From contig JAXIUW010206952.1 in the NCBI GenBank assembly GCA_035591015.1, forward strand, positions 1-64,000: a stretch of DNA of 64,000 nt, in the 5' to 3' direction. Shown one piece after another: positions 1 through 64,000 of this stretch (position 1 is the stretch's first letter; each line of letters starts with the position of its first letter). Both the position numbers and the translations under genes were made by a program. The notes under the pieces are model-generated. The model saw nothing but the letters and a program-made list of their open reading frames with translations. It was not told the DNA's origin and did not search any database. The DNA is from Cephalothrix simula (Eukaryota > Nemertea > Palaeonemertea > Archinemertea > Cephalotrichidae).

Positions 1-357
1 CGTGTGGCCGTGATGCAGTTTATTTAATTCGGGCGCATAAGCCCGTGAGGGCTTATCCAGCCCCAAAGAACACATCAGGGGGTGCAGGGGCTAAAGCCCC
101 TGCTGGGATTGTTAAGGGCAAAGCCCTTAACAAAATAACTTTGTAAAATAACCTTGCTTAGATTAACCGAGCAAGGCAATTCTCTATTGCCTTGCTGGGT
201 GAAACCCTTGACAAGATAAACCCAATAACAACTTTGCTTAACTTAACCGGGCAGGACAATTCTCTATTGTCCTGATCCCACAGGCCTGACCGAAGGCTCA
301 CGCCTTCGGCCAAAGGGTTATATGGGTCTAGATATTATCCAAAAGCGTTTTACTTTC
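1..357 (+). repeat. Hairpin-chain repeat module, copy 1
   Basis: This non-coding module of 357 bases starts again at 358 with the same bases. It is a chain of inverted repeats: 84-103 (9-bp arms, 2-base loop), 111-131 (9-bp arms, AAA loop), 170-196 (11-bp arms around TCTCT), 252-274 (9-bp arms around TCTCT) and 290-309 (8-bp arms, TCAC loop). A short GGGCT/AGCCC hairpin lies near 49-64. The window begins exactly at a module boundary, so more copies may lie to the left. An inverted copy lies at 9364-9640. No reading frame of protein-like composition is present. The function is unknown; an interspersed non-autonomous element or a structured RNA is possible. Confidence 0.85.
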
Positions 358-600
358 CGTGTGGCCGTGATGCAGTTTATTTAATTCGGGCGCATAAGCC
401 CGTGAGGGCTTATCCAGCCCCAAAGAACACATCACGGGGTGCAGGGGCTAAAGCCCCTGCTGGGATTGTTAAGGGTGAAACCCTTAACAAAATAACTTTG
501 CAATATAACCTTGCTTAGATTAACCGAGCAAGGCAATTCTCTATTGCCTTGCTGGGTGAAGCCCTTAACAAAATAAACCCCAATAATAACTTTGCTTCCT
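358..600 (+). repeat. Hairpin-chain repeat module, copy 2 (partial)
   Basis: Second copy in the same orientation, nearly identical to 1-240 and then losing similarity near 600. Hairpins lie at 441-460, 468-488 and 527-553. The 468-488 stem differs from its partner at 111-131: the innermost C-G pair has become T-A on both arms, so pairing is kept. It lacks the second TCTCT hairpin and the 290-309 hairpin of copy 1. Confidence 0.85.
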
Positions 601-1016
601 AAACTGAGCAACTTACGTATAGATTAGTTACAAATTTATCTGTAAATCAAATATAAATCAGAATATTAGGCATATAAAGTGTCAACTGTGGGTGCAACCA
701 TATTGGTTTTATCTCGTAGTAATAGTTAGGCCACATGCGTATATGAATAATGGGCTGTTTTTAAGATAAGGCACTCACTGACGCTGTTTCAATGGGGCAT
801 AATCGGCCTCTACGTGAGGCCTGCTTAATCTGTACGATGAGAGAGCGTACAGGCTAGCGACAGCATAGTAAATAGCGAACCGCTGTTCTACCAAAGTTTA
901 GAACAGTTACAAGGTCTTAACGGGCTCAGTATTAATAAATTTGGAAAGTTGGCAGAAACATTAAATCTGCTACTGCCAAAATTGAAGAGTAACGTTCTAA
1001 ATGGAGAAGTAGATAC
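601..1016. other. Non-coding stretch upstream of the RCC1-like lipoprotein gene
   Basis: No gene is seen. Two clean inverted repeats occur: GGCCTC/GAGGCC near 814-830, and CTGTACG/CGTACAG with a 9-base loop near 832-855. They do not match the hairpin module next door. A GGAG motif about 10 bases before 1017 can serve as the ribosome binding site of the downstream gene. No convincing promoter was identified. Confidence 0.5.
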
Positions 1017-2810
1017 ATGGACAACCATAAGAAGTTTAGATTTACTGCAATTATTGCAGGCTTGTCAGGGTGTATGATGCTCTCGGTATTACTATTTGGT
1101 TGTGGAGGAGCTGAAGATTCTTCCGACCTTGGTGGGTTTTTTACTGATACCCAAGTTGCATCATCTGAAACAACAAATGGAGTATATGGTGGCGGTGGTG
1201 CTCCGGGGGGAGGCAATTCTGGGGGAAGTTCCGGCGGTACTTCAGGCGATGGAAACGGTGGGTCAGGCGACACATCGGGTGGTACAGGCGGAGAAAACGA
1301 TGGCTCGAGCGGTACGTCAGGAGGAACATCAGGCGGAGGAAGCGATGGCTCTGGTGGTACATCGGGCGGTACAGGCGGAGAAAATAACGGCTCTGGTGAT
1401 ACTTCAGGTGGTGGAAGCGATGGGTCTGGCGGTACGTCAGGAGGAACATCAGGCGGTGGGAATGATGGGTCAGGCGGCACTTCTGATGGAAGTGGCTCAG
1501 ACGGCAATACTCAAGACAGCACTAAAACTTATCTACTGGCTATGGATGGCAATTCTTGCTACATCAAACCTGATAAAACATTATACTGCTGGGGCAACGG
1601 CTTCAATGGTCAGCTTGGTCAAGGAAGCACGCAGAGTTTTGGAAACACGGTCGACTCTATGGCAATGCTCAAGCCAGTTAGCTTTCCGACAGATCGCCAT
1701 CCGGTGCAGATTAGTGGCGAAGATGGCACTATTTGCGCAGTTTTAGATGATGGACAAGGTATGTGCTGGGGCAGTAGTTTTTTTGGTCGCTTAGGCAACG
1801 ATGCTTCAGAGAACATTGGCGATGAAGCCAATGAGATGGGTGATAATCTAGTTTCCGTTACAGCGATTAATGCCACACTTACCAACATTCACGTAGGTAA
1901 TAATTTCAGTTGTGGCTTAACGGTTGCCAAGCAGGTGATTTGTTGGGGTGGCAATTCTGATGGTCAGTTAGGGCAGGGTGATAAAGACAGGTACTATCCA
2001 CGAGGTACAGAGCGCACGGCAGCGATTGACTTTGGTACTGATGATAACGGCAAGTCCTTTACTGTGTCTCAACTAGCTCTAGCCGGTAATTCAGGTTGTG
2101 CACTTATTGAGCAAAATCGGCGTGTCAAATGCTGGGGAAGCAATAAACAGGGTGAGCTTGGTTTAGAAGATAGCAACGATCGTGGTGATAAAGCTGGTGA
2201 GATGGGAGACAATCTACCCTTTGTTGACTTGGGTCCAGATGACTCAGGTAATCTCTACGAAGTCCAAGCTATTCGGGGTGCTAGCCAACATTTTTGTGCA
2301 GTTTTAACCAATGATGCTGGCGTTAAATGCTGGGGGCAGAATAAACGTGGTCAATTAGGTATGGGCTTTCTACGTAGTGCTGGCAGATATACCAATACTA
2401 TGGGGGGGAATTTGCCCTTGGTAGAGCTTCCGAATGGTGTTCGGGTCAAAGACCTCCAAACCAGTAGCTATACTACATGCATACTTTCTACCGATTCTGA
2501 TGTTTATTGCTGGGGTGACCCCAGTTATGGGGCTCTTGGGCAGGATTATAGAGGTTATCTTGGCGATTATCCGGGTGAGATAGCCAGCTTAAATGCTATT
2601 GATTTGGGTAGCATAGATGGTCAGCCGTATAAGGCATCTAAGTTGTCAGTGGGTGATCAGCATGTTTGCGTAGAGCTAATCTCTGATCAAATAGCATTAA
2701 AGTGCTGGGGCAGAAATGACGAAGGTCAATTAGGTTTAGATAGCATCGTTAATCAGGGACAAAATGCGAATCAAATGGGTGATAATTTGCCACTAGTGTC
2801 ATTGCCTTAG
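1017..2810 (+). CDS. RCC1-repeat lipoprotein, predicted seven-bladed propeller
   Basis: Exported protein of 597 residues with an N-terminal hydrophobic segment and a lipobox-like LLFGC, so probably a lipoprotein. Residues of about 58-165 are a Gly/Ser/Thr-rich low-complexity linker. The rest is seven RCC1-type repeats, each with a CWG motif followed a few residues later by a G-x-LG motif (for example GQLG), and in all seven a second Cys lies 9-11 residues before CWG. Seven blades match the usual RCC1 propeller, and the regular Cys pairs suggest one disulfide per blade, which fits an extracytoplasmic location. The start is supported by GGAG about 10 bases upstream. RCC1-like proteins bind diverse partners; the ligand is unknown. 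The gene stands alone between repeat-rich DNA and a phosphatase gene. Confidence 0.85.
   Translation: MDNHKKFRFTAIIAGLSGCMMLSVLLFGCGGAEDSSDLGGFFTDTQVASSETTNGVYGGGGAPGGGNSGGSSGGTSGDGNGGSGDTSGGTGGENDGSSGTSGGTSGGGSDGSGGTSGGTGGENNGSGDTSGGGSDGSGGTSGGTSGGGNDGSGGTSDGSGSDGNTQDSTKTYLLAMDGNSCYIKPDKTLYCWGNGFNGQLGQGSTQSFGNTVDSMAMLKPVSFPTDRHPVQISGEDGTICAVLDDGQGMCWGSSFFGRLGNDASENIGDEANEMGDNLVSVTAINATLTNIHVGNNFSCGLTVAKQVICWGGNSDGQLGQGDKDRYYPRGTERTAAIDFGTDDNGKSFTVSQLALAGNSGCALIEQNRRVKCWGSNKQGELGLEDSNDRGDKAGEMGDNLPFVDLGPDDSGNLYEVQAIRGASQHFCAVLTNDAGVKCWGQNKRGQLGMGFLRSAGRYTNTMGGNLPLVELPNGVRVKDLQTSSYTTCILSTDSDVYCWGDPSYGALGQDYRGYLGDYPGEIASLNAIDLGSIDGQPYKASKLSVGDQHVCVELISDQIALKCWGRNDEGQLGLDSIVNQGQNANQMGDNLPLVSLP
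1188..1512 (+). repeat. Imperfect coding repeats, Gly/Ser-rich linker
   Basis: This GGT/GGC/TCA-rich stretch encodes the linker of the RCC1-like lipoprotein. Imperfect units of about 9-25 codons recur, such as GGTSGG, GSDGSGG and GTGGEN. Such runs expand and contract by slippage, so linker length may vary among strains. The antisense strand has a long Pro-rich open frame that is only a by-product of this composition. Confidence 0.75.
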
Positions 2811-3065
2811 CTGCTAGATAATAAGATAATGCGACCAAAAGTATTTATGGCAGTAGATTAATCAGCTCTGTAGATATAAAAAGGCTGCTTTGCTAAAGTG
2901 CGGTTCAAGGTACTTTATAGTTACATTTATTTGTTTTTGATGGCGGCATCTTTTCATCAGCAGTCGGGCTGCTTAGTATTGCTGCAAACCTTAGTATTGT
3001 TAGGTGCTTTGGTTTAAGCGGCCAGCTCTTGTTTAAGTTTGTGAAAATGTGCTAAATAAGTTGGT

Positions 3066-3692
3066 ATGCGTATTCTATTAGCACGACATGGAGAAAGCTC
3101 TCATAACCTACAGAAGCATGTATTTATGGGGCGTTCTAGTGCAAGTCAGCTCACTGATAAGGGGCGTTATCAGGCGCAATGCCTTGGTAACTTAGTAAAA
3201 GATCTAGGCTACAAGCCGTTGATTATTGCTTCTAGTTTACGTAGAACGGTGGAGACGGCTAATATAGTTGCTGAATGCCTTGGCACTGATAAACCACAGC
3301 TTGATGATGCTTTTTGGGAGCTAAGCAAGGGTGATTGGGAAGGCAAGATGCCGGTTCCCCTAGCCGATGATATTGCACAACAGATTGCTGCTGACCCCTT
3401 TAACTTTGTGTATGGAGAGGGTGGTGAATCTTATAAGATGGTCTTTGAGCGGGTTAGCGCAGCCTTTCTAAAATGGATTAAAAAATCAGAAGGCCACGGT
3501 GAGCTATTATTTGTACTGCATGGCGATGTACTGCGGACACTGTTTCATTATCTATTAAAGACCCCGCCAGAAGCCATTCAGAATATTGTTACTGACCCCT
3601 GCTCACTACATTCATTTATCAAAAATAATAGGGGCTTTGTTACCGAATATATAAATGCGCTGCCTTATTCTCGGCGTGAGTTATTAGAATAA
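3066..3692 (+). CDS. Histidine phosphatase family protein (phosphoglycerate mutase-like)
   Basis: A 208-residue cytoplasmic protein of the branch-1 histidine phosphatase superfamily. The RHGE motif at residues 7-10 holds the phosphate-accepting His. A second motif, VLHGDVLR near residue 158, supplies the other catalytic His. Arg residues after LTDKGRYQA and in SSLRRTVETA fit the phosphate pocket. The substrate cannot be read from sequence; phosphoglycerate mutase, alpha-ribazole phosphatase and nonspecific phosphatases share this fold. It has no clear Shine-Dalgarno sequence and converges with the ABC exporter gene, 18 bases away. Confidence 0.85.
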   Translation: MRILLARHGESSHNLQKHVFMGRSSASQLTDKGRYQAQCLGNLVKDLGYKPLIIASSLRRTVETANIVAECLGTDKPQLDDAFWELSKGDWEGKMPVPLADDIAQQIAADPFNFVYGEGGESYKMVFERVSAAFLKWIKKSEGHGELLFVLHGDVLRTLFHYLLKTPPEAIQNIVTDPCSLHSFIKNNRGFVTEYINALPYSRRELLE

Positions 3693-3710
3693 TAGTTGTT
3701 TTAGAAGACT

Positions 3711-5528
3711 TTAAGTCGCGCTAGGTGCTATTTGCATGTTGTAGAGTTTATTGTAAGCACCGCTATGGGCTATTAATTCTTGATGCGAGCCATGCTCGAG
3801 AACTCGCCCCTTGTCAATTACATAAATGCAGTCAGCATCATGGATTGTTGATAAGCGGTGAGCAATAGCGATGGTAGTCCGATTTTTCATCAGGTTTTTT
3901 AAGGCGGTCTGAATATCTTTTTCTGTTTCTGTGTCTAGTGCCGATGTCGCTTCATCAAGAATGAGTATGGGGGCGTTCTTGAGCAAAGCCCTAGCGATAA
4001 CTAGGCGTTGCCTTTGCCCTCCAGATATTTTAATGCCGCCTTCACCGATAATGGTGTCATAACCTTTTGAAAGACTCATAATGAAGTCATGAGCATAAGC
4101 TGCCTTAGCGGCTACTATTAGCTCATCATCGCTACAGTCAGAGTTTCCATAGGTTATGTTATTCCTGACGGTATTATGGAACAGAAAAATATCTTGGGAA
4201 ACAAGAGAAATATTACGCCGCAAAGACTGGCGGGTTAGCGTGCGAATGTCTATTCCATCAAGCTGGATACTGCCATGTTCTAGCTCATAGAAGCGTGGCA
4301 AAAGGTTGGCCAAGGTGGTTTTTCCGCCACCACTCTCACCGACCAGGGCTACTATACTGCCCTTGGGGATGTGGATGTCTATATTCTGCAAGACTTTTTT
4401 ATGCTGACTAGCATCACCATTATCGCCACTGCTCCACGAATAGGTAAAGTGATTGATTTTGATATCAATACCCTCTTTGAGGGGAGGTGCAAAGGTTTTG
4501 GCATTTGGAATATCAGGAGTTTCTGTTTCAAGTTTCAATATGCTCTGAATGCGCTCACCTGCAGCGAGGCCTTCACTAAGAGAATAGTTAATACTATTAA
4601 GAGCTCTAAGAGGCTTACTAATCATGGTGAAAGCTAGCAGAAATGAGGCTAATTCTGCTCCGGTCATGCTGTTGCTCGTTATCATAAATCCGCCGGCCAT
4701 GATTACTATAGAGAATACCGTAGCTATGGTAAGCTCTATAAAAGAACCGGAAAGTGCAGATATATCAGCACTTTTCATGATAAATTTAATCAGTTTTCCG
4801 TAATGGCGTTCAAATAGGTTTTTTTCATTTTCTTGTGTACAGAAGGCTTTAATAACTTTGGCGCCACGGACAGACTCATCTACTCCGGAATACACCTCAC
4901 CGAGCACTTGCAGTCGTTGTTTGGAGATTTTGGTATTCAGGCGACCAAAATACCTTATAAGCATAAAAACAATTGGTGCTGCAATCATGACAATGCATGA
5001 CATAGCCCAACTACGATAAAACATAATGCCTAATAAGAAGAACAACTGCGGAATATCACGTAGTGGGCCATTAAATATGGCGGAAATAGTGCTTTGGATA
5101 TGCTGCGTATCGGCAATAAAACGAGACATTATCTCGCCGCCCTTACTGCGATCATAGTACTCCATACCCATCTTTTGTAAATGATAATAGAAGTTCCTCC
5201 GCAATTTATAAACAACATTAGTTTCTAAACGCACGACAGAATGGTGTTGGATGAAGTTTATTAAACTCTTTATTAAGTAGAATAGAACAATCACTACCCC
5301 GGCCACAAAAAAAGTAGACATGGGCGGTATTTCTTCGCTATTTAGGGCATCAATAGCATCTTTGATATACCAAGCCGGCAGTACGGCTAATAAGCTACTT
5401 AAGAGTATTGCAGCGATTGCAATCAATACTCTAATTTTATGCTCAATGAGGTATCTAAGCACAAAATCAACAGTTTTTTTTGCGCTTTCTTCTTTGAAAC
5501 TAAATATTTTTTTAAGCACGAACGGCAT
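3711..5528 (-). CDS. msbA: ABC exporter, MsbA-like (fused permease and ATPase)
   Basis: A 605-residue half-transporter. The N-terminal half has about six membrane segments (ABC exporter type I). The C-terminal half is the ATPase, with Walker A GESGGGKTT, signature ISGGQRQR, Walker B ILILDEATSALD and the H-loop IAHRLST. Length and order match MsbA, which flips lipid A-core across the inner membrane as a homodimer, but other exporters of this class look alike. No lpxK or kdsB neighbour supports the MsbA assignment, so the symbol is tentative. The start codon ATG at 5528 has only a weak ribosome binding site. Confidence 0.8.
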   Translation of the reverse strand: MPFVLKKIFSFKEESAKKTVDFVLRYLIEHKIRVLIAIAAILLSSLLAVLPAWYIKDAIDALNSEEIPPMSTFFVAGVVIVLFYLIKSLINFIQHHSVVRLETNVVYKLRRNFYYHLQKMGMEYYDRSKGGEIMSRFIADTQHIQSTISAIFNGPLRDIPQLFFLLGIMFYRSWAMSCIVMIAAPIVFMLIRYFGRLNTKISKQRLQVLGEVYSGVDESVRGAKVIKAFCTQENEKNLFERHYGKLIKFIMKSADISALSGSFIELTIATVFSIVIMAGGFMITSNSMTGAELASFLLAFTMISKPLRALNSINYSLSEGLAAGERIQSILKLETETPDIPNAKTFAPPLKEGIDIKINHFTYSWSSGDNGDASQHKKVLQNIDIHIPKGSIVALVGESGGGKTTLANLLPRFYELEHGSIQLDGIDIRTLTRQSLRRNISLVSQDIFLFHNTVRNNITYGNSDCSDDELIVAAKAAYAHDFIMSLSKGYDTIIGEGGIKISGGQRQRLVIARALLKNAPILILDEATSALDTETEKDIQTALKNLMKNRTTIAIAHRLSTIHDADCIYVIDKGRVLEHGSHQELIAHSGAYNKLYNMQIAPSAT

Positions 5529-5557
5529 CTTGAGATAAACTTATTAAAGAATATTAT

Positions 5558-6430
5558 TTATGAATAACTGATGGGTAGGCGTATGGACAAGCCATTGATC
5601 ATGCCCTGTTCTTGGCTTACAGACAGTGATAAATTGCCGCCAGACAGACTAAGCACCTTTTCAACGTACAGCAGGTCTACAATATGATTGGCAGATGTGT
5701 TCTTTGATATGGCGTAAATATAAAGGTCAGGCGGGTCAACAGCAGGTTGAACATTTTCAGTAATCAAATCTATATGCAAAAGCGTGGCACCATCGGCTTC
5801 AGTTTTTATGCCAAATTTTATAGTAGCTTTTGAGCCAAACAGACTCTTCATTAACTGACTTAAAATGTGATTGATGTTAATGACAGCCTCAGCCGGAACG
5901 ACTATGCTTTTTTCTGCATCATCTACTTCAACCGAGCTAACATTGGCCTTAGCTGCCGTAGATTCGGCTAAGTCACCCAAGATTATAGTAGTAGGTGGGG
6001 TGGTTAGTGTGTCAGCAAGCAGCTGATGATTGCGTTGAATTTTGAAGAACGTCTCATAGAAAAAGTAGGCTAGCTGTCTACAGCGCAATAGCTCTTCACG
6101 TAGCTCAGGAACATTAATCTGAGCAATTATTTTGTCAAGACGCTGGGTAAGGTTTTGAGCTGGAATACTTAGTTTAGATGCCAAATGCGGAGCAATGCTA
6201 CTGGCTAACTGATTAGTGCGATGAGCATTTTCTGCTTGGTGTTGCTGCTGTTTTAATTGTTGTTTAAGAGTATTAAGCTGGTGCTTAAGGCCATCTATTA
6301 TTTCATCTGATTCATCCCTCAACACGTGTTCTGAACGCTTCCAGCGTGACTTTTCGCTTACAGAAGAGATGTCTTGTTTAGGGGTCATCGGCGGTTTATG
6401 AATACAAACGTGACTGCTTACAACTATCAC
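5558..6430 (-). CDS. Degenerate histidine-kinase-like protein
   Basis: A 290-residue soluble protein starting with GTG, preceded by a GAGGTGG-like ribosome binding site. Residues about 45-75 form a Gln/Lys-rich coiled coil. A helical region follows, resembling a dimerisation domain. The last 100 residues resemble the ATPase domain of histidine kinases, ending in SLSGGNLSLSVSQEQG and a LSIRLPI strand. The expected phospho-acceptor His motif is not seen, and the N-box Asn pair is replaced (HILSQLMKSL). It may be a pseudo-kinase or a phosphotransferase-like scaffold. It sits just upstream of the exporter on the same strand and is divergent from engB. Confidence 0.5.
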   Translation of the reverse strand: MIVVSSHVCIHKPPMTPKQDISSVSEKSRWKRSEHVLRDESDEIIDGLKHQLNTLKQQLKQQQHQAENAHRTNQLASSIAPHLASKLSIPAQNLTQRLDKIIAQINVPELREELLRCRQLAYFFYETFFKIQRNHQLLADTLTTPPTTIILGDLAESTAAKANVSSVEVDDAEKSIVVPAEAVININHILSQLMKSLFGSKATIKFGIKTEADGATLLHIDLITENVQPAVDPPDLYIYAISKNTSANHIVDLLYVEKVLSLSGGNLSLSVSQEQGMINGLSIRLPISYS

Positions 6431-6547
6431 ACCTTACCACCTCTTGGGCTTAATCAGTAGCATGGGCATCGCTCATGTGTGATATTAGGTTAATAATAGT
6501 GTATATCTACAAAAACCTCTAGACTAAGAGCTCTTAAAATACAGAGA

Positions 6548-7168
6548 ATGGTGCAAGCAAAACAATCAAAAATCGCCGTAGTGAACTATAAAGCAGTATC
6601 AGCAGCAAGTTTTCTGTGCTCTGTGCACAGCATTGAGCAACTCAGCTCTCTAAAGTTTAACCAACCTCAAGTAGCCTTTGTAGGGCGTTCTAATGTGGGC
6701 AAGTCTAGCCTTATGAACAGCATGGTTAGTCGCCGCAGGCTGGTTATTAGTGGGCGAACTCCCGGTGTAACACGTTCGATTAACTTCTTTTTAGTTAATG
6801 AAAGTATTCTTTTTGTTGATTTGCCGGGCTATGGTTTCACTAAACAGAAAGTCAATACTTGGGGTGCATTTATTGAGAATTACCTAGGCTCTAATCAATT
6901 TCTCAAAACAGTAGTTATGGTGATAGATGCTCGCCACAACCCTCAAGCGTTAGATGTTCAGATGTATAATTGGCTTATATCAAAGCGAGCGAACATAATC
7001 GTAGCTGCCAATAAAGCAGATAAACTTACTGCGAGCAAATTACAGCACAACATAAATATTTTTAAGAAACAATGGCCTAGCGCAACAATTATTCCCTATT
7101 CGGCAGTTAAGCACCTTGGTCGCAATGAGCTATGGCAAAACTTAGAAGGCAACCTAGCTGTAGATTAG
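6548..7168 (+). CDS. engB: Ribosome biogenesis GTPase EngB (YihA/YsxC)
   Basis: A 206-residue Era/Obg-type GTPase needed for assembly of the large ribosomal subunit. G1 is GRSNVGKSS (residues 46-54), G3 is DLPGYG, G4 is NKAD and G5 is the SAVK region near residue 187. The length is normal for the family, and the conserved RTPGVTR switch region is present. It is transcribed divergently from the histidine-kinase-like gene and followed by proC after about 130 bases. Confidence 0.95.
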   Translation: MVQAKQSKIAVVNYKAVSAASFLCSVHSIEQLSSLKFNQPQVAFVGRSNVGKSSLMNSMVSRRRLVISGRTPGVTRSINFFLVNESILFVDLPGYGFTKQKVNTWGAFIENYLGSNQFLKTVVMVIDARHNPQALDVQMYNWLISKRANIIVAANKADKLTASKLQHNINIFKKQWPSATIIPYSAVKHLGRNELWQNLEGNLAVD

Positions 7169-7296
7169 CTGCTGCATACTGATATAGGCTAAGTACAGAG
7201 TGCTTAGGGCGTTGCGCCTAGTCGAGCATTTAATACAGCAGCCTAGTGATACAAACTAAGTGAGTTAATAAATTCAGGATTAAAGAGGAGTTAACA

Positions 7297-8088
7297 ATGA
7301 AACGCTATTGCTTTATTGGACTAGGCAATATGGGCGGTGCGCTATTGCGGGGCATGCTTGAAAAGAGAATTTTAACGGTAGATGATGTGCTGGTTGTAGA
7401 AAAAATTCAGCCACGTTTAGACATAGCCTACACCAGTCAAATAACTGCTGATATCGGTGAATATGAGGCGGTTGTCTTAGCTGTTAAGCCGCAGCAATTC
7501 AATGCTTTAAGCCATGACTTAGAGAAGGTTTTGAACAGTCAGCAACTGATTATATCTATAATGGCCGGAGTAAATGTGCGCAGTCTATCAACGGGGTTGG
7601 GCAATGATAATATAGTTAGAGTCATGCCTAATCTACCTGCTCAAGCAAATTGCGGAGCAAGCGTTTTTTATAGCGCAAAAATCTTAGATAACCGTCAGCA
7701 ACAGCTTCTGAAAGACTTATTTGAAGCTACTGGTATTTTAATAAGTACGCCCGATGAGCAAGGTATAGATAAGGCCACCGCAATATCAGGTAGCGGCCCC
7801 GGATATATGTTCTATTGGTTAGAGCATTGGTATGAACAGGCTCTTCAGTTTGGTTTTTCTAAGGCTGAGGCAAGTCAACTAGTCCAACAAACAGCTCTTG
7901 GCGCAGTTAAATTGTGGCAACTTGAAAAAGGCACTCATCCCCAAGAGTTACGACAACGAGTATGCTCAAAAGGTGGAACGACCACAGCAGCTATAACTGT
8001 ATTTGATGCTGAAAAAATGGGTGATACTCTGCGTGAGGGCATCAAGGCTGCTCTGAAGCGGAGCCTTGAATTATCTCAAGGTGATTAG
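7297..8088 (+). CDS. proC: Pyrroline-5-carboxylate reductase
   Basis: A 263-residue enzyme catalysing the last step of proline synthesis, reduction of pyrroline-5-carboxylate with NAD(P)H. The Rossmann motif GLGNMGGALLRG is at the N-terminus. The C-terminal dimerisation and substrate region includes ISGSGPGYMF and the KGGTTTAAI signature. AGAGGAG lies 5-8 bases before the ATG. Its stop codon overlaps the stop codon of the convergent rpsU gene within the bases TTAG. Confidence 0.96.
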   Translation: MKRYCFIGLGNMGGALLRGMLEKRILTVDDVLVVEKIQPRLDIAYTSQITADIGEYEAVVLAVKPQQFNALSHDLEKVLNSQQLIISIMAGVNVRSLSTGLGNDNIVRVMPNLPAQANCGASVFYSAKILDNRQQQLLKDLFEATGILISTPDEQGIDKATAISGSGPGYMFYWLEHWYEQALQFGFSKAEASQLVQQTALGAVKLWQLEKGTHPQELRQRVCSKGGTTTAAITVFDAEKMGDTLREGIKAALKRSLELSQGD

Positions 8089-8282
8089 CCAAGGCGGGCT
8101 CTACGCATGTTTTTACGGCGGTTTCTTTCGGCTTGGGCGCGTTTTTTTCGTTTGGCCAGTGATGGCTTAACATTGAAGCGGCGGCGGCTTAATTCCTTAA
8201 AAAGACCTTCCTTAATCAACTTACGTTTTAGATCGCGAATAGCGCGGTCTATTTGGTCATAATTGACCTTAACTTCAATCAC
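8085..8282 (-). CDS. rpsU: 30S ribosomal protein bS21
   Basis: A 65-residue, highly basic protein of the small ribosomal subunit. The start is GTG at 8282 with a strong AAGGAGG six bases upstream; an open frame extends further but would break family length. The N-terminal part (VNYDQIDRAIRDLKRKL), the EGLFKELSRR helix and the Arg/Lys tail match bS21. In many proteobacteria rpsU stands in front of dnaG and rpoD; here it is alone between proC and a PilZ-like gene. Confidence 0.95.
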   Translation of the reverse strand: MIEVKVNYDQIDRAIRDLKRKLIKEGLFKELSRRRFNVKPSLAKRKKRAQAERNRRKNMRRARLG

Positions 8283-8434
8283 TAAATACCTCCTTAAAAG
8301 AAAAAGATACACAATTTGAGAATCACAGTGCATCATACAATTAAACATGATAGCCTATACCGTACGGCATGTGAACCCCAAGTCTTCTTAAGAGACATTT
8401 TTTTTGAGTAGGCTAATCATATAAAATAAACAAT

Positions 8435-9010
8435 ATGGAATATTTATCTAGAATTAAAGAGAAATCTATACTGCTTGAGGTATTGTCGCAAGATTTACGA
8501 TATATAGCTTATGCCGGTGGAGCATCGGGATGGTACAAGATGCAGGGCATGCCTGCAACTGAATTGCCCAATAACTACCGATTTTTTGCTGCCATTGATG
8601 AAAAGGCCTTTGCCAGAATAATCGGCCTGAATCAAAAAATGAACAGAAGAGAGCGGCGAAGATTCCCTCGCTTCTCAATTTCTCGTGTTGTAGAAACTAA
8701 CTTGGGTTGGGGGGGTGAAGATTTTGACAACCTCGGAGTAACAATTGAAAGTGCGTCACTCAATGGCATGAAGATCGTCTTCAAGTATGATGAAAACCAA
8801 GAAATAGCTCTATCTAAGGGCGACATGGTCAACATCACCATTGTTGAACCGTCTCGGCGTGCTATTAAACGTGATTTTGAAGCTCGCATAGCTTATGTGA
8901 TGCGAGACAACAATGAACCATTAGATGTGCATATGGGCTTGGTCTTCTCATCCTCAGTTTCTGGCGGCAAACGCAAAGATATCTTAGCTTTCTTGACGAG
9001 TCCTTATTAG
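8435..9010 (+). CDS. PilZ-like domain protein
   Basis: A 191-residue protein with about 65 N-terminal residues of unknown nature, followed by a PilZ-like domain. The first c-di-GMP motif is present as RRERRRFPR (residues 70-78). The second, D/N-x-S-x-x-G, appears as SASLNG, with Ser in the first position. The domain ends in the usual MGLVFSS strand. If it binds c-di-GMP it would be an effector of motility or surface behaviour, which fits a flagellated cell, but the changed second motif leaves binding uncertain. No Shine-Dalgarno sequence precedes the ATG. Confidence 0.7.
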   Translation: MEYLSRIKEKSILLEVLSQDLRYIAYAGGASGWYKMQGMPATELPNNYRFFAAIDEKAFARIIGLNQKMNRRERRRFPRFSISRVVETNLGWGGEDFDNLGVTIESASLNGMKIVFKYDENQEIALSKGDMVNITIVEPSRRAIKRDFEARIAYVMRDNNEPLDVHMGLVFSSSVSGGKRKDILAFLTSPY

Positions 9011-9203
9011 CCAAGCGCAGAGCGAGTACTGTAAGCCCAACGTTTACCTCTTATTACGATTGCCCTGATGGTTTCAAGGTGCGTGGTCTGTTTGTACTTT
9101 TGTTAAAGACTTGCCGAATAATAGTAAAAAGAAGGGGCTGCCTCAGCACACCGTTTGTGTTACGAATTGCTAAGGCCAGAGCCTTCTGCATCCTGAGTTC
9201 GTA
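9011..9203. other. Non-coding spacer leading into the hairpin repeats
   Basis: No gene is seen. The end of this stretch, including the small inverted repeat AAGGC/GCCTT near 9171-9185 and the CTGCATCCTGAG following it, looks like a decayed version of the module segment found intact at 9400-9431. Confidence 0.4.
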
Positions 9204-9363
9204 GTTATTTTGTTAAAGGTTTTGCCCAGCAAGATGATAGAGAATCATCTTGCTCGGTTTCGGAAGCAAAGTTACCTTACAAAGTTATTTTGTTAAGGGC
9301 TTTGCCCAGCAAGATGATAGAGAATCATCTTGCTCGGTTTCGGAAGCAAAGTTACCTTACAAA
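9204..9363 (-). repeat. Two tandem 80-bp hairpin units
   Basis: Two head-to-tail copies of an 80-base unit (9204-9283 and 9284-9363) are identical apart from one or two bases; a third starts at 9364. Each has an 11-bp-arm hairpin with the loop AGAGA (9228-9254 and 9308-9334). The arms differ from those of the corresponding hairpins at 170-196 and 527-553, but pairing is complete. The near identity implies a recent duplication or gene conversion. Confidence 0.85.
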
Positions 9364-9640
9364 GTTATTTTGTTAAGGGCTTTGCCCTTAACGATCCCAG
9401 CAGAGAGCCAGCTCTCTGCACTCTCAGGATAGTTCTTTGGGGCTGGATAAGCCCTTCACGGGCTTATGCGCCCGAATTAAATAAACTGCATCACGGCCAC
9501 ACCGAAAATAAAACGCTTTTAGATAATATCTAGACTCCTATAACCCTTTGGCCGAAGCCTTCAGCCAAGTCTGTGGTAACAGGACAATAGTGAATTGCCT
9601 TGCTCGGTTTCGGAAGCAAAGTTGAGTTTGGAATTTAGTT
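9364..9640 (-). repeat. Hairpin-chain repeat module, inverted copy
   Basis: Read on the minus strand, this region follows the left-end module through its junction, matching roughly 230-357 and then 358-488. Hairpins are at 9372-9392 (9-bp arms, TTT loop) and 9400-9419 (9-bp arms, CA loop). A mismatched one lies near 9579-9602. The 9400-9419 stem differs from the left-end stem (84-103) at several paired positions on both arms. It is about 9 kb from the left-end copies and opposite to them, so the two could recombine to invert the intervening segment. Confidence 0.85.
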
Positions 9641-9803
9641 AAGGATTTTTATGACTTTACGGGGTTGTTAGGGGCAAGCCCTTAACACTAAGCAGTGGCC
9701 TTGTAGCTGTCAGATGCTCTAACACGCCTTTGCCTGATAGCCTGCAATGCGAATGAGCTTTATTTATAGGTATGTAGCCTTAGACTTGATTTCTCTATTG
9801 CGC
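9641..9803. other. Non-coding spacer before the RNase D-like gene end
   Basis: No gene is seen. A weakened GTTAGGGGC/GCCCTTAAC inverted repeat near 9666-9685 looks like another remnant of the module family. Confidence 0.4.
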
Positions 9804-10472
9804 TTAATGGCCAAAAATACTGGTTTCCCAGCCACGATCACGGTCGCCGTAGCCATTAGAGATAAGCTCAACAATTGTAACTAGTGCCACCTGAGCATTT
9901 TCATTAAGTTTTGAAAAACTGATACCCGTGGGTAAGTTGCCACGCTGATTAAGGTTTTCTTTGAGTTTTTTATAAGCCTCAATTAGGTATAAAACATCAT
10001 TAGCGGCATAGCGCAGCTGCTCAGGGCTAAGGTTTTCAGCACTCCAGTTAGAGGTTTGCTGATCTTTAGGCAGGTCAATTCCACACAGTTCACGCAGTAA
10101 CTCAACCAATGAATGGCGCTCGGTATAGGTACGCACAATCTTACTCATTATTTTGGTGCAGTGATAGTTATTAACCTGTATTCCAAGGCCTTTCTGCAAC
10201 ATAACCACATCGGCCAGTGCATAATGAAACACCTTAATCACTTTTTCATCAGCTAATAGTTTTTTTAGATTAGGCGGGCACTCTGCAGAGGTTGGCTTGA
10301 TTAGGGATACATTTTGGTCTTCATCGGCAATCTGAATTAAACAAACACCATCACGCCATATGTTCAGACCCTCTAGCTCTGTATCTACAGCAACAATGCC
10401 CTTATTGGTAAAGGTCTTCAATAAATCACTGGGAATATCTTTGTCTACTTTGTAAGTTACTTCGTTATTCAT
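9804..10472 (-). CDS. RNase D-like 3'-5' exonuclease (short form)
   Basis: A 222-residue DEDDy exonuclease. Exo I is D30/E32 (VDTELEG), Exo II includes D88 (FHYALADV), and Exo III has Y155 and D159 (YAANDV). All metal ligands are present. E. coli RNase D is about 375 residues because of two HRDC domains; this protein is the exonuclease domain only, a form common in several proteobacterial lineages. It probably trims RNA 3' ends. It lies 8 bases downstream of greA and likely shares its transcript. Confidence 0.85.
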   Translation of the reverse strand: MNNEVTYKVDKDIPSDLLKTFTNKGIVAVDTELEGLNIWRDGVCLIQIADEDQNVSLIKPTSAECPPNLKKLLADEKVIKVFHYALADVVMLQKGLGIQVNNYHCTKIMSKIVRTYTERHSLVELLRELCGIDLPKDQQTSNWSAENLSPEQLRYAANDVLYLIEAYKKLKENLNQRGNLPTGISFSKLNENAQVALVTIVELISNGYGDRDRGWETSIFGH

Positions 10473-10480
10473 AATTTTGT

Positions 10481-10954
10481 TCAGTATTCAACCGTCATTA
10501 TTTCTACCTCCATATACCCTTTAGGCAAAGAAATTTTGGCCATATCGCCTTCTTTCTTGCCAATCAAAGCCTGCGCCAAAGGCGATTTGTAAGATATATG
10601 CATTGCTTCTGTGTTGACCTCATCAGGGCCAACTATGGTGAAGGTTTTTTGCTCGTCAGTGTCAATATCAGTCACAACAACCTTGGCTCCAAAGGCCACA
10701 TGATCTTTAGGTGACGCCGTTGGCTCTACAACATCAAATAAGGGCAATCTGCCATTTATCTCTTGAATACGTCCCTCTATAAATGATTGACGCTCTTTAG
10801 CTGCATGGTATTCGGCATTTTCTTTCAGATCGCCATGTTCACGAGCCTCAGCAACTTCTTTGGTAATCTGTGGACGCTCAACCCTAATCAAGTGAGATAA
10901 CTCTTCTTTTATTTTGGCTAAACCTTGCTTAGTAATGGGCACTCGTTCATTCAT
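10481..10954 (-). CDS. greA: Transcription elongation factor GreA
   Basis: A 157-residue protein of normal GreA length. The N-terminal coiled coil carries the acidic tip (EHGDLKENAEYHAAKERQ), which enters the RNA polymerase secondary channel and stimulates cleavage of backtracked transcripts. The C-terminal FKBP-like domain ends in SPLAQALIGKKEGD. It is the first gene of a pair with the RNase D-like gene. Confidence 0.96.
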   Translation of the reverse strand: MNERVPITKQGLAKIKEELSHLIRVERPQITKEVAEAREHGDLKENAEYHAAKERQSFIEGRIQEINGRLPLFDVVEPTASPKDHVAFGAKVVVTDIDTDEQKTFTIVGPDEVNTEAMHISYKSPLAQALIGKKEGDMAKISLPKGYMEVEIMTVEY

Positions 10955-11235
10955 AACCCGCTCACATTAGTATAATAGGTGCAATTCAGTATAATCAATG
11001 CCAATTAGCAGTTTAGCACATGAATATAATAATTGGTATAACTTAGAATTAGGCTATGGTAAATATTAAGGTACTTTTTAATAAAAGTATTCTATGGTTG
11101 CTAAAAGCACTAAAAAGTAATACAATCAGCGTTTAATGTTGTAAGCTAGTTTCCGGTATACTAGTTTGCACGGCCGAGGTTTTTGATATGTTATGGGCTA
11201 ATGCGCTCTGCGGGCAAGTTTAGAGAGATTTAATA

Positions 11236-12174
11236 ATGTTAAATAGACTGAGAAAAAATCTAGGTGACAAGTTCACCCTGATGCTTGTTGCGCAAAAATC
11301 TTCAAAAATGATTAGTTTTCGACTGCCGGGTTCTGTTTTGGCCAGTTTATTGATTGTTGCCGTATTATTTTCCGGAGCAAGCGGATACGCTGTTTATCGC
11401 ATGATAGAGACCAATGCTGAGATAGCATCTTTGAATGATATTCAAGAGCAGTACTTTATGCAAAGAATATCAGTTGAAAAGCTCTCTAAAGAGGTAAATG
11501 ACTTTCGTGTTGATATGGAGCGTCTTAACGAGCTTGATTATAAGCTAAGAAGCATCGTTAATATGGGCGAAGCCAGCACAGGTGGTGTGCGCTATGGCAG
11601 TGGTGGACTAGCCTCATCAATAAAACTTAGCAATAGTGAAAGCCTAGAAGATTTAGATGTTGTAGAGATTCTTAATCGTGACCTAGCCTCAATGAAAGAG
11701 CAGGTTATGTATCAAGAAGAGAGCATTGATACCTTGCGCAGTTATCTTATCAATCAGAGTGATTTGCTTAATCGTACGCCCTACGTGATTCCGTTGCGAG
11801 GCATTACTTCTTCGGGATACGGAATGCGTGATGATCCCTTTACCGGTCAGCCCGGCTTCCATGAAGGCATAGACATAGTTGCTCCGTTGGGTACGACCAT
11901 AACTGCACCGGCCGATGGTGTGGTAACTGCGGCGGTGGTTGACCCGCATATGGGTAATTTTTTGGTGATAGACCATGGCTACGGAGTGGTAACCCGTTAT
12001 GGTCATAACCAAGAAATACTGGTGCGTGAAGGCCAAAAGATTAACCGAGGGCAACCTATCGCTACGCTAGGCTCTTCAGGGCGTAGTACAGGGCCTCATC
12101 TGCACTACGAAATACGTGTTAATGATGTTAGCGTTAATCCAAAAAACTTCATTATCCAAGACAACAAAAACTAG
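11236..12174 (+). CDS. M23 (LytM-type) peptidase, membrane-anchored
   Basis: A 312-residue protein with a short cytoplasmic N-terminus, one membrane segment (residues about 32-55), a periplasmic helical region, and a C-terminal M23 zinc endopeptidase domain. The zinc ligands are present in GFHEGIDI (H-x3-D) and GPHLHYEIRV (HxH). With all ligands present it should cut peptidoglycan cross-links, unlike EnvC/NlpD-type activators, which lack them. AGAGAG precedes the ATG. It is divergent from greA across 281 bases. Confidence 0.9.
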   Translation: MLNRLRKNLGDKFTLMLVAQKSSKMISFRLPGSVLASLLIVAVLFSGASGYAVYRMIETNAEIASLNDIQEQYFMQRISVEKLSKEVNDFRVDMERLNELDYKLRSIVNMGEASTGGVRYGSGGLASSIKLSNSESLEDLDVVEILNRDLASMKEQVMYQEESIDTLRSYLINQSDLLNRTPYVIPLRGITSSGYGMRDDPFTGQPGFHEGIDIVAPLGTTITAPADGVVTAAVVDPHMGNFLVIDHGYGVVTRYGHNQEILVREGQKINRGQPIATLGSSGRSTGPHLHYEIRVNDVSVNPKNFIIQDNKN

Positions 12175-12480
12175 TTGATGGGCAATCTAGGCAATGAGCA
12201 TTATTGTTGCTAAATAAGGCCATGCTCCCGAGCAACACTTCCCTCCTTTAGCTTGGTCAGTGCCTCAATTAGTATAGAAGTAATATAGATATAGTATAAA
12301 TATAGTATATATAAATATAGTATAGATATAGAACAGAAGCTCTAGAAAGCACTCCGATTTTCTTGCATAAAAGCAAAAAGTATATGAAGCGTTTTTGCTT
12401 TAGTTGGCTAGAAGTGAGTAATTGTTCGCTTTTCGTTTAGGTTTTTGGTTGTATTGCTTTATATCTAAAATAACTTGCCT
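12175..12480. other. AT-rich non-coding stretch
   Basis: No gene is seen. It contains the ATATAG-type repeats listed separately, and no strong terminator after the M23 gene. Confidence 0.4.
12272..12331. repeat. AT-rich tandem microrepeats (ATATAGTATA type)
   Basis: Runs of TATAGATATAG, ATATAGTATA and similar, with a roughly 17-base period in the middle. The type arises easily by replication slippage. It marks a soft boundary before the methyltransferase region. Confidence 0.6.
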
Positions 12481-12697
12481 CTAAAACAAATAGTAGCGCA
12501 ATGAAGTTTCTGCTATCTCTTTTAGTATGTTAAACATTTCTTCTTGCGTCCATTCGGCTTCTCTAAAATACATAGAGACCGGAGCAAAGCGGTTTCTAGC
12601 GGATGAGCCATCATTCTTAAAAACATAAGTTTTTTCACTCTCTGTTCTGTGGAACGTGCTCGGCTTTATTTTTGCGAAGGTCTGCTGAGTTAGCCAT
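12481..12697 (-). pseudogene. Broken or frameshifted small reading frame after the methyltransferase
   Basis: An ATG at 12697 overlaps the methyltransferase stop codon and encodes 20 residues to a TGA at 12635-12637. A different frame, open from about 12723 to the TAG at 12481, encodes protein-like sequence (for example KTYVFKNDGSSARNRF and WTQEEMFNILKEIAETSL) but has no normal start codon. The simplest reading is one small gene coupled to the methyltransferase and broken by a single-base indel, perhaps near the A-run at about 12628-12634. I do not recognise the product. Confidence 0.35.
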
Positions 12698-13307
12698 AGT
12701 AGAAGTAATGGGCTTGGATATTCTCAACGTTAAAAATCAAAACTTCGCTATGAAAGAGAATCCCCTCATAAATATCTTTAGGTAAAGCCACAATAGAAGC
12801 TATGGGAGGATAGGTGCCATCTACAAAGCATTGCCAGCGGCGGCTATTTACAGACTGGTTGAGGCGCAAACCATAGGGTGCAAACAAAACAATAGGCACT
12901 TCACGCCCCCATAGCTCAACGGTTTTAGATAGCCACACTTCAGGCAAGAGAGGGCGGTGGCCATGAAACTTAGATACAACACCCTTAGTTTTATCATCTA
13001 TGTTAAATGGCGGGTTGGCGATTACTAAGGAAGGTGTTTCAATCTCGCCTTTTTCTAGTCCAATAAAGCACCTCACCAAGGTTTCAGGGTAGCCTTGGTG
13101 TTCAATATCAATTCCTTGCGTCTTGAAACCCGCATTGTTAAAGGGGCGCAGCAAAGAGCCTTCTCCAACACAAGGGTCAACAACAACTCGCTTGGGGTTA
13201 ATCTTGTCTTTTAGAATATTAAAAAGAAATTCGCTTACGCTGTCTGGGGTATATATTGTAGAGTTTTTTTGTTCGTTATAAAAATTATTTCTATCTACTC
13301 TATACAT
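12690..13307 (-). CDS. Adenine-specific DNA methyltransferase-like protein
   Basis: A 205-residue protein with the AdoMet-binding motif VDPCVGEG (residues 43-50) and the catalytic motif NPPF (98-101), typical of N6-adenine DNA methylation. The YTPDSVSEFL segment before motif I resembles the motif X region of type I/IIG enzymes. No target recognition domain is seen after motif VIII. It is shorter than most full methyltransferases, and no restriction gene adjoins it. It may be an orphan enzyme, a phage-type remnant, or a methylase of another substrate. Confidence 0.7.
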   Translation of the reverse strand: MYRVDRNNFYNEQKNSTIYTPDSVSEFLFNILKDKINPKRVVVDPCVGEGSLLRPFNNAGFKTQGIDIEHQGYPETLVRCFIGLEKGEIETPSLVIANPPFNIDDKTKGVVSKFHGHRPLLPEVWLSKTVELWGREVPIVLFAPYGLRLNQSVNSRRWQCFVDGTYPPIASIVALPKDIYEGILFHSEVLIFNVENIQAHYFYYG

Positions 13308-13425
13308 TATGCTTTTGCTCTGCTGCTAAGTCTGTTATTGGCATTTGTTATTGGCATTTGTTATTGGCAATTAAAAGGTAACCTCCTGCGACTTATCTAT
13401 TTTTTGTTCTGATATTATATGCTTT

Positions 13426-14778
13426 TTATTGCTTTAGAATACAATTATCTTCTAAAACGTGCATAGTGGTGCTGGGCATGGTTCTGTGGATGATGGGGCT
13501 TAGTCGCTCAGGGTCACCCACAATTACCGTAAGCAGTTTTTCAGGTTGATGGGTTTCTAGCAATAGCTTCGCAATGCTTTCGGGCTGTGCAGCCGCTAGG
13601 CTTTGCTGTTCGTCTTGTGGATTGTGCTTGATGCCATAGAGATGCTCAATGAGTTTCAACATCAGTAAGCGTTGAGGAGTGCTGGCCTTAAAGGGCAGGG
13701 CATTAATCCGTGCTCGTTGGCTTAGCTCTAGCTCGGCGAGTGTCGGACCGCTAGCAACAAAATCATGATAGGTGTGGAGCAATAACTTTAAGCAGGGTTC
13801 GGTGTGCTCAATGCTCGGGAAGGTATGGAGCATAAACGGAGCCGGTCGATTAGGAGCGAAATTGCCTCGGGCAGCCTCATACCAAGCCGAAGCACCATAA
13901 GAAAAGCCATTTTGGTTGCGAATAAGCTGGAATAGTCGTGAGTTCATGTCGCCACCAAGAATGTAAGCAATTAAGCTATGCCAAGGCCAATTAGCAGTAG
14001 TTCTGGAAACAGAGAAAGCACCGCACATTATTTCATCAGTCTGGCCGTCTTTGTCAGCAACAATAAACACATCTGGCTGTGAGGCTTGATTAAGCTCTAT
14101 AGCGTCTGGTGTGGCAATATTTTGCTGAGAGAGATTGTCATCAATCAGGTTACCAAGATGTTTGGCAGTTAAGTTGAGCACCTCGTTTTCACCCAAGTTA
14201 CTACAGCAGGCAATGATTACCGGGGGCTTAGAGGCAGCCTGCTCTGTGGTGGCATCTGGCGCAAATCCGGCTATTAACCGCTGGTGATAATCAATTACAT
14301 CGTCTAGCTCAAGGGCAGCTATTCCATCTAAAGTGCCAGCGGGCAAAAAGCCTTCAGCACGGTTTTGGTAAATCTGTTTGATGAATGCTTCATAGGCTTT
14401 TAATGATCGATTTTCTTGGCGATTCTCAACAAAATTAGCTTGATAGCGTTTCTTTAGCTTATAGAATTGGTCGCTGCCCAATAGCGGTTGATAAAGTGCT
14501 TTGGCCAGCAGTTCTAGCCCCTGTTCAAGGCATTCTGAGATTACATTCAGGCTGATTAAACTGTAATCGTTGCTAACTCTGGTTGATAAACTAATTCCAT
14601 AGCGATTAAGGCGGGCATTAAAGTCTTCGGTGTTCAGTCCGCCGCCACCCTCAAGTAGCATACGCATGGCTATGGTGGCTAAACCGCGCTTATGCGGAGC
14701 ATCAAGGGCTGAACCACAGCCGTTAAAGATCAGCGATAAAGAAGTTACTGGTATTTTGGTTGATGGTACAAAAATCAC
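13426..14778 (-). CDS. M16 family peptidase homologue lacking the zinc motif
   Basis: A 450-residue M16 fold protein. At the place of HxxEH it has PHKRGLATIAMRMLLEGG, so the zinc site is lost. Later family features are present, including the GGDMNSRLFQLIRNQNGFSYG region that contributes to substrate binding. It follows an active-type M16 gene by 45 bases. The pair resembles the alpha/beta arrangement of two-subunit M16 peptidases, in which one subunit is catalytic. No signal peptide is visible. Confidence 0.85.
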   Translation of the reverse strand: MIFVPSTKIPVTSLSLIFNGCGSALDAPHKRGLATIAMRMLLEGGGGLNTEDFNARLNRYGISLSTRVSNDYSLISLNVISECLEQGLELLAKALYQPLLGSDQFYKLKKRYQANFVENRQENRSLKAYEAFIKQIYQNRAEGFLPAGTLDGIAALELDDVIDYHQRLIAGFAPDATTEQAASKPPVIIACCSNLGENEVLNLTAKHLGNLIDDNLSQQNIATPDAIELNQASQPDVFIVADKDGQTDEIMCGAFSVSRTTANWPWHSLIAYILGGDMNSRLFQLIRNQNGFSYGASAWYEAARGNFAPNRPAPFMLHTFPSIEHTEPCLKLLLHTYHDFVASGPTLAELELSQRARINALPFKASTPQRLLMLKLIEHLYGIKHNPQDEQQSLAAAQPESIAKLLLETHQPEKLLTVIVGDPERLSPIIHRTMPSTTMHVLEDNCILKQ

Positions 14779-14823
14779 TTAGGATGCGAGGAGAGTAATT
14801 GTTAAAATGGTGGCGATAAACTG

Positions 14824-16113
14824 TTATGACGGTGACTGAACAACACTTAAACGAGGCGCATCAAGCCAGTATTTACGGGCTACACTTTGGATGTCTGACG
14901 GATTAAGCTGCTCAATTTTTTGTAGTAAATTAAGCTCATACAAGGGTTCATAGCCGGTTACATGCACGTCGCTGAGGTTATGCACGATGCTCATTGATGA
15001 AGACAGACTAGAGTATGCGTCCATTTTGAACATATTGACGATGCGCTCGAATTGCTCATCGGGTATGCCATTGGTGGCCACGGCCTCAAACATGGCGATT
15101 ATTTTTTGCTCAACCTCGGCATGCTGCTCTAAATTAGGCATTGAATAATCAATCAAGAATAGCCCCGGCGACTTAAGAATGCTCTCTACGCCATAAAGAG
15201 TAGATGCTGACCTTGTACAGAGGCCGCTCTGCACAAGCTGTTTGTAGAAAGGTGCTGATCGTCCCGATGATAGATAATCGCTTAAAGCTAATAATGCCGG
15301 AATATCATCATGATCAGCTTTTGGAATAGTGCAGGCCGTAAAGACTGCGGTGAGGCTGGTTTGTGGTGATTGGATGTAGATGGTATCGGTGGCACTAAAG
15401 CCGGTTATTCCAGCATTAACATCGGCGAGGCTGGTTGATGCCGGAATAGGTGCAAAGTGCTTGCTAATTAGGTCTATGACTTGCTCATGGATGAAATCTC
15501 CGCAAATAACAATGCAGGCATTATTGGGTGCGTAATGACTCTGATAGAATTGCTTAAAGTGCTGAGTTTTGAACTGATTTAATTGGTCTTCATAGCCAAT
15601 TATAGGGTGGCGATAATTGTGCTGCGGAAAGCAATTTTCCATCAGCGCTTGCCATAGCTCTTCCGAAGGCATGTTTTTATACATAGCCAGCTCACCCAAA
15701 ACGGCACCACGTTCAGCATTTAGCTGGTCTTCTTTGAGGTGCAGATTAGCCATGCGCTCGGCTTCTAAATAAAGTAGCTCATCAAGATGACTAGAGGGAA
15801 TGCTAACATGGTAGGCGGTGTAATCGTAACTAGTAAAGGCATTAAGCCCCACTCCACCCATGGCTGAGATGCGCTTATCAAACTGCCCGTCCTCTAAATT
15901 AGCAGTTTCACGAAACATCATATGCTCAAAAAAATGCGCCAGACCGCGCTCGGAATCAAGCTCTTGAGCAGAGCCAATATTGTAGGTAATTCGTAAGGAC
16001 AATACCGGTGCTAAGGCATTTTCAATCATAAAGAACTCTAACCCGTTCTGAAGGCGGTAATGGTGGGCAGGAAAGGCATCACCAATGTTAAAAGATTTAA
16101 TGAGCGAGGGCAT
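14824..16113 (-). CDS. M16 family zinc peptidase (catalytic type)
   Basis: A 429-residue protein with the inverted zinc motif HFFEH (H60, E63, H64) and the third ligand E141, exactly 77 residues after H64 as in pitrilysin/MPP-type enzymes. The C-terminal half is the second, inactive domain. No signal peptide is apparent, so a cytoplasmic site is likely unless export is atypical. It should degrade peptides or process short precursors together with the product of the next gene. Confidence 0.9.
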   Translation of the reverse strand: MPSLIKSFNIGDAFPAHHYRLQNGLEFFMIENALAPVLSLRITYNIGSAQELDSERGLAHFFEHMMFRETANLEDGQFDKRISAMGGVGLNAFTSYDYTAYHVSIPSSHLDELLYLEAERMANLHLKEDQLNAERGAVLGELAMYKNMPSEELWQALMENCFPQHNYRHPIIGYEDQLNQFKTQHFKQFYQSHYAPNNACIVICGDFIHEQVIDLISKHFAPIPASTSLADVNAGITGFSATDTIYIQSPQTSLTAVFTACTIPKADHDDIPALLALSDYLSSGRSAPFYKQLVQSGLCTRSASTLYGVESILKSPGLFLIDYSMPNLEQHAEVEQKIIAMFEAVATNGIPDEQFERIVNMFKMDAYSSLSSSMSIVHNLSDVHVTGYEPLYELNLLQKIEQLNPSDIQSVARKYWLDAPRLSVVQSPS

Positions 16114-16249
16114 AAAGCATATTTAACTAAGTCGTTTGTAGCTACGATAATAATTGATTGGCTAGTAGCCAATTTGATTCCTACCTAATACTAGCATGCT
16201 GTGCCTAAGTAGGTCGCTGTTCTGAAAAGATTAACGGCAGTCTTTAGCT

Positions 16250-17317
16250 TCAACTGATGCTGGCAGAAGGCTCATCAAGCCATTTTTGGTAGACTTTGAT
16301 TAATCTTTGCATGTCATTTTGAGTGCCAATGCTAATTCGCACGTAGTCGTTGATGGGTTCACCTTGACGCCGAATAAAAACATTATGCTGGGCAAAGTAA
16401 TTTTGCATCATTTCTGCCTGAGAATCTTTTACCAAAACAAAGTTAGCGCAACTTTTAACGTGCTTAATTTGCTGCTTAATTAGAAAGTTATCTAGTATGG
16501 GCTTGGCCTTGAGCATGGTTTCATTAACTGCATTTTTCCATTCTTGGCACTCAAGTGCTACTTTGCCGGCAATGAGGGCAAAAGAATTTACATCAAAAGG
16601 CCCCTGCAATTTACTTAAAGCCTTAATCAATTGCGGTTGGGCGATTATATAGCCAAGGCGTAAACCAGCTAATCCAAAGACTTTAGAGAAGGTGCGTACA
16701 ATTATAAGGTTGGCATGCTGCTGAACTAAATCACAAACGCTTACGCCGGAAAACTCGTGATATGCCTCATCAACAATAAAGGCCGTTTGTGGATAGCTTG
16801 CAAGAAGTTTTTCAATAACAGCAGGCTTGGTGAGCTTGCCCGTTGGATTGTTCGGATTAATGATAACTACCAGCTTGGTTTGCTCATCAATGCTTAGGGA
16901 TAAATCAGGTAGATTAAAGTGTTCATCACAAAGCGGACGCACTACAATAGCTTGATTAAGCCTGCCCAAAATCTCAATAAATGAAAAACCCGGCAGAGGA
17001 AAAATCATCTTATCGCCCTTTTCAATTACTGCTTTCAGGGCTAGCTCTAAGGCTTGGTCGGCACCGTTGGTAGCCAAAAGATATTTGGATTCAAGGCCAA
17101 CATGAGTGCTTAAAGCATCCATAAATTGCGCTCTTGATGCTGGGTAGCGATTAATCCCGTCATCAAGGGCTTGCTGAAGGGCTTGCTTAATTTGTGGGTG
17201 TGGCGGTAGATTGCTCTCATTAAAATCCAGATACAACGCATCTTTTTGATGCCGAGCCTCTTGTGGTGGGCTATAGGCAACAAGTTCGTTAATATATGGG
17301 TTTATGATTGATGACAT
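16250..17317 (-). CDS. hisC: Histidinol-phosphate aminotransferase-like
   Basis: A 355-residue PLP enzyme of aminotransferase class I/II. Features include the LDFNESNLPPHP N-terminus, INPNNPTGK, FIVDEAYHEF and the PLP-lysine motif FSKVFGLAGLRLGY, ending in YVRISIGTQND. This fits HisC (histidine synthesis), though HisC-like enzymes also make phenylalanine or tyrosine. No other his gene is nearby, so the specificity is tentative. It is upstream of the M16 pair by 136 bases. Confidence 0.85.
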   Translation of the reverse strand: MSSIINPYINELVAYSPPQEARHQKDALYLDFNESNLPPHPQIKQALQQALDDGINRYPASRAQFMDALSTHVGLESKYLLATNGADQALELALKAVIEKGDKMIFPLPGFSFIEILGRLNQAIVVRPLCDEHFNLPDLSLSIDEQTKLVVIINPNNPTGKLTKPAVIEKLLASYPQTAFIVDEAYHEFSGVSVCDLVQQHANLIIVRTFSKVFGLAGLRLGYIIAQPQLIKALSKLQGPFDVNSFALIAGKVALECQEWKNAVNETMLKAKPILDNFLIKQQIKHVKSCANFVLVKDSQAEMMQNYFAQHNVFIRRQGEPINDYVRISIGTQNDMQRLIKVYQKWLDEPSASIS

Positions 17318-17399
17318 AGGTTTGGAGAAGATGCTTAATCAACCCCAAACCTTAGCACAATAAGGCAACTCTAGCAAAAAGAGCTGCCAGTTCTCCCCC

Positions 17400-18122
17400 T
17401 TAAAAATTCTTTGTGATGCTAACGCAGTTACCCTTGCCTCTAAAAGTTAACTCGTCAGTAATTGAATTGATTATTGATAATCCACGGTACGAATTGCCAG
17501 TAGAAACTTGGCTAATCTTTTTCAACACCGTTTCATGTTCAAAACCACAGCCATCATCGGTTATTGTCCATGTAAAGCCTGTAGCGGTTGAGAGCATAGC
17601 AATGCTGATACGGCGCAATCTGAAGCGTGGCTCATTAGATAATCCGTTTACAAATTGAAACCAGTCTACACTGGCATCTTCTAATACATTAGCTTTCAGG
17701 CGTGACGATATTTCTAAGTTGCCATGCTCTAGCGCATTGGCTAGAGCCTCGGATAAGGCCAGTGTTACATCGTAGGCCTTGTTGTCGTCAAGCCCTTTAC
17801 GGCGACACATCGCCCCCATTTCCCATGCTAGCGGAAAGATAACTCCAAGCTCATTTTCTATGCTTAATTGAAAATGTTGACACTTATCAAGCATTTTCCA
17901 TATTTCACTGCCAACAATCTGGTCTTGTTTAAGATTATCTTCAGAGCCATGCGTGATGGCATTAATTTTGGTGGTCTTAAAATAAAACTTGCCATCTTTT
18001 TTCAAAGGCAAAAGCTCAATTATTGCCTGCGGAACACTAGCTACAGCCGCTTGGGCTATGGCTGGCATTTTTTCAAAAATTTGCTCGTTAGCAACGGCTC
18101 TGATTGTTTGTCCTCTATACAT
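17400..18122 (-). CDS. RsbW-like ATPase (anti-sigma factor/serine kinase family)
   Basis: A 240-residue protein starting at ATG 18122, which is preceded by AGGAAGGGG; a longer frame to 18158 lacks a binding site. The first 80 residues are of unknown type. The C-terminal part is a GHKL ATPase: N-box SEALANALEHGN, G1 DDGCGFEHE and G2 GNSYRGLSIINSI. This resembles RsbW/SpoIIAB kinases that switch partner proteins. No anti-anti-sigma or sigma gene is adjacent, so the partner is unknown. An attenuator-like hairpin lies in its leader. Confidence 0.75.
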   Translation of the reverse strand: MYRGQTIRAVANEQIFEKMPAIAQAAVASVPQAIIELLPLKKDGKFYFKTTKINAITHGSEDNLKQDQIVGSEIWKMLDKCQHFQLSIENELGVIFPLAWEMGAMCRRKGLDDNKAYDVTLALSEALANALEHGNLEISSRLKANVLEDASVDWFQFVNGLSNEPRFRLRRISIAMLSTATGFTWTITDDGCGFEHETVLKKISQVSTGNSYRGLSIINSITDELTFRGKGNCVSITKNF

Positions 18123-18180
18123 TTTCCCCTTCCTCTCTACTTTATAAACCCTAGGCATTGCACCGCGGGTTGTGGTAAAT

Positions 18181-18230
18181 AATAACGACCTGTCAATTCA
18201 GAAAAAACCCTAGTAAACTAGGCCGTTATT
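18181..18230 (-). promoter_or_regulatory. Terminator-like hairpin with competing stem in an mRNA leader
   Basis: On the minus strand a hairpin with 6-bp arms (CCTAGT/ACTAGG, 18209-18222) is followed by G and six T (18202-18207), the form of an intrinsic terminator. Around it, AATAACG (18181-18187) and CGTTATT (18224-18230) can pair to enclose the whole element. It lies about 60-110 bases upstream of the ATPase gene, so transcripts of that gene must pass it. A TTGTAA/CTATAA-type promoter is possible just upstream. Confidence 0.45.
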
Positions 18231-18362
18231 ACTGTTCTCTGCCTTCCTCAAAATATTAAAATTTTGTTATAGTGTATGATACGGTAGCAGTTACAAATAG
18301 TTTCGTTGTCAATAAAAATACAACTTTAATCTATAATTTAAGCAGTTTAACTTGGTGAGAGT

Positions 18363-20039
18363 GTGCTAACTCGCTTGTACATTCAGAATTTTGCAACAAT
18401 AAAGAGCCTTGAGGTTTCTTTTGGTGCTGGTTTTAGCGTATTGACGGGTGAGACCGGGGCTGGCAAGTCTATAATGATTGAAGCCTTGCAATTTGTGCTG
18501 GGCTATCCTAGTCAGAAAGCGCTTTATGGTTCAGACAGCAATGTCCGAGTAGAGGCCAGTTTTATTGGTTATGGTCAAGATGTTAGTGCCTTGCTTGATG
18601 CGGTGGGCATAGAGGCAGAAGCAGAGTTGGTACTCAGGCGCAATCTGTCAACGGGTAGTAGTCGGTCTTTCATCAATGGCAGTCAAATTAGCCGAGCGCA
18701 GCTATTGCCCATAGCAATGGCCTTGATCAATATTCATGGTCAGCATCATAATCAGCAGCTGTTAGATAAAGAAAGACACATTGACTTTTTAGATGGCTAC
18801 AAGCAGCTATTATCTTTGCGTGATGATGTGGGCAGCCTCTTTCAGAGTTATAAAAACTGCAAAAAAGAGCTTGAGCAACTATATGCGAACCAAGACAGCA
18901 TTGCCCAGCGCCGTCTTGAGCTACAAGGCTGGCAGTCTGACATAGAAGCTCTGCAACTGGAATCTGGAGAGATTGAAGAACTCCGCAATGCAATTAATCA
19001 AGCAGCCAACTCTGAGCATCTCACCGCCAGCTTAGATCTAGTCAGCGATGAGCTGGTAAATAACGATATGGCAGTAATCTCACGCCTTGAGAATTTACGC
19101 AGGGCGTTAGAGCAAAACTCATCCATTGCCGAAAACCTAAAGGCGTGGGCAGAAAATCTGTCAGATATTATCTATCAGCTAGATGATATTAGCCGTGAAG
19201 CCTCTAGCTATCGCCAAAAGATCGATTTTAGCCCGCAAATGCTTAATGATATGCAACAAAGGCTGGCTGAAATTGAAAAGATGGCACGCAAACTTGGCCT
19301 TAGTGAAGCCGAAATTCTGCCACATTTAGCGGTAATTAAGCAAGAACAACAAAGCCTATCTAACGTAGACGAACAGATTAAAAAACTTGAGGTTGAACTA
19401 GAACGCCTGCAAAAAGCCTTGCAGCAGAGCACTCAGCAGCTATCTGAACAACGTTTGCAGTCTGCACAAAACCTAGAAAAGCAACTGGTAGAGCAATTAA
19501 AGCAACTAGGCATGAAAGATGCTCAGTTTGAGGTTCGGTTCAATGCTTTGGGTGGCGATAACGCTAAGGCAACGTATTACGGCCCCAAAGGCAAAGAGAA
19601 GGCCGAGTTTTACATTAGCACCAACAAAGGCAAGCCCCCACTGGCCTTGGCTAAAATAGCCTCTGGAGGCGAGCTATCACGGATTATGCTGGCACTCAAA
19701 ACTGTGCTGGCCGAGATAGAGCCAGTCGGCACGCTGGTCTTTGATGAGGTTGACAGCGGTATTAGTGGTGCCACAGCCGAACAGGTTGGCGATAAAATGA
19801 GAGAGCTTGGGCATAGTTATCAGGTGCTGTGCATTACGCATTTGCCGCAAATAGCTGCGCTAGCGAACAGCCATTTTTGCATTGTCAAAGATACTAATGC
19901 TGATGAAAGTGCCACCAAAATCATTCCTCTTGATGACCAGCAACGTGTTGAAGAGATTGCCCGTTTATTAAGCGGCGTAGAAATTGGCGAACATTCTTTG
20001 GCTTCGGCACGAGAAATGCTTTCTCGTAATCAGCACTAA
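18363..20039 (+). CDS. recN: DNA repair protein RecN
   Basis: A 558-residue SMC-like ATPase for double-strand break repair. Walker A is GETGAGKS (near residue 31). A central coiled coil of about 300 residues follows. The signature ASGGELSRIMLALK and Walker B TLVFDEVDSGIS are in the C-terminal part. GTG start with GGTGAG upstream. The flagellar genes follow in the same direction after 22 bases. Confidence 0.97.
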   Translation: MLTRLYIQNFATIKSLEVSFGAGFSVLTGETGAGKSIMIEALQFVLGYPSQKALYGSDSNVRVEASFIGYGQDVSALLDAVGIEAEAELVLRRNLSTGSSRSFINGSQISRAQLLPIAMALINIHGQHHNQQLLDKERHIDFLDGYKQLLSLRDDVGSLFQSYKNCKKELEQLYANQDSIAQRRLELQGWQSDIEALQLESGEIEELRNAINQAANSEHLTASLDLVSDELVNNDMAVISRLENLRRALEQNSSIAENLKAWAENLSDIIYQLDDISREASSYRQKIDFSPQMLNDMQQRLAEIEKMARKLGLSEAEILPHLAVIKQEQQSLSNVDEQIKKLEVELERLQKALQQSTQQLSEQRLQSAQNLEKQLVEQLKQLGMKDAQFEVRFNALGGDNAKATYYGPKGKEKAEFYISTNKGKPPLALAKIASGGELSRIMLALKTVLAEIEPVGTLVFDEVDSGISGATAEQVGDKMRELGHSYQVLCITHLPQIAALANSHFCIVKDTNADESATKIIPLDDQQRVEEIARLLSGVEIGEHSLASAREMLSRNQH

Positions 20040-20061
20040 ATTGTTGAGGTAAGGCAGGGTC

Positions 20062-20511
20062 ATGTTTAAGTTTAAGCTGCAAAAATTGCTTGAATTACGA
20101 AATAGAGAAAAAAACATTAAAGCCCGTGATTATGCAGATGCTCTACTAAAGCAGAACCAAACTCAGGCAGCGATTGTCAATAATACAGAGACGTTAAAGA
20201 ATAACGCTCAAAGAGTTGATGAGGCTTTAGAAACTATGCAAGATGTATCTATGCTGCAAGTATTAAGCGAGTATCGGCGTTGGGTTGGTGATGAAAACGC
20301 AACCTTGGCCAACAAATTGCATGACCAACAAGCAGTAACTGATTCTAAATGGCAAGCGTTATTAGAGTCTAGAAAGAAAGCTAGAATGATGGAAATTCTG
20401 CGAGACAAAAGTAAGACTCGTTACAAAGAACGCCAAGTTAAGCAAGAGGCTAAAGAGATGGATGAGGTTGCCCAACACATGGAGTACTCAAAGTTGAGGC
20501 ATGGAGCATAG
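20062..20511 (+). CDS. fliJ: Flagellar export protein FliJ
   Basis: A 149-residue, almost wholly helical coiled-coil protein. The N-terminus (FKFKLQKLLELRNREKN) is the typical FliJ opening. FliJ is the central stalk of the flagellar type III export ATPase and a chaperone escort. It is followed two bases later by motE, an order seen in several proteobacterial flagellar clusters. Confidence 0.85.
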   Translation: MFKFKLQKLLELRNREKNIKARDYADALLKQNQTQAAIVNNTETLKNNAQRVDEALETMQDVSMLQVLSEYRRWVGDENATLANKLHDQQAVTDSKWQALLESRKKARMMEILRDKSKTRYKERQVKQEAKEMDEVAQHMEYSKLRHGA

Positions 20512-20513
20512 GC

Positions 20514-21110
20514 ATGATTAGAGTTGTTTCAATATTGATAGCGTTGTTTTTAATATCATTTGGTGACGTGTACGCTATGTCTACGGTTAAAACGTGGATT
20601 AATCAGCTTAGGCCGGGAACTTTTCCAACCACAGTCCCAGAGTCCACAATTGGAGCTGAACAATCTGCCGCAAACGGCTTTCAAAGCACTATGCCGGCTA
20701 GAGCGACTACTCCAGAGCTAACTGAATCGGAACAACAAATACTGTTTTCGTTAAGTAAGCGTAAGCGTGAGCTTGACCAGCGTGATGCTGCGCTTGGTCA
20801 GCGTGAAGAGCAATTACGTATTCTGCAAAATAATGTTCAAGGTCAAGTAAATGATCTAAAGAATTTGCAGAGCAGAATTGAAAAGAGCATGGAAGCTAAG
20901 AAAGCGCAAGATGCGGAAAATCTCAGTAAGGCGATAGAGCTGTACAATGGAATGGAGCCCCGTAAGGCGGCTTTACAAATTGAGAAGCTCGACCCGCTAG
21001 TGGCGGTTAAGATTATTACTGGTATGCAGCGACGTAAAGCCGCAGCAGTGCTAGAAGCAATACCGCCGCAACAGGCCAAAAGTATTACAGAAGCTATTGT
21101 AAGGAAGTAA
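20514..21110 (+). CDS. motE: MotE-like flagellar protein (MgtE N-terminal-like domain)
   Basis: A 198-residue protein with an N-terminal signal or anchor segment (residues 1-20), a linker, a coiled coil (residues about 75-140) and a C-terminal MgtE intracellular-domain-like part (EPRKAALQIEKLDP...AVLEAIPPQQA). In rhizobia MotE is a periplasmic chaperone of the motility protein MotC; related proteins occur beside fliJ in many genomes. The exact role here is inferred from family and position. Confidence 0.75.
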   Translation: MIRVVSILIALFLISFGDVYAMSTVKTWINQLRPGTFPTTVPESTIGAEQSAANGFQSTMPARATTPELTESEQQILFSLSKRKRELDQRDAALGQREEQLRILQNNVQGQVNDLKNLQSRIEKSMEAKKAQDAENLSKAIELYNGMEPRKAALQIEKLDPLVAVKIITGMQRRKAAAVLEAIPPQQAKSITEAIVRK

Positions 21111-21155
21111 TAGCAGGCTTTGGTCTGGGTTTAATACTATTTAGAAAGGGATTTC

Positions 21156-22460
21156 GTGAGCGATATCAGAGTTTCTCCATCAGGGGTAAGTAATGCCCGC
21201 ACTACAGGTAATAAGGCGACTCAAGAGTCAGCCAACAAGTTTACTTCATTACTAAAGATTGGCCATCCGCAAGCCGAAGATTTTTTGCATGAGGATGGAT
21301 CTAATTATGAGCGAGAAGAGCTCTATCGTCGTGAAGAAAAGCCAAGTCTACATCGGCTAGATCTTGTGCCGCCGATGGCCGAGTATAACCTCAATAACCT
21401 CAAGACTAAAACCACGCCCTTGCCGGAATTGCCCAAGTCGGAGCAAGTTCCTAATCAGCGAGTTGTAAGCCGTGCCGACCATAATCAGGTTGCTGAAACT
21501 CAAGCCACTGAGCCACGCAATAGCATGGACGCGTTAGGCAGAGCTGCCTACGAAAATTCAGGCAGCGAAGAAGCTAATGAAAATAATCAGAACAATCAAA
21601 ATGCTGCAGAGCGAGTTAATCTGAAAGCGCTGGCTAAAGAACAACTTGCTGAAGCACAAAACGATTTAGAGAAACCCAAGCAGCAATCCCATCAAGAAAT
21701 TAAAACGGGAATGCTTAAAGAGATTCCCAATGCGGCTAAGCTATCTGAAAAAAGCACCGAGGCAAATGCTCAGTCTGATGTATTCATCAATCGTGCTGAT
21801 GTGCTGGCCAAGCCTGAACAACCTGCGTCTGCGCCGTTACGTGGTGAGGCTTTAGGGTCGCTTTTATTGGGGCAGAAGGGCTTTGATATGTCTGGTGGCG
21901 ATGGTTTTAGACGACAGCGGTCTGGCTTTGCGGTAGAGAATGTGAACTCCTTAAACGCCTTGAGTGGTGAAGGAGAAGGGATTAGCGGCTCACGAGCCTC
22001 AGAATTGGTTGGGATTAAGCCTCAGAAAAAGATTTTATCAAGCATGATTGACAAGATAGTCAAACAGTCACGCTGGGTAGTCAGAAATAATCACGCCGAA
22101 GCGACTTTTCGTATTCAGCAAGAGCAGCTTGGTGATGTTGACATGAAGGTTTCACAGGGTGATGGCCAGATTAAAATTAAGGTGCTAGCAGCATCTCATG
22201 CTGCGGCGAGGCTTTTAGAACAGGGAATTGAAGAGATAGTCCGCCAGCTGGCCCTTAATGACCAGCAGCATGAGTTTAATGTTGAAGTTGGCGTGCGCCA
22301 AGACGGCTCAGAACGTGATAGTAGCCAGTGGAACATGAACTCTCAGCCACATGCTGGTGCGCAACTGGGGCGAGAGCCTGAAGAAAGTTTGGCCGATACT
22401 CATTACCCAAATGATACATACCTTAAGTGGGGGAATAGGGGTCGGGGTGTTTATATTTAA
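21156..22460 (+). CDS. fliK: Flagellar hook-length control protein FliK
   Basis: A 434-residue protein. The first 300 residues are polar and poorly conserved (Gln/Asn/Glu-rich), as expected for the molecular-ruler part. The C-terminal domain (about 305-395) has the Flg_hook pattern, including an EQLGDVDMKV motif. FliK measures the hook and switches export from hook to filament proteins. GTG start with AGAAAGGG upstream. flgD and flgE follow, which supports the call. Confidence 0.85.
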   Translation: MSDIRVSPSGVSNARTTGNKATQESANKFTSLLKIGHPQAEDFLHEDGSNYEREELYRREEKPSLHRLDLVPPMAEYNLNNLKTKTTPLPELPKSEQVPNQRVVSRADHNQVAETQATEPRNSMDALGRAAYENSGSEEANENNQNNQNAAERVNLKALAKEQLAEAQNDLEKPKQQSHQEIKTGMLKEIPNAAKLSEKSTEANAQSDVFINRADVLAKPEQPASAPLRGEALGSLLLGQKGFDMSGGDGFRRQRSGFAVENVNSLNALSGEGEGISGSRASELVGIKPQKKILSSMIDKIVKQSRWVVRNNHAEATFRIQQEQLGDVDMKVSQGDGQIKIKVLAASHAAARLLEQGIEEIVRQLALNDQQHEFNVEVGVRQDGSERDSSQWNMNSQPHAGAQLGREPEESLADTHYPNDTYLKWGNRGRGVYI

Positions 22461-22499
22461 GTTAGCGAACCCATTCAAGTATTGGCAGGTTAAGACATC

Positions 22500-22580
22500 T
22501 TTTAGATAGTATTTAGAGAGTATTTAGAGAGCTTTAGAAACATTTAGAAACATTTAGACATTATTTAGAAAGTATTTAGA
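22500..22580 (+). promoter_or_regulatory. Eight helically phased TTTAGA boxes upstream of flgD
   Basis: TTTAGA occurs at 22501, 22512, 22523, 22533, 22543, 22553, 22564 and 22575, with spacings of 10 or 11 bases (mean about 10.6). This matches one DNA turn, so all copies face the same side of the helix. The array lies between fliK and flgD, where a flgD leader or promoter would be. It could bend DNA or bind a regulator, or be a neutral microsatellite. Confidence 0.6.
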
Positions 22581-22627
22581 GGGCATTCAGAAAAGATATT
22601 CAGTAAAGAGCATCAAAGGAAAAAATT

Positions 22628-23458
22628 ATGATTAGAAACAATACGCAAGAAAGCATTCGGCAAGCATCAACTTCACTACTTAACCATAGTAGCCGTAGCT
22701 CTGATGCTGACGCTAAGAACTTGGGCAAGCAAGACTTTTTGAACTTGCTAATGGCGCAAATAACGCATCAAGACCCGCTAGACCCAATGGATTCAGAGGG
22801 TATGGTTAATCAAATGACCTCAATGAGCTCTTTAGAACAGCTAATGACTCTTAATAAGGGCATTGACAAAATTAACGATATTCAAGGCGTTATTGCACAA
22901 TCTAATGCGTACTCATTCCTTGGTAAAGACATTACTTATAAGGGTGCCAAGCTAGATGTTTTAAGTGGCCAAAGCGGCGGCTTGAACTTTTTTGTTGACC
23001 GTGAAGCCAATCAAGTTACAGCCTTTATTAAAGATGCTCAAGGCAGTGCAGTTGATAGAATTGACCTCGGACAGCGCAAGGCTGGTTGGCATGATATACC
23101 ATGGCTACCGGTTAATGCTGCTGGCAAGGTTTTACCCGATGGTGAGTATTCTTTTTCGGTGGTAGCTAAGTCTGAGCTTGATGATGAGATTCCAACCGAA
23201 GTTTCTACCAAAGGCCGTGTGAACGGTGTTCATTTTGAAGATGGCTCACCCGTACTACAGGTAGGTAGCACAAGAGTGCCGTTGAGTACGGTTATCGGGC
23301 TGTCGGAGCAATCATCAACAACCTTTGGTAACTTAAAACCACAACCGTTAAGAACAGACTTTGCCCCAATTTCGCTTAAAGAGCGTGACAAAGGCTTTAC
23401 ACAAAACAGTCAAGCAGCTAGTGAGTTGATTGATGTAACTAATAAATCTATTGAGTAA
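22628..23458 (+). CDS. flgD: Flagellar hook capping protein FlgD
   Basis: A 276-residue protein. The N-terminus carries the family motif LGKQDFLNLLMAQITHQDPLDP (residues 34-55) followed by the hydrophobic MTSMSSLEQL segment. The central part has the FlgD Ig-like/tudor fold (DLGQRKAGWHDIPW, PDGEYSF). FlgD caps the growing hook so that FlgE subunits can be added. AAAGGA lies close before the ATG. It is six bases upstream of flgE. Confidence 0.92.
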   Translation: MIRNNTQESIRQASTSLLNHSSRSSDADAKNLGKQDFLNLLMAQITHQDPLDPMDSEGMVNQMTSMSSLEQLMTLNKGIDKINDIQGVIAQSNAYSFLGKDITYKGAKLDVLSGQSGGLNFFVDREANQVTAFIKDAQGSAVDRIDLGQRKAGWHDIPWLPVNAAGKVLPDGEYSFSVVAKSELDDEIPTEVSTKGRVNGVHFEDGSPVLQVGSTRVPLSTVIGLSEQSSTTFGNLKPQPLRTDFAPISLKERDKGFTQNSQAASELIDVTNKSIE

Positions 23459-23464
23459 AAGCAC

Positions 23465-24925
23465 ATGATAGGACTAAGAACAGGTGCCTCGGGGCTTAAA
23501 GCCTATGGCGAGGCAATGGAAGTAGTTGGTAGCAACATAGCCAATGTTAACACTGTGGGCTATAAGAATAATCGCACCAATTTTCAAGACATGCTCTCAA
23601 CTAATATTCGTGGAACGCACGATCGTATTGGTAAGGGTGTGATGATTAGCTCTGTACAGAAAGACTTTTCTACGGGCAATATGGAGTCATCTACTCAGAA
23701 TACCGATCTAGCTATTGATGGTGATGGATTTTTTACCATAAAAGATGAGTTTAATCGCATTTTTTATACCAGAGCGGGCAACTTTGAGTTTAATAAGAAA
23801 GGTGAGCTAGTTACAGTAAATGAAGAAAATATACTTGGTCGTGTTATTGATGAGACCACTAATCGTGCTTCTGGTGAACCCGAACCAATAACGGTGCTGG
23901 GCATTATGGATCCGCCTAAGGCGACCGGCGATGGTGCTAACGGTACGGGCATCAATCTCATGCTTAACCTTGATAATACAGTGCAAGCACCCGAAGTTCA
24001 GTTTGACCCAACCAATGTGGTCTCTAGCATGTATAACTATATTTCAGCGGCAACCGTTATTGATGAGCGCGGCGGCGAGCATGTGGTTAATGTTGCCTAT
24101 CGTAAGGTGCCAGACACTCCACCAACCGTTGATCCAACCACCGGCCAAACTACTCCCGGAGTAGCCAATCAATGGGAGTGGTACTTTGTGGTTAATGCCA
24201 AGGATGTTGGTGGTGAGTCTAGCCGACAAATTGCCATTGGCGGGGGCTTTTTGCAGTTTGATGAGAACGGACGCCTCTTGAGCACGACTAACGGAGCCTT
24301 TACCGCACCCGGTCCCGCCCAGATTGGACCTACCGGAGAGCTTATTCCTCCCGGACCGCCAGTATTAGTGCCCAGACCATTGGCGCAGGATTCTAAGGTT
24401 CCGCAGGTAACGGCCTTCTTTACCAATAATCCGCAGACTATAGGTATTAACTTTGGTGATGGCTATAACCCAAATGATCCCAATGATGAACGCACGGGGC
24501 TTGATGGCGTAACGGCCTTTGATTCAGAGTTTAGCATCAGCAATATTACCGCTGATGGTCAACGGCCGGGCAAGCTAGAAACCTTTGATATTAACTCATC
24601 GGGAGTAATTAACGGCATGTTTGACAACGGCACAACCAAACCGTTGTATCAGTTGACCTTGAACAGATTTATCAATAATCAAGGGCTGTTGCGTATGGGT
24701 GAGAACCGCTTTAGAGAGACGATAGACTCAGGCACGCCTATTGCGGGTGCCGGCAATGAGAAGTCGTTTGGTTCTATTCGCTCAAAAAATCTTGAGAAGT
24801 CTAACGTAGACCTTTCGCTTGAATTTGTGCGGATGATTGAAACGCAGCGTGCCTTCCAAGCTAATGCTAAGATTATTACCACTGGCGATGAGATGACCGC
24901 TGAAGTGGTTAATATGAAACGCTAA
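23465..24925 (+). CDS. flgE: Flagellar hook protein FlgE
   Basis: A 486-residue hook subunit. The N-terminal rod/hook signature is SGLKAYGEAMEVVGSNIANVNTVG. The C-terminal helix (SNVDLSLEFVRMIETQRAFQAN) is conserved, and the middle (residues about 150-400) is variable and Pro/Gly-rich, as expected for the surface domain. The gene closes the local cluster; basal-body rod and ring genes are not in this window. Confidence 0.94.
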   Translation: MIGLRTGASGLKAYGEAMEVVGSNIANVNTVGYKNNRTNFQDMLSTNIRGTHDRIGKGVMISSVQKDFSTGNMESSTQNTDLAIDGDGFFTIKDEFNRIFYTRAGNFEFNKKGELVTVNEENILGRVIDETTNRASGEPEPITVLGIMDPPKATGDGANGTGINLMLNLDNTVQAPEVQFDPTNVVSSMYNYISAATVIDERGGEHVVNVAYRKVPDTPPTVDPTTGQTTPGVANQWEWYFVVNAKDVGGESSRQIAIGGGFLQFDENGRLLSTTNGAFTAPGPAQIGPTGELIPPGPPVLVPRPLAQDSKVPQVTAFFTNNPQTIGINFGDGYNPNDPNDERTGLDGVTAFDSEFSISNITADGQRPGKLETFDINSSGVINGMFDNGTTKPLYQLTLNRFINNQGLLRMGENRFRETIDSGTPIAGAGNEKSFGSIRSKNLEKSNVDLSLEFVRMIETQRAFQANAKIITTGDEMTAEVVNMKR

Positions 24926-24934
24926 ACTCAGTAG

Positions 24935-25008
24935 CGCAACCTTCTCTGCAAGAATCTCCTCTCATGCCGGGGAGGTTGCGTGGTGGGCACTCTTAATGCG
25001 AGAGTGCC
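24935..25008 (+). terminator. Hairpins between convergent flgE and the DegT gene
   Basis: One inverted repeat has 7-bp arms (CGCAACC 24935-24941, GGTTGCG 24974-24980). A second has 8-bp arms (GGCACTCT 24986-24993, AGAGTGCC 25001-25008) and a 7-base loop. The T-tract is weak (TACTTTCC), but the place between convergent genes fits a bidirectional terminator. Confidence 0.5.
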
Positions 25009-26147
25009 TACTTTCCGAATTCAGCTATTTTATCAGCAACTAAATTGATACTTTCCGTAGCAAGACCGGGGTAAATGGGCAGTGCTAAAACCTGCTTAGC
25101 GAGTTTTTCAGCATAAGGAAAATCACCATGGCGATAATTTAAGTAACGCTCACTCTTTTGAAGATGAAAAGGGATTGGATAGTATATTTCGGTTTGAATA
25201 TGATGCTTTTCTAGCCAAGCTCTTAACTCATCACGAAAAGGCGTGGTTATCACATATTGATGCCAAGTGTGGTTAGAGCGTGGCTCAGCATAGGGTGTGG
25301 CAATATGTTTAATGTCCTGTAGTTTTTTTGTATATAGCTGGGCTATGTTTCGGCGTTCGGCTATCCAGCCATCAAGATGCGGTAGTTTATGGCGCAGTAC
25401 GGCGGCTTGGATGGCATCCATTCTAAAATTTCCACCAACCATATCATGATAATAGCGCCGGCCTGAGCCATGGCTTCTGATTTTGCGCAACTTGCTGGCT
25501 AATTCTGGATTATTAGTGGTAACCATTCCAGCATCGCCCATCGCCCCCAAATTCTTAGTCGGATAAAATGAAAAGCAGCCGATGGCACCTAATGCCCCCG
25601 TGTAGCCACTAAACTTGTCACCATCCCATTTAGAGCCAATTGACTGAGCCGCATCTTCTATAATAGGAATATCATAGGCATTGCTGATTTCTAAAAAGCT
25701 GTCCATATCAATGCTTTGGCCATAAAGATGAACCACAATAATGGCCTTGATTTTATTGATGGTCTCCGCTGAGCATTTTTTGAGGTAATCGCTAACCTTT
25801 TGGGCATCTAGCATAAATGTTCTTTCTTCAATATCAATCAGAATGCTTTGTGCGCCTAGCCTGCCAATTACGCTGCCCGTGGCATGAAAAGAAAAAGGAG
25901 TGGTGATAACGCTATGCGACTGGTCAGTGCCAATGGCCATTAAAGCCATTAGTAGAGCATCTGTACCCGATGATACCGCTATGGCATCGGTGCAACCTAA
26001 GTACTGGGCAAGGCTTTGTTCAAGCTCTTCTACTTGGTGGCCAAGAATAAATTGCCCACTTTCAATTATGCTTTCTATGGCACTCAGAATATCTCTTTTT
26101 AAGGGAAAATTTTGCGTGGATAAATCTAATATTGGTACATTGGGCAT
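25008..26147 (-). CDS. DegT/DnrJ/EryC1-family sugar aminotransferase
   Basis: A 379-residue PLP enzyme starting at ATG 26147; a TTG 15 bases upstream is less likely. The PLP-binding Lys sits in FYPTKNLGAMGDAG, and AVSSGTDALLMALMA and the IEDAAQSIGSKW segment are characteristic. These enzymes transfer an amino group to keto-sugar nucleotides for lipopolysaccharide, glycoprotein or antibiotic sugars. No nucleotide-sugar gene is adjacent, so the substrate is unknown. Flagellin glycosylation is one possibility given the neighbourhood, but this is inference. Confidence 0.85.
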   Translation of the reverse strand: MPNVPILDLSTQNFPLKRDILSAIESIIESGQFILGHQVEELEQSLAQYLGCTDAIAVSSGTDALLMALMAIGTDQSHSVITTPFSFHATGSVIGRLGAQSILIDIEERTFMLDAQKVSDYLKKCSAETINKIKAIIVVHLYGQSIDMDSFLEISNAYDIPIIEDAAQSIGSKWDGDKFSGYTGALGAIGCFSFYPTKNLGAMGDAGMVTTNNPELASKLRKIRSHGSGRRYYHDMVGGNFRMDAIQAAVLRHKLPHLDGWIAERRNIAQLYTKKLQDIKHIATPYAEPRSNHTWHQYVITTPFRDELRAWLEKHHIQTEIYYPIPFHLQKSERYLNYRHGDFPYAEKLAKQVLALPIYPGLATESINLVADKIAEFGK

Positions 26148-26254
26148 AGTCTTTTTGTACAATTTATACGGTTTATACCATTTATTCTAAATACGATTTA
26201 CCCTAAAAAATAATCGCTGAGTATATGAATTTGCTCAAGAAAGCCCTTGCGTTT

Positions 26255-26785
26255 TTAGCGAAGTAATGCCGGAGAACCCTCAATAGTTCGTTTTAGGTTT
26301 TGGGCTTCATCGGCTAGTCTTTCTCTCAAATACAGATTAATCAAAAAGCCCCAAGCATTGCCCCACCAGCCTGTGTAAGTGGTTTCTATACTTACATCAA
26401 TCCGTGTATGAGTAACTGAATCAGGAACAAGGGCAATCTGCAAAGATGCCTGAAAACCTTCGGCAACAGAGGTATATCCTACCATAGAGTATGGCCTCTG
26501 TACAGATTGAAATACGTGCATCACATAGCGTTGATTATCATGAGTAAGCAACATACGCCGACTACCATCGGCAGCAGGAGGCTCAAAGTAGTATAAGCCG
26601 CCCATCCAGCCAGCTAGGCTATCTACATTAGATATAAACGGAAAAATAACCTGCGGACTATGATTTATTGTAACGCTATAGCTGGTAGTGTAAGGGCGAG
26701 GAGACAAGACTCCGTAGGCCATATAACCAACGGTAGCAACAATAACTATGGCCAGTAGCCAAAATATTTGGATTATGCTTTTCAA
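26255..26785 (-). CDS. SRPBCC-fold (polyketide cyclase-like) protein with membrane anchor
   Basis: A 176-residue protein with an N-terminal hydrophobic segment (residues 5-25) and an SRPBCC-like domain starting with the TTSYSVTINHSPQVIFPFISNVD strand-helix. The cavity fold binds hydrophobic ligands; no catalytic residues are evident. It lies 22 bases downstream of lepA on the same strand. Confidence 0.7.
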   Translation of the reverse strand: MKSIIQIFWLLAIVIVATVGYMAYGVLSPRPYTTSYSVTINHSPQVIFPFISNVDSLAGWMGGLYYFEPPAADGSRRMLLTHDNQRYVMHVFQSVQRPYSMVGYTSVAEGFQASLQIALVPDSVTHTRIDVSIETTYTGWWGNAWGFLINLYLRERLADEAQNLKRTIEGSPALLR

Positions 26786-26807
26786 TACCTTACCCTCAAG
26801 GTCATTG

Positions 26808-28607
26808 TTATTTTAGCTTTAATACAGCCATAAACGCCTCTTGCGGCACATCAACCATGCCAAGCCGCTTCATGCGTTTTTTGCCTTCTTTTTGCCTTTC
26901 TAGCAATTTACGCTTGCGAGTTATATCGCCACCATAGCACTTAGCCGTAACATTTTTGCGCAGTGCCGATATGCTCTCACGAGCCAATATTCTAGAACCA
27001 ATGGCCGCTTGAATAGCTATATCAAACATTTGCCGTGGAATATGCTTTTTAAGACTACTGGCAAGCTGTCGGCCACGGTAATAGGCTTGATCTTTCGGCA
27101 CAATCAACGCTAAAGAATCGGCACGATCATTATTAATCAAAATTTCTAGTTTAACCAATTCACCACGGCGATAGCCAATATGTTCGTAGTCAAAAGAGCC
27201 ATAACCCTTGGTTGCAGACTTTAATTTATCATAGAAATCAATGATAATCTCGTTAAGTGGCATCTCAAACTCAATCATCAGTCGCCGTTGCTCTACGTAA
27301 ACCAACGATTTTTGCACGCCACGCTTTTCAATACAGAGCTTAATTACATTGCCGGCAAAATCATTGGGGGTTAACACTTTGCCACGCACAAAGGGCTCAG
27401 CTATATAGTCAATCAGGCCGGGATCAGGTAGCTGGCTGGGGCTGTCTACAGTCACCAGCTCGCCGCTTTTCAGGTGGACTTCATAACGCACCGATGGAGC
27501 TGTGGTAATCAGTTCTACGCCCAGCTCTCGCTCAAGGCGTTGCTGGGTAATCTCCATATGCAGCAGCCCTAAAAACTGGCATCTAAAGCCCAAGCCTAAC
27601 GCCCCTGAGTTCTCCGGTTCGTAGGCAAGAGCGGCATCATTCAAACCGATTTTTTCTAGTCCATCACGGAGATTTTCAAAACCCTCGCCATCAGCAGGAT
27701 AAATACCGCTAAATACCATCGGCTTAGCTGCTGCATAGCCTGCAAGGGGCGTGGATGTTCTGTTGCGGGCTAGGGTAATGGTGTCACCCACTCTAACATC
27801 GCTGATTTTTTTAATGCCGGCTGATATAAAGCCAACCTCGCCCACTGTAAGTTGCTTGACCTTAGTTTTGCGTGGAGTAAACTTGCCTATTTCGGCGACC
27901 TCAAACTGTTTATCGCTGTGCATAAAGACTATTTTATCGCCCTGAGTTAGAGAACCATTGACGATTCTAACCATCGCCATAGCCCCTAAGTAAGAATCAA
28001 ACCAAGCATCATAAATAAGGGCTTGCAATGGTTCATTTGCATCGCCAGATGGTGGCGGTACATGCTTGACGATTGCCCTAAACAGCTCATCAACGCCTTG
28101 CCCAGTTTTGCCGCTGGTGAGCAGGGCTTCACTAGCATCTAGGCCAATTAAAGATTCTATCTCATCACGAGTATTCTGGAGAGCGCGACTAGAGAGATCG
28201 GCCTTATTAAGAGCCAGTAATATTTCTAGGTCTTGCTCAAGAGCCAGATAGACGTTGGCCAGAGTTTGCGCCTCAACGCCTTGACTAATATCTATAAGCA
28301 GTATGGCACCCTCGCAGGCAGCTAATGATCGTGAAACCTCATAAGAAAAATCAACATGACCGGGAGTGTCAATCATATTAAGCATGTAGGTGAGGCCATC
28401 ATCGCCCTTATAGCTTAGGCAAACGCTTTGCGCCTTAATGGTGATGCCGCGTTCACGCTCTAGGTCAAGGTTATCAAGCACTTGGTCGCCCATTTCTCGC
28501 TTGCTGAGACCGCCGGTAAGCTCAATCATCCGATCAGCCAGCGTAGATTTGCCGTGGTCAATATGGGCTATGATTGAAAAATTACGGATATTGCTTTGAA
28601 CGCTCAC
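26808..28607 (-). CDS. lepA: Elongation factor 4 (LepA)
   Basis: A 599-residue translational GTPase with a GTG start. G1 is AHIDHGKS, followed by the RGITIKAQ switch, DTPGHVDF and NKAD. The C-terminal domain holds the LepA signature ([13 protein letters not shown]) and the basic end ([18 protein letters not shown]). LepA acts on ribosomes during initiation or stalled elongation. In many genomes it precedes lepB, the signal peptidase; here an SRPBCC gene follows instead. Confidence 0.97.
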
Positions 28608-28799
28608 TATATTATAAAACCGGTTGAATCAGGATGCCCAGTTTAGCAGTAAAGACCACCGTTGAGAAGTCGTTTAGTTTTGGCTAATAATCACTGGCCT
28701 CTGCTAGATATTATACGGCAAATGAGGGGAGTAATGACTAAGAGGATTAAGATATTAATTCAAATAATGTAAATAAGACATCAGAAGTTGAAGCAATTG

Positions 28800-28828
28800 T
28801 TGAAGATAAAGTTGACTTCTGTTACTAT
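28800..28828 (+). promoter_or_regulatory. Possible sigma70 promoter of the TRAP operon
   Basis: A TTGAAG box (28800-28805), a 17-base spacer and a TACTAT box (28823-28828) lie about 50 bases before the TRAP start codon at 28881. The match is moderate, but the spacing and place are right. The rest of 28608-28880 shows no gene. Confidence 0.4.
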
Positions 28829-28880
28829 GGCCTCATCGGTTGGTAGTTATGAACATACGCATTGCAAAGGAGGCGTTATT

Positions 28881-30041
28881 ATGGGCGATAATAATTCTGA
28901 AAATTCAAGACGGAAGTTTTTGAAGACAGCGGTGATAGGCGCAGTTGGTACTGGTTTAGCAGTGGCAGCGGGCTGTGAACTGACAAAAAATTCTTCTGAT
29001 AAAGATGAGGCATCTTCTAAGGCTCCGGCTCTCAACAAGGGCAGGCGTGAATGGAAGATGGTTACCACATGGCCTAAAGATTTTCCCGGTTTGGGAACGG
29101 GAGCCAATGCCTTGGCTGAGATGATCACTAAAATGTCTGATGGCCGACTTGAGGTTAAGGTGTACGGTGCTGGCGAGCTTGTTCCGGCATTTGGCACCTT
29201 TGATGCCGTGTCTAAAGGTACGGTAGAGATGGGGCATGGTGCAGCTTATTACTGGAAGGGTAAGGTAGAAGCAGCACAGTTTTTTGCCGCAGTGCCCTTT
29301 GGTTTGAATGCCGAAGAAATGGACGGCTGGATTTACTATGGTGGTGGCCAAGAGCTGTGGAATGAAGCCTATGCAGATTTTAATATTCGGGGCTATGCAG
29401 CTGGTAATACCGGTGTTCAGATGGGTGGCTGGTTCAACAAAGAGATTAATTCTGTTGATGACTTAAAGGGACTAAAAATGCGCATGCCGGGCCTTGGAGC
29501 TGACGTGCTTAAAGAAGTTGGAGCATTGCCAGTGTCTTTGCCCGGCGGAGAGATTTTTCAAGCCCTACAAACTGGCACAATAGATGCCACCGAATGGGTT
29601 GGTCCATATAATGACCTAGCCTTTGGCTTCTACAAGGTGGCCAAGTACTATTATTGGCCGGGCTGGCATGAGCCGGGAACAACCCTAGAAGCCATAGTTA
29701 ATAAAGATGCCTACGAGGATTTACCCTCTGACCTACAGGCAATTGTAGATAGAGCCTGTCAGGCTGCTAATGGCGACATGTATGGTGAGTTTACGGCCCG
29801 CAATCAGCAAGCGCTAGAAACGCTAATTAACGAGCATGGCGTTAATCTGAAGCGATTTCCAGATGCCGTTATGAAGCGACTGGGCGATGTTTCGTTGGAG
29901 GTTGTTGCTGACGTAGGTAATAGAGATGCCCTTAGTCGCAAGATTTATAACTCATTTAACAACTTCAGAAAAGGAGCGGTTAAGTGGGATCAAGTCGGTG
30001 CAGCAGGCTTTAGTAATGCACGCAGTTTAGTGCTGTCATAG
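28881..30041 (+). CDS. dctP: TRAP transporter substrate-binding protein (DctP family, Tat signal)
   Basis: A 386-residue protein. The start is placed at ATG 28881 because AAAGGAGG lies eight bases before it; an upstream in-frame ATG at 28788 has no such site. The N-terminus has a twin-arginine signal (SRRKFLKTAVIG) ending in a lipobox-like AAGC, so it may be an exported lipoprotein folded before export. The mature part (WKMVTTWPKDFPGLGTG...) resembles TakP/lactate-type binders of 2-oxo or hydroxy acids. It forms an operon with dctQ and dctM. The ligand is not certain. Confidence 0.9.
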   Translation: MGDNNSENSRRKFLKTAVIGAVGTGLAVAAGCELTKNSSDKDEASSKAPALNKGRREWKMVTTWPKDFPGLGTGANALAEMITKMSDGRLEVKVYGAGELVPAFGTFDAVSKGTVEMGHGAAYYWKGKVEAAQFFAAVPFGLNAEEMDGWIYYGGGQELWNEAYADFNIRGYAAGNTGVQMGGWFNKEINSVDDLKGLKMRMPGLGADVLKEVGALPVSLPGGEIFQALQTGTIDATEWVGPYNDLAFGFYKVAKYYYWPGWHEPGTTLEAIVNKDAYEDLPSDLQAIVDRACQAANGDMYGEFTARNQQALETLINEHGVNLKRFPDAVMKRLGDVSLEVVADVGNRDALSRKIYNSFNNFRKGAVKWDQVGAAGFSNARSLVLS

Positions 30042-30060
30042 GTCTGTCATAGAGGTGTAG

Positions 30061-30615
30061 ATGGTAGCGATACTTGCTCAAGTAGCTAAATCTATTGACT
30101 GGTTCAATGATAAGTTGGGCGAGAAGCTGTCTTGGCTATCTTTCGCTATGGCTATTTTGCTGTTTTTGGTGGTTTTACTGCGCTACGGTTTTAATAGCGG
30201 TGAAATCTGGTTGCAAGAGCTAGTGGTCTACCTGCATGCGATATTGTTTATGTCTACAGCAGGTTATACTCTGTTGCATGGCGAGCATGTGCGGGTAGAC
30301 CTTATCTATCAAAACAGAAAACCCAAGGCCAAAGCCGCTATTGATCTTGCTGGAAGCCTGCTATTGTTGCTGCCGACCTGCGTGATTTTAGCGTATTACT
30401 CGTTGCCTTACGTTCTGGATTCATGGAGGATTTTTGAGCATTCTATCGAATCTACGGGCTTGCCCTTTGTCTATATTCTAAAGACATTTATTTTAGTTTT
30501 CTGTGTAACTTTGGGTTTGCAGAGCATAGCATTGGCTATTCATAGCTTGCTGACTTTGCTGGACTACGAAAAAGTTATTGATTCAAAACCAAATCCAATC
30601 AAGCCAGTCCTTTAG
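30061..30615 (+). CDS. dctQ: TRAP transporter small permease (DctQ)
   Basis: A 184-residue membrane protein with four predicted helices, typical of DctQ. The WLQELVVYLHAILFM segment and GEHVRVDL are family features. It bridges the binding protein and the large permease. It starts 19 bases after the binding-protein gene. Confidence 0.9.
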   Translation: MVAILAQVAKSIDWFNDKLGEKLSWLSFAMAILLFLVVLLRYGFNSGEIWLQELVVYLHAILFMSTAGYTLLHGEHVRVDLIYQNRKPKAKAAIDLAGSLLLLLPTCVILAYYSLPYVLDSWRIFEHSIESTGLPFVYILKTFILVFCVTLGLQSIALAIHSLLTLLDYEKVIDSKPNPIKPVL

Positions 30616-30641
30616 CCCAGAATAAGCATCCGGAGAGACAT

Positions 30642-32024
30642 ATTTACGAACTGTACCCCCTATTGATGTTTGCCTTTGCCATCGGCATTTTGCTGTTTGG
30701 CTTCCCGGTAGCTTTTACGCTTTCTGGAACAGCGATACTGTTTGCGCTGTTTGGTGTTGCTCAGGGCGTCTTTGATTGGAGTTATATTTCGCTAATGCCC
30801 GAGCGTATTTATGGGGTAATGGGCAATGAAACCTTAATGGCCGTACCGTTGTTCATCTTTATGGGGATGATACTGGCCGAATCGAAAATATCTGATAGTC
30901 TGCTTGAGACCGCCGGAATGTTATTTGGACGCCTGCATGGTGGTTTGGGCATTTCTATATGCATTGTGGGGGCTTTATTGGCAGCCTCTACGGGCATTGT
31001 TGGAGCAACGGTGGTAACGATGGGCTTATTGTCATTGCCGGTGATGCTTAAATACAACTATAAGCCATCATTTGCCTGTGGCATTATCTGCGCTTCAGGA
31101 ACCTTAGGGCAAATTATTCCGCCCAGCATAATTTTAGTTATTTTGGGTGATGTTATCTCTAGTGCTAATCAGCAGGCGCAGCTGGCTATGGGTAATTTTT
31201 CACCGCAGGCGGTATCGGTGGGTGATTTATTTATTGGAGCAGTTATTCCCGGATTATTGTTGGTTTTGGGCTACATAATTTATATTGTTGTGGCTGCGCT
31301 GATAAATCCGAACATTGCCCCGCCAGTAGTTGGTGAAGAGGCCATTCCTTTGCCTGAATTATTGCGGAGATTGGTGGTAGTTCTTATTCCGCCATTAATG
31401 CTGATTGTGGGCGTGCTGGGTTCTATTTTGGGTGGTTTGGCTACTCCAACCGAGGCGGCTTCAGTGGGTTGCGTAGGCGGGATGCTGCTCACGATAGTTA
31501 ATCGGCGTTTTTCAAAAGAAGTATTGAAGAACGTGGTTTTGGCCACGGCCAAGATTAACTGCATGGTCTTTACAATTTTGATTGGCTCTAGTTTTTTCTC
31601 ATTAGTTTTTCGAGGCTTTCATGGCGATGACATTGTGGCCGATCGCCTAAACTCATTACCCGGCGGAGTAGCGGCAGCCTTTGTTTTGGTGATGGTGGTT
31701 ATTTTTATTTTGGGTTTTTTTCTTGATTTCTTTGAGATTACTTTTGTAGTGGTGCCCATAGTTGGGCCAATTTTAATTGGCATGGGGCTTGATCCTATTT
31801 GGCTGGGGGTTATGATTGCTATGAATTTGCAAACCTCATTTTTGACCCCGCCCTTTGGATTTGCTCTATTTTATCTGCGTGGTGTGGCTGATAATCGCAT
31901 TCGCACGTATGACATATATAAAGGAGTGATACCGTTTATAGTCATCCAAGTATTGGTCATAACATTGCTATGGTTTGAGCGAGACCTTATCACCAGCCTG
32001 CCCAAGTATTTTTATGGACTCTGA
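30642..32024 (+). CDS. dctM: TRAP transporter large permease (DctM), probable ATT start
   Basis: Membrane protein of about 460 residues with roughly 12 helices, the Na+-coupled solute channel of the TRAP system. It has GFPVAFTLSG, the GATVVTMGLLSLPVML region and ETLMAVPLF. The usual start codons fail to include the family N-terminus: TTG at 30663 has no ribosome binding site. Upstream in-frame codons read YELYPLLMFAF, which is typical of the family. An ATT at 30642 lies six bases after GGAG (30632-30635), so I place the start there. If ATT is not used, the protein begins at 30663. Confidence 0.85.
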   Translation: MYELYPLLMFAFAIGILLFGFPVAFTLSGTAILFALFGVAQGVFDWSYISLMPERIYGVMGNETLMAVPLFIFMGMILAESKISDSLLETAGMLFGRLHGGLGISICIVGALLAASTGIVGATVVTMGLLSLPVMLKYNYKPSFACGIICASGTLGQIIPPSIILVILGDVISSANQQAQLAMGNFSPQAVSVGDLFIGAVIPGLLLVLGYIIYIVVAALINPNIAPPVVGEEAIPLPELLRRLVVVLIPPLMLIVGVLGSILGGLATPTEAASVGCVGGMLLTIVNRRFSKEVLKNVVLATAKINCMVFTILIGSSFFSLVFRGFHGDDIVADRLNSLPGGVAAAFVLVMVVIFILGFFLDFFEITFVVVPIVGPILIGMGLDPIWLGVMIAMNLQTSFLTPPFGFALFYLRGVADNRIRTYDIYKGVIPFIVIQVLVITLLWFERDLITSLPKYFYGL

Positions 32025-34047
32025 CTTGCCCCACCACATTATAAAAAACAATTCTAGCAGCGCAACCAACAAGTTAATTAATTGCAACTCAAATAATGGC
32101 AACTCAAGTAAGAGCAATTCAAATAATAGCAATTATCAGTTTGGCCTAGCTTGGAGTAGATCCGATATAGTTATTTATCAGCTGATTGAGCAAGATGATG
32201 CCTACCTCGCCCTAGATGTTGAGAGTAATCAAATAACTTTGCGTCCAAATCAACTTGTGTATCAGTGGTGTGCCTCTGACAATAACGGCCTAGTGGCCGA
32301 TGCTACGCAATCGCCACTGCAAAATATGCTGGCAGTGCTTCGGAACTGTGTTAAAGATGTTGCGTGGGCAGAGCTGTATCAGCAATTAAAATTAGGGTAT
32401 AAGTATTCACTGCAAGAGCTAGCCGAACTCGCCGGGGTGATTGAGCCAAGCTCTATTGAGCTTGCGGCCTATGCCTATGGTCTTTATGAGCAACGCCGTT
32501 TATTTAAGTTTGATGGGCAGTTTGTGATTGCCAGAAGCAGCGCACAGATTGCTCAATGGGATGAACAACAACGCTTACGCCAACAAGAACAGCAGTACCT
32601 AGACTATGTTATGGCTAGTTTTGACATGCTGCAAAACGGCCAGTGGTCATCACAAGATAATGACTTAACCCAGCGTTTTTGCCAAGAGTTAACCTCAATT
32701 GCGCTGCACACCACAGAGTCGGCGTATTGGCGCAAAATAGCTCGCCAATTGGGCTTGCTGAAACTCAGCGAACCGCAGATTAGGCACAGAGTGCGAAACT
32801 GGTTAGAGCTGATGCGGCTGTGGCCGGGATGGCGCAAGGCGGCCTTGCTAGATAGTCAGTTTGTGCATCCTCAGCGGAACTTGGCCGAGGCTGAAGCACA
32901 AGCCCGAGATAATGAACTTAGTAAGTTAAGGCCATTTGAGCATCTATCTGATGATGACATCTACACCATAGACCCTCCGGGTTCAACTGATATGGATGAT
33001 GCTCTGCAAGTAATCAGAATAGGAACTCAGAAGCTGCGGATTAGGGTTTTTGTAACCTGTTTACCTGCGGCTATTTTGTCAACAGAGAACATCTTGCCAC
33101 AGGCTGCACAGCAATCATTAAGCCTATATTTTAGCGACCAAGCTCAGCACATGTTGCCTGATCAGCTGGCAGAGCAGACTTTTTCATTACTCAAACAACA
33201 AGAGCGCTCAACGATTTGTTTTGTTATAGAAACTTCTCAGGGGCAATTACGACTGAAAGATATTAGCCTAGTCAACATTAAGGTTGCCCGCAACATGGAT
33301 TATGCAGAGGCTAATCAGTTAATTGAGCAGAATTCAGCATGGCAAGAGCTGGCCAATATAACCAGAGCTTCGTATCTTAAACGCAATACGAATGAATCAA
33401 TCAATCCGACTATCAATCTTAACAGTGATGGCTCTCGGGTCAGCATTAAGCTGGAGCCGCCTAGTCAGGCCGGTATAATTGTTGAAGAGCTGGCGGTATT
33501 GGTTAATCAATCCGTGGGTAATCTTTTGTCACAACAGAAGATAAGTGCCTTCTATAGAAGCAGTAATCGTGGTAAAGATGGTATTTATCGTGCCTTGTTT
33601 ACCGTATTGCCCCAGCGTCATCAAGGCATGGGCAATAAGTTTTATGTGCAGGTAACCTCGCCCATTCGCCGGTTTACTGATCTCATATCTCAGCAACAGC
33701 TACTGGCCTATCTAACTAATTCTAAGCTACCGTTTGCTGAAACTAGCACTGATAAGCTGTCTGCATGGGCTGACGTGGCTAATCAAAAAGCATTGGTTCA
33801 GCGTCGCCTTCAGCAACAAGATGATTTTTACTTAAAGTGTCGCTACGTAGAACAAAACCCTAGCGAGCTATTTGTGGCGCATACACGCCGATATTTGTCT
33901 AATGGAGCGTATCGGCTTTATGTGGATAAATTAGGTTTGCAGGTGAATATTAAAGCTGCTAAAAGATTGCACTCTGACCAGAACTATCGGCTGAGGGTGG
34001 TTGAGGTTAGCCCCGAAGATTTGCATCTGAAACTAGATTTAGCCTAG
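32014..34047 (+). CDS. RNase II/RNase R family exoribonuclease
   Basis: A 677-residue protein if it starts at ATG 32014, overlapping the dctM end by 11 bases; an earlier ATG at 31975 would overlap more. Residues about 10-40 are Asn/Ser-rich low complexity. The RNB domain has the catalytic Asp cluster TIDPPGSTDMDDAL and the TSPIRRFTDL motif that contacts RNA. It has no obvious C-terminal S1-rich basic tail. It is a second RNB enzyme beside RNase R at 45638-47554. Its expression may follow the TRAP operon because of the overlap. Confidence 0.85.
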   Translation: MDSDLPHHIIKNNSSSATNKLINCNSNNGNSSKSNSNNSNYQFGLAWSRSDIVIYQLIEQDDAYLALDVESNQITLRPNQLVYQWCASDNNGLVADATQSPLQNMLAVLRNCVKDVAWAELYQQLKLGYKYSLQELAELAGVIEPSSIELAAYAYGLYEQRRLFKFDGQFVIARSSAQIAQWDEQQRLRQQEQQYLDYVMASFDMLQNGQWSSQDNDLTQRFCQELTSIALHTTESAYWRKIARQLGLLKLSEPQIRHRVRNWLELMRLWPGWRKAALLDSQFVHPQRNLAEAEAQARDNELSKLRPFEHLSDDDIYTIDPPGSTDMDDALQVIRIGTQKLRIRVFVTCLPAAILSTENILPQAAQQSLSLYFSDQAQHMLPDQLAEQTFSLLKQQERSTICFVIETSQGQLRLKDISLVNIKVARNMDYAEANQLIEQNSAWQELANITRASYLKRNTNESINPTINLNSDGSRVSIKLEPPSQAGIIVEELAVLVNQSVGNLLSQQKISAFYRSSNRGKDGIYRALFTVLPQRHQGMGNKFYVQVTSPIRRFTDLISQQQLLAYLTNSKLPFAETSTDKLSAWADVANQKALVQRRLQQQDDFYLKCRYVEQNPSELFVAHTRRYLSNGAYRLYVDKLGLQVNIKAAKRLHSDQNYRLRVVEVSPEDLHLKLDLA

Positions 34048-34103
34048 CGTTTTCTTAAGGCGACTTTTTAACAATTTGGGATTCTCGTATTGCAAGGTTG
34101 GGG

Positions 34104-35081
34104 TTACTCTACTTGCTTGAGGCTGCCATTTGGCAAGGTTGATTCTAGTTGCTCAAGGCTACCATTTGGTACGGCGGGTTCTTCTTGCTTGAGTCTAACA
34201 TTTTGTAAGGCTGGTTCTGGGCGGATGTTTTTATGCTGTAAGGTTAGAGCTGTCAATACGTTGCGCAAAACCATAGTAACCGTTAGTAAGCCTACACCTC
34301 CGGGCACTGGGGTAATGGCGGCAGCTTTTTTAGAGACCTTGGCAAAGTCTACATCGCCACAGATTTTTTTGCTTCCAGCACGCCGGTTTATGCCCACATC
34401 AATCACCACTACGCCGGGGCTAACCATATGATCTTTCAGCCATTCGGGCTGCCCGACAGCCGTGATTATAATATTGGCACTTCTGGTATAGTCTTGTATA
34501 TCATCAGAAAATGAGTGGCAAAGACTTACCGTTGCATCAAGACCACGCTGACTAAGCAATATGCTTAATGGTCTGCCAACTATGTTACTGCGACCAATAA
34601 TGACCACGCGCCGTGCCTTAGTTTCTATATGATAATAGCGAAGTAGCTCAATGATGCCCGCTGGAGTGCATGGCGTTAGGTCTGAGGTGCCTAGCACCAT
34701 ACGACCAATATTGGTTGGGTGTAATCCGTCAATGTCTTTGATGGGTTCAATGGCTGAGACTATTTTTTGGCTTGATAAGTGCTGTGGCAAGGGTAATTGG
34801 CAGATTATGCCATGAATGGCGGGGTCTCTATTAAGGCGTTGAATGTTGGCTAAAACTTCATCCTGAGTACAGTTTTGAGGTAAATGAATCTCAAGGCAAT
34901 GCATTCCCACCGAGGCCGCTTGGCGCAACTTGCCCCCAACGTATATTTTTGAGGCTTCGTCATCACCAATACGAACTATGGCCAGCCCGGGAGTAATACC
35001 CTGTTTGATTAATTTACTGGTATTATCATGAATGTTCTTCATGACATAGTCACGAACCGTCTTTCCGGATAATATCTGCAC
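34104..35081 (-). CDS. folD: Methylenetetrahydrofolate dehydrogenase/cyclohydrolase with repeat tail
   Basis: A 325-residue bifunctional folate enzyme (GTG start). Key features are the Lys-containing ASKIYVGGKLRQA motif, QLPLPQHL, the KDIDGLHPTN region and the NADP-binding GRSNIVGRP. The core matches FolD (about 285 residues). It is followed by a tail with three 12-residue repeats (EPALQNVRLKQE and two relatives). The tail is coded by 36-bp repeats at 34110-34217 and is unlikely to be needed for catalysis. Confidence 0.95.
   Translation of the reverse strand: MQILSGKTVRDYVMKNIHDNTSKLIKQGITPGLAIVRIGDDEASKIYVGGKLRQAASVGMHCLEIHLPQNCTQDEVLANIQRLNRDPAIHGIICQLPLPQHLSSQKIVSAIEPIKDIDGLHPTNIGRMVLGTSDLTPCTPAGIIELLRYYHIETKARRVVIIGRSNIVGRPLSILLSQRGLDATVSLCHSFSDDIQDYTRSANIIITAVGQPEWLKDHMVSPGVVVIDVGINRRAGSKKICGDVDFAKVSKKAAAITPVPGGVGLLTVTMVLRNVLTALTLQHKNIRPEPALQNVRLKQEEPAVPNGSLEQLESTLPNGSLKQVE
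34110..34217 (-). repeat. Three 36-bp tandem repeats encoding the FolD tail
   Basis: Three in-frame 36-bp units encode EPALQNVRLKQE, EPAVPNGSLEQL and ESTLPNGSLKQV. A weaker fourth unit continues past the stop codon toward 34080, so the present stop may lie inside an older, longer array. Confidence 0.75.
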
Positions 35082-35174
35082 GGGTATTTAAGGGCTAATG
35101 GTTAAGATAAACAAGGCATGATTGTACAATAATAAAAACATTACAAACTATAAAGAACAACGAAAAAATTTACA

Positions 35175-35432
35175 ATGGCACTCTTCAAATCAACCGTAAA
35201 AAGCCACTATCTAAAACAGGTTACCGAACAAGTTGAAAAAAACTTGCGTGAACTAGAAAAGGAAGGATTAGACATTAGCTTAATTCGTATTAAGCGTTAC
35301 CAAAAAACTCATTATAAGTCATGCAAGTGCTCATTGTGTAGTCAGGCTGAAAAGAAAGATAATCCCTATCTACGTGGCATACTAGAAATTGGTTTCAAAG
35401 TTTATGTTAACCCTTCTGATTCTTCCGAGTAG
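35175..35432 (+). CDS. Small Cys-containing basic protein, unknown function
   Basis: An 85-residue, Lys/Glu-rich helical protein with a C-x-C-x2-C motif (CKCSLC, residues 55-60) that could bind a metal. It opens divergently from folD and ends 26 bases inside the convergent yidC gene. I do not recognise a family. The composition looks like a real protein rather than an antisense shadow. Confidence 0.55.
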   Translation: MALFKSTVKSHYLKQVTEQVEKNLRELEKEGLDISLIRIKRYQKTHYKSCKCSLCSQAEKKDNPYLRGILEIGFKVYVNPSDSSE

Positions 35433-37230
35433 TACGCTTTTTGCCCGCAGAGTTGTTCGCAGACTTCTTATTGGTTAAGAGCGGTTTGGCGGCAGCTTTC
35501 CGAGCAGGTTTATTGTCTGATTTTTTATTAGTTGAGATAGGTTCATCTACAGGCAAGGGGTCTGCGACCTGTACACGATTGATAACAAACTGCTGCAAAA
35601 TAGAAAGTAGGTTGCTAACCAGCCAATACAAAACTAATCCTGATGGAAAGGTGAACATGAAGGCCGAAAAGATAAGCGGCATAAGCATCATTATTTTTTG
35701 CTGAGTGCTATCAAGCGCAGTGGGGGTTAGTTTTTGCTGAGCAAACATGCTGATGCCCATCAGCAGCGGAGTTATAAACAAAGGATCCATAGCTGATAAA
35801 TCATTTAGCCATAGCGTAAAGGGCGCATGACGCAGCTCAATCGCTCCAAGTAATGCACTGTATAAAGCAATAAACACAGGCAATTGCAATAGGATAGGAA
35901 AGCAGCCACCAAGAGGATTAACCTTGGCTTTTTTGTACAAGGCCATCATTTCACGGTTCATAGCTTCACGGTTATCACCGTATTTTTCACGCAGTGCCTT
36001 AACTTTGGGTTGCAGTTTAGACATGCGCTTCATAGACACCATGCCCTTATAGGTCAGTGGAAACAACACGCCACGCACGGTTATAGTAAGCAGTATAATG
36101 GCTATGCCATAATTGCCCGTCCAACTAAAAAACCAACGCAGCAACTTCAGCAAGGGTACTGATAAAAATGAAAGAGTTAGATCTGGAGAATCTTCTAGAT
36201 TGCTACCAAAGGTGGCCATATCTGTTTGTGATTTTGGACCCAGATAGCTCAATACTTCTGATGAATAAGAAGAGCCAGACTGTAGCGCAAGTGCCGGATA
36301 TTCAAAGCCGATTACGCCATTCCAATTGGTTGGCAGCTGATCAATATTATAAAAGGCATAAGTGGCGGGCGTTATTGAGCGGTGGGCACTAATAAAATAG
36401 TTATTGGTTATGCCTAACCAGTCGGCATTGCGTAGAATGAGGCGTGGAGCAAGATCTTCAAGGCTTTCGGTTTCAATGCTGTCTTCTTCACCATACACCG
36501 CACCTTGAAAGTGGCTAGATGAGGCATCGGTGAATGGTGGGCCTTCACCAAGCAGATTCTGCTGCCGTAGCGACAGGCTTGCTTCACTATAATTATTGAT
36601 GATTACCGTATAGCGCAGTAGGTACTCATCAGCATTAAAAGCAATACGCTTGATGACTTCTATGCCCTCGGGGTGTTTAAGGCTGAATTCAATAGCGCCT
36701 ACTTCGGATGCTTGGTCAATAACCAATTGATCGGTGCTGACATTATATGCGCTCTCACTAAAAAAACTTGTTAAATCAGGGCGTTCTACAAAATTAACTA
36801 GGTAGGGGTAGCCATTAGCCGATACATCATCAAGCATAGAGACGCGCGCCCCATATTTTTCATCAACGGGCGGAGCTAAAAAACTGATGCTACTCAGGGC
36901 TGGAATAAGCTCTCCCCAGCTTACATGCTGCTTGTTTTGCAGGTACTTATTGAGCTTAAAAGAGGTCAATACACCGCCCTGTGCGCTAAATCTAGCCTCA
37001 TAGAGAGGCGTTTTGACCACAATCGGTGGTTGTTGGGTGGTAAGAAGTTTGCCTGTGGTTTGAGGCAACTCCGTTGAAGCCGGCGCAGAATTAATCGGAG
37101 CTGCGGTTGTGGCCTCAGTTGATGTTAGCTCTGGGCTTGGAGGCGGTGGCGTTGGTGGCGGGAACAAGATATAAAAGCCAATAATTACTAACATTGACAA
37201 GGCTAAGGCTAGCCCAAAATTCTTTTCCAT
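35407..37230 (-). CDS. yidC: Membrane protein insertase YidC (long form)
   Basis: A 607-residue protein with an N-terminal membrane segment, a Pro-rich linker, a large periplasmic P1 domain (residues about 60-340) and the conserved five-helix core starting at WFFSWTGNYGIAIILLTITVRG. The Arg needed in the hydrophilic groove is in TVRGVLFPL, and the NPLGGCFPILLQLPVFIALY motif follows. The C-terminus is a Lys/Ala/Asn-rich basic tail likely to bind ribosomes. The long form is the rule in Gram-negative bacteria. Directly follows yidD by three bases. Confidence 0.97.
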   Translation of the reverse strand: MEKNFGLALALSMLVIIGFYILFPPPTPPPPSPELTSTEATTAAPINSAPASTELPQTTGKLLTTQQPPIVVKTPLYEARFSAQGGVLTSFKLNKYLQNKQHVSWGELIPALSSISFLAPPVDEKYGARVSMLDDVSANGYPYLVNFVERPDLTSFFSESAYNVSTDQLVIDQASEVGAIEFSLKHPEGIEVIKRIAFNADEYLLRYTVIINNYSEASLSLRQQNLLGEGPPFTDASSSHFQGAVYGEEDSIETESLEDLAPRLILRNADWLGITNNYFISAHRSITPATYAFYNIDQLPTNWNGVIGFEYPALALQSGSSYSSEVLSYLGPKSQTDMATFGSNLEDSPDLTLSFLSVPLLKLLRWFFSWTGNYGIAIILLTITVRGVLFPLTYKGMVSMKRMSKLQPKVKALREKYGDNREAMNREMMALYKKAKVNPLGGCFPILLQLPVFIALYSALLGAIELRHAPFTLWLNDLSAMDPLFITPLLMGISMFAQQKLTPTALDSTQQKIMMLMPLIFSAFMFTFPSGLVLYWLVSNLLSILQQFVINRVQVADPLPVDEPISTNKKSDNKPARKAAAKPLLTNKKSANNSAGKKRTTRKNQKG

Positions 37231-37233
37231 AGC

Positions 37234-37524
37234 TTATAACGGCAGTGTAGGTTTGTTGCGAGGAGGAACAGGGTCTATTCCCCCTTCAAAAAATTGATTA
37301 CAACGGACAATTCGTTTTGCAGAAAGCCAACTGCCGCAGAATAGCCCATGCCCAAGCAAAGCCTCTTCAGCATAGGTTGAGCAGCTAGGATGATACCTGC
37401 AAGACGGCGGAAGCAACGGCGAAAGCCATCTTTTATACAATCTTAAACCGACAATCAGAATACTTGTAACGAGGCCCAGTGCTGTTTTAAGCAGTCTACT
37501 AAGCAAGACCATCAACATCTGCAA
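37234..37524 (-). CDS. yidD: Membrane protein insertion efficiency factor YidD
   Basis: A 96-residue protein with an amphipathic N-terminal helix and the family motif [15 protein letters not shown], followed by [22 protein letters not shown]. YidD assists YidC-dependent insertion. The usual C-N-P has Gln instead of Pro. The gene order rpmH-rnpA-yidD-yidC is conserved in many bacteria. Confidence 0.93.
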
Positions 37525-37775
37525 GAGTAACTTTTAAGTTCAAGCCAAGCAATTAAAACGCTAACCATTGTGGCATAAACCAAAATAGTCATGACTGGGC
37601 TTAACAAATACCGTTCACGTAGCTAAGACTAACCCTTGTGGCTATGCTTGTCATCTGATTAATGTTGTTAAAGCAATTTTTTGTTTTAGAGCCACTGGCT
37701 TTGGGTTGCCAGTCTAGCAGGTTTTTATTAGTTTCTTATTAGATTCTTATTGTATTTCTATTGTATTTCCATTGA

Positions 37776-38291
37776 TTAATGATGCTCAAGATGCGTCAAC
37801 AATGGAGTAATATCAGCCCTAATTGTATCTAGATTCAGCCGAGCATAGGCCAAGCCCTTAGCATGTTTCTGCTTTTGGCCTGCCTGGAGAACACTTATCG
37901 GGTGCTTACGATTGGTGCTTTTAGAAACAGCTTTCTTAGAAACAGTCGCCTTAGAAGCATTGCCTTTAGAAACAGTACTGCCAGAAACAGCACTCTTAGA
38001 GCCAGCACTTTTTTGAACACTGCCCCGATAGACAAAAGCCAAGTCATAGTCTAGCTTACAAACGTCCGCGCGCTCAAGGAGTGCCTCACGAAGCAATCTT
38101 TTAATGCGATTGCGGATCACAGAGTTTCCTGCACGGCGACCAACAGCCAGCACTACTCTAAGACCCTTAGTAGGACACAAAAAATGCCGCTTGGCATAAA
38201 ACATTTTTAATGAACGATGCCCGTGGCGTTGTCCGTGTTGGAACAAGTAATCAATGTCTTTTTTTGAACCAATGCTAGGCAAATGCGGCAT
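37776..38291 (-). CDS. rnpA: Ribonuclease P protein component with a Ser/Lys-rich insertion
   Basis: A 171-residue protein, against about 115-125 for the family. The core is present: VLAVGRRAGNSVIRNRIKRLLREA (RNR motif near residues 60-70) and DYDLAFVYRG. Between that strand and the last helix (LDTIRADITPLL) lies a 55-residue insertion (about 91-146) rich in Ser, Lys and Val. It binds RNase P RNA and matures tRNA 5' ends. It sits 16 bases after rpmH. Start and frame are clear, so the insertion is real in this sequence. Confidence 0.93.
   Translation of the reverse strand: MPHLPSIGSKKDIDYLFQHGQRHGHRSLKMFYAKRHFLCPTKGLRVVLAVGRRAGNSVIRNRIKRLLREALLERADVCKLDYDLAFVYRGSVQKSAGSKSAVSGSTVSKGNASKATVSKKAVSKSTNRKHPISVLQAGQKQKHAKGLAYARLNLDTIRADITPLLTHLEHH
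37902..38021 (-). repeat. 15-bp-type coding repeats within rnpA
   Basis: Imperfect short repeats, seen on the plus strand as TTAGAAACAG followed by a few variable bases, encode Ser-Lys-rich pieces such as TVSKG, ATVSKK and AVSKS. They account for most of the insertion in the RnpA protein. Confidence 0.7.
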
Positions 38292-38307
38292 AGATGGTCA
38301 AGAACGA

Positions 38308-38442
38308 CTATACGCTGAGCTTCTTTCGGCCTTTACGACGACGAGCATTGATGATTCTGCGACCAGCATGGGTTGCCATGCGCTTTCTAAAGCCATGTTT
38401 GCGATGTCGGCGGCGATTATTGGGTTGATATGTACGCTTCAT
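38308..38442 (-). CDS. rpmH: 50S ribosomal protein bL34
   Basis: A 44-residue, very basic protein that I read directly from the sequence: it starts [20 protein letters not shown] and ends in GRKKLSV. Motif and length match bL34. It leads the rnpA-yidD-yidC cluster. No dnaA gene or DnaA boxes are seen next to it, although that is the common arrangement at the origin. Confidence 0.98.
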
Positions 38443-38535
38443 TTGTTTTTTTTAACTAAACTAGCCAATAACGGTTCAGCATACATCAGTTTTATTTAAT
38501 ATGCTATAGAATATGTTATAGTTTTGGGGGTAGAC

Positions 38536-39132
38536 GTGAGAATATTGTTTTATTCTAGCCCATATGACAAATTGATGTCAGCGGATTCCGGTACTATAAT
38601 TGTTTTGGGTATATTATGCTTGGTGGGAGCATTTATTTTTCAACGTCGTCGCCGTGGTAGAGGTCGGCAGATAAGTAAAAAATTGATACAAGTAACTGGT
38701 AAGCAAGTTGTGGCCGAGCTAGCTCCAGATATGCCATGGGATTGTTTAAGAGACCATGGGTTGCAGTTTGGAGAAGATTTTAAGCATAAAGATAGCCCCA
38801 GCATACCACACAGTAAGGATTGTCGTTGCCGAACGATTGATTTTGTTTATAATTCTGATGAGGTATACAACGGAGCTTTACGCAAGCTAATTGAGGCTCA
38901 TAGTCATATTGATGCCCTAGGCGGCAAGCTAGCCTACAAACTGCTTGAGGTAGTGCGAGAAACTGAGGGCTTAGATAAAGACAAACGCAAGCTGTTACCG
39001 CTGGATTACTATCAAAAATTAGATTGGGATGCGGTTCCCTCTGCTGCAGAATCCAAGGTAAAATATTTTATTGAACAACGCTGTTTGGCGTATAATCAAA
39101 GCATTGTTTCACAATCAAAATTAGGCAATTAG
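38536..39132 (+). CDS. Membrane-anchored protein of unknown function
   Basis: A 198-residue protein starting at GTG 38536 (TTG at 38524 is possible); the GGGGG run at 38526-38530 may be the ribosome binding site. It has an N-terminal hydrophobic segment (IIVLGILCLVGAFIF), then a basic stretch (QRRRRGRGR), then a soluble domain with Cys residues (SKDCRCRT). The positive-inside rule places the domain in the cytoplasm. I do not recognise it. It precedes the PBP1A gene by 11 bases and may share its transcript, which would suggest a cell envelope link. Confidence 0.7.
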   Translation: MRILFYSSPYDKLMSADSGTIIVLGILCLVGAFIFQRRRRGRGRQISKKLIQVTGKQVVAELAPDMPWDCLRDHGLQFGEDFKHKDSPSIPHSKDCRCRTIDFVYNSDEVYNGALRKLIEAHSHIDALGGKLAYKLLEVVRETEGLDKDKRKLLPLDYYQKLDWDAVPSAAESKVKYFIEQRCLAYNQSIVSQSKLGN

Positions 39133-39143
39133 CCTTACGCAAA

Positions 39144-41549
39144 ATGTCATCAAAAATAAGACTTAAAAAGTGGTTTGGGGTTATAGCTATAGGATTAGCT
39201 ATTGCCACGGTGGTCGTTGGAGGTATGTTAATCAACTTGTATACCTCGTTGCCTGAGGCCAGTCGCTTAGAGAATCCAAATTTTTCGCTGCCGACTATCA
39301 TTTATGATCGCCATGGCAATAAATTAGACGAGGTATTCAGCAAGCGTCGCAAGCTAGTTACGTTTGAAGAATTGCCCGATCATCTCATCAAGGCCCTCTT
39401 GGCCAAAGAAGATGTAAAATTCTATGAGCATTATGGCATAGACCCCTTGCGAATGCTGAAGGCTGCTTGGGTTAATCTGCTAGCTATGGGCACGGTGCAG
39501 GGAGCAAGCACTTTAACTCAGCAGACGGCACGGCAGTTTTTTTTGACAATTAAAAAAACGTGGAGCCGCAAAATAAGAGAGATTCTGCTGGCCATCAAAA
39601 TAGAGCTTGAGTTTGATAAAAACGAGATTCTAACCCTGTATCTGAACGGCGTTAATTTTGGTGATGCTTGGGGCGTTGCTGCTGCGGCAGACGTGTATTT
39701 TGGCAAAGAAACATCAGATTTGAGTTTGTCAGAGAGTGCTTTGTTAGTGGGCTTACTGCCCGCTCCTAATCGCTATAAACCTACCAGAAGCATGCGCCTA
39801 GCTCGCAATCAGCGTGATATAGTTTTGGCACGGATGGCTCAAGAAGGCTTTATTACGGTAACGCAGCAAATGGCGGCCATGCACGACCCGATTGTTTTGA
39901 GCAATAAAAATGATGATCGTGAAAACTTTGCCGCCTATTATGTAGAGTATGTGCGCCGAGCTTTATTAGAAGAATACGGCTCTAAAAATCTTTATGAAGG
40001 CGGCTTACAGGTTTATACGGCGATGGATTCTCGCTATCAGCAATTTGCTTACGAAGCCTTAGTAAATGGCACCTATGCCGTTGATCGTGATGGCGGTTAT
40101 CGTGGCCCCATTGAGAAAATAGAAATAGCAGAACAAAGCGCAGAAGTTGTTCAAGATAACCTCTTTGATGTATCAGGCGGCATAACTGAGATATTTAGTG
40201 GCGAAACCTACAAGGGCGTGGTGTTAGAACTTGATGAAGACCGTGCAATTATTGCCTTGGGGCTTGAGAATGAAGGCATTATCAGCAAAAACACTGTGCT
40301 GGATGACTGGAAAGAGTTTATCAATGCCAATGATGAGCCAGAAAACTTAACCTCGCTCAGTCAGGTGCTGGCCGTGGGTGATGTTATTTTGGTTAAAGCT
40401 GAAAATTGGGACAGAAGCCAAGAACGCTTTAATCTGCGTCTTGAACAAAGACCAGTTGTGAATGGTGCCGTCTATGGGATGGATCCACGCTCGGGAGAAG
40501 TATTGATTTTAGTTGGCGGAACCAGCTTTGGCCGTGACGGCGGACGCAGTGAGTTTATTAGAGCTACTCAGGCTGTTCGCCAGCCCGGGTCGGCCTTTAA
40601 GCCATTTGTCTATGCGGCAGCCCTTGAAGAAGGCTACACCAGTGCCTCATTGCTTGATGATAGCCCACGGGTGTTTACGCTAAGATCAGGCACCAAACAC
40701 ATTCCTCAGAACTACGACAATAAATACCTAGGGCGTGTCAGCCTGCGTGAATCACTGACCCGCAGTCGCAATGTGCCCACGGTTCAATTAGTAGATGAAA
40801 TAACTCCGCAGGTGATTATAGACTATGCACGTAAGTTTGGATTTACCACCTATATTCCGGCAGAAAGCCTAATTGCTATTGGTACGCATTCGGTGCGCCT
40901 CAATGAGCTAACCACGGCCTATAGTGCCTTTGCTAATGATGGCTACTTGGTTGACCCGGTTTATATTTTGAGAATTGAGAATAAGTCTGGAGAGACTATA
41001 TTTTCTGCCGAACACACTAAAAAGCGTGCTATATCTGAATCAACGGCTTATATAATCTCTGACGTGCTGCAAGATGTTGTCCGCAAGCCCTACGGAACAG
41101 CACACTCTGTATTAAAAGACTTTGAGCGACCCATTGGCGGAAAAACAGGAACAACCCAAAACTATACCGATGCATGGTTTATTGGCTATGTGCCACAGCT
41201 TATTGTTGGGGTATATGTGGGTAATGATGATATGTCTGTATCACTAGGCAGAGGGCAGGCTGGCGGACGAGTGGCTGCACCAATTTGGAAGAGTATTATG
41301 GAAAATATTGAAGACTCTTTGCCGATAGAAACATTTAAGCAGCCATCTACGGTGGTTACGCATCGTGTGGCCACAGATGGTCGGATTGTTGGGGCTTGCG
41401 AGCATTCAGACAGTCTGCGCATGGAGATGTTTGACGTTAATGCGATTCCTAGGCGTCTTCAAGAAGATACATTCTGTTTGCCATCTAGTGTTCCTTCGGC
41501 CTCAAGAGAGACGGATGCCGCAAACTTTGTTGAAGACGAGCGCTTGTAA
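39144..41549 (+). CDS. mrcA: Bifunctional penicillin-binding protein 1A-like
   Basis: An 801-residue class A PBP. A short cytoplasmic end and one membrane segment come first. The glycosyltransferase (GT51) domain has EDVKFYEHYGID and GASTLTQQTARQFF. The transpeptidase domain has the active-site SxxK in PGSAFKPF, SRN (SRNVPTVQ) and KTGTT. It polymerises and cross-links peptidoglycan in the periplasm. The OB-fold region between the domains fits the PBP1A type rather than PBP1B. Followed by murC and murB. Confidence 0.93.
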   Translation: MSSKIRLKKWFGVIAIGLAIATVVVGGMLINLYTSLPEASRLENPNFSLPTIIYDRHGNKLDEVFSKRRKLVTFEELPDHLIKALLAKEDVKFYEHYGIDPLRMLKAAWVNLLAMGTVQGASTLTQQTARQFFLTIKKTWSRKIREILLAIKIELEFDKNEILTLYLNGVNFGDAWGVAAAADVYFGKETSDLSLSESALLVGLLPAPNRYKPTRSMRLARNQRDIVLARMAQEGFITVTQQMAAMHDPIVLSNKNDDRENFAAYYVEYVRRALLEEYGSKNLYEGGLQVYTAMDSRYQQFAYEALVNGTYAVDRDGGYRGPIEKIEIAEQSAEVVQDNLFDVSGGITEIFSGETYKGVVLELDEDRAIIALGLENEGIISKNTVLDDWKEFINANDEPENLTSLSQVLAVGDVILVKAENWDRSQERFNLRLEQRPVVNGAVYGMDPRSGEVLILVGGTSFGRDGGRSEFIRATQAVRQPGSAFKPFVYAAALEEGYTSASLLDDSPRVFTLRSGTKHIPQNYDNKYLGRVSLRESLTRSRNVPTVQLVDEITPQVIIDYARKFGFTTYIPAESLIAIGTHSVRLNELTTAYSAFANDGYLVDPVYILRIENKSGETIFSAEHTKKRAISESTAYIISDVLQDVVRKPYGTAHSVLKDFERPIGGKTGTTQNYTDAWFIGYVPQLIVGVYVGNDDMSVSLGRGQAGGRVAAPIWKSIMENIEDSLPIETFKQPSTVVTHRVATDGRIVGACEHSDSLRMEMFDVNAIPRRLQEDTFCLPSSVPSASRETDAANFVEDERL

Positions 41550-41621
41550 TCATTTTTTTAAGCATCTTTTGTGATTATCCTTTATAAATATCTTCTCTAA
41601 CCAACTTTATATATCCAACCC

Positions 41622-42986
41622 ATGCAAGAGATCATCAAGCGTCGGCGGCATTATTTTTTGGGGATTGGCGGTATTGGCATGAGTGCCTTAGCCGAGTTTG
41701 CGCATTGTAATGGTTGCGAGGTAACCGGCTCTGATCGCTCTTCAAACGAGCAGATAATGCGCCTTCGTCAGCGAGGCATTGAGGTTAAGATTGGGCATAG
41801 TATTGATGATATTCGCTCCGATGATGTGGTTATCTATTCTACGGCCTTGCTCCACAATAATGCTGAACTGCTAGAGGCATGTCGTCAAAAAACATCTATT
41901 CTGTATCATCGTGCTGAGTTAGCAAGGCAGTTAGGCGAAACAGCCAAGATTGTAGCTATTAGTGGTACTCATGGCAAAACAACAACATCAGCCTTGGTTG
42001 CGCATATCATGGAGAGTGCCAACTATGACCCCTCGGCTATAATTGGGGGCAATTTAGTCAATTGGCAAGGCAGTAATATGCGGGCGGGGCAATCGGATTA
42101 CATGGTTATTGAGGCCGATGAGAGTGATGGCAGCCTGCTGAACTTACAACCCTATGCGGTTATTCTGCATAATGTAGAGCCTGATCATATTGATCATCAT
42201 AAAAGCTATGCCAACCTCAAGCAAACCTTTGTAAAGTTTGTTGAAAAGCTGCCTTCAGATGGCTTACTAGTAGCCAATGGTGATGAACAGTCAGCCCTCC
42301 AGATTTGCCACAGAGCGCAAAAGCAAGCGGTGTTGTATGGCTTTGCCAAGCATAATGACTACCGAGTCAGCATTCTAGAGCAAAATCAAGGCAAAATGAC
42401 GCTTAATTTGGCCTATCGAGGCAGTGACTATGCTGTTAGCAGTCGCCTTTATGGCTCTCATAATGCGTCTAATATTACTGCAGCCTTTGCCCTATGCCAT
42501 CAGCTTGGGATTGAGATAGAGAGCATTATCGCCGCAATACAAACCTTTAAGGGCACTCAGCGGCGTCAAGAATATAAGGGTAGCTATGCTGGTTGGCAGA
42601 TTTATGATGACTACGCCCACCATCCAACCGCCGTTAGTGAGACCATTAAGGCCTTCCGTGATAATTTTAACGCTCCCTTGCAGGTTATATTTCAGCCCCA
42701 TCTTTATTCACGCACAAAAATGTTTATCAGCGAGTTTGCCTCTGCTCTTAGTCTAGCCGATAAGGTTTATGTAACAGACATATACGCAGCGCGTGAAAAA
42801 GTTGATAAAGCAATGAATATTCAGATGATTAATGGCATTATCGCTAAAATGAAAGCTGGCACTTCGGCGCAATATGTGCCTGACTGGATTAATTTTAGAC
42901 CGCCAAGGATTAACGCTGGAATATTTATTACCATGGGTGCCGGCGATATCAGCCAGCTTGGCGATATTTTGTGTTCTGAGGCATGA
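41622..42986 (+). CDS. murC: UDP-N-acetylmuramate--L-alanine ligase
   Basis: A 454-residue Mur ligase. The N-terminal UDP-binding GIGGIGMSALAEF, the ATP-binding GTHGKTTTSAL and the HxN/DH-type motif EPDHIDHH fit MurC. It adds the first L-alanine to UDP-MurNAc in the cytoplasm. Its stop overlaps the murB start (ATGA), so they are translationally coupled. Confidence 0.97.
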   Translation: MQEIIKRRRHYFLGIGGIGMSALAEFAHCNGCEVTGSDRSSNEQIMRLRQRGIEVKIGHSIDDIRSDDVVIYSTALLHNNAELLEACRQKTSILYHRAELARQLGETAKIVAISGTHGKTTTSALVAHIMESANYDPSAIIGGNLVNWQGSNMRAGQSDYMVIEADESDGSLLNLQPYAVILHNVEPDHIDHHKSYANLKQTFVKFVEKLPSDGLLVANGDEQSALQICHRAQKQAVLYGFAKHNDYRVSILEQNQGKMTLNLAYRGSDYAVSSRLYGSHNASNITAAFALCHQLGIEIESIIAAIQTFKGTQRRQEYKGSYAGWQIYDDYAHHPTAVSETIKAFRDNFNAPLQVIFQPHLYSRTKMFISEFASALSLADKVYVTDIYAAREKVDKAMNIQMINGIIAKMKAGTSAQYVPDWINFRPPRINAGIFITMGAGDISQLGDILCSEA

Positions 42987-43927
42987 GTTGGTTAAAGTCA
43001 GTTAAACAAGCTCTACAGTGTTCTAAGCTAAATCTTGATTTCCCTCTGCATACTCTGAATACCATGCGGGTTGGAGGCCAGGCAGAATGCCTTGTAGATA
43101 TAGCCGACCAGCCCGATTTTTTAGCCTTGATGAGCATTATTGAGCAGCGCAGAATACCGTGGTACGTGTTAGGGCGGGGCTCAAATGTGATTTTTCCTGA
43201 TGATGGCATGACCGGCATAGTGATGCGTTTCTCTAAGAACACCAGATTCTTAGAGCAGCGTGGAGATTGTATTTATGCCACAGCAGGTGTTCCTAATGGA
43301 CAGTTAGTGGCTCATGCTCAGCAGTGGCAGCTATCGGGCTTAGAGTACGCCTTTGCCATACCGGGTAGCGTGGGTGGCTTAGTGGCGACCAATGCCGGTG
43401 CTCATCATAGTGACACCGCCTCCGTATTAAAAAGCATCACCTGCTATGAGCTAGGCCGAGGATTAAAAGATTATACTGTTCAGCATCAGCAGTTTAGCTA
43501 TCGGCAATCTCCCTATGTGCCCCGGGCAGGCTACATAGTTTGGTCAGCCTTGTTTCGTTGCCAGCCCAGCGCAGAGAGCGTCATCAAATCAAATCTTGAG
43601 CGTGTTCTACAGTATCGCAAACAAACTCAGCCTCGTGGAGTACCTAATAGTGGTTCGGTATTTCGCAATCCGCAGCAAGCATACGCTGCCAAACTAATAG
43701 AAAGCTCAGGATTAAAGCGATCTTGCATTGGTGATGCCATGATTAGCGATTTACATGCTAACTTTATCGTTAATAATGGCAAGGCCAGTGCTGCTGATAT
43801 TAAGCAATTAATAAAGCATGTTCAGTATAAGGTAGAACAAGAGCATGGCGTTATTTTACAGCCCGAGATTGAGTTTGCCCAGCCCGTTACAAGGTGGAAC
43901 GCTAATCAATTTTTGAAGGCAGAATAA
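42983..43927 (+). CDS. murB: UDP-N-acetylenolpyruvoylglucosamine reductase
   Basis: A 314-residue flavoenzyme that reduces UDP-GlcNAc-enolpyruvate to UDP-MurNAc. FAD-binding motifs include LGRGSNVIFPDDG and the PGSVGGLVATNAGAHH region. The NSGSVFRNP motif carries the catalytic Ser, as in type I/II enzymes. It overlaps murC by four bases. Confidence 0.96.
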   Translation: MSWLKSVKQALQCSKLNLDFPLHTLNTMRVGGQAECLVDIADQPDFLALMSIIEQRRIPWYVLGRGSNVIFPDDGMTGIVMRFSKNTRFLEQRGDCIYATAGVPNGQLVAHAQQWQLSGLEYAFAIPGSVGGLVATNAGAHHSDTASVLKSITCYELGRGLKDYTVQHQQFSYRQSPYVPRAGYIVWSALFRCQPSAESVIKSNLERVLQYRKQTQPRGVPNSGSVFRNPQQAYAAKLIESSGLKRSCIGDAMISDLHANFIVNNGKASAADIKQLIKHVQYKVEQEHGVILQPEIEFAQPVTRWNANQFLKAE

Positions 43928-44033
43928 AGCTAGATTTATTGTCAATTAGCGCCTGAGTGGTTACAATCATGCGGCGTACGAATTGTATAGAATATGTGGA
44001 TGAACAAGAACTTAAAGAATACAAAGAATACAG

Positions 44034-45200
44034 ATGAAGAGCAATATTTCTAAACTTGAGGTTAATGGCAAGCGCATTTTTGTGCGTGGTGATCTGAATG
44101 TTCCCCTGAATGATGGGGTGATACAGGATGATACTCGGTTGATGGCGGTAGTCCCCACCGTAGAGTACTTGTTGAGCAAGGGGGCTACCATAGTGCTGGC
44201 CTCGCATCTTGGGCGACCCAAAGGCAAGCGTATTCTTGAATATTCTTTGCGTCCTGTAGCTAAGTGGTTAGAAGATAGGTTTAAGAGGCCGGTTGAGTTT
44301 ATTGAGCATTTAAGCGGGGCAGCTGCTAAGGTTGAGAATGCTCGTAGTGGTGGTCATTTAGTTTTGCTAGAGAATTTGCGCTTCTACGAGGGAGAAACAG
44401 CTAACGATGATGGCTTTGCTGAACAGTTATCCAAGCTGGTTGATGGCTATGTGAATGATGCCTTTGGAACCTGCCATCGGCGCCATGCATCGGTGCATGC
44501 CTTGCCACAGCTTTTCAGAGACAGCACCTACGGCTTTTTGGTAGAAAAAGAATTGCAATTCTTGAACAAGGTGCTTAAGCAGCCCCAGCATCCCTATGTA
44601 GCAATAGTGGGTGGTGCTAAGGTTTCAGACAAGTTGGGCATTGTAAAGTCTTTGCTCAGGCTAGCCGATGCGGTGCTAATTGGTGGTGCCATGGCCTATA
44701 CTTTCTTAAAGGCTAAGGGTAGCCCCATTGGCAAATCTTTATGTGAGGAAGATCAGATTGATAACGCCAGCAGCATCTTAGAGCAAGCCGCACAGCAAAA
44801 CAAAAAATTGCTCTTGCCCATAGATCATCGGGTAGCGGCTGGTACTACAGGACCAGCTGAGGTAGTTGAAGATATTCCTCAAGGCATGATTGGCTTTGAT
44901 ATTGGTCTGCAAACCGAGCAGATTTATGCCCAAGTTATAAGCACAGCAAAGATGATTGTATGGAATGGCCCCATGGGTATGTTTGAAGTTGAGCAATTTA
45001 GCCACGGCACCTTTGCGGTAGCTCAGGCAGTGGCAGATAGTCAGGCGATTAGTGTGGTCGGCGGTGGTGATTCAGTCTCAGCAATTAATAGGCTTGGTGT
45101 AGCTGAGCGCATCACGCATATATCTACGGGAGGTGGGGCGTCGTTGTCATATCTAAAGGGCGATATTCTGCCGGGATTAGAAGTTATTGGAGCAGAATGA
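44034..45200 (+). CDS. pgk: Phosphoglycerate kinase
   Basis: A 388-residue glycolytic enzyme. It has VRGDLNVPLNDG, the SHLGRPKG loop, VAIVGGAKVSDK and the GGGDSVSAINR nucleotide-binding end. Length is normal. No gap or fba gene is adjacent. rimI follows one base after the stop codon. Confidence 0.97.
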   Translation: MKSNISKLEVNGKRIFVRGDLNVPLNDGVIQDDTRLMAVVPTVEYLLSKGATIVLASHLGRPKGKRILEYSLRPVAKWLEDRFKRPVEFIEHLSGAAAKVENARSGGHLVLLENLRFYEGETANDDGFAEQLSKLVDGYVNDAFGTCHRRHASVHALPQLFRDSTYGFLVEKELQFLNKVLKQPQHPYVAIVGGAKVSDKLGIVKSLLRLADAVLIGGAMAYTFLKAKGSPIGKSLCEEDQIDNASSILEQAAQQNKKLLLPIDHRVAAGTTGPAEVVEDIPQGMIGFDIGLQTEQIYAQVISTAKMIVWNGPMGMFEVEQFSHGTFAVAQAVADSQAISVVGGGDSVSAINRLGVAERITHISTGGGASLSYLKGDILPGLEVIGAE

Positions 45201-45201
45201 C

Positions 45202-45681
45202 ATGATAGAAGCAGTCTTTGAACGCGCTCAATCGCATGATATTGCAGCCATTGATGATCTACAACGCCGCTTTTTTAATAATCCTTGGCAAACTTCTATA
45301 CTTGAAGCCTGCTTGACCAGCTCATCGTATCGTACTGTAGTTTTGCGTGATAATTTGGGTGGAATAGTTGGTTATTACATTGCATCGTCCCTAAAAGAGC
45401 ATTCTAATCTTGATGCCATACTGGTTGATGAAGGCTTCCGAGCGCAAGGCTATGGAGAAACGCTTTTCAAACACTGGGTTGGTAATGCGCTGGCTGGTGG
45501 CTACAAAAAGTTATCACTGCAGGTTGATGTAGATAATGCCGTTGCGGTGAGTATGTATCGCAAGCATCACTTTGCGATTACCAAGCTACGCTTCGGCTAC
45601 TACCCCAATGGTCAAGATGCCTTTGAGATGAGCAGAACTATTGCCAAAGATAAAGATCAAGCTCCAGCTCTAGCACGTTGA
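45202..45681 (+). CDS. rimI: GNAT acetyltransferase, RimI-like
   Basis: A 159-residue GNAT protein. I place the start at ATG 45202 because GGAG lies about 9 bases before it; a TTG 15 bases upstream would overlap pgk. The acetyl-CoA loop is EGFRAQGYGETLF, and the DVDNAVAVSMYRKHHF region is typical of RimI, which acetylates the N-terminus of bS18. The substrate is inferred only from family. Its end overlaps the convergent rnr gene by 44 bases. Confidence 0.8.
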   Translation: MIEAVFERAQSHDIAAIDDLQRRFFNNPWQTSILEACLTSSSYRTVVLRDNLGGIVGYYIASSLKEHSNLDAILVDEGFRAQGYGETLFKHWVGNALAGGYKKLSLQVDVDNAVAVSMYRKHHFAITKLRFGYYPNGQDAFEMSRTIAKDKDQAPALAR

Positions 45682-47554
45682 TGCCGGCAATGCCCACTCG
45701 CAGTTTCTGACCCGGCATTATCTTTTTTGAGCCAGAGGCAAACACCTTGTGCTTGCTACTAAAGTGATAACCCTTGGGCAGATTGCCTTTACCAAGCTGA
45801 CCGCTAAGATACCAGTTGTTCAGGCTGATTTTTAGACCCTGCGGGCTGGCAGAGACAACCAAGCCATCAAAGGCTTGCTCAGAGCTGGCCTCAAGCAATT
45901 TTAATTGATAGTAGCGTTTAATGCGGCTTTCAACCTCCATTATCCTGCGCTCTCTACTAGAGACATCTATCGCTATAGATTGATAATCAGCAGTCTCTTC
46001 AGGTACTTCGGTATGTCTTCGCCAATAATCTTTTAGAGCACGATGCAAAAGTAAGTCTGGATAGCGGCGTATGGGCGATGTAAAGTGAGTATAATAGTCT
46101 AAACCCAGCCCATAATGCCCCTCGGTAACGGGATGATAAATAGCCTGCGCCATAGATTGAACCACATAAAGGCTAATCTGGTTGCTAATCATAGCATCAG
46201 GCATTTGAGGCTTGGCATCCGTAGGCTTAGGTGCAGAGCTTAATATCGCTTGCAACGCATAATGGTCAACTTTGTTAGGTAGGCGCAGCCCATAATAGCT
46301 TAATTGTTGAGCCAGCCGTTGAACAGCCCTAAAATCAGGTGCGCTATGGTTGCGATAGAGCAGGGGTATTTGCCGCTGAAGGCAGTATTGCGCTACGGCG
46401 GTATTAGCGGCAATCATAAAGTTTTCAATCAGTTTGGTGGCCTCATTGGCATAGCTTAGTTTTATTGCTTGTGCTTCATTATGCTCATCTAACTCAATTT
46501 CAATGGAAGGCAGAGCAATGTTAAGCATGCCTTCAGTTTTGCGCATCTCGCTCATTTTTTTAGATAAATCACGCATGGCACTGAGCATGCTTTGTAGGTC
46601 AGAGCTCCAGTCGGGCGGGGCTTGGCGAGCATTAAAAAACTCATTGACCGCAGAATAGGTTAGTCGGTAATGGTTTTTGATTAGAGCTTCGTAGAGGTCT
46701 AGCTTTTGAATATGGCCGTGCTGGTCAATATCCATTTCGGCGATAATGCACAGGCGGTCAACATGCGGTCTGAGCGAGCAAATATCATTACTGAGCTTAA
46801 AGCACAGCATCGGAATAACTCTTTCAGGCAGATACACGCTAAATCCACGCTGCTGCGCTGTATGATCAATGGCGGTACCGGGCTTAACAAAGTGAGCTAC
46901 ATCAGCTATAGCAACCATTAACTTATAGCCCACCTCGGTTTTATGGAGGTATACGGCATCATCAAAATCTTTAGCATCTTCGCCATCAATGGTCACAAAA
47001 AGTAGTTCACGGCAATCACGGCGTTGCTTTTCAAATTGCTGGGGCTGACTTAGGTGGCGTTCTTCTTCAGTGCTGGTGGGGCTAAACTCTTGCTCAATAT
47101 CAAATTCATTTAAGACGAGATTAATAAACTCTGAGGCACTGTTCAGCGTGCTGATGTTGGCCACTATGCGCCCTTGTGGCAGCTGATCATGGCGTTGCGG
47201 ATACTGGATTATCTCGGCCTGAACAACGTTATTGCGGTCTGTATCGTCTTTAACCAGCTTAATCAGTGGTAGGCGATAATTAAACGGACGCAGATAGCCA
47301 GAAGCCTCTACTAAACCAGTTACAAATCGGCTTTGGCGGCGCAATATCTCTGTAACTTCACCACGCAATCCCTTCTTGCTGACTTGCTTAATGGCCACCT
47401 TAACCATATCACCATCAAGCGCACCAGCAGATTGCGGCAGTGGCACATAAACACTGCTAAAGCCAGATTTTTGCTCACCAAATATATTAACAAAGCCAGA
47501 ATGCGGGCCTAGTTTAAATATTCCAGTAATGGATTGGTCGGAATTGTGAGCCAT
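45638..47554 (-). CDS. rnr: Ribonuclease R
   Basis: A 638-residue 3'-5' exoribonuclease. The N-terminal cold-shock-like part leads to the RNB domain with TIDGEDAKDFDDAV (four catalytic Asp residues) and FTSPIRRYPDLLLH. A C-terminal S1-like domain follows. It is shorter than E. coli RNase R (about 810), lacking the long basic tail. It is the last gene of the hrcA operon, so heat shock may raise its level. Confidence 0.9.
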   Translation of the reverse strand: MAHNSDQSITGIFKLGPHSGFVNIFGEQKSGFSSVYVPLPQSAGALDGDMVKVAIKQVSKKGLRGEVTEILRRQSRFVTGLVEASGYLRPFNYRLPLIKLVKDDTDRNNVVQAEIIQYPQRHDQLPQGRIVANISTLNSASEFINLVLNEFDIEQEFSPTSTEEERHLSQPQQFEKQRRDCRELLFVTIDGEDAKDFDDAVYLHKTEVGYKLMVAIADVAHFVKPGTAIDHTAQQRGFSVYLPERVIPMLCFKLSNDICSLRPHVDRLCIIAEMDIDQHGHIQKLDLYEALIKNHYRLTYSAVNEFFNARQAPPDWSSDLQSMLSAMRDLSKKMSEMRKTEGMLNIALPSIEIELDEHNEAQAIKLSYANEATKLIENFMIAANTAVAQYCLQRQIPLLYRNHSAPDFRAVQRLAQQLSYYGLRLPNKVDHYALQAILSSAPKPTDAKPQMPDAMISNQISLYVVQSMAQAIYHPVTEGHYGLGLDYYTHFTSPIRRYPDLLLHRALKDYWRRHTEVPEETADYQSIAIDVSSRERRIMEVESRIKRYYQLKLLEASSEQAFDGLVVSASPQGLKISLNNWYLSGQLGKGNLPKGYHFSSKHKVFASGSKKIMPGQKLRVGIAGINVLELELDLYLWQ

Positions 47555-47572
47555 GGCTAAGCGTAGAGTACG

Positions 47573-48676
47573 TTAGCTTCTGAAATGCTCAAGAAACTTT
47601 TTAAGTAAAGGATAATTGCCGTTTTGAGGTGCATCACCTTCTTCAGCAAATTGCCTAAGCAGTTCACGCTGTCGCTTAGTTAGATTGGTTGGAATCTCAA
47701 CCAATACATGCACAAACTGGTCGCCACGCCCCATGCCACGGAGGTGTTTAATGCCCTTATTGCCCATTCTGAAAGTGCGATTGTTCTGCGTTCCGGGCGG
47801 TATTTTCAGCTTGCTCTTGCCCTCTAGGGTGGGTACGGTGATTGATGTTCCCAAGGTAGCGTCAACCATTGAGACGGGTATTTCAATGTGGATGTCGTCA
47901 TTATTGCGCTTAAACAGCGGATGTGGGGCAATGCTCACCAATATGTAAAGATCACCACGTGGCCCGCCGTTAAGGCCTTCTTCACCCTCGCCAGTTAGCC
48001 TTAGGCGAGCATTTTCATCTATGCCGGCTGGTATTTGTACTGCTATGCGATGCTGTTTGCGTTCTCGCCCTTCACCCCGACATTTTGTACAGGGCTTTTT
48101 TATGATTTGGCCTTGACCATGGCACGTCATACAGGTAGAGGCAATGCTAAACAGGCCATGCTGGGCTCGACTTTGTCCGCTGCCATTACAGGTTCGGCAG
48201 GTTTCAATATCAGCTGAAGACTGTGCCCTTAGACCACTACAGGCCGAGCAAGTCTCGGCGCGTGGAATTTGAATCTCTGATGAGTACCCAAAAACAGCCT
48301 GCTCAAAGGTAATGTTCATGTTGTATTGCAAGTCTGCGCCACGACGCATTGTCTGCGCCCTTCCGCCTGAACGGCCACCGCCGAGTATGTCAAATATGTC
48401 TCCGAAAATATCAGAGAAGCCACCGCCACCGCCAGCCCAGTTGAAACTTTCTGCATTGTCTACATGGCCAAAGTTGTCATACTGCGAGCGCTTAGTCTTG
48501 TCGCTAAGCACTGAGTAAGCCTCTGACGCCTCACGAAACTTTTGCTCGGCAGTGGTATCGCCCGGGTTACGATCCGGATGATACTTCAAAGCTAGCTTAC
48601 GGTAGGCTTTTTTCAGCTCGTCATCATCGGCATTTCTGCCTACACCAAGAATGCTGTAATAGTCTTTGTCAGCCAA
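47573..48676 (-). CDS. dnaJ: Chaperone DnaJ
   Basis: A 367-residue type I Hsp40. The J domain has the HPD motif (YHPDRNPGD), followed by a Gly/Phe-rich region and the zinc domain with four Cys repeats, of which the first (CSACSGLR) departs slightly from CxxCxGxG. It loads clients on DnaK. Lies 27 bases after dnaK. Confidence 0.98.
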
Positions 48677-48703
48677 TTATATTCTCCGATCTATGGCGCA
48701 AGT

Positions 48704-50635
48704 TTAATTGGCGGTTTTATTTTGATTGTCGTCATCCTTAACTTCTTCAAAGTCAGCATCAACAACATTATCATCGCCAGCGGGCTGTTCTGCCGATGGC
48801 TCTGCGGTCTGTTCAGTTGCGCCATCGCCCTCTGCATTCTTGTATAACATCTCACTTAGAGCATGAGCCTCATTAGTCAAGTTAGCAAGGCTACTATCCA
48901 GTTTATCAGCATCTTTCTGCTCAACAGCCTGCTTAACTTCGGCAATGGCCGCTTCTATCTTAGATTTAGTTTCTGCATCAAGTTTGTCACCTAGTTTATT
49001 GATAGATTGCTCCGTTGAATAGACTAATGTATCAGCCTGATTAATCTTTTCTATCAAAGATTTACGCTGATTATCTTCATCAGCAAATTGCTCAGCTTCT
49101 TTGACCATGCGTTGGATATCTTCTTCAGATATGCCACTTGATGACGTAATGCGAATGTCCTGCGCCTTGCCAGTGCCCATATCTTTAGCGGTTACATGGA
49201 CAATGCCGTTGGCATCTATGTCAAAGGTAACTTCTATTTGCGGAATGCCACGTGGTGCTGGCGGAATACCCGTCAATTCAAAACGTCCCATAGTTTTGTT
49301 ATCGCTGACCATGGGTCGTTCTCCTTGCAGTACATGCACGCTTACCGCTGGCTGATTATCAGCTGCCGTAGAGAAAACTTGGCTTTTGCGAGTAGGAATA
49401 GTCGTATTGCGCTGGATGAGCGGCGTCATGACGCCCCCCATGGTCTCTATGCCCAAAGAAAGCGGTGTAACATCAAGCAAGAGTACATCCTTTACATCGC
49501 CTTTAAGCACAGCACCTTGAATAGCCGCACCGGCTGCAACAACCTCATCGGGATTCACGCCTTTATGCGGTGCAGAACCGAAGAATTCTTCTACTAGCTT
49601 TTGAATACGGGGCATGCGTGTCATGCCACCAACAAGGATTACTGAGTTAATGTCTTTAGAGGTTAGGCCGGCATCCTGTAACGCCTTTTTGCAAGGCTCT
49701 AGGGTGCGTTGCACTAAGTCTTCTACCAATTGCTCTAGTTTAGCACGTGATAGTTTAAGGGTAAGATGCTTGGGGCCACTTTGATCAGCAGTAATAAAGG
49801 GCAGATTAATTTCTGTTTCAGTAGTGCTTGACAGCTCATGCTTGGCCTTTTCAGCAGCTTCCTTCATGCGTTGTAAAGCCATTTTGTCGGCTCTAATGTC
49901 TATGCCCTGATCTTTTTTGAACTCATCGGCCATGTAGTCTATGATGCGTTCATCAAAGTCTTCACCGCCAAGCTGTGTGTCACCATTGGTAGATTTTACC
50001 TCAAACACACCATCGCCAAGCTCAAGAATAGAGACGTCAAAAGTACCGCCACCAAGGTCAAAAACGGCTATTTTTTCATCCTTACTTTTATCAAGACCAT
50101 AGGCCAAGGCCGCCGCAGTTGGCTCATTAATGATGCGCAAAACATCTAAGCCAGCAATTCTGCCTGCATCTTTAGTGGCTTGGCGTTGTGAATCATTAAA
50201 ATATGCCGGCACGGTAATTACGGCCTCTTTAACCTCTTCACCTAGATAATCTTCGGCGGTTTGCTTCATTTTTTGTAGAATGAACGCCGATATTTCAGAT
50301 GGCGAGTAGTCTTTGCCTAGGGCTTGCACACAGGGTTGGTCTTGCGCTCCCTTAACAATTTTGAACGGGCTGTTTTTGATGGTTTTTTGCACCGTTGGCG
50401 AGTTAAACGAGTTACCAATCAATCTTTTAATCGCAAAGATAGTGTTATCAGGATTGGTAATAGCTTGGCGTTTGGCGACTTGCCCTACCAAACGCTCTCC
50501 TGATTTACCAAAGGCAACCATAGATGGTGTTGTGCGATTACCTTCAGAATTCTCAATTACTTTGGTATCGCCACCTTCTAAGATAGCCACACATGAGTTA
50601 GTTGTTCCTAAATCAATACCGATTACTTTAGCCAT
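48704..50635 (-). CDS. dnaK: Chaperone DnaK (Hsp70)
   Basis: A 643-residue Hsp70. The nucleotide domain opens with [12 protein letters not shown] and includes [12 protein letters not shown] and [12 protein letters not shown]. The linker [15 protein letters not shown] precedes the peptide-binding part, and the tail ends in acidic [11 protein letters not shown]. It works with DnaJ and GrpE from the same operon. Confidence 0.99.
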
Positions 50636-50681
50636 GACTTTCCTTTAAGTTTGAATTTGTTAGCAATTAATAGTCATTTAT

Positions 50682-51515
50682 TTAGTTTTTATCCTCTTCA
50701 TTGTCCGCAGCTTGCGGAGGCTCGTGTTGCTTAAACTGCTCAGAACCATCAGCATAATCGCTGCTAGCACTTGCCGTAGAGCTAGCCTTAAAACTAGTCT
50801 CATGGTCAGCACCCGCAACGGCTTCAGAGCCGGTTTTCTCGGCAACATCAGATGCAGCATCAGAGGCCTTACTTACCAAAACCATGGCTGGCCGAATGAT
50901 TCTATCATATAATTTATAACCTGCACGATATTGCTCAAGCACCGTATTTTCCTGATGCTCGTTGCTTTCTATAAGCCCCATGGCCTCATGCAAGGCAGGG
51001 TCAAAGGGCTTATGTAGAGAATCTATTTTCTCTAAATTAAACTTTTCAAAAATACTCTCAAGCTGCCCAACCACCATGCTAATGCCCTCAGACAGCGGTT
51101 CGGATTTATTTTCTGATGGTTCAACATGCTCAAGAGCACGATTTAAGTTTTCAGAAACATCAATCAATAACTCTAAAATATGTGCGTTAACGTACTTATT
51201 TTGCTCTTGCTGTTCACGTGCAGTCCGCTTTTTATAGTTTTCAAATTCAGCTTGTTGACGGAGTCGGAGGTCTCTTTCTTGATTAGCCTGCCCTTCTAAT
51301 TCTTTGATTCTTAGCGCTAAAGACTGCTCTAGGCTAGTCGGATTAGTTTCTGGTTGAGCCTGTTCGGCACTAACATCTGCCTGAGATGAAGATGCTTCAG
51401 TCTCTAGTTCGCTACTAGCACTGTGGGTGCTGTCGGCACTCTGAGTGTCATCTTGGGCATCTTGATGATCTCGGTTATTTCTAATGTCTTCGTCCGTGTG
51501 ATTTCTGGGCATCAA
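50682..51515 (-). CDS. grpE: Nucleotide exchange factor GrpE with long termini
   Basis: A 277-residue protein, longer than the usual 190-210. The core (residues about 70-205) has a long coiled coil, the LLIDVSENLNRALEH segment and the GYKLYDRIIRPAMVLVSK signature. The first 70 and last 70 residues are Ser/Ala/Glu/Gln-rich and probably disordered. GrpE releases ADP from DnaK. It starts five bases after hrcA. Confidence 0.94.
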   Translation of the reverse strand: MMPRNHTDEDIRNNRDHQDAQDDTQSADSTHSASSELETEASSSQADVSAEQAQPETNPTSLEQSLALRIKELEGQANQERDLRLRQQAEFENYKKRTAREQQEQNKYVNAHILELLIDVSENLNRALEHVEPSENKSEPLSEGISMVVGQLESIFEKFNLEKIDSLHKPFDPALHEAMGLIESNEHQENTVLEQYRAGYKLYDRIIRPAMVLVSKASDAASDVAEKTGSEAVAGADHETSFKASSTASASSDYADGSEQFKQHEPPQAADNEEDKN

Positions 51516-51520
51516 AACCT

Positions 51521-52540
51521 CTATATATGTAATACGTTAGTTAGATTATAGGTCGCTTGCTGAATAATCGGGACCAGCTGGGTGTAGTCCATGTGAGTTG
51601 GTCCAAGTACTCCTAAGCAGCCTGTGGCTTGATCTCCGCAACGATAGGGCGAGGTAACTATTGAAAAACCACTTAGTCCATCCAAGGGTATTTCAGAACC
51701 AATAAGGATGCGTGCCTCGTCATCATTATCGTCATAAGTTAATAAATCTAGCAGGTTAGTTTTCTCTTCCATCATTCGTAATAGCTGGGCGCATTGCCCA
51801 TAATCATCACCCCAGTTGAGTATATTCCACTTTCCGCCACACAGAATATTTTGCTGTTTGGCCAGCTCTAGCCCTTTTAGAGTCATGCGGACGGTCAGTG
51901 GCAAGAGGTCTGGATTGGCTCCACGGTGTGAATTAAGCAGCTCAATGATATTTTCTCTAATCTCATGCAGGGTCATGCCTACGCAGTTAAGATTAAGATG
52001 TTTGGCGATGCTATCAAGTGTAGTTTGTGAAACAGACTTCTGCTGAAACTCTACGGTGCGACTGTAAACCATGTTGCCATTAATGACTAGAGTAATCATG
52101 ACTCTGTTTTCAGGCAGGCTCAGAAAATTTATATTTCTAAACCTTGCACCATTCATTTGCGGAGTGGTAGCCAGTGCGGTCAATCTGGTGAGCTTGGCTA
52201 GTCTAAAAACAAGATTTTCCAAGCCATCTTCAAGGTTTTTGCTTGAGAAGTCTTCAAACAAAGTCTCTATTTGCTGCAAGAGCCGATCGGATAGCTGCTG
52301 ATACTCGCAAATTGAATTAAGGTAAAAGCGAAAACCCCTGTCGGTCGGCACTCTGCCGGCCGAGGCATAGGCCTTGCTGATAAAGCCTAGCTCGGTAAGA
52401 TCAACCATAGCATTTCTGATGGTGGCTGAAGAGACTCGCAACCGTGGATCACGAGACATATTGCGTGAACCCACGGGCTTAGCGTCTTTAATATATGATT
52501 CAACAATCAACGCTAAAATTTTGACGGCCCTATCTTCCAT
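51521..52540 (-). CDS. hrcA: Heat-inducible transcription repressor HrcA
   Basis: A 339-residue repressor. The N-terminal winged helix (VSSATIRNAMVDLTELGFISK...GRVPTDRGFRFYLN) is the classic HrcA motif. The C-terminal part contains ILIGSEIPLDGLSGFSIVTSPY. HrcA binds the CIRCE operator and keeps chaperone genes low until heat stress. Here it heads its own operon. Confidence 0.96.
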   Translation of the reverse strand: MEDRAVKILALIVESYIKDAKPVGSRNMSRDPRLRVSSATIRNAMVDLTELGFISKAYASAGRVPTDRGFRFYLNSICEYQQLSDRLLQQIETLFEDFSSKNLEDGLENLVFRLAKLTRLTALATTPQMNGARFRNINFLSLPENRVMITLVINGNMVYSRTVEFQQKSVSQTTLDSIAKHLNLNCVGMTLHEIRENIIELLNSHRGANPDLLPLTVRMTLKGLELAKQQNILCGGKWNILNWGDDYGQCAQLLRMMEEKTNLLDLLTYDDNDDEARILIGSEIPLDGLSGFSIVTSPYRCGDQATGCLGVLGPTHMDYTQLVPIIQQATYNLTNVLHI

Positions 52541-52688
52541 TATTAACTTGTACTCTTCTCTATGCCTTCAAGTGCTAAGTCTATAACTTGCTTTAATAAA
52601 TAGCCCTCAGTATTGGCTCTTAAATAAGCTGTTAAAGGTGTGTGTCTGTACTCTTTTCTGTCTTGAACAATAATCTCAACCGTTGTCG

Positions 52689-52715
52689 TTAGCAATAGAC
52701 AACCCCTGATGCTAA
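52689..52715 (-). promoter_or_regulatory. CIRCE-like operator of the hrcA operon
   Basis: The 27-base element has arms TTAGCATCA and TATTGCTAA (minus strand) with a nine-base spacer, the exact layout of CIRCE (TTAGCACTC-N9-GAGTGCTAA). The six outer bases of each arm match. The inner bases are changed. It lies directly after the -10 box, where HrcA binding would block transcription. 149 bases separate it from the hrcA start codon. Confidence 0.75.
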
Positions 52716-52741
52716 TATAACATCGTTACATTAAAAGTCAA
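52714..52741 (-). promoter_or_regulatory. sigma70-type promoter of hrcA-grpE-dnaK-dnaJ-rnr
   Basis: On the minus strand, TTGACT (52736-52741) and TATATT (52714-52719) are separated by 16 bases. Both boxes are close to consensus. The -10 box abuts the CIRCE-like operator, so transcription should begin inside it. Confidence 0.7.
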
Positions 52742-52858
52742 CAGCCTTACTCAATAAATACTATAAATAGAGCTTAGCTATGGTGTATCGGGTGGGGCTG
52801 TGTAATAATCGCTCGGCGATGAGAGTTAGATAGTTACCTATTTTACGCAGATTTTTGT

Positions 52859-53698
52859 ATGCATGACACACCAGATTTAAGACTTATAGCAGTATCTTCA
52901 ATACTTTTACACGAACATCCTGAAACGCAGCGCACCGAACGCCTCAAAAAACGACTTAATAGCGATGCCTTTTTGAAAAATCCGCCGATTGTAGCTGATG
53001 CGGGTAATAATCAATTTATGCTATTAGATGGCGCTAACCGGGTGCGTAGCTTTGAATTGTCGGGCATTGAGTATATTCCAGTGCAAGTGATTGACTATGA
53101 TACCCCAGAAATAGAGCTAAGTGTTTGGCATCATTTACTGATAACTGATCAAAAACTGCATTTACAGCAACGCCTAGAAGATTTAACAACAGTAAAGCTG
53201 GTTAAGGTGGGCAAGGCGGCTTCTGCTGCAACCCTGCTTAAGCAACGTGAAGCATTGGCCGTATTTGTTGATAAGTACGATCAAAGTTGGGCAGTTTTGC
53301 CTTCTGCAGAGAAGTTAGAGATTAGCCAGCGAGCGACTATTCTTAAAGATGTAGTTGATTTATATGAAGGAATGAGTAATATTGAGCGCATCAAGATTGC
53401 TAACTTTGATAACTTGCCCGAGGTTATTCAGAAGCATCAGCATAATTTAATTTTGTTTCCAACGTTTTTGAAGGCCGAGCTGGTGAGCTTGGCACGGGCT
53501 AATATTCTTATTCCAACCGGTTTATCACGGCATATTATTCCCGGGCGAGTGTTACAGATTAATATTCCGCTAGAATTTTTGTATGTTGATGGTAGTTATG
53601 AAAGCAAGTGTGCGTACTTTAGAAAGTTCATTGATGACATAGTGTTTAGCGGCCGGATGCGTCTTTATGAAGAAGCAGTTTATATAATGAATGAATAG
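52859..53698 (+). CDS. ParB/sulfiredoxin-fold protein, SerK/SbnI-like
   Basis: A 279-residue protein. The N-terminal 100 residues have a ParB/Srx-type pattern, with LLHEHPE (E19) and LDGANRVRSFE (57-67). Proteins of this shape include free-serine kinases (SerK, SbnI), which make O-phosphoserine, and DNA-binding ParB relatives. The DGANR motif and conserved E favour the SerK group. The rest (about 100-279) is unlike ParB helix-turn-helix. The role is inferred; a test of serine kinase activity would decide. It is divergent from the hrcA operon and convergent with murE. Confidence 0.6.
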   Translation: MHDTPDLRLIAVSSILLHEHPETQRTERLKKRLNSDAFLKNPPIVADAGNNQFMLLDGANRVRSFELSGIEYIPVQVIDYDTPEIELSVWHHLLITDQKLHLQQRLEDLTTVKLVKVGKAASAATLLKQREALAVFVDKYDQSWAVLPSAEKLEISQRATILKDVVDLYEGMSNIERIKIANFDNLPEVIQKHQHNLILFPTFLKAELVSLARANILIPTGLSRHIIPGRVLQINIPLEFLYVDGSYESKCAYFRKFIDDIVFSGRMRLYEEAVYIMNE

Positions 53699-53735
53699 CC
53701 ATAGCTCAACGCCGTTCAACGGACTTTGGTTAGTG

Positions 53736-55187
53736 TTACGCAAAGCGCAAAACTTCATCTTCATCACTGAAAGGTAGGCAGTCTTGGCCGATAGTCTGAG
53801 TGCTTTCATGGCCTTTACCAGCAATAAGTACAGTGTCTTGAGGTTCTGCCATTCTTAATGCTTGCGTAATGGCTTGGCGGCGATCAAGTTCAGTTTTGGG
53901 TTTGAGGTTGGTCATTCCGCTAAGAATATCATCTGCGATAGATTGAGGGTCTTCTCCACGAGGATTATCGTTTGTAATATAGACTACATCGCTCCAACGT
54001 GCGGCAACTGCACCCATCAGCGGGCGTTTATCTCGGTCACGATCGCCGCCACAGCCAAACACAACAATCAGCCGCCCCGATGAGGTTTCTTTAGCAGCCT
54101 CTAGTACCTTGGCCAATGCATCCGGCGTGTGTGCATAGTCAATTATTACGCGACAATGCTTTTCAATAAGCTGGAAGCGACCTTTGGCACCGGCGCAATG
54201 CCTAAGTGCGTTCAAGGCTTCATCAAGCATCGCACCACAACCAAGCATGATGCCTAGGGCGCAAAGGCTATTAAGCATGTTATAGCGTCCGACTAACTGG
54301 CTACAGAAATTGTACTTTTGCTGCTTATAAAGTAATAGCCCTTGGGTTTGATTTTGATGCTGCTCGGTTAAATTAAGGCGCAGATCTGCTTCAGAATCAG
54401 ACTGCAAAGAATAAGACAGATGCGGTTTATCAATAAGACTTTCTGATAGTTGGCGGCCATAGTGGTCATCATGATTGATTACTGCCAAGCCGTCTAAATG
54501 TTGATTGAAAAGTATTTTTTTTGCCGAGAAATAGCTTTCCATCGTGTGATGATAATCTAGATGGTCGTGGCTCAGATTAGTAAAGCCGGCTATCTTAAAC
54601 AGCAATTTGCCGAGCCGTTGTTGCTCTAGGCCAATTGAGGTGGCCTCAAGAATGCCATAGCTTATTTTTTGCTGCTCTAAAGCATGAATATAGCCATAGA
54701 TAACATCAATGGGTGGAGTAGTTAATCCGCTAGCAATAAGTTTTTCATGATAACCTAATCCAAGGCTGCCAATTAAGCCGGCTTTCTGGCCTAAGTGCCG
54801 AAGCATTTGTTGAACAAGATGCGTGGTTGTGGTTTTGCCATTGGTGCCGGTTACGGCAATTAGCTTCAAATTAGGGTCTAACGCTCCATAGACTAGCTGA
54901 CAGAGCTGCCAGAGTAAGTCACCGTTATTACGAAACAGGAATATTGCTGCTTGATTATCATCTAGTTGTTTAAGTTGCTCAAACAGAGCATGATCATCAG
55001 TTATGAGTGCTTGAATGCCACGTTCAATAGCTAGTTGAGCATGGTTCACCCACTGCGGCGATTTTTTAACATAAAAGCAGCCGCCGGGTTCTATATAGCG
55101 AGTATGACTGGCAATATGATTAATATCAGTAGCTTTTTCAGCCCGATGATGCTTAATTAGCAGTGGCGATGATTTGATTTTATGCAC
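53736..55187 (-). CDS. murE: UDP-MurNAc-L-Ala-D-Glu:DAP ligase
   Basis: A 483-residue Mur ligase. It has GTNGKTTTTHL (ATP binding), the carbamylated-Lys region and the DNPRGEDP motif that selects meso-diaminopimelate rather than lysine. The usual dcw cluster context (ftsI, murF, mraY) is absent; the gene stands alone next to the tRNA. Confidence 0.96.
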   Translation of the reverse strand: MHKIKSSPLLIKHHRAEKATDINHIASHTRYIEPGGCFYVKKSPQWVNHAQLAIERGIQALITDDHALFEQLKQLDDNQAAIFLFRNNGDLLWQLCQLVYGALDPNLKLIAVTGTNGKTTTTHLVQQMLRHLGQKAGLIGSLGLGYHEKLIASGLTTPPIDVIYGYIHALEQQKISYGILEATSIGLEQQRLGKLLFKIAGFTNLSHDHLDYHHTMESYFSAKKILFNQHLDGLAVINHDDHYGRQLSESLIDKPHLSYSLQSDSEADLRLNLTEQHQNQTQGLLLYKQQKYNFCSQLVGRYNMLNSLCALGIMLGCGAMLDEALNALRHCAGAKGRFQLIEKHCRVIIDYAHTPDALAKVLEAAKETSSGRLIVVFGCGGDRDRDKRPLMGAVAARWSDVVYITNDNPRGEDPQSIADDILSGMTNLKPKTELDRRQAITQALRMAEPQDTVLIAGKGHESTQTIGQDCLPFSDEDEVLRFA

Positions 55188-55234
55188 GTTAATGATTCAT
55201 TCTTATCAATTTTGGTGATAGACTGAACGTTCTT

Positions 55235-55306
55235 TGGGGCGTAGCCAAGCGGTAAGGCAGCGGGTTTTGATCCCGTCACCCGGAGGTTCGAATCCTCCCG
55301 CCCCAG
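55235..55306 (+). tRNA. tRNA-Gln (anticodon UUG)
   Basis: A 72-base cloverleaf. The acceptor arms TGGGGCG and CGCCCCA pair fully (discriminator G). The anticodon stem GCGGG/CCCGT encloses TTTTGAT with anticodon TTG. The T-arm GGAGG-TTCGAAT-CCTCC is intact. The CCA end is not encoded. It is a single gene with no other tRNA nearby. Confidence 0.97.
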
Positions 55307-55652
55307 CTTTAACGTTTTTCAAGCATCACCTAATTGTAATAGGCATAATTTCAGAGCATGTTCATAGGATGCTATGAAGACTAGTATTTTTAACCTAAGC
55401 TGCGCTATTTTTCAAGCCTGATAACTTAGTTTAGCTTAATCTGGCTTAATCTAGTAAGCAGATAGATTATTCGGCCTAAAATCATCAGCAAAATATGGCT
55501 ACAGCACTTGGCGAACAGGGGAGCTTAACCAAGCCTGCTAATGTTGCTTTTGGCAAATAAACATTTTAGGATACGGTTGAGGTTTTGTGGGAATGCCTTG
55601 CTTAGATAGCGCAAACAAGCAAACAGCTTAACTGAATTTGAAGGCCGAAGTT
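55307..55652. other. Non-coding stretch between tRNA-Gln and the cysteine desulfurase
   Basis: No gene or strong terminator is seen. Short direct repeats occur, such as TTTTTCAAGC and two copies of CTTAATCT. GAAGG precedes the next start codon at 55653. Confidence 0.4.
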
Positions 55653-56819
55653 ATGACGCACGACTTAGAGCTGTACCTTGACAATGCGGCAACAACCAAG
55701 CCGCTGCCCGAAGCTCTGCAGAAGATATTGCCGATGCTGGAGCATGGCTTTGGAAATCCGTCATCGGTGCATCAACTGGGTCGTGAAACACGCAAAGTGA
55801 TTGAGCAAGCTCGTGAGCAACTGGCTACCGATTTTGCCTTGCCTGCATCAGCTGTAACCTTTACCAGCGGGGCGACAGAAAGCAATGCAATTGTAATCTA
55901 CAACGCTTTGTTTCATGACTTGCAGCCACGGGGTAAGCGCATGCTTATATCAGCGGTTGAGCATCCATCAATTGAGCTATTAGCGGAGCACTTTGCACAG
56001 CAAGGAGCAATAATTGAGCGCATTCCGGTTGATGATGGCGGCACTATAAAGCTATGCGTAGCTGAAGAATTGCTTGATGGCGATGTGGGCTTGGTGAGCT
56101 GTACTGCCGTAGCCAACGAACTAGGCGCAATTCAGCCGCTTGCCGAGCTAGGAAAGCTAGTTAAGGCCAAGTCACCACGGGCGTTATTTCATGTTGACGC
56201 CGTGCAGGCCTACACAAAGATACCGCTTGAATGGAGCCGCTCTATGATTGACTTGATAACTATCAGCGGCCATAAGACTCATGCGGTCAAGGGTGTTGGC
56301 GCATTACTACGCACAGCAGATATTTTGATTAAACCGTTATATCGTGGTGGCGCACAAGAACAAGGTTTGCGACCCGGAACTGAGAACACCTTTGCCATAG
56401 CTTGTTTGGGTGAGGCTGCTCCTAGAGTTAATCGCATCAATTCTGAGCAGTATTCTGAGCGTTATCAATACTATCAAAAGTTCTATGATTTTTTGGAAAC
56501 ATTGCCTAATGTAAGCCCTTATCAGCCAAACAACCCTAGCTATTATATTTTGGGTTTCTTTCATGATTGGGCGCCGGGTGCGGTGGTTGTGCGTTTTTTA
56601 GAACAGGAAGGAGTTTATGCCTCAACTGGCTCAACGTGTAGCACCAACAAAACAGAAGCCTCGCACATGCTTAAGGCCATTGGTTGCACTGATAGCACAG
56701 CACGAAACTATGTGCGATTATCATTTTCACTCTATAATAGTCTTGTTGGGCAAGAGCGAGTATTTGAGGCCATTAGTATTGCCATGGATAAATTAAATCG
56801 GGCTAAGTCAGCCTTATGA
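55653..56819 (+). CDS. Cysteine desulfurase (NifS/IscS-like)
   Basis: A 388-residue PLP enzyme that takes sulfur from cysteine for Fe-S clusters or tRNA thiolation. I place the start at ATG 55653 because a TTG at 55638 is less likely. It has LDNAATTKP, FTSGATESNAI, the PLP-Lys motif ISGHKTHAVKG and the catalytic Cys loop STGSTCS. The loop Cys is in an SGSAC-like context, as in group I IscS/NifS. No iscU or iscA genes adjoin it. Confidence 0.9.
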   Translation: MTHDLELYLDNAATTKPLPEALQKILPMLEHGFGNPSSVHQLGRETRKVIEQAREQLATDFALPASAVTFTSGATESNAIVIYNALFHDLQPRGKRMLISAVEHPSIELLAEHFAQQGAIIERIPVDDGGTIKLCVAEELLDGDVGLVSCTAVANELGAIQPLAELGKLVKAKSPRALFHVDAVQAYTKIPLEWSRSMIDLITISGHKTHAVKGVGALLRTADILIKPLYRGGAQEQGLRPGTENTFAIACLGEAAPRVNRINSEQYSERYQYYQKFYDFLETLPNVSPYQPNNPSYYILGFFHDWAPGAVVVRFLEQEGVYASTGSTCSTNKTEASHMLKAIGCTDSTARNYVRLSFSLYNSLVGQERVFEAISIAMDKLNRAKSAL

Positions 56820-56884
56820 TTGCCTAATAAGAGTTTTGTTTATTAGCACCAAATAGTGTAAATCATTGTAGGCATCTAACTAAA

Positions 56885-57964
56885 ATGTCTTTCATAATTC
56901 GGATGTGTACTAAATTAACCACCATAATTAAGCTGATAGTTGGCCTGCTTTCATCATTAGTGTTATCGGGCTGTTCCGAGTTGAGTTATTACTGGCAGGC
57001 CAGTCAAGGGCAACTAGAAATAATCAATTTACGCCGACCTATTGCCGAAGTTATCGCAGATGAAAACACAGAGCCTAAATTAAAGTACCAGCTAGAGCTA
57101 GTTGAAGAAATTCAGCAATTTGCTACTGATGAGCTAAAATTATCTGCTGGCAATGAATTTATTTATTATGCTGATCTAAAGCGTCCTCAAGTTACTTGGC
57201 TGGTGGTCGCTAGTGCTAGAGATAAGTTTGAGGCCTATCAAAACTGCTATTTAATTGTGGGTTGTCTATCTTATCGGGGTTTTTTTGCTCGGGAAGCTGC
57301 CGATAAATTTGCCGCTGAGCTTAAGCAACAAGATTATGATGTTTATATTCGCCCCGTTGCCACTTATTCAACGTTGGGTTGGTTTTCTGATCCAATTCTA
57401 AACACTTATGTTTATTGGTCTAAAACATCTTTAGCCGGATTGATTTTTCATGAGCAGGCCCATGCGCAAGTATTTGCCAAGGGCGATACTCAATTCAATG
57501 AGTCTTTTGCTAGTTTTGTAGAACGCAAGGGCATAGACTTATTTTTGGGCAATAATCCACAAGAATTAGAAAATTTTAGGCTTAGAAAAGCCGATGAGAA
57601 AAACTTTACAGAATTAGTTTTAAGCTGGAAAAATCGTCTTGAAAAAGTTTACGCAGATGAAGAACTTTCTACTGAACAAAAACTCGCCAAAAAACAACAA
57701 CTATTCAATGATATGCGTGCCGATTATGCCTCTCGCAAGCAAGAATTATTCAAAGTGCTTAACTATGATGGGTGGTTTGAGCGCGATTTGAACAATGCCT
57801 ATATTATTGGCTTTGAGCAATACACCAAATGGCTGCCTGCCTTTGAGCAATTGTTTGAGAGTGTCAACGGCGATTTTATGCTATTCTACAAAGAGGCAGA
57901 ACGCATCAAAAATCTAGAACCGCAGCAACGTAGTGAAGAACTTAAAAAACTCAACGCAACCTAA
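56885..57964 (+). CDS. Putative zinc aminopeptidase, lipoprotein (PF10023-like)
   Basis: A 359-residue protein with an N-terminal signal ending in a lipobox (LSGC, near residue 30), so probably an outer- or inner-membrane lipoprotein. The HEQAH zinc motif (IFHEQAHAQVF) and the downstream FNESFASFVERKG segment supply the likely metal ligands, as in the PF10023 putative aminopeptidases. The end overlaps lipA by 32 bases. Confidence 0.82.
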   Translation: MSFIIRMCTKLTTIIKLIVGLLSSLVLSGCSELSYYWQASQGQLEIINLRRPIAEVIADENTEPKLKYQLELVEEIQQFATDELKLSAGNEFIYYADLKRPQVTWLVVASARDKFEAYQNCYLIVGCLSYRGFFAREAADKFAAELKQQDYDVYIRPVATYSTLGWFSDPILNTYVYWSKTSLAGLIFHEQAHAQVFAKGDTQFNESFASFVERKGIDLFLGNNPQELENFRLRKADEKNFTELVLSWKNRLEKVYADEELSTEQKLAKKQQLFNDMRADYASRKQELFKVLNYDGWFERDLNNAYIIGFEQYTKWLPAFEQLFESVNGDFMLFYKEAERIKNLEPQQRSEELKKLNAT

Positions 57965-58874
57965 CCAAAATCAAGAATCTGTGCAATCACAACCAAGAAT
58001 AGCTAAACCTTTATGGCTTAAGGTACCCTTTCCGCAAGGTGAGCGTTATAACTGGATTAAAAATACGGCTCGTGACCTTAAACTGCACACGGTTTGTGAA
58101 GAGGCACGTTGTCCAAATATCGGTGAATGCTGGCAGGGTGGTACGGCAACTTTTATGTTAATGGGGCAAGTTTGTACACGTGGTTGCAGGTTTTGCTCGG
58201 TAGGAACAATGATTAACCCGCCACCACTTGATGCCAACGAACCGCAGAAATTAGCATCAACTATTCAATCAATGCGCCTAACTTATGCGGTAATTACCAC
58301 TGTTAATCGTGATGATTTGCGTGATCAGGGTGCTTTGCACATAGCGCAATCAATTGAGGCCGTCTACAAAGATAATCCGGGGATTATGGTTGAGATATTA
58401 GCTCCAGATTTCCGTGGCGATACTAGCTGTGTAAGTACGGTGTTAGCCTCACAACCTACGGTTTATGCTCATAATATAGAAACGGTAGACCGTCTGCAGG
58501 CCAGAGTGCGTGACCCTCGTGCCAATTACAGGCAGTCATTGGCTACGCTAGAATTTTCTAAACAGCATAGACCTGATATTGCTACAAAATCTTCTATAAT
58601 GCTTGGATTGGGTGAAACCTTGGCCGAGGTAGTTCATGCCATGCGTGATTTGCGTGATGTTGGTGTAGACTTCTTGACTTTGGGGCAGTATCTTCAGCCT
58701 CATCGGCGCAAACTTAGGGTTGAAAAATTCGTTACACCAGAAGCATTTTCCGAGTTAGGGGTGCGTGGCCGTGAATTAGGCTTTAGATATGTGGCTTCGG
58801 GGCCATTGGTGCGCTCATCGTATAAGGCGGCAGAGTTCTATATTCAGCAAGCACTGCGTGAGCAATCAGCCTAA
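57933..58874 (+). CDS. lipA: Lipoyl synthase
   Basis: A 313-residue radical-SAM enzyme that inserts two sulfur atoms into protein-bound octanoate. The auxiliary cluster motif C-x4-C-x5-C (CEEARCPNIGEC) and the SAM cluster CTRGCRFC are both present, as is the final RSSYKA. A GTG start overlaps the previous gene by 32 bases; another GTG at 57981 is possible. No lipB adjoins it. Confidence 0.97.
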   Translation: MKNLKNSTQPNQNQESVQSQPRIAKPLWLKVPFPQGERYNWIKNTARDLKLHTVCEEARCPNIGECWQGGTATFMLMGQVCTRGCRFCSVGTMINPPPLDANEPQKLASTIQSMRLTYAVITTVNRDDLRDQGALHIAQSIEAVYKDNPGIMVEILAPDFRGDTSCVSTVLASQPTVYAHNIETVDRLQARVRDPRANYRQSLATLEFSKQHRPDIATKSSIMLGLGETLAEVVHAMRDLRDVGVDFLTLGQYLQPHRRKLRVEKFVTPEAFSELGVRGRELGFRYVASGPLVRSSYKAAEFYIQQALREQSA

Positions 58875-59218
58875 GGGCGGAATATTTCAATATTCTGAGT
58901 GAGAAGGTAGGCTTTGATTTATCTTGATTGATGGGCTTTGTCTGATCTTCTTTGTGTCTAATGCTTTTTGTGCTTGATGTTTTTGTCTTAAATCTTGATG
59001 ATTTTCAGAGAGTTCTTGAGGCATTCCGAGTGTACTCTGGAAGTGTTTTGAGCTAGAAAGCGGCGATATTTTTAAGACTTTAGCTGAATTGATTTTGACG
59101 CCTTATTCGGTTTGTTGGTCGCTCAATAGGCTGCCTTGCATTAATCTGCTAATGATTTTTAATGCTCATGCGTGCGGTGTTGGCTATCATCATTAGCTAT
59201 CATTCTTAGGTTAAGTAA
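58875..59218. other. Non-coding stretch between lipA and fxsA
   Basis: No gene is seen in 344 bases. A small GAATATT/AATATTC inverted repeat near 58879-58894 follows lipA but has no T-tract. The stretch is rich in TTGATT- and TTTTTG-like runs. No promoter is convincing. Confidence 0.4.
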
Positions 59219-59575
59219 ATGAGACCGGCGCTGATATTCTTATCTTTGTGTTGCTTGGCCTTTGTAGAGCTGGTTTTTTTGGCGAATATTGGCTTTGGTG
59301 CGGCGGTGGCGGTCTCTCTGATTACGGCGGCCATTGGCGCATGGTATATTCGCTTAGAGAGCCTTGACCTGTGGAGCGCAATCGAATCTGGTATTAAGAA
59401 CGGTTATGCCCCACCGTGGGAGACGCTAGACACCATGCTGATGGTTTGGGGTGGGTGGTTACTACTGACGCCCGGATTAATTACTGATGTAGTCGGCGCA
59501 TTATTTGTTATTCCGATAACCCGGGCGATGCTTAATCCTCAAATAGGTAATTTGATTAGAAAAAATATTAATTAA
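59219..59575 (+). CDS. fxsA: FxsA family membrane protein
   Basis: A 118-residue protein with three or four membrane segments, the family features GAWYIRLESLDLW and WGGWLLLTPGLITDVVGALFVIP. In E. coli it suppresses F exclusion of phage T7; its normal role is unknown. It is followed by scpB after 14 bases. Confidence 0.88.
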   Translation: MRPALIFLSLCCLAFVELVFLANIGFGAAVAVSLITAAIGAWYIRLESLDLWSAIESGIKNGYAPPWETLDTMLMVWGGWLLLTPGLITDVVGALFVIPITRAMLNPQIGNLIRKNIN

Positions 59576-59589
59576 ACTTTGCGCAAATC

Positions 59590-60114
59590 ATGGATGATTA
59601 TAAATTGCGACAGGCAGTAGAAGCGGTGCTATTTGCCAGCTCTGAAGTAAAAAGCAGTACGGATATTGCTCAAGAGCTTGGCTGCGGGATAGACCCTTTT
59701 ACCGTCCGCAGGATGATAAAACAACTCAACCTTACCTATGTACAAGGGCGACATGCCTTTAGAATCAAGGCCGTAGGTTCTGGCTTTCAGTTGCAAACCA
59801 TGCCTGAACTATCTAAGTGGATTAAAAAACCACCTAGTTTTATATCAAGAGCGCAACTAGAAACCTTGGCTATTATAGCCTACTCACAGCCGATAACCCG
59901 CCACGAAATAGAGTTTTTGCGTGGTGTTGACGCCAGCTACAGTATTAAGAAGCTGATGGGGATGAAGCTAATTCGCGTAAAAGAACGTAAAGCAGAGCCC
60001 GGACGACCATTGCTCTATGGCACAACGAGCCATTTTTTGCATATCTTTGGGCTTAAGTCATTGGCAGAATTGCCGCATCGGGGGCATGAGCTGCTCAAGA
60101 ATGTATCCAACTAG
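59590..60114 (+). CDS. scpB: Segregation and condensation protein B
   Basis: A 174-residue protein with two winged-helix domains. The LRQAVEAVLFASSEV start and the LETLAIIAYSQPITRHEIEFLRGVD signature are typical of ScpB, the partner of SMC and ScpA in chromosome condensation. scpA is not in the window. Confidence 0.93.
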   Translation: MDDYKLRQAVEAVLFASSEVKSSTDIAQELGCGIDPFTVRRMIKQLNLTYVQGRHAFRIKAVGSGFQLQTMPELSKWIKKPPSFISRAQLETLAIIAYSQPITRHEIEFLRGVDASYSIKKLMGMKLIRVKERKAEPGRPLLYGTTSHFLHIFGLKSLAELPHRGHELLKNVSN

Positions 60115-60212
60115 GTTATGCCTAATTGGTGCAGCTATTTACGCAACAGCAACAATGCGTAGCCTCGGGCAACATACATTAGCACAGCATAAGTAGAAGT
60201 ATTTAGCGCATA

Positions 60213-60521
60213 CTAACTACGTGATAATGAGCTTAGTAACTCTTGGGGAGTATTCAATACGGCAGAATGCCAGTGCTCAATGTAGAATACGGCATCATCA
60301 ATGGGTTTAATGACCTTAAAGACTTCATCAGAAGATATCTCAAATTTATCGCTGATAATCGCTTTTCCATCAATTTGAGCCTCTAGCCGGCCTTGCTCAA
60401 CCCTAACTCGCCACCAATAAAACTGTGGAGGGCTGATGCCAGCCAATAATTCACGCGGAATAAAGCTAGAATTATAATGGGGTGAAATGCTTTTAAGTAG
60501 GGCGCCTGAGGGTATTTTCAT
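60213..60521 (-). CDS. TehB/YeaR-like (DUF1971) small protein
   Basis: A 102-residue protein. I start it at ATG 60521, five bases after the DUF4340 stop; a longer frame reaches back to 60566 but overlaps that gene. The pattern IPRELL...YWWRVRVEQGRLEAQIDGK ... FYIEHWHS resembles the cupin-like TehB/YeaR domain. The ligand is unknown. It probably belongs to the ABC cluster transcript. Confidence 0.5.
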   Translation of the reverse strand: MKIPSGALLKSISPHYNSSFIPRELLAGISPPQFYWWRVRVEQGRLEAQIDGKAIISDKFEISSDEVFKVIKPIDDAVFYIEHWHSAVLNTPQELLSSLSRS

Positions 60522-60525
60522 GGTA

Positions 60526-61518
60526 TTAATTAATAAAGTGGTCGTTTGCGAGCAGAATGTTTTCAAGAGCTTCGGCCTCTATCTCAAACACTTTATCGGT
60601 GAATAGATTTTCTAATACCACAACTATGGTTTGATCATTTTGTGGCGGAACGCTAAAGTCAACCTGCATTAAAGACTCATCGTCTTGGCCTTTGGAAATA
60701 GCAATTTTGTAATTGATACCTGAGAACAGCCTTACTTCAATCGTGATTTTATCATCGGGATTGGTAGGAAACTTTGTATCAGCATCACGCACAAAAACTT
60801 CTATTTGGGCTATTTCTTCAACAAGAATATCAACTTCTGTCTGCGATAGTTCTTCTTCATCCGTTATTTTATTGAAGCTCCAGCTGTCTTCTGGAGTTTC
60901 ACGCTCAAATATTTGCTCATCAGCACCATGAATAATAGCCACAGACTGCGCTTCGGATAGATCAAAATCTAAGGGATGTGATCTAATCCATTCATAAGCA
61001 TCATTTTGGTATTCAATGACTTTTGAGATAAGATAGGCACCGCCATCAAAAAGAACATATTGGCCTCCAAACCCTGATGTTGTCTCTCCGCCACGCTCTT
61101 TGCCCATTGTTATGCGGTATAAAAGCTCATCATTGCTGTTAAAAACACTAAGACGGTCAGGAAAATCTTGGGTGCTTAAACCCAAATCAGCCAGCTTATC
61201 AGCGTCTCTGGTGACTAGCCGCTCAAAGTGCGCTGTTTCAAGTTGATTGATAAGATTGCGTAAAGCACCTTCTTCAGCAGGATAGTTGATTTTGCTACTT
61301 TCTAGCTCCCAATAAGGGCCTCTATCAGCCCAAGTTAAGGTGGCACCGCCAGCTTCTAGCACAATTTTTTTTGCAGAGGTTAAGTCTGCCCCATAAATTA
61401 GATTTTTACCGATTAGGGCATTACTGACTTCTTGTTTCCATAACCGAGGACCATAAACAACCCCCAATGCCAGAATAATAATTGCCAATGAACCAATCAG
61501 CAGAACTTTTCTATTCAT
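60526..61518 (-). CDS. DUF4340 periplasmic protein
   Basis: A 330-residue protein with a short N-terminal membrane segment (residues 4-24) and a repetitive beta-rich periplasmic part, typical of DUF4340. The family is found with GldG-like ABC auxiliary proteins in many proteobacteria. It lies 15 bases after the GldG-like gene. The role is unknown but is likely tied to the same transporter. Confidence 0.85.
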   Translation of the reverse strand: MNRKVLLIGSLAIIILALGVVYGPRLWKQEVSNALIGKNLIYGADLTSAKKIVLEAGGATLTWADRGPYWELESSKINYPAEEGALRNLINQLETAHFERLVTRDADKLADLGLSTQDFPDRLSVFNSNDELLYRITMGKERGGETTSGFGGQYVLFDGGAYLISKVIEYQNDAYEWIRSHPLDFDLSEAQSVAIIHGADEQIFERETPEDSWSFNKITDEEELSQTEVDILVEEIAQIEVFVRDADTKFPTNPDDKITIEVRLFSGINYKIAISKGQDDESLMQVDFSVPPQNDQTIVVVLENLFTDKVFEIEAEALENILLANDHFIN

Positions 61519-61533
61519 TACCTACATCAAAAC

Positions 61534-63477
61534 TTAGTTACGCAAGCGCTTGCGGATAATAACAATTCCAATCACAGCTACAATGACTGGTACAAATAAC
61601 AAGTTGAACATAAACAGATAATTGCCTAAAGATTCTATGTCTTGCCTCAGCACCTTACGAACATCACGCAAAGCACGACGTGTTTCAGCCTCTTCTAGCC
61701 TAAACTTTTGCACCTCTGCTAATTGCTCACTAGACAAAATAACATTGCTTCCGCCATTACTTTTAGAGTCTTCTAACGCACTGATTCTACTGCGGACTTC
61801 TTCAAGTTTTTGTGATAACTGCTCTTCTTCTTGCTGATACTTTTGCTGGGCATCAAGCTGTATAGAAGTTAGCGTTGTAAAAGGACGCCTCGCCTGACCC
61901 CGTGAGCGGATTAAAATCAGATTTTGGTCGCCGGCTAAAAACTCAACCGAATTGAGCAAAAAGGCAATGTTGTCATTAATGGGCGAGAACATAATCTGCC
62001 CCAGCAGGTTAACGGTTTGCACCGAGTAATCATCATTCAAAAAATCTGTATCACCAACAAGAATAATGCTGTTTGTGGCACTGGCCTCGCTAATATGCTG
62101 ATAATCATCAGGAATATTTCTGCCAGCGGTGTGCGCATCTTGTTCACCTACTGCGCCATGATTATGACCGTGGTGATGGTCATGGTCATCAACAGCTGCT
62201 TCTGGGGCAGCCTCTGCGTTGTCTTTGTTGAGTAATTCGCTTGGTGTTCCTTCAGGGAAGGCAGACTTAAAAGCACCGGTAACCAGAGCGGCAGTGACTT
62301 TTTTTGTATCGTCAGGTTTAATTTCTTTGGCTATTTCTAGCGGGCTACCTAGTCTCACTGACATAGGATTAACAAAACCAGATTGCTCAGAACTGGTGAT
62401 TAAGGGGGTAACGGTATTATTAGAATCTTCTTTGAATTCAAAAACTCCAGCTTCTGGAAACATGATGTCGTCCAAATTACTAGTAATGACTGAATCTTTA
62501 TCCATAGAATTAGTATTAAAAGAAATCCATACTGGATAGTCAACCAAGCCTTGCTGAGGCACTGATACTCGGGTTGAAAGCAGTAAGTCACCAAGTATTT
62601 TTTCATTATCAAAGGTAATTCCCCACGTATCAAGCAGCTTCCCAAGGTTGCTAGATTGCAAAGCTCCGCCCATATCAGCTGGGTTTTGATTGCGTGAGAA
62701 GGGGTCAAGCAACGCCACCAAGCGACCACCACGCAAAACAAACTGATCTATGGCGTACAAGCAACCCTCATCACAATTGTTGGGGTGCAAAGCTACTAGC
62801 AGATCAATATCTTCAGGAATAAACACCGCTGTCGCCGGGTTAATATACTCAATATCAAAGTTTTTTTGTAATTCGCTGACAAAGGCCCATGGTCTAGGTG
62901 GTTGCTGTTGACCGGGCAAGGGCGTGTCACCCATTATAGGCAGGCTCGTTATTATCCCAACACGTTGTCGTTCAGCAGTAGACAGCCTTGAGATAGCATC
63001 GCTGATATCGTATTCAAGAAATCGTTCACGGCTGAAATCAAAAAATGGAATGGCCGACTCACGCTGGCCAGAAAGCATCACCGCACCCATAAACAATCTA
63101 TCGCCAGAAGGCATGGGTAGTGAGTTTAGTCCATAGCGCATTGCCCACTCTTCAGCATCGGTATCAGGCTCAGGGTCAATAATCTCTAGGGTAACATTGC
63201 CCGAGTTTTCGTACTGGCGCAGGAAATCTTCTATCTTCCGAGCATAGGCACGAACCTGCACAGGTATGTTGGAACGGCTTGAAGAATGAAAAAACTTAAT
63301 CGTGATAGGTTCTTCTATCTCTTGAATAATGTTTTTTGTACCCTCAGATAGGGTATAGAGGCTGTCTTCGGTAATGTCTAATTGCCAAGGCAACAACGCC
63401 GCAATAACATTAATACCTATCAGCGCTAAGAACAGTGCAATTACCACTGCTGTAGATGAAAGACCGGTTTTTTGCAT
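61534..63477 (-). CDS. GldG-like ABC-transporter auxiliary protein
   Basis: A 647-residue protein with one N-terminal membrane segment (about 9-32), a large extracytoplasmic part and a C-terminal membrane segment (LLFVPVIVAVIGIVII). QLDITEDSLYTLSEGT is the family opening (ABC_transp_aux/GldG). A His/Asp-rich run (DDHDHHHGHNHG, coded near 62149-62203) lies in a linker and could bind metal. In Bacteroidota GldG works with GldA and GldF in gliding; proteobacterial relatives have unknown cargo. Confidence 0.85.
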   Translation of the reverse strand: MQKTGLSSTAVVIALFLALIGINVIAALLPWQLDITEDSLYTLSEGTKNIIQEIEEPITIKFFHSSSRSNIPVQVRAYARKIEDFLRQYENSGNVTLEIIDPEPDTDAEEWAMRYGLNSLPMPSGDRLFMGAVMLSGQRESAIPFFDFSRERFLEYDISDAISRLSTAERQRVGIITSLPIMGDTPLPGQQQPPRPWAFVSELQKNFDIEYINPATAVFIPEDIDLLVALHPNNCDEGCLYAIDQFVLRGGRLVALLDPFSRNQNPADMGGALQSSNLGKLLDTWGITFDNEKILGDLLLSTRVSVPQQGLVDYPVWISFNTNSMDKDSVITSNLDDIMFPEAGVFEFKEDSNNTVTPLITSSEQSGFVNPMSVRLGSPLEIAKEIKPDDTKKVTAALVTGAFKSAFPEGTPSELLNKDNAEAAPEAAVDDHDHHHGHNHGAVGEQDAHTAGRNIPDDYQHISEASATNSIILVGDTDFLNDDYSVQTVNLLGQIMFSPINDNIAFLLNSVEFLAGDQNLILIRSRGQARRPFTTLTSIQLDAQQKYQQEEEQLSQKLEEVRSRISALEDSKSNGGSNVILSSEQLAEVQKFRLEEAETRRALRDVRKVLRQDIESLGNYLFMFNLLFVPVIVAVIGIVIIRKRLRN

Positions 63478-63497
63478 AGCTTAAAACTAACCTAAAC

Positions 63498-64000
63498 TTA
63501 ACGACGCTTGCCCTCAATCACTATCACATTTAAGAGCAGCATAAATATAATCGTTGATAAAAAATACACCAACCCCTGTAGGGCAATGATTCCGTTTTTG
63601 AATTCATTAAAATAAGTTGTAACACTAAAACTAGTAATTATATCAACTAATTCAACTGGAAACACACTTGACATTCCCCGTGCAAATACTCCCCATCCTA
63701 ACAGAACAATAGCGGTGCAGGCTACACTGCCAAGCACAAAACTAATCACCTGATTTCTGGTTAATGCCGATGTAAATGCTGATATTGACAGCAGCGTTCC
63801 AACCATCAGAAAGCTACCTAGGTACGAAGAAAATATAATGCCTAAATCTGGATTACCTAAATAATAGACTGTAATTATCATCGGAAAAGTCAGCAGCAGA
63901 TTGATGCCCATAAACACCCATGCCGCCAAAAACTTGCCCAAAACCAATTTGATGATGCTTATAGGCAGAGTTAGAAGTAGCTCAACGGTGCCCGTACGAA
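63498..64000 (-). CDS. ABC-2 type permease, GldF-like (partial)
   Basis: The reading frame is open to the window edge, so the N-terminal part is missing. The visible end has the ABC-2 motif RTGTVELLLTLPISIIKLVL, followed by several membrane segments. A TTG at 63947 is within the frame and should not be taken as the start. It is 20 bases upstream of the GldG-like gene, and the matching ATPase gene probably lies beyond the right edge. Confidence 0.88.
   Translation of the reverse strand, partial: RTGTVELLLTLPISIIKLVLGKFLAAWVFMGINLLLTFPMIITVYYLGNPDLGIIFSSYLGSFLMVGTLLSISAFTSALTRNQVISFVLGSVACTAIVLLGWGVFARGMSSVFPVELVDIITSFSVTTYFNEFKNGIIALQGLVYFLSTIIFMLLLNVIVIEGKRR

What the first reader, a model, noticed from the sequence alone, without database searches (positions are those of the whole stretch)
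1..600. Hairpin-chain repeat with paired (compensatory) stem changes
Seen directly. The hairpins around the constant loop TCTCT have three different stems: AGCAAGGCAAT (170-196, 527-553), CAGGACAAT (252-274) and, in the inverted copy, AGCAAGATGAT (9228-9254, 9308-9334). Each is matched by its own reverse complement. Similarly GTTAAGGGC/GCCCTTAAC became GTTAAGGGT/ACCCTTAAC at 468-488, and the 84-103 stem differs from the 9400-9419 stem at several paired positions. Changes on both arms with fixed loops and flanks are what one expects if base pairing is selected. It could be a structured RNA, a protein-bound palindromic element or a non-autonomous mobile element. I do not recognise it as a described family.
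Basis: partly seen in the sequence, partly recalled or inferred. Interest (0 to 1): 0.75.

Follow-up and report, generated by a model that had tools for sequence, protein, structure and literature searches.

The report
Modular hairpin-chain repeats between bacterial genes
A poorly known bacterium carries many copies of a modular, non-coding DNA element between its genes, made of chains of hairpins whose paired letters change together; a strand bias in the imperfect pairs hints that one strand works as folded RNA, but this is not yet shown.

Summary
Window 1-611 and 9203-9664 are two islands of a repeat family in one bacterium; the D-hairpin frame occurs 113 times in the assembly, 0 for the reversed control. 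Islands follow a grammar: hairpin A (two types), B, C, then D units of about 82 nt; arms meet divergently 20 times, convergently 6. Stems covary beyond shuffles and beyond a tree-based null (0 of 400). Covariation alone does not prove RNA selection: stem alleles move as blocks, and template switching can mimic it. More telling, imperfect pairs on the outward strand are mostly G-U, not A-C (42:9 per island; 10:2 in later loci); A loops are often GNRA and spacers G-poor. Against: one count per pair class gives 16:8 (p=0.15), most parts do not fold better outward, and no promoter or terminator was found in the two islands scanned. Tagged-REP/RAYT membership was tested and not met. Best reading: a new modular intergenic repeat family whose outward strand probably acts as RNA; transcription is not shown.

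The parts
1..611 (+). Island 1: A-B-C-D-D, partial type-2 A and centre, then A-B-C-D; reaches the contig start
9203..9664 (-). Island 2: D-D-C-B-A read on the - strand, plus a degenerate D and a type-2 A remnant, between a PilZ-domain gene (8435-9010, +) and an RNase D-like gene (9804-10472, -) that point at each other
37..56 (+). Hairpin A type 1, first copy (ATAAGCCC-GTGA-GGGCTTAT; GNRA loop)
394..413 (+). Hairpin A type 1, second copy
9447..9467 (-). Hairpin A type 1 of island 2 (loop GTGAA)
84..103 (+). Hairpin B, allele GCAGGGGC-TAAA-GCCCCTGC, first copy
441..460 (+). Hairpin B, same allele, second copy
9400..9419 (-). Hairpin B, allele GCAGAGAG-CTGG-CTCTCTGC
111..131 (+). Hairpin C, GTTAAGGGC-AAA-GCCCTTAAC
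468..488 (+). Hairpin C, GTTAAGGGT-GAA-ACCCTTAAC
9372..9392 (-). Hairpin C of island 2, GTTAAGGGC-AAA-GCCCTTAAC
171..195 (+). Hairpin D, allele GCAAGGCAAT, loop TCTCT
251..275 (+). Hairpin D, allele GCAGGACAAT, outermost pair lost
528..552 (+). Hairpin D, allele GCAAGGCAAT
9229..9253 (-). Hairpin D, allele GCAAGATGAT
9309..9333 (-). Hairpin D, allele GCAAGATGAT
9579..9603 (-). Degenerate D hairpin with mixed arms (GCAAGGCAAT / ATTGTCCTGT): two G-U and one A-C
197..207 (+). Small hairpin E after D (GGGT-GAA-ACCC)
554..564 (+). Small hairpin E after D (GGGT-GAA-GCCC)
290..309 (-). Hairpin A type 2 (CCGAAGGC / GCCTTCGG), outward reading on -
310..375 (.). Centre segment between a type-2 and a type-1 A hairpin

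Best explanation
This is a family of non-coding, interspersed, modular repeats of a deep-branching bacterium. A complete copy is a mirror pair of arms (D-D-C-B-A, centre, A'-B-C-D-D) set between genes, more often at their 3' ends. Shown: the grammar, the copy number, the paired stem changes, and hairpins with conserved loop but variable stem in slot D. Inferred: the strand that reads outward from the centre folds as a chain-of-hairpins RNA and is selected to stay paired, so that G-U pairs are tolerated and A-C pairs removed; stems are renewed by exchange of whole hairpins between copies and by template switching; copies spread by duplication and recombination, or by a transposase not identified here. 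What the RNA does (for example buffering convergent gene ends, or only serving the spread of the element) is not shown.
For: Grammar: 148 of 166 neighbouring steps are A-B, B-C, C-D or D-D, 6 skip a slot, 12 are D-to-A restarts, none runs backwards; arms meet divergently 20 times, convergently 6 (A-B-C order is partly built into how B was searched). Copy number. Covariation: 88 D units, 125 doubly changed cells against 45.9 in shuffles; 19 type-1 arms, 50 against 16.7; tree-based null 0 of 400 for both. Strand asymmetry: G-U:A-C 42:9 per island, slot and position after dropping positions where my search patterns were lopsided; 22 islands with more G-U, 2 with more A-C; both arm types in the first, lopsided count (29:6 and 13:1 raw; 12:6 and 11:1 unique); later-fetched loci 10:2, p=0.039. 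A loops with flank-fixed orientation: GNRA 28 of 52, its reverse complement 0 of 52. Outward spacers before D: G 13.5%, C 25.9%, against G 23.2%, C 20.7% in the window, opposite to what C-to-T plus A-to-G mutation on that strand would leave. Window 358-600 folds at -96.7 kcal/mol, z -6.4.
Against: Each pair class counted once gives only 16:8 (p=0.15) or, in a second scan, 22:10 (p=0.05; there some type-1 A hairpins appear to be counted on both strands). The unbiased D list alone is 13:5, p=0.096. Predicted energy does not favour the outward strand for type-1 arms (more stable in 9 of 29) or D units (37 of 88); it does for type-2 arms (21 of 21). Two covariation measures do not exceed shuffles: number of doubly changed D pairs (100 of 500 as high) and further pair types in the arms (500 of 500). 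No sigma-70-like promoter and no intrinsic terminator in the two islands scanned. No RNA data and no related genome.
Confidence: 0.5

Rival explanations
1. Pure DNA palindromes: arms are kept complementary by replication template switching and by recombination between copies, with no selection on RNA. Paired changes are then a by-product.
For: Two common D alleles differ by a block of three adjacent pairs; the same allele occurs with different flanks; a tree from unpaired columns needs 20-25 changes on each side of those three pairs where a tree from all columns needs 3-7; loops AAT and ATT both occur on the same B stems, as loop inversion would give; 82 of 100 listed D frames are perfect. Mechanism described in PMC8794818 (abstract and passages seen).
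Against: It predicts equal G-T and A-C mismatches on a given strand; observed 42:9 per island, though only 16:8 when each class is counted once. It allows loop inversion; with flank-fixed orientation 0 of 75 D loops are inverted and 1 of 63 C loops reads TTT.
Confidence: 0.25
2. REP/BIME- or BOX-like selfish repeats moved by a transposase acting in trans; the hairpins are transposase recognition sites.
For: Intergenic, often at gene 3' ends, hairpin-rich, modular with a repeatable unit, as described for REPs (PMC3733652, abstract) and BOX (PMC3049150, abstract and section 5).
Against: No Y1/RAYT domain match in the whole assembly, while the search rings in 5 of 14 control genomes; other transposase families were not searched. 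The sequence beyond the last D differs between the 50-odd outer ends printed, so no constant terminus could be defined. One-strand ssDNA transfer would not give a bias that points outward in both arms.
Confidence: 0.15
3. Bidirectional transcription terminators or mRNA 3'-end protectors for convergent genes.
For: 40 of 60 flanking gene ends are 3' ends (half expected; p=0.013), median gap 40 nt, against 168 nt for 5' ends.
Against: No terminator-like site in window 9000-9820 or L042 1000-1900; other islands were not scanned. A convergent mRNA reads its near arm inward, the strand on which the mismatches are A-C rather than G-U.
Confidence: 0.1

Closest known systems
BOX elements of Streptococcus pneumoniae (boxA-boxB(n)-boxC; PMC3049150, abstract and section 5 read)
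   Same: Interspersed repeat, modular, with a repeatable unit, predicted to fold as RNA; some copies shown to be expressed
   Different: Here four hairpin slots, the repeated unit at the outer end, mirror-image arms around a centre, no constant terminus seen; sequence relation to BOX not tested
REP / BIME palindromes with GTAG or CGTC tags (PMC3733652, abstract read)
   Same: Palindromic, many copies, units in opposite orientation, mostly downstream of genes or between convergent ones
   Different: Ordered arms of hundreds of bases instead of one 20-40 bp palindrome; no GTAG/CGTC at the base of the B, C or D stems in the alignments made; no RAYT match in the assembly
Intergenic stem-loop repeat families of bacteria (PMC1590033, abstract read)
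   Same: Stem-loops concentrated at gene 3' ends, some in repeat families
   Different: A multi-hairpin grammar and strand-specific G-U tolerance are not mentioned in the abstract read

Membership tests
REP with RAYT | GTAG or CGTC tag at the base of the palindrome | tested here: not met
   In the alignments of D units and type-1 arms no GTAG or CGTC stands next to the B, C or D stems; type-2 A not aligned for this
REP with RAYT | Y1 (RAYT) transposase in the genome | tested here: not met
   PF01797 0 matches in G000; control rings in 5 of 14 genomes
REP with RAYT | 20-40 bp palindrome located downstream of genes | tested here: inconclusive
   Single hairpins have that size and the location fits, but they occur as ordered arms of hundreds of bases
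BOX | Sequence homology to boxA/B/C | not tested
   No BOX sequence was fetched; only the literature was read
BOX / MITE | Terminal inverted repeats and target-site duplication | tested here: inconclusive
   Outer ends differ from copy to copy; no empty sites available
Intrinsic terminator | G+C stem followed by a T run | tested here: not met
   0 in window 9000-9820 and 0 in L042 1000-1900; other islands not scanned
Any Rfam family | Match above the gathering score | tested here: not met
   Only a tRNA in the window; sub-threshold matches at 1-800 are far below their cut-offs
Retroelement-borne structured RNA | Reverse transcriptase in the same bacterium | tested here: inconclusive
   24 RVT_1 places in G000, none on the 21 contigs known to carry the element; further contigs of the bacterium may exist

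The most novel reading that the evidence does not exclude
Each island makes two divergent, structured non-coding RNAs from a shared centre, built from interchangeable hairpin cassettes in a fixed order (A-B-C-Dn) with conserved loops (GNRA; UCUCU): a dispersed, cassette-built class of bacterial RNA, with loops as the functional sites and stems as freely exchangeable scaffolds.
Probability: 0.25. Interest if true: 0.75.

Novelty: new variant of a known kind. Interest (0 to 1): 0.5.

Why it matters
It offers a natural set of more than 100 copies of one hairpin in one genome with many stem alleles, so that two explanations of compensatory change (RNA selection and DNA template switching) can be told apart by the strand of the mismatches. 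If outward RNAs exist, it adds a cassette-built family of RNA repeats in a lineage without close relatives in the collections searched here.

Tried and rejected
An exact scan of 84,980 species genomes for TTAYCCAGCCCCAAAGAAC gave two matches (Saprospiraceae, Pseudomonas); the printed surroundings show no further part of the element by eye, so I take them as chance (the nhmmer part failed on a format error and was not repeated). The same pattern and one D hairpin gave 0 in viral contigs. Distant blastn of window 1-611 gave no match in plasmids or phages. One text search for four short strings of the element found no paper; topic searches (listings seen) showed no such family. These searches are narrow and do not show that nothing is in print. 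The PilZ-domain neighbour had no homologue at E<=0.001 among 58 candidates, so relatives could not be used. Flanking genes share no family: the commonest Pfam families match 3 of 53 proteins given (the three window neighbours were not in that set; 25 of 77 families are shown). Predicted energy by strand did not separate the strands overall. TATAAT-like sequence upstream of many type-2 A hairpins was seen but is inherited by descent, and the scan of one such island found no promoter, so it is not counted as evidence. The first count of G-U against A-C (37:13) used search patterns that were lopsided at some positions; replace it. Searches were run on hand-picked subsets (16 of 19 arms, 66 of 88 D units, several imperfect units left out); on re-reading I repeated them with all 19 and 88, and the report uses those. 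Even so the 88 were found by rules that ask for at least six Watson-Crick pairs, so the percentage paired is too high for the family as a whole.

Full report
What is there. The window starts inside a repeat island (1-611) and has a second one at 9203-9664 on the other strand. The assembly in which the window lies (G000, 8.6 Mb, 580 contigs) holds at least 74 places similar to window 358-611, 61 similar to one 84-nt D unit, 53 similar to a type-2 arm with its centre, and 113 D-hairpin frames against 0 for the reversed control pattern. Contigs with the element in these calls: 21, about 1.46 Mb by their listed lengths. At 28 of their 42 ends a match lies within about 300 nt of the contig end, so I infer that the element breaks the assembly and the true number is larger.

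Grammar. Hairpins follow one order outward from a centre: A (type 1, TAAGCCC-GTGA-GGGCTTA, or type 2, TTGGCCGAAGGC-GTGA-GCCTTCGGCCAA), B, C (GTTAAGGGC-AAA-GCCCTTAAC), then one to four D units of 80-84 nt (10-bp stem, loop TCTCT, followed by a small GGGC-AAA-GCCC hairpin). Of 166 neighbouring steps on one strand, 148 are A-B, B-C, C-D or D-D, 6 skip a slot, 12 are D-to-A restarts where arms are joined, and none runs backwards. B was searched by its A-side and C-side flanks, so the A-B-C order is partly built into that count; C-D and D-D are not. Arms meet divergently 20 times and convergently 6 times. The fullest islands read D-D-C-B-A / centre / A'-B-C-D-D; of 40 islands listed (two of the 42 were dropped for low depth) many are partial or joined. 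Where a type-2 A has a divergent type-1 A nearby (14 of 21), the distance is 140-152 nt in 9 and 319-487 nt in 5. Arrays of D often hold one stem allele, and whole segments can be tandem copies (window 1-223 and 358-580, 96%).

Context. Of 60 flanking gene ends within 600 nt, 40 are 3' ends (median gap 40 nt) and 20 are 5' ends (median 168 nt); half would be expected, p=0.013. Genes here are open reading frames of at least 100 aa chosen by length and only partly checked by Pfam. Neighbours include HisG, an FtsJ-like methyltransferase and aldehyde dehydrogenase; 53 flanking proteins show no common family.

Host. One bacterial 16S gene was found in G000, on the contig of the window. The best rows against plasmid-borne 16S genes are full-length at 79.7% or less; ten records with higher identity must be partial by the ranking. 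The MsbA-like neighbour is at best 44% identical to the 120 proteins listed from a search of 5.8 billion. Ribosomal protein uL14 is 73-80% identical to the 120 listed; of the 13 that name an organism, 6 are SAR324. A second, weak uL14 match (45 bits) and reverse-transcriptase frames of 1349-1576 aa lie on other contigs. I infer that G000 is a eukaryote assembly with one deep-branching bacterium, perhaps near SAR324.

Covariation. In all 88 D units available at that time (87 distinct) 98.3% of cells pair and 125 cells are changed on both sides, against 45.9 in shuffles (0 of 500). In all 19 type-1 arms the figures are 98.6% and 50 against 16.7 (0 of 500). Slid structures pair 27.7-46.7% (D) and 29.9-56.2% (arms). 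The hairpins had been collected with a minimum of Watson-Crick pairs, so the percentages are upper values. Two measures do not exceed shuffles: the number of doubly changed D pairs (100 of 500 as high) and further pair types in the arms (500 of 500). Because shuffles ignore relatedness, I wrote a null in the manner of R-scape: substitutions inferred by parsimony are placed at random on a FastTree tree. The summed covariation (386.6 for D, 201.9 for arms) was not reached in 400 simulations, whether the tree came from all columns or from unpaired columns. The tree of unpaired columns needs 20-25 changes on each side of three linked D pairs where the all-column tree needs 3-7, so the stem moves as a block relative to its flanks. 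Such blocks, or template switching, can create covariation without RNA selection.

Strand asymmetry. Arm-to-arm DNA copying treats both strands alike, so G-T and A-C mismatches should be equally common on a given strand. On the outward strand, per island, slot and position, after dropping positions where my patterns could not see both kinds and hairpins with more than two mismatches, G-U:A-C is 42:9; without the one position where G-U is shared by half of the type-1 A hairpins it is 31:9 (p=7e-4). The orientation of C was set by its purine-rich loop; with flanks instead, 61 of 63 C loops are of that kind, one reads TTT and one GGT. In the first, lopsided count the excess is seen in type-1 and type-2 arms. 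In loci fetched later it is 10:2 (p=0.039, with slot templates rewritten after the first result). Against: counting each pair class once gives 16:8 (p=0.15), and the unbiased D list alone 13:5 (p=0.096; 18 imperfect of 100 listed). Mutation bias on the outward strand would have to be C-to-T and A-to-G, but unpaired outward spacers are G-poor and C-rich. Replication direction cannot explain a bias that points outward in both arms. GNRA loops on A hairpins (28 of 52, reverse complement 0 of 52) fit an RNA, although PMC8794818 notes that GNRA loops are stable in DNA too (passage seen).

Mechanism. The most likely account is that the outward strand of each arm is, or was, transcribed and folds into a hairpin chain; loops are conserved (TCTCT in 72 of 75 flank-fixed D hairpins) while stems are exchanged as cassettes. 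No sigma-70-like promoter or intrinsic terminator was found in the two islands scanned, and energy predictions prefer the outward strand only in type-2 arms, so transcription remains an inference.

Comparison. The family resembles BOX elements in being modular and REPs in location. It is not a REP of the tagged kind: no tag at the stems aligned and no RAYT match. BOX membership was not tested by sequence. No Rfam family matches at the gathering score. I rate it a new variant of a known kind (modular intergenic hairpin repeats).

Noticed in passing
contig ends of C1, C2, C19, C29, C97, C302, C549, C563 and others: 28 of 42 ends of the 21 element-bearing contigs have a match to the element within about 300 nt, so the repeat seems to limit the assembly.
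   Followed up: partly
window 1017-2810 (+): A 597-aa protein with RCC1-type repeats behind a long glycine-, serine- and threonine-rich linker, downstream of island 1.
   Followed up: partly
flanking genes of the islands (protein alignment A3): Two Pfam families among the flanking proteins are phage ones (Mu-like gpT head subunit, tail tube), so at least one island may lie beside a prophage.
   Followed up: no
extended centres in C19, C98 and C302 (for example C98 near 4026-4348): Three islands share a further conserved insert of roughly 180 nt in the centre, not seen in the nine short centres.
   Followed up: no
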